Source of the DNA: an uncultured Spongiibacteraceae bacterium
GTDB taxonomy: Bacteria; Pseudomonadota; Gammaproteobacteria; Pseudomonadales; CAMLJR01
Assembly: GCA_946480345.1 (NCBI GenBank)
Contig: CAMLJR010000034.1
Location: 1-22,195, forward strand
Direction: 5' to 3'
Length of the DNA: 22,195 bases
Shown piece by piece: positions 1 through 22,195 of the stretch. A program made the position numbers and the translations under genes. The first letter of the stretch is position 1; the number at the start of each line of letters is the position of its first letter. The notes below the pieces were generated by a model that ran no database searches, was not told the origin of the DNA, and worked only from the letters and a program-made list of their open reading frames with translations.

Positions 1-1374
1 GCCGGCACCATTCGCGATATCACCGAACACAAGTTATACGAACAAAAACTCTACCAACTCGCCTATCGGGACGATCTCACTAATCTGCCTAATCGCAAAG
101 CATTGCTCGCCGAACTCGAACGACGTTTACAGGAGGCTGCCGAGCATCCGTTCGCGTTGATGCTGATCAATCTCGATCGCTTCAAAAATATTAACGATTC
201 ACTCGGGCACAGTGCCGGCGATCATCTGTTGCGCATGGCAGGGGAGCGTTTACAGCACGTGCTGGGCGAAAATGTTTTCCTCGCACGTTTAAGCGGCGAT
301 GAATTCGCCGCGCTTGCCGCCGTCGATAATTGCGAGTCGCTAGCCGAGACAGCGCTGGCATGCTTCCAGGCGCCGTTCAATCTGAGCGACGGCGATATTT
401 TTATCAGCGGCTCGATCGGCATTGCGCTGTGTCCGCAATCCAGTAGCGACCTCAACGAATTGTTGAATTTCGCCGGTATCGCCCAACAGCGCGCGAAAGC
501 CAGCGGTCGTGCCACACTGCAATTATTCGAGCCCAGCATGATGTTGCCGAATCGACAACGTCTGGCGCTGGAAAGTGATCTGCGTGTGGCACTGACACGA
601 AATGAATTTGAATTGTTTTATCAGGGCAAATTCAATCTCGCGAACGGTGAATTGATCGGCGCGGAAGTGTTATTGCGCTGGCATTCGCCGCAGCGCGGCA
701 TGGTGATGCCCGGCGATTTTATTCCGATGCTCGAGGAAACCGGCCTCATCGTCGCGGTGGGTGAGTGGATATTGCATGCCGCATGTCGCCAAGTGCAGCA
801 ATGGCAACGAACGATGGGACGCTGGTTATCCGTTGCAGTGAATGTATCCACAGTTCAGCTTTCCAACCGGCACTTCGCCGCGAAAGCTTCAGCGATTTTG
901 CGTGAATATGCGATACCGCCCGGTGTCATCGAACTTGAAATTACCGAATCCGCGTTGATTGCGGATATCGAGCACGGTGCATTTACCATCGAGGCGTTAA
1001 AGCAGGCGGGTTTCAATATCGCACTCGATGATTTCGGTACTGGTTATTCGAGTCTCGGCTACTTGCGTCGATTTACACCGACTACATTAAAAATCGATCG
1101 GAGTTTTGTCGCTGATCTGGCGGTGGTCGAAAACGACGTTGAAATCGTCGCCGGTATTTTGCAATTGGCCCATGCACTGAAAATCGAAGTCGTCGCCGAG
1201 GGGATCGAGCGCACCGAGCAATTAGCGATGCTCACCGATCTGGGGTGCGAATATGGTCAGGGGTTCTTGTTCTGCAAGCCGTTGCCGATCGAGCAGTTCG
1301 AACTGATTGCACCGAAGCTGTTCACCGGCGCTGTGACCGACATCGAGACGCGCCGGCGCGCCGCTTCGGATTGA
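1..1374 (+). CDS. GGDEF-EAL c-di-GMP protein, 5' end outside window
   Basis: The reading frame is open from base 1, so the N-terminus is missing. The first residues (GTIRDITEHKLYEQKL) are the typical end of a PAS domain, followed directly by the GGDEF start AYRDDLTNLPNR. The cyclase signature is SGDEF (292-306) instead of GGDEF, and no RxxD inhibitory site precedes it. The EAL domain has EVL (664-672) for EAL but keeps the catalytic set: the VNVS asparagine, EITES, DDFGTGYSS (from 1027), the LKID lysine and AEGIE. I infer a c-di-GMP phosphodiesterase; cyclase activity is uncertain. It converges on rimK, with 74 bases between the stop codons. In Pseudomonas an EAL protein (RimA) accompanies RimB and RimK, so the neighbourhood may be functional. 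An internal TTG at 103 lies inside the GGDEF domain and is not the real start. Confidence 0.93.
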   Translation, partial: AGTIRDITEHKLYEQKLYQLAYRDDLTNLPNRKALLAELERRLQEAAEHPFALMLINLDRFKNINDSLGHSAGDHLLRMAGERLQHVLGENVFLARLSGDEFAALAAVDNCESLAETALACFQAPFNLSDGDIFISGSIGIALCPQSSSDLNELLNFAGIAQQRAKASGRATLQLFEPSMMLPNRQRLALESDLRVALTRNEFELFYQGKFNLANGELIGAEVLLRWHSPQRGMVMPGDFIPMLEETGLIVAVGEWILHAACRQVQQWQRTMGRWLSVAVNVSTVQLSNRHFAAKASAILREYAIPPGVIELEITESALIADIEHGAFTIEALKQAGFNIALDDFGTGYSSLGYLRRFTPTTLKIDRSFVADLAVVENDVEIVAGILQLAHALKIEVVAEGIERTEQLAMLTDLGCEYGQGFLFCKPLPIEQFELIAPKLFTGAVTDIETRRRAASD

Positions 1375-1448
1375 TCACAATAATAATGATTATCGAGACA
1401 TCGCGTGGTTCTAACGAATTAGCTCAGCGGTGATATGTCTGTAATGGT

Positions 1449-2324
1449 TTAGTGCTGGGTGTGTTCGAGGTGTTCGATGATTTTTGCGGCGACGTCGACA
1501 CCACACGTGCGTTCGATGCCTTCGAGCCCCGGTGAGGAATTAACTTCGAGCACGAGCGGCCCGCGGGGCGAACGTAAAATATCGACGCCCGCCACCGAAA
1601 GTCCCAACGTGTGCGCGGCTTTTAACGCCGCAATGCGTTCGGCTTCGGACAAATTCGTTGCGCGCGCACTACCGCCGCGGTGCAGGTTCGCGCGGAATTC
1701 ACCCGCCGCTGCCGTGCGTTCCATCGATGCGATGACGCGATCGCCGACCACGAGACAGCGCAGGTCCGAGCCGCCGACATCGCGCACGAATTCCTGCACA
1801 AGAAAATCGGCTTTCAATTCGCGAAACGCACCGATAACGCTTTCCGCCGCTTGAGTCGTTTCGGCCAGCACGACGCCGCGTCCTTGTGTGCCTTCGAGCA
1901 ATTTGACAATTAACGGTGCGCCGCCGACCAGGCTGATCAGTTCGCGGCTGTCTTCGATATCGCGCCCGAACCCGGTGCGCGGTAATTGCATCCCGACCTG
2001 CGCGAGCAATTGCAATGCACAAAATTTATCGCGCGAGCGGCTGAGCGCGACGGAGCCAGTCAAGCAGTACACCTGCATCATTTCGAATTGGCGAATGACG
2101 GCCATGCCGTAATGCGTAATCGATGCGCCGATGCGCGGAATCACCGCATCGAAACCGTTGAGTTTTTTACCTTGATACCGCACCGTCGGTTGTGCGGCGG
2201 CGATGTCCATATAGCATTTCAGCGTATCGACCACGCGCACGCGATGGCCGCGTTCGCGCGCCGCCTCGACCAGACGTCGCGTCGAATATAAGCGCGAATC
2301 GCGCGATAAGATCGCCAGCTTCAT
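1449..2324 (-). CDS. rimK: RimK, ribosomal protein S6--L-glutamate ligase
   Basis: This 291-residue ATP-grasp ligase matches E. coli RimK in length and along its whole sequence. It starts [14 protein letters not shown], has the ATP-binding stretch [19 protein letters not shown] (about 134-152), the substrate-side FRANLHRGG (about 210-218) and the metal-binding end [13 protein letters not shown] (about 259-271). RimK adds glutamate residues to the C-terminus of ribosomal protein S6 (RpsF) using ATP; in Pseudomonas it alters ribosome function and translation and responds to c-di-GMP. The ATG overlaps the stop of the upstream protease gene by four bases (ATGA, 2321-2324), indicating coupled translation. 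It is the last gene of the leftward string. No clear terminator follows its stop before the convergent GGDEF-EAL gene. Confidence 0.96.
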
Positions 2325-2767
2325 GGTTTACCCAACACGAATGATTGTCCGCAATCGACTACATAGCGATGGCGCAACGCATTGCGCCCGATCAGCATTC
2401 GATAGCGCAGCGGTTCGCGATTCGCCAGCGTGACCTCTACCGGAAACTCGTTATCGCCAATCCGCAGCATGGTCGCAATCACGCAGCGCTGTTCGGAGCG
2501 ACCGCTCGAATCGCGTACATTGCGTTGATCGAGCAGCGGCGCTTCGCAATGTACGGCTTCATCGTGAGCGGCATTATCGCGACGAATATTCGGATGAATA
2601 CCGAATCGTACCCAGGCGGCGTTATCGATGCTGAACGGCTCCACATAAAACGCATGCAGCGCACAAGTGGTGGCACCGCTGTCGATTTTTGCACGCAAGG
2701 GTTTTGTTAAAAAGTTAGGCAACGCAACCCATTCGCGCCAGCCGACGGTAATTCGTTCAGGCGTCAT
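2321..2767 (-). CDS. rimB: RimB-type retropepsin-like zinc protease
   Basis: I chose the ATG at 2765-2767, giving 148 residues ([18 protein letters not shown]...). It overlaps the mscS stop by 11 bases. An earlier in-frame ATG at 2803 would add 12 residues deep inside mscS and is less likely. The fold signature is [16 protein letters not shown] (about 24-39) with the D-S/T-G-A motif of retropepsin-like enzymes, and the C-terminal part [16 protein letters not shown] also fits. This is the family annotated as ATP-dependent zinc protease / Zn_protease (PF05618). In Pseudomonas fluorescens RimB is encoded with RimK and counteracts or trims its glutamate tails on S6. The four-base overlap with rimK makes the same role likely here. 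Confidence 0.88.
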
Positions 2768-3632
2768 GTTTGCTATCACCCGCGTCGCGCGCGATTGAGA
2801 CATTGCGAGACGCTAAATTGCTGCGTGGTGCCATCGAGAAATCGGCGTTGGCAATATGCAAGGTGCGCGTCGGAAATGGGAATTCGATACCGGCCGCATC
2901 GAATGCGACTTTGATTTCCTCATGAAGCGTATCGCGTATGTCGGCAAAATTTTCGCGCGCACTCCATATCGAGAATTGAATATCGACGGACGATTCGCCG
3001 AATCCCTGTAAATTGACTAACGGGCGCGGCTCTTCCAGACAAAACGGATTGTTCTCGGCAACTCGCAATAATATTTCGCGTGCTTTTGCGATGTTCGAGT
3101 TGTAACTGATCGATACCTTGATGTCGGCGCGGCGAATCGGGAACCGACTCAGATTGACCACATCGGTTTTTATGATTGTCTCGTTGGGAATGCGGACGAA
3201 GCGATTATCGAACGTGCGCAGCTTCACCGACAGCATATCGACCGACAACACTTCACCGGTGTGATTACCCGCCTGAATAATATCGCCGACAATAAAACTG
3301 CGTTCGCCGATCACGAACAACCCGCTGATAATATTTGCCGCCGATGTTTGTGCGGCGAAACCGACCGCGACAGAAAAAATACCGGCTGCTCCAAGCACGA
3401 CGCTCAGTTTGAATCCCAGTTGATGCAGTGCCGATGCAATAAACACCGTGAGAATCAGCCAGCCGCCCAGGCGCTGCAAAAAACGCGGCAGATGACTGAG
3501 CGTGCCGCGTCGCACCAGTCGCACATAAAGGCGCGAAAAAACCAGGCCGACGATCAATAGAACTGCAGCGCGCGATGCTTCCTGTAAGTTGATTGCACCT
3601 AAGACGCTCTGTACGGTAGTGGCGGCGCTCAT
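2757..3632 (-). CDS. mscS: MscS-family small-conductance mechanosensitive channel
   Basis: At 291 residues it is close to E. coli MscS (286). Three membrane helices are visible (about 20-38, 57-77, 79-105). The third is the Gly/Ala-rich pore helix LGAAGIFSVAVGFAAQTS, followed by the beta domain (GLFVIGERSFIVGDII to VRIPNETIIKTDVVNLS) and the C-terminal alpha/beta vestibule ending in FPFPTRTLH. Such channels open under membrane tension and release solutes during hypo-osmotic shock. Upstream of the ATG a GGAAA ribosome site can be read. The gene lies between an unassigned protein and the rimB/rimK pair, and its stop overlaps the rimB start. An osmotic link to S6 modification is not established; position alone suggests co-expression. 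Confidence 0.94.
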   Translation of the reverse strand: MSAATTVQSVLGAINLQEASRAAVLLIVGLVFSRLYVRLVRRGTLSHLPRFLQRLGGWLILTVFIASALHQLGFKLSVVLGAAGIFSVAVGFAAQTSAANIISGLFVIGERSFIVGDIIQAGNHTGEVLSVDMLSVKLRTFDNRFVRIPNETIIKTDVVNLSRFPIRRADIKVSISYNSNIAKAREILLRVAENNPFCLEEPRPLVNLQGFGESSVDIQFSIWSARENFADIRDTLHEEIKVAFDAAGIEFPFPTRTLHIANADFSMAPRSNLASRNVSIARDAGDSKHDA

Positions 3633-3675
3633 TGATCTATTTCCATGCGGTTAATTTTCATCACGATTAAGCCTT

Positions 3676-3717
3676 AGCAGTTATGCAAACAACAAAAGCA
3701 GTTATGCAAACAACAAA
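3676..3717. repeat. Exact 21-bp tandem duplication at a stop codon
   Basis: Bases 3676-3696 and 3697-3717 are identical and directly adjacent (each begins AGCAGTTATGC). The right-hand copy contains the final codons LLFA and the TAA stop of the leftward 253-residue gene. The left-hand copy repeats those codons and the stop just downstream. Because the unit is seven codons long, the second copy supplies a backup stop. This looks like replication slippage rather than a regulatory element. Confidence 0.9.
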
Positions 3718-4463
3718 TCCACGGCACGCTCGAACACGCCTCCGCGAATAGGTCGGCGTGGGGGTGCAATCAGCACCGATTGGCTCGGTGGCTTGTTATC
3801 GATGTGCAAATTCGCGATGGCTAAATGGGTTTCGCGCAATACGCGCAATGCAGAGGTCCAGAAACGCTGGCCATCGCAATACAACGTTAAATGCGGCACT
3901 GGCACATTGATGCGATCGAGTCGCACGTTATCGATGCCCTGATTATCGATAGTGATCGGCGTGATTGCGCGAAACGGACTGTATTGCACATTGTCGGAGT
4001 TCAGCAGCGCGCGCGTCTGACTTGCATAACACAATTCGCCATGCCGCGTGTTTGCGCCGAACCAAGTATCCGACAAGCGCACGGTGGGCAGTTCAGCGAG
4101 TGGCACTTCACCTGCCGATACGCGCGCCCATAACACCGTGCTGATGAATAACGTTGTCTGTTGTTTCGGCAGTAATTCGGTCGGCATCATCGGACGTGCA
4201 ACCACGGGACGATTGGCGAGTTGCGGCGTGATTTGAATCGTGTTCGAACTGCCGCTCAATAAAAAGCGCAGCGATTGTGCTTCGCCTTCGATGCGTTGAT
4301 TATCTTCAATACGATCGTAGTGATAATCGAGCCAGCATTCGTCTCGCGTATTGCGAATACTTAACGACAGGCGTTCCAGTTGTGCTTGCGTAGCGGCGCC
4401 ATTCGCCAATTCGTTCCATGGCGCCGGCACGGATCTAAGCGTTGGAGTTTGAGCAGTTTCCAT
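3702..4463 (-). CDS. Uncharacterised 253-residue protein, possibly DUF432-like
   Basis: I do not recognise a proven function. The protein is soluble in appearance: no signal peptide, no membrane helix, no metal-binding cluster. It has many short beta-like stretches (for example LTLYCDGQRFWTSALRVL and ETHLAIANLHIDN). Its size and its place directly upstream of mscS fit the DUF432 family, which as I recall often neighbours MscS genes; this assignment comes from memory and is tentative. The motif-like part is PVVARPMMPTELLPKQQTTLFISTVLW in the middle, where DUF432-type proteins describe a pressure or 'ruler' segment only by homology. It lies 69 bases before mscS and 99 bases after the QEGLA gene. 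The last codons sit in an exact 21-base tandem duplication (3676-3717). Confidence 0.75.
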   Translation of the reverse strand: METAQTPTLRSVPAPWNELANGAATQAQLERLSLSIRNTRDECWLDYHYDRIEDNQRIEGEAQSLRFLLSGSSNTIQITPQLANRPVVARPMMPTELLPKQQTTLFISTVLWARVSAGEVPLAELPTVRLSDTWFGANTRHGELCYASQTRALLNSDNVQYSPFRAITPITIDNQGIDNVRLDRINVPVPHLTLYCDGQRFWTSALRVLRETHLAIANLHIDNKPPSQSVLIAPPRRPIRGGVFERAVDLLFA

Positions 4464-4529
4464 AAAGTTCGATCACAAAAAAGATGCCGCGATTGTACGC
4501 GGTTGAGTTGAGAGCCTGGTCGTATTGCT

Positions 4530-4570
4530 CGTCGTCGAGTAAAAAATTGTTGCGTCGTCGAGTCAAAAAA
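4530..4570. repeat. Near-exact direct repeat at the QEGLA gene stop
   Basis: CGTCGTCGAGTAAAAAA (4530-4546) and CGTCGTCGAGTCAAAAAA (4553-4570) differ by one base insertion and are separated by six bases. The right copy holds the TGA stop (4563-4565) of the leftward QEGLA-motif gene. The layout parallels the 21-bp duplication at the stop of the next gene in the same string. Confidence 0.8.
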
Positions 4571-5846
4571 CCGGGCTGTAATCGCGTTCGAGTTGCGAGA
4601 AATCGAGCGCGCTCGCAAAGCGTGTGAAACTCAGGCACGCCGATAAGCCGGTTAGATCTTCGAATAACGGTGGCAGGTAACGCGGCGGCACAATCGCGCC
4701 TTCGGCCACCAGTTCCGCAACGGTTTTCATATCGTCGATCGTCGTCTTGCCGCAGAACAGCAGATGAATACGTTCGGGAGTGCCGCGTGCAATGGCGAGC
4801 CGCACATAGTTGTACGCGAGCACGAAACCTTTGATGTAGCTGAGATCCTTGGTGAACGGACCGTCGCTGGCGGTACTGCCGCGAAAAACCCGCGTCGCCA
4901 ATTGCCATGCATCATCGGCGCTGTGATTGTGATCGAGCAAATAGCGATACAGCTCGATGAAATCCGCGCCTTGCTCGACCAGCGCTACCGCCTGCACACG
5001 CCGCGTTAAACGACTTAATCGGTGCGGTGTCGAATGCATCGACAACGTTTCCGTCATCACCGCCAAACCTTCCTGCGTGACCGTCGCCGAGGGTGGGCCC
5101 TTCGCAAGAAACGTGCAAATCGGTTGCTGCGCGCCGTTCAGCGTCGTGCCGATATGCACCCAGCCTTCATGCGCTTCGAGCACACGCAGATCGCTTTCGC
5201 TGAACGTCGCTTCGCGACGCAATTTAATCGTATCGCCACCTGCCGCAGCATCGGCAACGATGCCGTCGCTTAAACGCGCACGAATGCCGCAGCCGGGAAA
5301 TTGTTTACGCAAACGCTGGTTCAACCATTTCACAGCGGTCGGCGCATCGAAATTCTTTTCGTTCGGACGAATCGCCGGGCTGTGTTCAATTAATTGCTGC
5401 AACACCTGCTGCAGGCGCGCGGCCAAATCGGCAGGGGTGGGATCGCCGGCATGAAATACATCCGAACTTGACCCATACAATTCCTGGCTGAGCGCCGAAA
5501 ATTCTGTGGTGCCGCGTGCTTCGAGCATATCGACGACAAGCAGATATTCGCGACAGGTTCGGCGCAGCCACGCACCGACCGGGTTGAGCTGACCAAGTTG
5601 CCGCATGATATCGCGCTCGATCGCATGCAATTCCTGACGCTTGCTGTCGATGTCGAAGCGCAGCGGCCGTTGCGCGCGATAATAATCGGCATCGACTGCC
5701 GGTAAGTGCGAGGCATTAGCGGCGAAGAATTTTTGTTTCAGCGAATCGTCCCACTGAATCGCATCGAGAATACGAATCGGCTGCTGCGCTGTGACAAGCC
5801 GCCGCGACAGCGCTGCGATGACCGCGTGATAATGGTTTTCGCTCAT
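4563..5846 (-). CDS. QEGLA-motif (DUF1704, MATCAP-like) putative metallo-carboxypeptidase
   Basis: This 427-residue protein carries the two signatures of the family annotated as 'flavohemoglobin expression-modulating QEGLA motif protein' (DUF1704). They are HEGWVH (226-231), an HExxxH zinc site, and TQEGLAVMTE with Q258-E259-G260-L261-A262, where the glutamate would be the third ligand. A downstream FTKDLSYIKGF (331-341) is also family-like. The eukaryotic members (MATCAP) are zinc carboxypeptidases that remove the C-terminal tyrosine of tubulin. For the bacterial members the substrate is unknown to me. No signal peptide or membrane helix is seen, so it should be cytoplasmic. Its ATG overlaps the mlaC stop by one base (TAATG, 5844-5848). 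Its position in a string that ends in rimB-rimK suggests that it too acts on protein C-termini; that is inference. Confidence 0.9.
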   Translation of the reverse strand: MSENHYHAVIAALSRRLVTAQQPIRILDAIQWDDSLKQKFFAANASHLPAVDADYYRAQRPLRFDIDSKRQELHAIERDIMRQLGQLNPVGAWLRRTCREYLLVVDMLEARGTTEFSALSQELYGSSSDVFHAGDPTPADLAARLQQVLQQLIEHSPAIRPNEKNFDAPTAVKWLNQRLRKQFPGCGIRARLSDGIVADAAAGGDTIKLRREATFSESDLRVLEAHEGWVHIGTTLNGAQQPICTFLAKGPPSATVTQEGLAVMTETLSMHSTPHRLSRLTRRVQAVALVEQGADFIELYRYLLDHNHSADDAWQLATRVFRGSTASDGPFTKDLSYIKGFVLAYNYVRLAIARGTPERIHLLFCGKTTIDDMKTVAELVAEGAIVPPRYLPPLFEDLTGLSACLSFTRFASALDFSQLERDYSPVF

Positions 5847-6514
5847 TATTTTTTCTTCGCGGATGCCGGCTGCTTATCCTGCATTTCTTTCGTCGTATCG
5901 ACTTCGTTGATGGTATTCAGCGCCGCATCCATTCCCTGTTGTTCCCACACGGGTTTCATCGCGTTAAACAGCGTCAAACTGACGACGATGCCATCGACTG
6001 CCATATCGTTGATCTGCCATGAGCCATTGGCATTGCCCAGCGAAAAGTCCACTTGAATGGTTTGACCATTCGGGCGACGAATGCGTGTTTTCGCCGTGCT
6101 CTTCGCGCCTTCCTCGTTAACGCTGACCACGCTTAATGTGTCGCCGGAATAACTCGACAGCGCGACAGCGTAGGTGCGCACGAGCGAATTCATCACGCGC
6201 TGCTGTGCGTCGTTCTGTTTGCCGGCTTGCACGATCTCACGCCAGTAATGACGAAATACTCGTTGCGTCAATCGTTGCTGATCGATATTCGGAACAATCT
6301 CATTGCGGATTAATTGTTCGAGCGCAGCGCGATCCTCGATGCGATGCGCCTTGTAGAGTTTGTCGAGCTCGGTGGATACGCGCTCGATCAATCGTTTCAT
6401 CACCGCATCGGAGTTATCCGCCGCCAGGGCCGTGTTCGAGATGGCTATGGTTATCAACGCGAAAATCATTAACCAGGGCCGACCGATTTGCCGAAAAAAA
6501 TATTTCATCATCAT
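5846..6514 (-). CDS. mlaC: MlaC-like periplasmic phospholipid-binding protein
   Basis: I prefer the start in the ATG triplet run at 6506-6514, because a GAGAG ribosome site (complement of 6523-6527) lies eight bases before 6514. An upstream ATG at 6529 has no such site. From KYFFRQIGRPWLM a basic-then-hydrophobic signal peptide ends at about TALA|AD. The mature part follows MlaC/Ttg2D: RIEDRAALEQLIRNEIVPNIDQQRLTQRV, then HYWREIV, then YSGDTLSVVSV and a C-terminal WQINDMAVDGIVVSLTLF. MlaC shuttles phospholipids across the periplasm between the MlaA-porin complex and the MlaFEDB ABC system. The other mla genes are absent here, so this is an orphan copy. A lysine-rich tail (ASAKKK) closes the protein. 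It follows fumC by 23 bases. Confidence 0.88.
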   Translation of the reverse strand: MMMKYFFRQIGRPWLMIFALITIAISNTALAADNSDAVMKRLIERVSTELDKLYKAHRIEDRAALEQLIRNEIVPNIDQQRLTQRVFRHYWREIVQAGKQNDAQQRVMNSLVRTYAVALSSYSGDTLSVVSVNEEGAKSTAKTRIRRPNGQTIQVDFSLGNANGSWQINDMAVDGIVVSLTLFNAMKPVWEQQGMDAALNTINEVDTTKEMQDKQPASAKKK

Positions 6515-6537
6515 GACGTTTACTCTCATCGCTGAAG

Positions 6538-7965
6538 TTATTGGTTTTTGCCATCGGATTTCTTTGCATCCGGTATGCCACCATCGCTTATGCCACCTTC
6601 AGTCAGGCGAAGCGGATCAAGCAATGCATCGAGCTCATTTTTTTTCATTTTACTTAGGCGTTCGGCAATTTCCGCAATCGGTTTCTGTTCGGCCAGCGCC
6701 TGCTTGACGATATCCGCCGCGAGTTCGTAACCAACCGATGGCGCCAGTGCAGTAGCGAGAATGGGATTGCGCTGTGCGCGTTCGGCCAGTGCCGTCCGGT
6801 TCACACTGAAATCCTCGATGCCGCCGCTGCCGGCAAGCGCGTTACAGATATTGGTCAATAGCGCGACCATCTGCAGCAGATTATCGGCCACCAGCGGCAG
6901 CATCACATTTAATTGAAAATTGCCCGATTGCCCCGCCAGTGCGATCGCGGCATCGAAACCGACACATTGCGTCGCGGCCATCGCACACGCTTCCGGAATT
7001 ACCGGGTTCACCTTGCCCGGCATTATGCTGCTGCCCGGCTGCAACGCGGCGAGCTGGATTTCGCCGAGCCCGTTATGCGGGCCGCTGTTCATCCAGCGCA
7101 AATCATTGCAGATCTTGATGAGTGCGAGAGCCAGCACGCGCAATTGGCCGGAAAATTCGACCGCGCTATCGATACTGCTCATGCGCTCGAAACGGTTTCG
7201 ACACGGTTGCAGCGGCAAGCCGGTTGCCTCGCTCAAGCGCGCAATAACGCGCGGCGCAAACTCGGGGTGAGTATTAATGCCCGTGCCGACAGCGGTGCCG
7301 CCAAGCGGTAATTCAGCAAGACGTCGGGCGCTATCGCTTAAGCGCTCCTCCGCATTCAGAACTTGCTGACGCCATCCGGACAGTTCCTGATCGAACCGAA
7401 TCGGCATCGCATCCATTAAATGCGTGCGTCCGGTTTTCACGACATCGTGCAGTTCGCGCATCCGTGTCTCGATCATCGCCGCGAGTTTTTGCAAAGCCGG
7501 TTGTAACGATGCGCCCCATTCGCGCAATACGCTCAGTTGCAACGTCGTTGGAATGACATCGTTGCTGCTTTGACCGGCATTAACGTGATCGTTGGGATGC
7601 ACGCGCACCGCGTCGATCGCGCTGGCGCGATGAGCCAGCACTTCATTCATATTCATGTTGGTGCTGGTGCCGGAGCCGGTTTGAAAAACATCGATAGGAA
7701 ATTGCTCGGCGTGGTCACCCGCAATCACTTCGTTGGCAGCTTTGATGATCGCGTGTGCAGTTGCGACATCGATAATTCCGAGGTTTTCGTTGATTTCCGC
7801 AGCGGCACGCTTGATATGGGCGAGAGTCTGAATAAAGGCTGTAGTAAAGCGGCGGTCGCTGAGCTTGAAGTTATCGATCGCGCGTTGCGTCTGCGCGCCA
7901 TACAACGCATCGTCCGGTACAGCGACATCGCCGAGGCTGTCGTGTTCGATTCGCGTAGCACCCAT
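6538..7965 (-). CDS. fumC: Class II fumarate hydratase (FumC)
   Basis: The 475-residue form starts MGATRIEHDSLGDVAVP at 7965, where AGGAG (complement of 7975-7979) sits nine bases upstream; an in-frame ATG at 8034 is much less well placed. Family marks are QTGSGTSTNMNMNEV (95-109), NDHVNAGQSSND (125-136), KTGRTHLMDAMPI (177-189, with the active-site histidine) and the fumarase/aspartase signature GSSIMPGKVNP (311-321, catalytic Ser312). It hydrates fumarate to malate in the TCA cycle without an iron-sulfur cluster. The C-terminus has an extra Gly/Lys/Asp-rich tail (GGISDGGIPDAKKSDGKNQ) beyond the usual end. It heads the leftward string and is divergent from the diguanylate cyclase gene, with 138 bases between the starts. 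Confidence 0.96.
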   Translation of the reverse strand: MGATRIEHDSLGDVAVPDDALYGAQTQRAIDNFKLSDRRFTTAFIQTLAHIKRAAAEINENLGIIDVATAHAIIKAANEVIAGDHAEQFPIDVFQTGSGTSTNMNMNEVLAHRASAIDAVRVHPNDHVNAGQSSNDVIPTTLQLSVLREWGASLQPALQKLAAMIETRMRELHDVVKTGRTHLMDAMPIRFDQELSGWRQQVLNAEERLSDSARRLAELPLGGTAVGTGINTHPEFAPRVIARLSEATGLPLQPCRNRFERMSSIDSAVEFSGQLRVLALALIKICNDLRWMNSGPHNGLGEIQLAALQPGSSIMPGKVNPVIPEACAMAATQCVGFDAAIALAGQSGNFQLNVMLPLVADNLLQMVALLTNICNALAGSGGIEDFSVNRTALAERAQRNPILATALAPSVGYELAADIVKQALAEQKPIAEIAERLSKMKKNELDALLDPLRLTEGGISDGGIPDAKKSDGKNQ

Positions 7966-8103
7966 AATCGTCAGCTCCTGTCTGTCGCTCGGTTTTTGAG
8001 CATAACATCGAACACTTCTCATTACAGATAACACTTTTCTTCAGTCGTGCATGAATCTTGCTCGTTATACTAAATTCAAAATAGAAGACCGCGGAGCGCG
8101 TCA

Positions 8104-10059
8104 ATGTTGCAAACTTTATTGTCCTTAGTTGCCGATCAACGATTTTTATCGCGGGGCGAAGGGTTCGGGTGGGACCCTACATTGCTCGCAGTGTTTCTTC
8201 TTGCCGAGAGTCTTATCATCGTCGCCTGCCTGAGCATGCCGTTCGCGCTTTGGTATTTCGCGGTGCGGCGCGCCGATATCCGCTATCGCGGCATAGTGGT
8301 GTTGTTAGGCGTTTTCATTCTCGCGTTCGCGCTGACGTATCTCGTTAAAATTCTTTCGCTCTGGTATCCGGTGTATTGGATCGAGGCAATCGCTGCACTT
8401 ATCACCGGCGTACTTGCGGCTATCTGTTCGGTACTGATCTGGCGCGCGTTGCGCGCCGCGCTGGCGCTGCCGACCAGCGCGCAACTGCAGCAGGCTTATC
8501 AAGCATTATCCAAACGCCATCAGCAGTTGATGGCCAGCGAAAATCGCTATCGGTTGTTACTCGATACCGCTGCCGAAGGCATCTGGATGATCGATCGCGC
8601 CGGCATTACCACATATGCAAATCAAGCCATGCTCGATATGTTGCGCACAAGTGAAAACATTGTCGGACGTCCGTTTCTCGATTTCATTTATCAAGAAGAT
8701 ATCGAAAAAGCCGAAAACAAATTGCTGTTGCGCTGGGAGGGCGTGCGCGACCGCCACGAGATACGCTTTTGTCGCGCCGACAAAACTGAAATGCATGCGA
8801 TTGTGTATGCATCGCCATTTTACGATGACAAAGGTGAATTAGCGGGCAGCATGAAACTGATCACCGACATTACCGATCTTGTCGAAACCGATAACAAATT
8901 ACAGGCGCTCAATCACGAGCTGGAACAGCGTGTTGCGGATCGCACCGCCGCGCTCGATGCAAGCAACCGCGATTTAGCGCAGGAAATCGTTGTCCGCGAA
9001 TACATGCAGCAAGAGTTGCGAGCCGGTAACGAACGATTGAACCATTACTTGCAACAACTCGAACTGCGCAACGCCGACATGATGCGCTTGAACACGCTGA
9101 GCAATCAGCTGCATCTCTGCGACGATCACAGCGACTTAGCGCGAGTGTTAGAGCACGGCTGCGCGGAATTATTCGGTGCGCAGGGCGGTGCATTGCTCGG
9201 CTGGAATGAAGGCGAATTGCATTCGATGACATCGCCGTGGGGCAGCGCGATCGGATTGGAATTGTCGGAATTGCCGGAGATCATTGCCGCGATAAAAGCT
9301 GGCCGCATATTTCCCGATTCGGTTGAGCAGCAGCATCTAGCGCTGGCGAGCGTGCAATACGGCGATTATCTCCTCTGCATTCCGTTGCAATCGCGGGGAC
9401 GTCAGCTCGGCGCGGTGGCACTGTTGCGCGAACAGGGCTTCTGGAGCGGCGATTCGATTCTCGATGAAAAAACCGAACAGACCCTGCGCTCGATGGCGGA
9501 TCAAACTGCGCTGGCATTGGCCAACCTCAGTCTGCGCGAGCAACTGCGCGAACAATCGCTCAGCGATGCACTTACCGGCTTATACAACCGCCGTTACCTG
9601 TATCAGCAGATGACCCGGTTAGCGAATTTGTGGGAGCGCAATCGTGAAGCGTTCGCAGTGATTCTGATCGATGTCGATTTTTTCAAGACATTCAACGACC
9701 GGTTCGGACACGACGTCGGCGATGCGGTGCTGGTCGGCATCGCTCACCTGTTGCAGGAGCATGTGCGTAAAAGCGACATCGCCGGACGTCTTGGCGGCGA
9801 AGAGTTTGTCGTATTGATGGCCGGCGCCGATGAGCGGCTGGCGTTGGAGCGCGCGGAAGCGTTACGGACGGCGGTCAAGCAGTTGGTCATTCCAGGCGCC
9901 GATGCACAAGTGACGGTTTCAGCCGGAGTGGCGTTGTTTCCATTTCATGGCAGCGACGTACATGGGGTGATGCGCGCTGCGGATCGGGCGTTGTACGAAA
10001 GCAAACACAAAGGGCGCGATTGCATAACCCTGGCTGAGCGCGAGGCCGAATCGGTCTAA
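8104..10059 (+). CDS. Membrane diguanylate cyclase with ethylene-receptor-like sensor, PAS and GAF
   Basis: The ATG has GGAG (8093-8096) seven bases upstream. Layout of the 651 residues: three membrane helices (about 27-53, 63-87, 92-117), a PAS domain (about 146-262), a coiled coil (262-330), a GAF-like domain (about 335-475) and a GGDEF domain (about 483-645). The cyclase motif is GGEEF (564-568), with the RxxD inhibitory site R555-K-S-D558 five residues before it, so an active, product-inhibited c-di-GMP synthase is expected. From memory of Arabidopsis ETR1, helices 1-2 align without gaps at an offset of +10: S34/P36/Y41/F42 with S44/P46/Y51/F52, and Y51R52, F61I62 and T68 with Y61R62, F71I72 and T78. 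The copper ligands Cys65 and His69 are Phe75 and Tyr79 here, and Asp25 is Glu35. The ligand is therefore probably not copper-bound ethylene. Confidence 0.94.
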   Translation: MLQTLLSLVADQRFLSRGEGFGWDPTLLAVFLLAESLIIVACLSMPFALWYFAVRRADIRYRGIVVLLGVFILAFALTYLVKILSLWYPVYWIEAIAALITGVLAAICSVLIWRALRAALALPTSAQLQQAYQALSKRHQQLMASENRYRLLLDTAAEGIWMIDRAGITTYANQAMLDMLRTSENIVGRPFLDFIYQEDIEKAENKLLLRWEGVRDRHEIRFCRADKTEMHAIVYASPFYDDKGELAGSMKLITDITDLVETDNKLQALNHELEQRVADRTAALDASNRDLAQEIVVREYMQQELRAGNERLNHYLQQLELRNADMMRLNTLSNQLHLCDDHSDLARVLEHGCAELFGAQGGALLGWNEGELHSMTSPWGSAIGLELSELPEIIAAIKAGRIFPDSVEQQHLALASVQYGDYLLCIPLQSRGRQLGAVALLREQGFWSGDSILDEKTEQTLRSMADQTALALANLSLREQLREQSLSDALTGLYNRRYLYQQMTRLANLWERNREAFAVILIDVDFFKTFNDRFGHDVGDAVLVGIAHLLQEHVRKSDIAGRLGGEEFVVLMAGADERLALERAEALRTAVKQLVIPGADAQVTVSAGVALFPFHGSDVHGVMRAADRALYESKHKGRDCITLAEREAESV

Positions 10060-10340
10060 ATCAAGCGTGGTGCCTGAACGAGGGCAAAAAAAAGCACCCC
10101 AGTGGGGTGCTATAGGACTATTCCAGAACTCAAGAGACCTTGGATGCTACGTGCAGATAGACCTGCGGCAACGTCGAAAAGTTCGTTTTTAAAACACCCT
10201 TCCGTCGAGCCCTCGCAAAATCATCAATGAATAGATGGACTTAGCAGGCAGCCATATTCGATTTCATTGCCTATACTGTGAGCTAATTCCGGTTTTATAC
10301 AAAAAGCTGTTCAGGATCAAACAGCAAGGCGAGGTGCCCC
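10060..10340. other. 281-base intergenic region, possible leftward small RNA
   Basis: No credible protein gene is visible. The left end holds a hairpin plus T-run that reads as a terminator only on the minus strand (10086-10111), although both flanking genes are rightward. On the minus strand a TTGATC / TATAAA pair (complement of about 10317-10312 and 10296-10301, spacing about 15) could be a weak promoter, giving a transcript of roughly 200 bases. Small internal hairpins occur (GCAG..CTGC near 10163-10176; CAAG..CTTG near 10131-10142), and TATAGG (10111-10116) can pair with CCTATA (10270-10275). On the plus strand, AAGGCGAGG before 10335 is the ribosome site of the next gene. I could not match the region to 6S, SRP or Rsm RNAs. 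Confidence 0.4.
10086..10111 (-). terminator. Rho-independent terminator reading leftward
   Basis: AGCACCCC (10093-10100) and GGGGTGCT (10104-10111) form an eight-base-pair GC-rich stem with a three-base loop. Eight A bases (10086-10093) precede it on the plus strand, so the U-run follows the stem only in leftward transcripts. On the plus strand the sequence after the stem is TATAGGAC, which is not U-rich. It may still stop the cyclase transcript weakly. Confidence 0.7.
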
Positions 10341-12032
10341 ATGCCGAACTATCGGCCGAAAACCCCCAGTTACCGTCGAAAATTCCTCCCTTTCGCCATT
10401 GCGGCCTCGCTCAGCGGCCCCGTCATGGCAATGGGGATCGGCGACATCCAGCTTCAGTCGTTTCTCGGCGCGCCCTTACAGGCCGAGATTCCGCTAAATC
10501 ATCTCGAAGAAGTAAGCGCTGACCAGCTCAAGGTGCGGATTGGCTCCGAAGCCGATTACACCGCGCTCGGCGTCGATTACAGCTATGCGCATTCGCAATT
10601 CAAGATCGAGCCGATCATCAAGAACGGTCGTGGTTACGTGCGTATCTCGACGCGCGAGCCGGTCAGCGAGCCTTATCTGAATTTCGTGCTCAACGTCCGC
10701 TGGCCGCAGGGCCAATTGGTTCGCGAATTCACTGTGTTGCTTGATCCCGCTCCCGTAACTGCCGTCGCCGGCGCCAATTCGTCGCAGGCAAATAGCGGCG
10801 ATGGACCAGCGACTGGGACTGCGGCGGCGTCGCGCTCTTCAGAACCGTCAGTCGCCGCTGCGGCTGAGCCGGTACCCGTGTCGAAACCGCGTACTCAGCG
10901 TCATCGTGAAGCGATTGCCGACGGTTATGTCACCCATCGCGGCGATAGTCTCTGGCGCATTGCCAACCAGATGCGACCGGCAAATGTGCCGACCGAGCAG
11001 ATGATGAACGCCATCCTGGCCGCCAATCCGGCAGCGTTTATCGATGGCGATGCTGCGCGCCTGAAAGAGGCGGCGACCTTGAGTATGCCCAGCGCCGAAC
11101 AGATCGCGGCGGCGGCAAATTCCGCTGCAACCGCCACTTTGGCGGCGACGGCTGCGCCGGCATCGACTCCGGCGATCCATAAACAGCCTAACGCCACTGC
11201 AATCGCAGCCGTGGAGTTACAGCTGGAAAACGCCCTTCTGAAAAGCCAGGTTGAAGATTTAACCGGCAACGTCACCACGCTCAACGACAACCTGCAGCAA
11301 TCCGAGCAACGCCTGCATCAGCTGGAGGCGCAGCTCAGCGATTTATTACTGCAATTCCAACAACAGCGCGCCACCGTCGCTGCGTTGAATGGTACGTCGA
11401 CGACAAATGAAGCGGCGCCGCCAGCCCGCAGCGTCGGTTCGATGATCAGCCAGGTCAATGCCGCCGACTTGCAGCCAGCGCCTGCCCCATTACCGTCGTG
11501 GTGGGTGCATTTGCTTTACTGGCTCGGCATCGGCGCCGCGGCGATGTGGGCGATTCGGGAACACTTCTGGCCGCGCCGACTCGCGACCGTCGATATTTCG
11601 AGTAATGCCATCAATCCGTCGGTCGAGCGCAATGTGGTTGCGCGCACCGAGTGGCGTACGCCTGCAGAAGATGCGCATCACCGGCAAGCCGCTGCACCGG
11701 TAACGATTGAAGAACTCGTCGCCGGTCCGGTGGCAGAAGAGGATGCGCCCGAGGTGTCGAGAACCATCGACGATCCGGTCGATGCGAGCATCAGCGCCGG
11801 TGTGTTCGTCGCGTTCGGCCGTTTCGATGAAGCCGAGCGACTGTTGTTGCAGGCGATTGAACAAGCCCCCGAACGCACCGATCTGAAACTGCAATTGCTG
11901 GATGTCTACACGCAAGCCGATCGCGCCGATGCATTCGAGGCGCTGGCGGCCGATATCGAACGTGACACTACCAACCCTGAGGTCATTGCCGAATTGGCGG
12001 TGCTGCGCGAGAACTTTTCCAATAAGCATTAG
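10341..12032 (+). CDS. fimV: FimV-family protein with LysM and C-terminal TPR-like domain
   Basis: The start has GAGG (10331-10334) six bases upstream. The 563 residues contain, in order: a basic N-terminus and signal peptide (cut near AMG, about 31); the FimV N-terminal domain (GIGDIQLQSFLGAPLQAEI to NFVLNVRWPQGQLVREFTVLL, about 32-134); a Pro/Ala/Ser linker; a LysM-like segment (VTHRGDSLWRIANQM, about 197-211); a coiled coil (about 290-350); one membrane helix (WWVHLLYWLGIGAAAMWAI, 387-405); and a cytoplasmic C-terminal FimV/TPR-like domain (VFVAFGRFDEAERLLLQAI onward). FimV binds peptidoglycan and organises type IV pili, type II secretion and polar c-di-GMP/cAMP signalling. Known Pseudomonas FimV is over 900 residues, so this is a short form. 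No truA or other usual neighbour is in the window. Confidence 0.9.
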   Translation: MPNYRPKTPSYRRKFLPFAIAASLSGPVMAMGIGDIQLQSFLGAPLQAEIPLNHLEEVSADQLKVRIGSEADYTALGVDYSYAHSQFKIEPIIKNGRGYVRISTREPVSEPYLNFVLNVRWPQGQLVREFTVLLDPAPVTAVAGANSSQANSGDGPATGTAAASRSSEPSVAAAAEPVPVSKPRTQRHREAIADGYVTHRGDSLWRIANQMRPANVPTEQMMNAILAANPAAFIDGDAARLKEAATLSMPSAEQIAAAANSAATATLAATAAPASTPAIHKQPNATAIAAVELQLENALLKSQVEDLTGNVTTLNDNLQQSEQRLHQLEAQLSDLLLQFQQQRATVAALNGTSTTNEAAPPARSVGSMISQVNAADLQPAPAPLPSWWVHLLYWLGIGAAAMWAIREHFWPRRLATVDISSNAINPSVERNVVARTEWRTPAEDAHHRQAAAPVTIEELVAGPVAEEDAPEVSRTIDDPVDASISAGVFVAFGRFDEAERLLLQAIEQAPERTDLKLQLLDVYTQADRADAFEALAADIERDTTNPEVIAELAVLRENFSNKH

Positions 12033-12067
12033 CCGACAAGCATTAAAAGAAGCAGTACGCCGCAAAC

Positions 12068-12096
12068 AAAAAGGCCGAGCAATGCTCGGCCTTTTT
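12068..12096. terminator. Bidirectional terminator between fimV and lysR genes
   Basis: AAAAAGGCCGAGC (12068-12080) and GCTCGGCCTTTTT (12084-12096) pair perfectly around an AAT loop. A-rich and T-rich flanks on both sides let it end the rightward fimV transcript and the leftward LysR transcript. Confidence 0.93.
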
Positions 12097-12120
12097 GTTT
12101 TATCCACGTTTGAGGCTGAA

Positions 12121-13035
12121 TCAATCGCACTCAAGGCTGGCGAAAAAGCGCGGCAAATGCTGCACGAACCATTGCTTCGCGCGGCCATCCGAATCGACGC
12201 GCCATGCCATAAACAAATCGTGGTGTTCGTTTTCAATATCGCTCGGAATGCGGCGCAAGGTGCCGGCGGCGAGCGGCGCACGCACCATCGCGCTCGGCAG
12301 CGAGCCCGCGCCGAGGCCGGCTTCGAGCGCGGCGATTTTGGCGGCGAAGCTGCTGAACGTCAGCGTCGGCTGACGTGCGCCGATGCGAAACGTATGCGCC
12401 GCCCGCGAGCGCGTGGTGTCGGCGATCACGATCGCGCGGTAATCCTCCAAGTGCAGCAGCGGGTCGTCGTATTGAAAGATTGGATGCGTCGGCGCCGCGA
12501 CGTAGACGAAATGCATGCCGCCGAGTTTGCGTTTGCGAAACGTCTTTGCCAGCGCGATCTGGCCCGAGCCAATCGCAATATCGGCACGCCCTGATTCGAG
12601 GGCATCCCACGGCCCCGTCAACACTTCCCCGACCACGCGAATATCGGTGTTCCCGCCGGCTGCACTTTGCGCCGCGTAAAACTCGGCAAGCAGCGGCAGC
12701 AGCAATTGCTCCGGATAAACCTGATCGATGGCGATCGTTAACCGCGGCTCCCATCCACAGGCGGCGGCGCGCGCATCCTCGACCAGTTGATTGGAGGCGG
12801 CGAGCAGATCGCGACCGCGCTCCACGAGCAATTTACCGGCGACGGTGAGTTTGGCGCGATGTCCCGAGCGATCGAACAATTGCAGATCGAGATCCTCCTC
12901 AAGCTTCTGCACGGTATACGACACCGCCGACGTCACGCGATGCAATTCCTCCGCAGCAGCCGCAAAACTGCCGCGACGATGAATCGTTTCAAGTACGCGC
13001 AGAGCGTCGAGGGTCAATGGCTGCTGCATGGTCAT
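12121..13035 (-). CDS. LysR-family transcriptional regulator
   Basis: The 304 residues show the normal LysR plan. The N-terminal winged helix-turn-helix is LDALRVLETIHRRGSFAAAA to LEEDLDLQLFDRSGHRAKLT (about 9-64). A linker helix follows, then a periplasmic-binding-type effector domain (about 90-300) with VYPEQLLLPLLAEFY and VIADTTRSRA. Two ATG codons lie close together (13035 and 13029) and no strong ribosome site decides between them. It diverges from the pirin gene, the classical arrangement in which a LysR protein controls its neighbour in response to a small co-inducer. The gap between the starts carries a perfect inverted repeat (13080-13098). The effector is unknown; the target genes suggest electrophile or quinone-type stress. 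Confidence 0.93.
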   Translation of the reverse strand: MTMQQPLTLDALRVLETIHRRGSFAAAAEELHRVTSAVSYTVQKLEEDLDLQLFDRSGHRAKLTVAGKLLVERGRDLLAASNQLVEDARAAACGWEPRLTIAIDQVYPEQLLLPLLAEFYAAQSAAGGNTDIRVVGEVLTGPWDALESGRADIAIGSGQIALAKTFRKRKLGGMHFVYVAAPTHPIFQYDDPLLHLEDYRAIVIADTTRSRAAHTFRIGARQPTLTFSSFAAKIAALEAGLGAGSLPSAMVRAPLAAGTLRRIPSDIENEHHDLFMAWRVDSDGRAKQWFVQHLPRFFASLECD

Positions 13036-13079
13036 GGTTGTCGCATGGTCAATGGTTGATGCATAAGTCGATCAAATTT

Positions 13080-13098
13080 TTCGAACAAGGAGTTCGAA
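13080..13098. promoter_or_regulatory. Perfect inverted repeat TTCGAAC-N5-GTTCGAA, likely LysR operator
   Basis: The arms TTCGAAC (13080-13086) and GTTCGAA (13092-13098) are exact complements around AAGGA. The site sits between the divergent LysR and pirin starts, 45 bases before the LysR ATG and 65 before the pirin ATG. It does not contain a centred T-N11-A core, so the match to the LysR consensus is by position and symmetry only. Confidence 0.6.
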
Positions 13099-13163
13099 AC
13101 TTATCGCTTTTTGGGCTCCGACGATAGACCTAGCATGTCCCTCAACAACCGGAGGACACCAAC

Positions 13164-13862
13164 ATGTTGATTCAATATCCCGCACAACGCCGTGGCTACA
13201 GCGAACTCGACTGGCTGCGCAGCTATCACACATTTTCATTTGCCGATTTCTACGATCCCGAGCGCATGGGCGTATCGGCACTGCGTGTTATCAATGACGA
13301 CGTATTGCTCGGCGGAGGCGGCTTCGGCACGCACCCGCACCGCGATATGGAAATTGTCACTTACGTGATCGAGGGGACGATCGAGCATCGCGATTCGATC
13401 GGCCACACCGAGCAGATTCCCGCTGGCGATGTACAGCGCATGACTGCCGGTCGCGGCATTGCGCACAGCGAATACAACGCGTCGCCGGATAAACCGCTGC
13501 GCTTGCTGCAAATCTGGATCAAGCCGGCGCAATTAAATCTGACGCCATCGTATGAGCAGAAAAAATTGCCGGATCAAGACGGCCTGACCTGGATCGCGAG
13601 CGGGTCGCCACGTCCGGATGCGCTGCACATTAATCAGGACGCGGCTATCGCACGGATCAAAGGTGCCGGCGCGCACGAATTGCCGCTCGAAAAACATCGC
13701 ATCGGTTTTGTGCAAGTCGTGCATGGCACCGCGACGATTGGCGGCCAGCCCTTGCAAATCGGCGACGCAACAACATTCGTCGAAGAGCAAAACCCGAGCA
13801 TCGAATTGGGCGAGGCGAGCGAAGTGTTGTTTTTCGATCTGCCGGCAATTCGTGCGAACTAA
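13164..13862 (+). CDS. Pirin-family cupin protein (YhaK/YhhW type)
   Basis: The ATG is preceded by CCGGAGG (13150-13156). The 232-residue bicupin has the pirin start (SELDWLRSYHTFSFADFYDP, about 13-32) and the metal site H57-P-H59 with H101 and E103 in GIAHSEYN, the same spacing as in human pirin and E. coli YhhW. Family members bind iron or another metal; several act as quercetinases or redox sensors. The actual substrate here is unknown. It is the first gene of a rightward group of five (pirin, nitroreductase, cytochrome b561, two YceI) and faces a LysR gene, so induction by that regulator is likely. Confidence 0.93.
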   Translation: MLIQYPAQRRGYSELDWLRSYHTFSFADFYDPERMGVSALRVINDDVLLGGGGFGTHPHRDMEIVTYVIEGTIEHRDSIGHTEQIPAGDVQRMTAGRGIAHSEYNASPDKPLRLLQIWIKPAQLNLTPSYEQKKLPDQDGLTWIASGSPRPDALHINQDAAIARIKGAGAHELPLEKHRIGFVQVVHGTATIGGQPLQIGDATTFVEEQNPSIELGEASEVLFFDLPAIRAN

Positions 13863-13949
13863 GCGCCTCATTTTAAGCGCCACTCTTTAACGCAATTGAG
13901 TGGCGCATTCATTAAATTCAGTTTCGTATCTATTAAAAGGAGCAACTTC

Positions 13950-14543
13950 ATGAACGCACCGCTTTCGGTAATTACCACCGCGCAACTATTCGATAACGCG
14001 CGCACGCATTCGCATTGGCAGCCGCGCGCAATCGAGCCGCATCTATTGCAGCAACTATATGAACTGACCAAATGGGGTCCGACCAGCATGAACGCACAAC
14101 CGGCGCGCTTCGTATTCGTGCAAAGCGCGGAGGGAAAGGAGCGCTTGCGTCCTGCTCTGATGGCCGGCAATGTCGATAAAACGATGAGTGCGCCGCTGAC
14201 GGTCATCGTCGCGCACGATCCTGTGTTTTACGAACGCCTGCCCGAAATGTTTCCCGCCGCGGCCGGTGCACGCGATATGTTTGCCGGCCAGCCAGTGCTC
14301 GCGGCCGAAACGGCGTTTCGCAACAGCGCAATGCAGGGCGCGTATCTGATTCTCGCCGCGCGTGCGCTTGGGCTCGATGTGGGGCCGATGTCGGGTTTCG
14401 ATAACGCAGCAGTCGACGCAGAATTTTTTGTCGATAGCGGTTATCGCTCGAATTTTTTGCTTAATATCGGCTACGGCGACAAGCAGAATGTATTTCCACG
14501 CGGGCCGCGATTGCCTTTCGAAGAAGCGGTTCAGATCATCTGA
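13950..14543 (+). CDS. RutE/HadB-type nitroreductase (putative malonic semialdehyde reductase)
   Basis: The start at 13950 follows AAAAGGAG (13936-13943) at a normal distance. An upstream in-frame ATG at 13896 would add 18 unmatched residues. The 197 residues resemble E. coli RutE closely: ARTHSHWQPRAI, ELTKWGPTSMNAQPARFVFV, EGKERLRPAL, YERLPEMFP, AETAFRNSAMQGAYLI, LGLDVGPMSGFDNAAVD and LNIGYGDK. These are FMN-dependent NAD(P)H reductases; RutE reduces malonic semialdehyde in uracil breakdown. No other rut genes are present, and in this setting (pirin, LysR) a reductase for quinones, nitro compounds or reactive aldehydes is equally possible. It lies 87 bases after the pirin stop. Confidence 0.9.
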   Translation: MNAPLSVITTAQLFDNARTHSHWQPRAIEPHLLQQLYELTKWGPTSMNAQPARFVFVQSAEGKERLRPALMAGNVDKTMSAPLTVIVAHDPVFYERLPEMFPAAAGARDMFAGQPVLAAETAFRNSAMQGAYLILAARALGLDVGPMSGFDNAAVDAEFFVDSGYRSNFLLNIGYGDKQNVFPRGPRLPFEEAVQII

Positions 14544-14596
14544 CAATCCAGGAAAAACAATAAATAGGCTAAGTAAAACAATAAAGAGGATCACCG

Positions 14597-15145
14597 ATGA
14601 ATAATTCAATCACTCGATATTCGCCCGTGGCCATTGCGTTGCATTGGTTAGTTGCGCTGCTGGTAATTGCTGCATTCACGCTCGGTGTGACGATGGTGGA
14701 AATGCCGGGCGTCACGCCGACCAAACTGCGCTATTTCAATTACCACAAATGGATCGGTGTTACGGTGTTGGCATTAGCGGTCATACGATTGCTGTGGCGG
14801 TTATCGCATCCGGCGCCGACGCTGCCCGCCAGTATCCCGGAGTGGCAGAGGAAGATCGCCGATCTGACGCACTACGCATTATATTTTCTGATTTTCGCCG
14901 TGCCGCTGTCGGGGTTTTTTTACAGCTTGGCCTCGGGCTTTCCAGTGGTATATCTCGGCGTGCTGCCGTTGCCGGTTTTGATCGATGCGAGTCCCGAATT
15001 GAAACCTTTATTTAAAACGGCACACTATGTTTTCAATATCGCGCTCGGCACATTGGTTTCGCTGCATATCTTGGCTGCGCTCAAACATCAATTTATCGAT
15101 CGCGACGATGTGTTGAAGCGTATGCTGCCTTTACGTAGCCGATAG
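14597..15145 (+). CDS. Cytochrome b561 (CybB/YodB/YceJ type)
   Basis: AGAGGA (14585-14590) lies six bases before the ATG. The 182 residues form four membrane helices, with histidines suited for two b-type hemes: H16 (ALHWLVAL), H50 (YHKWIGV), H92 (LTHYALYF), H143 and H157 (SLHILAALKHQF). The C-terminal ALKHQFIDRDDVLKRMLP is typical of this family. These inner-membrane proteins take electrons from ubiquinol; E. coli CybB is a superoxide:ubiquinone oxidoreductase. In E. coli a member (yceJ) is paired with yceI, and here two yceI genes follow directly, so the pairing is conserved. The gene lies 53 bases after the nitroreductase. Confidence 0.94.
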   Translation: MNNSITRYSPVAIALHWLVALLVIAAFTLGVTMVEMPGVTPTKLRYFNYHKWIGVTVLALAVIRLLWRLSHPAPTLPASIPEWQRKIADLTHYALYFLIFAVPLSGFFYSLASGFPVVYLGVLPLPVLIDASPELKPLFKTAHYVFNIALGTLVSLHILAALKHQFIDRDDVLKRMLPLRSR

Positions 15146-15227
15146 AAACTTTCCGCTGCCGATAAAAACAAGACGCAATCGAAAAAAATGAAACGAAATT
15201 CAATTTAAGAGGTCTGGAGGAGTGCCG

Positions 15228-15776
15228 ATGAAAATTGCCAAAATGGTTGCGATAGCGTTGTTTGCGTGCGGTGTCGTCAACGCCAACGCAGGGCCAATCG
15301 ATCCGGCGAAAAGCGTTGTTATCGCCACATTCAAGCAAATGGGTGTGGCGGTGGATGCCAAATTCACGAAGTTTAGCGGGAGTATCGATTACGACGTGGC
15401 GAATCCCGCGGCGGCGAAAGCGCAAATCGCATTGCAGGTTTCGAGCTTCGATATTGGCGATGCCGAATACAACAAAGAGGTACAAAAGAAAGAATGGTTC
15501 AACGCGGTGCAATTTCCGCAGGCGACCTTCGTAACCAGCGCTATCAAGGTAGTGGCACCGAATAAATTGCAGGCGCAGGGTAAGTTGACGATCAAAGGCA
15601 AAACGCTGGATGTCAATGTACCCATAGAAGTCAAACAGAATGGAGGCGCGCAAACGTTCAGCGGTGCACTGCCGATCAAGCGTTTGTATTTCAATATCGG
15701 CGAAGGCGAGTGGAAGGATACCGAAATGTTAGCCGATGAAGTTGTCGTCAAATTCAATATCGTTACGAGTCGTTGA
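15228..15776 (+). CDS. YceI-family periplasmic protein, first copy
   Basis: The ATG at 15228 is chosen because GGAGG (15216-15220) is seven bases upstream; a GTG at 15222 would be too close. The 182 residues begin with a signal peptide (MKIAKMVAIALFACGVVNANA|GP). The mature part is a YceI-type lipocalin-like barrel: FKQMGVAVDAKFTKFSGSIDYD, VSSFDIGDAEYNKEVQKKEWFNAVQFPQATF and LTIKGKTLDVNVPIEV. YceI proteins bind isoprenoid-type lipids such as polyprenyl chains in their barrel. This copy lacks the [11 protein letters not shown] opening of classical YceI and differs strongly from the next gene, so the pair is old or comes from different subfamilies. Confidence 0.9.
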   Translation: MKIAKMVAIALFACGVVNANAGPIDPAKSVVIATFKQMGVAVDAKFTKFSGSIDYDVANPAAAKAQIALQVSSFDIGDAEYNKEVQKKEWFNAVQFPQATFVTSAIKVVAPNKLQAQGKLTIKGKTLDVNVPIEVKQNGGAQTFSGALPIKRLYFNIGEGEWKDTEMLADEVVVKFNIVTSR

Positions 15777-15822
15777 TTCACTCTTAATCAGATCCACTCA
15801 TCATTAAAAGGAATGCATCATC

Positions 15823-16401
15823 ATGAAAAAAGCAATGCTCGCATCGGTGTTCGCTACGGTAATGACCAATGTCGCTGTCGCAGCACCAGTAACCTATAAC
15901 ATCGATCCAAACCACACCTATCCAAGCTTTGAAGCCGACCATTTCGGCGGTCTTTCCACGTGGCGCGGCAAGTTCAACAAAACGGCGGGAAGTGTTGTGC
16001 TCGATCGCGCGGCAAAGACAGGCACTATTGATGTCAAAGTGCAAACCGAGTCAGTTGATTTCGGTCACGACAAAATGAATACCCACGCGAAAGGCGAGGA
16101 GATATTCGATGTCGCGAAATATCCCACTGCGACATACAAAGGAAAATTCACCGCGTTTAATGGCGATGTGCCCACCGAAGCGCAGGGCGAATTTACATTG
16201 CATGGCGTAACGAAACCTCTGACGTTAAAAATCAACCGCTTTAAATGCATGCCGCATCCGATGTTGAAGAAAGAAGTATGCGGAGCCGATGCATCGGCCG
16301 CGTTCAAGCGCAGCGATTTCGGCGTTAGTTATGGCGAAGCGTATGGTTTTAATATGGATGTGAAATTGCAGATTCAGGTGGAGGCAGTGAAAGCCGATTG
16401 A
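15823..16401 (+). CDS. yceI: YceI-family periplasmic protein, second copy
   Basis: The start follows AAAAGGA (15806-15812). The signal peptide is [23 protein letters not shown]. The 192 residues keep the classical YceI pattern of E. coli: [73 protein letters not shown] and a C-terminal [14 protein letters not shown]. Two cysteines (in RFKCMPHP and EVCGADA) may form a disulfide. E. coli YceI is periplasmic, base-induced and of unclear function; relatives bind polyprenyl lipids. It is the last gene of the operon and is followed by a terminator 18 bases downstream. Confidence 0.93.
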
Positions 16402-16419
16402 TCTGCGTATCGATTAGCG

Positions 16420-16444
16420 AGCCGCCTACGGGCGGCTTTTTGTT
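16420..16444 (+). terminator. Rho-independent terminator after the YceI operon
   Basis: AGCCGCC (16420-16426) pairs with GGCGGCT (16431-16437) around a TACG tetraloop, followed by a run of T bases. It ends the rightward pirin-to-yceI group. The leftward VOC gene stops at 16475, so the hairpin may help stop that transcript as well. Confidence 0.92.
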
Positions 16445-16474
16445 GTCGGCTATTTTAGTTGTACGGAAGTGGCG

Positions 16475-16879
16475 TTAGTTATCGTCGGAATAATTTTCGT
16501 TTTCGAATTCGAGCAGACAAAATCCGTGGCCGAATGGATCGCTGAATGTAATGCATTTCGAGCCGCGCCATTCGATGCATTCGCTTTCGCGGACGGCGCC
16601 GGCAGCAATGGCACGTTGCGTAGCCAGCTCAATATCGTCGACGACAAAATCCATGTGTACCGGTGTCCAATGTCGCGAGTATCGGCGCGTCGCGCCAGCG
16701 CCTTCTCCGCTTGGCGAGCCAGCTTCCTTCTGTAATAAATAAATACGCGACGAAGCGCCGATCAATTCGGCAACATCGCTATCCAGCATGCGGCTCAGTT
16801 TCAATTCCAGCGCGGCGCAATAGAAATCAATAGCTGACTTAAGCTCGGGTACGTCGATATTGATTAGCGTGTTGATCAT
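16475..16879 (-). CDS. VOC-superfamily (glyoxalase/bleomycin resistance-like) protein
   Basis: I place the start at 16879 because GGAG (complement of 16887-16890) lies seven bases before it; an in-frame start at 16918 would lie inside the upstream gene and adds a basic, unmatched segment. The 134 residues show one VOC beta-alpha-beta-beta-beta pair: INTLINIDVPELKSAIDFYCAALELKL in the first half, and HMDFVVDDIELATQRAI with SDPFGHGFCLLEFENENY in the second. VOC proteins are metal-dependent lyases, dioxygenases or drug-binding proteins; nothing here fixes the substrate. The gene starts 13 bases after the acyltransferase stop and is probably in the same transcript. Confidence 0.88.
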   Translation of the reverse strand: MINTLINIDVPELKSAIDFYCAALELKLSRMLDSDVAELIGASSRIYLLQKEAGSPSGEGAGATRRYSRHWTPVHMDFVVDDIELATQRAIAAGAVRESECIEWRGSKCITFSDPFGHGFCLLEFENENYSDDN

Positions 16880-16892
16880 GATGCATCTCCGG

Positions 16893-17969
16893 TCAGAGCG
16901 GCGGCACCAGCGCCGCATTTACGTCGGGCGCTTTGGCGGCAGTCTTTATCCGCTTCCTTAGTCGCTCGATAGGCTCATCGACGCAATGTATGACCAGCCA
17001 GCACGCAATAAAGCAAATAGGTAACGCTAATGCCAGCGCGACAATGCCTTCAGTATTGAAGCCGTTGATCGGTGAACCCCACAGCACCATCGAAGCCACA
17101 AAGCCAACCTGCCAGTGCATCAAATACAGCGGATAGCTGTAATCGCCAATGGCTTTGTCCAGCGATTTGGAAACCCAAGGCATTCGCCCGTCGATCAACA
17201 AAATGATGATCGACGCATTAATTAAATAGTTCAGATAAAAACAGAGGAAAACCCCCTTGCCAAAACCGGCCTGTTCGGAAAGTGCAGCTACTGCCGAATT
17301 TAGAATAAACGCGACGAACAGTGCTGGAATCAGCTTGGTTGCGTGTTGATACGGAACATGTTTTTTAATGGAGTCATAAAAATGATAAGCGAGCGCGCCA
17401 ATAGAAAACGGAAGCGTGCCGGAAAATACAATGGAATAACGATAACGGTAATCCAAATGAAAAATATGCGTGCACAACATGTATACCGCGCTGACGATAA
17501 ACCATGCCAGCGTTAAGCGTTTCGATTTTGAAATACCCACGGCTATCAGTAAGTAAAAGGCAATCTCGATAGTAAGCGCCCAGGTCGGTGGTGAAATGCG
17601 TGGGCTTATTTTGTCGGGAAATAAATCGTAAAAAATAAGCGAGATATTCTGCGACCATTCAGCGATGGAATTTGGAATGAAAATAAATGCGCGATATTGA
17701 ATGGAATTTTCTTCGCCGAACCACAGGATAGCGATAATCGAAGCTGCCAAGATGGCCCAGTACGCGGGGTACAACCGCAGGAATCTGTTCAACGCAAACG
17801 ATCTTATGCCGGTAAGCGAATACCCATAGGTTCGATTCATGATGTACGTCATCAGATAGCCGCTCAAAATAAAAAAGCCATGAACGGCATAATGACCCAC
17901 CACCGGTATCGCTATTAGGTGATGAAGCACCACCGCTAAGGCTAATACCGTTCTGTAAGTTCCAAACAT
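16893..17969 (-). CDS. Acyltransferase 3 family membrane protein (OafA-like)
   Basis: The 358 residues form about ten membrane helices. Family marks are the N-terminal LALAVVLHHL (conserved histidine near 16), GHYAVHGFFILSGYLMT, RFLRLYPAYWAIL (conserved arginine) and LYLMHW near the C-terminus. Members move acyl groups, usually acetyl, onto surface sugars such as O-antigen, capsule or peptidoglycan, or onto macrolides. The protein starts with the helix directly and has no SGNH domain. AAGGGA precedes the ATG. The coding sequence is visibly more AT-rich than its neighbours and uses AGA codons, so later acquisition is possible. No other surface-sugar gene is nearby, so the target is unknown. 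Confidence 0.92.
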   Translation of the reverse strand: MFGTYRTVLALAVVLHHLIAIPVVGHYAVHGFFILSGYLMTYIMNRTYGYSLTGIRSFALNRFLRLYPAYWAILAASIIAILWFGEENSIQYRAFIFIPNSIAEWSQNISLIFYDLFPDKISPRISPPTWALTIEIAFYLLIAVGISKSKRLTLAWFIVSAVYMLCTHIFHLDYRYRYSIVFSGTLPFSIGALAYHFYDSIKKHVPYQHATKLIPALFVAFILNSAVAALSEQAGFGKGVFLCFYLNYLINASIIILLIDGRMPWVSKSLDKAIGDYSYPLYLMHWQVGFVASMVLWGSPINGFNTEGIVALALALPICFIACWLVIHCVDEPIERLRKRIKTAAKAPDVNAALVPPL

Positions 17970-18030
17970 GGGTGATTCCCTTAATGCATTTTTTTAACGA
18001 GTTTGCTGGCTGACCTGGTCGCACTGTACA

Positions 18031-18059
18031 GCTAGAGCTTGATAGTGCAGAGCTCTAGC
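18031..18059. repeat. Perfect 9-bp inverted repeat between leftward genes
   Basis: GCTAGAGCT (18031-18039) and AGCTCTAGC (18051-18059) are exact complements with an 11-base spacer. The site lies between the pseudouridine synthase stop and the acyltransferase start, about 62 bases upstream of the latter. No T-run follows on either strand, so an operator is more likely than a terminator. Confidence 0.6.
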
Positions 18060-18170
18060 GTCAGATTTTCGATATGTTATTCGCGATGCGGCAGAAAGAG
18101 TCAGTCCAAATATACGGTAATGTGAACTGAGCGAGAAATTAAAGCGAGGCAGCGCAGTCGGACGGTTTTA

Positions 18171-19031
18171 TCAAACCAGCGACAGCGCACTTTCAAACGT
18201 GCGCTCAATACCGTTGAGCGGATCGATGAAGTGCAGTCGGCGTGCGAGCAATTTGAGCGGATTTTCGTAATCGTCGAAGGCTTCAGTGCGGACGTTCGGA
18301 TAAAACGGGTCATTGCAAATCGGGGCGCCAAGCGATGTCATATGTAAACGCAGCTGATGCTTTTTACCCGTTACCGGAGCTAATCCGTAATGCCATACAT
18401 CGCCGCCGCGATCGAGGACATCGATGATCGTTTCGCTGTTGGGTTCTCCAGCGATTTCTTGAGAGAGAAAAAACGGGTCGCCACGTACGATGCGTGACGT
18501 GCGAACCAGCGGAAATTGCCACTGCGGTAATGCGGGTGCTATCGCTTCGTAATATTTATCGATCGCGCGCTCCCGGAACAATGCTTGATACAGCGAACGA
18601 GTTCCGCGTTGCGCCGAAAACATGACGAGGCCAGCGGTATGTCGATCGATGCGATGAAGGGGCGCAATATCTGAATTTTCGAATCGCTTGATCAAGCGGG
18701 CGAGCACTGTTTGCTCGACATACTCGCCGGAAGGTATCACCGGCAGAAAGTGAGGTTTATCGACAACAATTAAATTTTCGTCGTCATACAAAATCGTTTC
18801 CGAAAACGGAATTTCTTTTTCGTTCGGTACCTCCCGGAAATAGTAGATGCGCAATCCGGCATGATGAGGATGAGAAATCTCCAGCGGCTTTTTATCGGCA
18901 TTGAGCACCAGCCCGCGTGCGAATCGGTCACGCCAGCGCTCGTGAGAGATGGCGGAAAAAGAATCGCAAAGACACGCGAAAATAGTCGGCCAATCGCCGG
19001 GAGGTAAAACGAAGCTGCTTGCCGAGGCCAT
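18171..19031 (-). CDS. RluA-family pseudouridine synthase
   Basis: The 286 residues carry an S4-like N-terminal part (SHERWRDRFARGLVLNADKKPL, about 29-50), then ILYDDENLIVVDKPHFLPVIPSG (80-102) and the catalytic motif HRIDRHTAGL (126-135), in which Asp129 is the nucleophile. The C-terminal PVTGKKHQLRLHMTSLGAPI is the second family motif. These enzymes isomerise uridine to pseudouridine in 23S rRNA or tRNA. The sequence resembles an uncharacterised proteobacterial subgroup (with KPHFLPV and HRIDR) rather than RluC/RluD, so the exact target base cannot be given. It diverges from the VOC gene on the right. Confidence 0.92.
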   Translation of the reverse strand: MASASSFVLPPGDWPTIFACLCDSFSAISHERWRDRFARGLVLNADKKPLEISHPHHAGLRIYYFREVPNEKEIPFSETILYDDENLIVVDKPHFLPVIPSGEYVEQTVLARLIKRFENSDIAPLHRIDRHTAGLVMFSAQRGTRSLYQALFRERAIDKYYEAIAPALPQWQFPLVRTSRIVRGDPFFLSQEIAGEPNSETIIDVLDRGGDVWHYGLAPVTGKKHQLRLHMTSLGAPICNDPFYPNVRTEAFDDYENPLKLLARRLHFIDPLNGIERTFESALSLV

Positions 19032-19196
19032 TTTCGTTGTCCGCTAATCTCGTAAAAAATTCTTAAGCTTTCCGTCAGACGTTTTTTCGTTTTAGCACGG
19101 TGCATCGAGTCACGCAATTTATGCGAGTAATCCTTCGCATCCATGCACAAGCGCGTTAGCATTATCGATTCCAGTATTCGAGAACAGGAGCTCATC

Positions 19197-19625
19197 ATGG
19201 AAACGCAAGAATTACATCGCGGTCGCTTGATCGATCACATTCAGCTGGTGGTGAAGGATTTAGCCACGAGCCAGCGCTTTTATACGGCGATATTCAACGT
19301 GCTGAAAATTCCAATGGCTGGCACCGCTGAGGATTATTTCTGGGCCGATGAACTTTTTGTTTCCACTCGCGATAGCCCATCTGCACTGGGTGCGCTGACG
19401 GGGCGTCATCATTTGGCATTTCAAGCGCAGGACAAGGCGATGGTGGAAGCGTTTTATAAAGCTGCACTAGCCAGCGGCGGCAAAGACAATGGTGCGCCGG
19501 GCGAGCGTCCGTATCATCCCGGTTATTACGCTGCATTCGTGATCGATCCCGATGGCAATAATATCGAAGCGGTATTTCATGGCGAGGCGAAACGCAGTGC
19601 AGCTTCGGTAAAGATTACGTTTTAA
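19197..19625 (+). CDS. VOC-superfamily protein, second copy
   Basis: The ATG at 19197 follows AGGAG (19186-19190) at six bases; an in-frame ATG at 19143 would add 18 residues without a ribosome site. The 142 residues fit the VOC fold: LIDHIQLVVKDLATSQRFYTAIF (first strand and helix, with H14), the paired GRHHLAFQAQDKAMVEAFYKAAL, and YHPGYYAAFVIDPDGNNIEAVFH at the end. The metal ligands H14, H69 or H70 and the C-terminal E are present, so metal-dependent activity is possible. This type is commonly annotated as glyoxalase or lactoylglutathione lyase, but nothing proves the substrate. It converges on the SMR gene, with seven bases between the stops. Confidence 0.9.
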   Translation: METQELHRGRLIDHIQLVVKDLATSQRFYTAIFNVLKIPMAGTAEDYFWADELFVSTRDSPSALGALTGRHHLAFQAQDKAMVEAFYKAALASGGKDNGAPGERPYHPGYYAAFVIDPDGNNIEAVFHGEAKRSAASVKITF

Positions 19626-19632
19626 GTAAAAG

Positions 19633-19986
19633 CTAGGCGACAGCATCGCCGCTTAAAAGCTTGAGCCCCATAATGCCGATCACGATGAGCGCAATGCATG
19701 CGAGCCGCGCGAAATTAAGCGACTCACCGAAAATCGCGATACCGAGAATTGCCGCTCCGACAGTGCCGATCCCGGTCCAAACTGCATAAGCAGTGCCGAC
19801 CGGGAGTTGGCGCAGCGCCAGCCCGAGCAGCCAGAAACTGAGTGTGGCTGCGACTAATGTGATCGCAGTGTAGTGATGCTTGGTAAAACCATGCGACGCT
19901 TTCATGCTGATCGTCCACACGATCTCGAGCAGCCCAGCGAAGAGCAACAACACCCAAGCGGATTGGGAAGTAAGGATGAGCGGCAT
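19633..19986 (-). CDS. gdx: SMR-family exporter of the Gdx/SugE type
   Basis: The 117 residues form four short membrane helices. The essential glutamate is E21 in FAGLLEIVWTISMKASHGFT, and the subtype motif RQLPVGTAYAVWTGIGTVGAAILGI matches SugE/Gdx rather than EmrE. Gdx proteins export guanidinium in exchange for protons; some also carry small quaternary ammonium ions. AAGGA lies before the ATG (complement of 19992-19996). A short hairpin TGCGC/GCGCA (20010-20026) sits in the leader, but no guanidine riboswitch signature was seen. A GGCGA/TCGCC hairpin lies over the 3' end (19636-19650) and may act as a weak terminator. The NmrA-like gene lies 56 bases upstream on the same strand. Confidence 0.93.
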   Translation of the reverse strand: MPLILTSQSAWVLLLFAGLLEIVWTISMKASHGFTKHHYTAITLVAATLSFWLLGLALRQLPVGTAYAVWTGIGTVGAAILGIAIFGESLNFARLACIALIVIGIMGLKLLSGDAVA

Positions 19987-20042
19987 CGTTATTCCTTGAA
20001 TAATTTGATTGCGCTAATAGTGCGCATCCTGCGTATTAATTT

Positions 20043-20909
20043 TTAATTTGTCGTCGACTTTACGTTATCGCGAATGTAATCGTGCAGCGTTGTCGTCCCG
20101 CGCTCAGGATTGTCAGGCAATTCATCGGCATCGTCTATTACCGTTCCTGTCATACACGCATAAGTTCGTGCAGCTGCGGGCGAGAAGCCGAAGCGCATGA
20201 ATGTTTCCTCCCACGCAGCACGCGGAATAGTTTCGACCTCGACGTTAATTCCCAGCGCGCTGGAGAATGCGTCGGCCACATTCCGGGGTGTGTAGCGCTC
20301 GGGTCCTTCCACATAACGAAGATCAGTTGCGCTAGCTGGTTCGAGAAGTCTGCGTGCGGCAGCATCGCCCACATCTTTTGGAGCGACCATGGGCATGGCG
20401 TGATCCGCCGGAAAAAAACTCGGTAACGTTCCGCGTTCGCGCACACTATCGAGCATGCCCAACCAGTTGCTCATGTAATAGGCGCCGCGGTTAATCGCGA
20501 CAGGAATAGGCTGTATCCGCAGTTTTTCTTCGAACTCATAAAGCACCGTGAGATCACCGCATCGCTCACCGGGACGCGCGCCAAAAGTTGAAGCGGCAAC
20601 AATTTTCTCCAGCGGAACTCCATCGAGCGCGTCAATGATGGCCATAACATTCTTGCGCTCTTCGGTGTCGGTATCGCTGGAAGGAGGGGCGGGCGGATTA
20701 ACCAGAAAGGCTCGTGTGCCGGTACTGAGCACCTCGCGTAATCTGTGAGTATCGCGAATATCGGCAACAGCAATTTGAGCACCAATCTCTTTCAAGGCTG
20801 AGCCATGTGCTGCATCACGCGTGACAATTGTGACGGCCTCGCCGTGTTTAAGCAGAGCCTGCGCTGTTGTCGATCCGATATGGCCGGTACCTCCAAGAAT
20901 GATATTCAT
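20043..20909 (-). CDS. NmrA-like NAD(P)-binding oxidoreductase
   Basis: The 288 residues begin with the Rossmann motif IILGGTGHIGSTTAQALL (GxxGxxG, about 3-20), followed by VTIVTRDAAHGSAL and an acidic-to-loop pattern fitting NADP binding. The later parts LEKIVAASTFGARPG, INRGAYYMSNWLGML and DVGDAAARRLL match atypical SDRs of the NmrA/YtfG (QOR2) group, and the C-terminal YVEGPERYTPRNVADAFSSALGINVEVETI is the usual substrate-side half. Members are quinone oxidoreductases, sensors or sugar/isoflavone reductases; the Tyr-x-x-x-Lys motif is not obvious, which is common in this group. A CTAATC/GATTAG inverted repeat (20951-20979) lies about 42 bases before the start and could be a regulator site. 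Confidence 0.9.
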   Translation of the reverse strand: MNIILGGTGHIGSTTAQALLKHGEAVTIVTRDAAHGSALKEIGAQIAVADIRDTHRLREVLSTGTRAFLVNPPAPPSSDTDTEERKNVMAIIDALDGVPLEKIVAASTFGARPGERCGDLTVLYEFEEKLRIQPIPVAINRGAYYMSNWLGMLDSVRERGTLPSFFPADHAMPMVAPKDVGDAAARRLLEPASATDLRYVEGPERYTPRNVADAFSSALGINVEVETIPRAAWEETFMRFGFSPAAARTYACMTGTVIDDADELPDNPERGTTTLHDYIRDNVKSTTN

Positions 20910-21084
20910 CTGCTTCGCCTCGCTTTCGATTAAATGGCTTTATCACCGTTCTAATCTGGAGTTGCGCGATGCGGATTAGTTCAGAATTCCTTGTTACATT
21001 CAAATTTACTTGCCAATAACCAACAAAACTATGGCGAATCATTCGATATGGTTGTTGAATTAATTAATCGCGACCGTAAATCGA

Positions 21085-21459
21085 TCACCACAAATTCTTT
21101 CCGTCGATGACGAATTCAGGCGCGCTTGCTGCATCGAAGTTATCGAATAGTCGAGCGTTGACGCCGATGCGGCGAGTTTTGTTGTCCCATACCACGCCAA
21201 GTTCAAATGCGGGGCTATCAGAGAACGTTGTAATGCCACAGTTCTTGCAGAAATGATGATCGATAAGTTTGGAGTTCCAGCGATAGATTCCATCATCTTC
21301 GGGAGACACGCTTACACGAAACTGTTCTGGCTGATAGTAAGCATACAAGCTGCCTCGTTTTGAACAAAAAGAGCAGGTGCAACGCGTGAGCTGCTCGGGA
21401 ATTTCCCCTTCTATCTCGAAGGTGGTTTTACCGCAATGACAGCTACCTTTGATGGTCAT
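21085..21459 (-). CDS. GFA-family (CENP-V/GFA domain) zinc protein
   Basis: The 124 residues carry the zinc cysteines of the GFA fold: C7 and C9 in GSCHCGK, C27, C29 and C32 in RCTCSFCSKRG, and C71 and C74 in HFCKNCG. The name comes from glutathione-dependent formaldehyde-activating enzyme, but most members have no proven activity. The ATG overlaps the DUF1801 stop by four bases (ATGA, 21456-21459), so both are translated from one message. No other formaldehyde or glutathione gene is in the window. Confidence 0.93.
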   Translation of the reverse strand: MTIKGSCHCGKTTFEIEGEIPEQLTRCTCSFCSKRGSLYAYYQPEQFRVSVSPEDDGIYRWNSKLIDHHFCKNCGITTFSDSPAFELGVVWDNKTRRIGVNARLFDNFDAASAPEFVIDGKNLW

Positions 21460-21839
21460 TGATCTCTCCTTGTGTCAGTTGTCGTATTTTTTGCTTCTTT
21501 GCACGACGCCCGCGCCAACCGTTCGACGAGCTCGTCCGGAATTGGCTTGCGCAGCGAGAAAGTAATACCGGTCTTGGTCGCCTTTAGGCCGGTGGCTGCG
21601 ATTTCTTCGGCATGTTCGGAGATGGCGCCGGGAAGGAAATACACTCCGCACTGCTTGCTGAAAGCCGCATAGCTCGCGACGATGGCACCTTCGATCATAA
21701 ACCCCGGCATGTTGTAAGCCACGATCTCCTCCGCTTCCGGTAGCGCGCGTGCCAAACGCGCACGCAACTGTTTCAGCAAGAGTCGGAAGGGCTCCGGTGC
21801 TGCGGCAATGTAGGAGTCGTGATCGGCTATCGTTGTCAT
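21456..21839 (-). CDS. DUF1801 (YdhG-like) protein
   Basis: The 127 residues match the small DUF1801 fold: HDSYIAAAPEPFRLLLKQLRARLARALPEAEEIVAYNMPGF at the start, then VASYAAFSKQCGVYFLPGA, and a C-terminal part GITFSLRKPIPDELVERL. The family is shared by YdhG-type proteins and the intracellular iron chaperone Fra of Bacillus; for most members the role is unknown. It is co-translated with the downstream GFA gene through an ATGA overlap. Confidence 0.9.
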   Translation of the reverse strand: MTTIADHDSYIAAAPEPFRLLLKQLRARLARALPEAEEIVAYNMPGFMIEGAIVASYAAFSKQCGVYFLPGAISEHAEEIAATGLKATKTGITFSLRKPIPDELVERLARASCKEAKNTTTDTRRDQ

Positions 21840-21922
21840 GGCTGTGTCTCGCTCTGATTTCGCCGAGGTTGCTATTAAATAATTAACCCCGCTTCTCGCA
21901 TAACTCTAGTTTAAATTAATAA

Positions 21923-22195
21923 TTAAAACCCATTATTCTTGTCCCATTGGTAAAGATAAAAGCCTATTGTGGGCACAAAAATTAGCGTAAAGAAAATTAG
22001 TAATCCCCATTCCGATTCTCCCCCGGAAAAAAACAAAAAGCGCAGCCAGAAGCAAAGAAGCGTAAAGAACGGAAAGATAATAAATAATAAGAAGTAGGTC
22101 TTTCTAACCCATGGCTTTTTAACATGCCCGATGTTTGTTTCTGCGTTTACTGTTGCGATTTGGTATTGAAGTGGCGTCACGGTGCTGTAAACAGT
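21923..22195 (-). CDS. Small membrane protein, possibly cut by the window edge
   Basis: The frame is open to the last base of the window. An internal GTG (22178-22180) could start an 85-residue protein, but no ribosome site precedes it, so the true start may be outside. I recognise no family. Two hydrophobic segments are clear: TYFLLFIIFPFFTLLCFWLRFLFFS and WGLLIFFTLIFVPTIGFYLY. The protein ends in a short polar tail (QWDKNNGF). The DNA is much more AT-rich than the rest of the window, and the base use differs from the neighbours. A short gene of this kind may be an acquired element or a part of a larger membrane protein. Confidence 0.5.
   Translation of the reverse strand, partial: TVYSTVTPLQYQIATVNAETNIGHVKKPWVRKTYFLLFIIFPFFTLLCFWLRFLFFSGGESEWGLLIFFTLIFVPTIGFYLYQWDKNNGF

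Follow-up and report, generated by a model that had tools for sequence, protein, structure and literature searches.

Gene organization of the locus

The window, meaning the whole 22,195-nucleotide stretch of DNA analysed here, carries on its minus strand a gene string that begins with a class II fumarase/aspartase-like lyase (6538..8034; PF00206, 314.8 bits) and an MlaC-like protein (5846..6529; PF05494, 78.1 bits). These are followed by a MATCAP/QEGLA (DUF1704) putative zinc carboxypeptidase with HEGWVH and QEGLA motifs (4563..5846; PF08014, TIGR02421), a DUF432-like protein of 253 aa (3702..4463; homologues labelled PF04254), an MscS-type small mechanosensitive channel (2757..3632; PF00924, 69.6 bits, and PF21082, 56.2 bits, both above cut-off), a RimB-type retropepsin-like aspartic protease with a DSG motif (2321..2803; PF05618), and RimK, an S6-type alpha-L-glutamate ligase of the ATP-grasp fold (1449..2324; NF007764, PF08443, PF18030). 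Through RimK- and RimB-type genes, a ribosomal protein gains glutamate tails and loses them again, the RimB family being endopeptidases that remove the tail.

The initial annotation had placed rimK, the rimB-type gene, and the QEGLA gene on one strand with overlaps at rimB-rimK and mscS-rimB, and open reading frames and family scans confirm both points: rimK and rimB overlap by 4 nt, and rimB, which has an alternative ATG start near 2766, also overlaps mscS. Its gene string needs amending, however, since the listed genes are present but the DUF432-like gene (4463-3702) was missing from the list, and gaps of 99 bp and about 70 bp separate that gene from MATCAP and mscS, respectively. The gap after MATCAP is 163 bp in G001, a relative with the same gene order, and the overlap that MATCAP itself has is with the upstream mlaC, at 5846. 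Within the 99-bp gap, a motif search found a weak terminator-like hairpin on the minus strand (4487..4502), CCGCG-N6-CGCGG followed by a T run; the region shows no clear excess of such sites (13 versus 8.8 in shuffles, sd 3.4), and the fold of the gap has a z-score of -0.39.

RimK scores 418.8 bits against the equivalog NF007764, above the cut-off of 331. The protease matches PF05618 at 116 bits (cut-off 27), and its translation contains KIDSGATT. Of four listed retropepsin models, the RimB equivalog NF052261 fits it best, yet at 121.3 bits the match stays under the cut-off of 200, and we therefore call the protein RimB-type rather than a RimB equivalog. As in the Pseudomonas rimABK/rimBK operons (PMC11957791, PMC10092738), rimB goes with rimK and the families are shared, with rimB in the window directly before rimK and overlapping it. 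Unlike them, the window adds mscS and the DUF432-like gene upstream, with MATCAP further up, and its gene string has no match to rimA, only a convergent GGDEF-EAL gene that reaches 78.9 against the RimA model cut-off of 430.

The order MATCAP, DUF432-like, MscS, RimB, RimK was found again in locus L001, with identities of 75, 48, 56, 51, and 70%, which argues that it is not due to chance. The kept core of this string is the DUF432-like and MscS pair, and the string without MATCAP is more widespread. In all 18 order genomes that have a DUF432-like gene, mscS lies directly downstream, with RimB and RimK nearby in 7/18 and MATCAP in 1/18; the four genes stand together in seven genomes, six of them without MATCAP nearby. 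The DUF432-like protein itself had no Pfam match in the family scan, 115 of its homologues carry a precomputed PF04254 label, and its predicted structure is all-beta (mean pLDDT, 91.3).

A bacterial member of the MATCAP family

The QEGLA protein of the window is a MATCAP-family member and a putative carboxypeptidase, as judged from family models and a predicted fold. It scores 431.3 bits against PF08014 (cut-off 27) and 358 bits against TIGR02421 (cut-off 338.65). The TIGR02421 family model is named “flavohemoglobin expression-modulating QEGLA motif protein,” a name given for an effect on expression rather than for a reaction. Among 19 aligned sequences, including that of the window, the H, E, W, V, and H of HE[GIV]WVH and the whole of QEGLA are invariant, and in a second alignment of 34 sequences the H, E, H, and QEGLA are invariant. 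The comparison of a model and its zinc site with MATCAP, proposed along with the initial annotation, bore out the assignment: human MATCAP is the top PDB match to the predicted fold, and the zinc motifs (HExxxH and the third-ligand Glu in E[EQ]GLA) align with those of 7z5g. Human MATCAP1/2 (TMCP1/2, KIAA0895L/KIAA0895) thus share Pfam family, motifs, and fold with the window protein, but identity is only about 19 to 21%, and a carboxypeptidase role in the bacterium is suggested by analogy. In PMC10499314, the human enzymes are described as shortening polyglutamate chains and as taking Tyr and then Glu off alpha-tubulin.

Co-occurrence of MATCAP with RimK

The main count took in MATCAPs of at least 375 bits in two sets, an order sample and a phylum sample. 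RimK nearly always accompanies such a MATCAP, above background: it is present in 42/42 order genomes with MATCAP versus 105/189 without, and in 30/31 versus 111/351 phylum genomes, all raw counts made by genome rather than along a species tree. The single exception, G589, has a MATCAP of 396 bits and no RimK at the search threshold. MATCAPs below 375 bits, in 13/55 order and 16/47 phylum genomes, were left out of this count; RimK above cut-off is found in 4/13 and 7/16 of these genomes.

In the order sample, the control ligase TIGR02291 is found in 33/42 genomes with MATCAP versus 95/189 without, and PF05618 in 55/55 MATCAP genomes versus 132/189. Since both also rise with MATCAP, the association with RimK comes in part from shared lineage, but MATCAP of at least 375 bits follows RimK more closely than it does the control ligase. 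The absence of any DUF1704-rimK association across genomes, named at the outset as grounds for giving up the proposed link, was thus not seen; the link is partly supported, as co-occurrence above background, and is weakened by the rise of the control ligase and by the rarity of direct neighbourhood.

Genomic neighbourhoods of MATCAP

A RimK-type gene lies within 6 kb of MATCAP in 5/62 genomes with MATCAP of at least 375 bits, at four places of the MATCAP tree; the other 57 have no RimK in the stretch read, and several stretches end at contig ends. At a further locus, L046, RimK is 9 kb away. The genome of a cultured relative, Simiduia aestuariiviva (L058 and L084), carries both MATCAP and a rimB-rimK pair. 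The RimK next to MATCAP is an extra copy in G515, G583, and G008, so that in these genomes the target may be something other than S6. Among the best 80 MATCAP loci from the genome_contigs set, in a pass that left out two, the five-gene order of the window is seen only in L001. The phylum sample has 53 MATCAP places, of which 12 plus 38 were taken in and 3 partial ones left out, and in the order sample, the open reading frame pass covered all 55 MATCAP loci.

An ATP-grasp gene was found in the stretch around MATCAP in 23/55 order genomes, comprising 11 RLAN-type, 9 glutathione-synthetase-like, and 3 RimK-type genes, whereas 32/55 have none in the stretch read, some stretches ending at contig ends. 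All 11 RLAN-type loci have nearby a gene of one cluster, whose scanned member combines GNAT and C39-like peptidase, and the 9 glutathione-synthetase-like genes sit at long MATCAP frames, one of which, when scanned, proved to be an N-formylglutamate-amidohydrolase–MATCAP fusion. In 2009, Iyer et al. reportedly surveyed the genomic neighbourhoods of ATP-grasp amidoligases, and DUF1704 may already be listed there. In a set rich in Methylococcales, the usual neighbours resemble M15-type peptidase and LD-transpeptidase genes by sequence.

In G330 and G350, the string after MATCAP and its ATP-grasp gene also contains a RimB/Rlo-type retropepsin match and resembles RloABC of Pseudomonas. RloABC and the window have in common a retropepsin and ATP-grasp pair, and in RloABC this is linked to hypo-osmotic stress; as described in PMC12239564, RloABC differs in having a secreted protease and an inactive transglutaminase and no MATCAP.

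Possible roles of MATCAP in the rim locus

Gene identities and order, the predicted MATCAP fold, the DUF432-like/MscS pair, and the co-occurrence of RimK with MATCAP of at least 375 bits are established at the level of sequence and model. On this basis, our leading but tentative reading, at a probability of roughly 40%, is that the MATCAP of the window trims C-terminal glutamates made by RimK. The window would then be an extended rim locus, in which RimB, as an endopeptidase by family, would sever the tail and MATCAP, as a second eraser of the exopeptidase type, would take single residues off the same kind of poly-alpha-glutamate C-terminus; alternatively, MATCAP might recycle free poly-glutamate released by RimK and RimB action. 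MscS and its DUF432-like partner would probably couple these genes to the osmotic state of the cell and to its glutamate pool. More generally, a MATCAP near RimK may be an extra eraser of glutamate tails, because the two genes co-occur in many bacteria and the human relatives trim tubulin tails. The initial annotation drew a parallel to the tubulin tyrosination cycle, of which a writer and a MATCAP-family gene in one locus hold up; by analogy with the human enzymes, however, polyglutamate shortening suits the RimK product better than tyrosination does. Against trimming of the RimK product by MATCAP, RimB already serves as an eraser, MATCAP is set apart from the DUF432-like gene by 99 bp and the weak terminator-like site, 57/62 genomes show no RimK in the stretch read, and six of the seven genomes with the four-gene string have no MATCAP nearby.

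The 23 order genomes with an ATP-grasp gene around MATCAP, along with the retropepsin matches in G330 and G350, could mean instead that MATCAP works with ATP-grasp amino-acid ligases at large, be they RLAN-type, glutathione-synthetase-like, or RimK copies, and acts on their peptide products or protein targets, with proximity to the S6 system in this clade being secondary. We consider this possible but somewhat unlikely; the closer tracking of RimK than of TIGR02291 counts against it, as do the 32 order genomes whose stretch around MATCAP, in some cases cut by a contig end, shows no such gene. It is unlikely that MATCAP is an independent metallopeptidase transcribed with mlaC, its closeness to the rim genes being an accident of one clade and its link to RimK one of shared lineage. 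The overlap with mlaC, the gap and terminator-like site that follow MATCAP, the recurrence of the five-gene order in only L001 of the 80 loci, the M15-type and LD-transpeptidase-like neighbours, and the rise of the control ligase all agree with such independence, but in the G001 locus no mlaC was found while the DUF432-like, MscS, RimB, and RimK side is kept, and RimK-type neighbours recur at four places of the MATCAP tree.

MATCAP could also prepare the acceptor, removing C-terminal residues to expose a Glu for RimK just as tubulin detyrosination exposes one, and the stepwise removal of Tyr and Glu by human TMCPs fits such a role. S6 was searched in 18 genomes, and 16 tails were read after leaving out G038 (a false short match) and G010 (without a tail). 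Three have a residue other than Glu in last place (G008, GEA; G005, DAA; G049, ANN), as this role would allow, but 13/16 end in Glu, and S6 of G001, with the gene order of the window, already ends in ...EASGE. We consider acceptor preparation quite improbable.

Returning to trimming of the RimK product, we offer as a speculation, itself rather doubtful, that MATCAP enzymes first arose in bacteria to erase C-terminal poly-glutamate tails written by RimK-type ATP-grasp ligases and were later adopted by eukaryotes for tubulin tails. In this speculation, the window would represent one lineage uniting writer, endo-eraser (RimB), exo-eraser (MATCAP), and osmotic channel. Since RimK is near-constant with MATCAP of at least 375 bits, ATP-grasp neighbourhoods are repeated, and the human relatives deglutamylate, MATCAP gains a testable substrate. 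If trimming of RimK-made glutamates by MATCAP is true, a second eraser works in the rim system, and the enzymes that erase the tubulin code are related to bacterial ones that modify the ribosome.

Conservation of the gene string

Comparing the MATCAP loci in the best 80 of at least 417 confirmed relatives in genome contigs, many of them short, we found the order MATCAP, DUF432-like, MscS, RimB, RimK only in L001, a locus from a gammaproteobacterial MAG (genome G001). As the initial annotation had described, the ORFs and profile scans place rimK, the RimB-type gene and MATCAP/QEGLA on one strand of the window. The minus-strand string comprises a fumarase/aspartase-like lyase (8034-6538), an MlaC-like gene (6529-5846) whose stop is overlapped by the MATCAP start, MATCAP (5846-4563), a 253-aa DUF432-like protein (4463-3702), MscS (3632-2757), a RimB-type protease (2803-2321; over the Pfam cut-off, under the RimB equivalog cut-off) and RimK (2324-1449; above its own equivalog cut-off). 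A 99-bp gap holding a weak terminator-like hairpin lies between MATCAP and the DUF432-like gene. The EAL gene rimA is present in some rim loci of Pseudomonas, whereas the GGDEF-EAL c-di-GMP gene here (plus strand, 103-1374) runs toward rimK in convergent orientation and is ruled out as RimA by a score far under that model's cut-off. Varied rimK contexts have been described (PMC10092738).

Upstream of MATCAP the two strings are not alike: the window has mlaC, and G001 has a MarR-like gene and ectoine-synthesis-like genes, the latter label coming from a reading of the sequence alone. By profile scan, six of these best 80 loci carry an ATP-grasp or RimB-type gene: L001, L046 (RimK, 9 kb), L056 and L065 (RimB-type), and L067 and L080 (RLAN-type ATP-grasp). 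Since MATCAP, DUF432-like and RimB homologues in protein clusters have longest-contig values in common (30281, 5281, 4802), the same clade seems to hold further cases of the locus; a few of the homologues are labelled Spongiibacteraceae.

Among 194 order genomes, 18 encode the DUF432-like protein, and mscS directly follows its gene in all 18 (loci L226-L242 and L122; window coordinates 3702-4463 and 2757-3632). RimB and RimK are nearby in seven, in tight strings (genomes G065, G097, G150, G194, G001), about 3 kb on (G090) or divergent (G038), and MATCAP in one, G001. Thus, within this sample DUF432-like and MscS form a fixed pair, which in several genomes has rim genes beside it; MATCAP is an added, clade-specific neighbor. 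The DUF432-like protein is likely an MscS partner, with the channel inside rim loci; neither PMC10092738 nor PMC11957791 uses the word "mechanosensitive" in its main text.

Co-occurrence and neighborhood of MATCAP and RimK

The co-occurrence of DUF1704 with rimK implied by the initial annotation is found in both genome sets. Among 244 genomes from the order to which G001 belongs, MATCAP is present in 55, RimK over cut-off in 151 and PF05618 in 187; RimK accompanies 42/42 MATCAPs of at least 375 bits versus 105/189 genomes without MATCAP (20/20 versus 39/63 in genomes of at least 4 Mb), and 4/13 of those below 375 bits, whose frames are mostly long and fused. The phylum sample (398 genomes; 47 with MATCAP, 148 with RimK over cut-off) gives 30/31 versus 111/351 by hand count, the sole exception being G589, and 7/16 below 375 bits; 11 of these 31 genomes are shared with the order sample. 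Part of this association is explained by lineage, since a RimK-like control ligase that is about as common, TIGR02291 (over cut-off in 140/244 order genomes), is found in 33/42 versus 95/189, and PF05618 in 55/55 MATCAP genomes versus 132/189 (both order-sample hand counts). The P values for the association, treating genomes as independent, are too small.

An ATP-grasp gene lies near MATCAP in 23/55 order genomes, several of the scanned stretches ending at contig edges. Eleven are RLAN-type (one scanned, PF14401), all near a gene of one cluster whose scanned member is a GNAT plus C39-like peptidase. The nine glutathione-synthetase-like genes, two of them scanned, accompany MATCAP frames 660-690 aa long; the single such frame scanned, in G242, is an N-formylglutamate-amidohydrolase–MATCAP fusion. 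In the fusion at locus L118 (7972-9954, plus strand) MATCAP lies behind the amidohydrolase domain, with a glutathione-synthetase-like ATP-grasp gene immediately before it, and ten other order genomes have frames of this length. A RimB/Rlo-type retropepsin match (91-92 bits) comes after the MATCAP and ATP-grasp genes in G330 and G350. Such strings, at loci L222 (4265-11410, minus) and L224 (248-5679, plus), run from MATCAP and ATP-grasp to a retropepsin-type match, a membrane-like protein and one more gene, which looks like an Rlo-like locus joined to MATCAP/ATP-grasp; Rlo retropepsins, together with the ATP-grasp RloC, matter under hypo-osmotic stress (PMC12239564).

The remaining three are RimK-type: G001 (1.8 kb from MATCAP), G008 (with a TrkA-C domain, 2.8 kb; at 327.6 bits slightly short of the 331 cut-off) and G178 (a RimB–RimK fusion by length and hits, 4.7 kb). 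The RimK with C-terminal TrkA-C near MATCAP (locus L121, 4706-5911, minus) is accompanied by a higher-scoring RimK elsewhere in its genome. An extra RimK-family gene lies about 1.35 kb off in G042 and G242. In the phylum set, RimK is 0.3 kb from MATCAP and divergent in G515, which has two RimK genes, and 4.9 kb away in G583, which has three. Altogether, a RimK-type gene adjoins MATCAP in 5/62 genomes with at least 375 bits (42 order plus 20 further phylum genomes) versus 0.2 expected from a rough Poisson calculation in which copy number and genome size are assumed, or in 4/61 leaving out G001, which was picked as center for its gene order. In a quick MATCAP tree, RimK neighbors fall at four places: the window with G001, G008, G178, and a clade of G515 and G583.

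Possible function of MATCAP

As a retropepsin-like endopeptidase, RimB cleaves tails of poly-alpha-glutamate, and it also stimulates RimK (PMC11957791). The human MATCAPs TMCP1 and TMCP2 take residues, Glu among them, off C-termini and trim polyglutamate chains, and a Tetrahymena homologue is a deglutamylase (PMC10499314). The best-supported mechanism, to which we give a probability of about 0.4, is that a RimK-type ligase would make a glutamate-rich C-terminus on which MATCAP, as a putative zinc carboxypeptidase, may act, beside the S6 system in this clade. Candidate targets are S6, free poly-glutamate and other proteins. Glu is the last residue of S6 in G001 and of 13/16 S6 tails read, and this recount left our confidence as before. 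For the parallel drawn earlier with eukaryotic C-terminal tail editing, polyglutamylation and its removal are a closer match than the tyrosination cycle then proposed. The extra RimK copies adjoining MATCAP in G515, G583 and G008 speak for targets other than S6 in some genomes.
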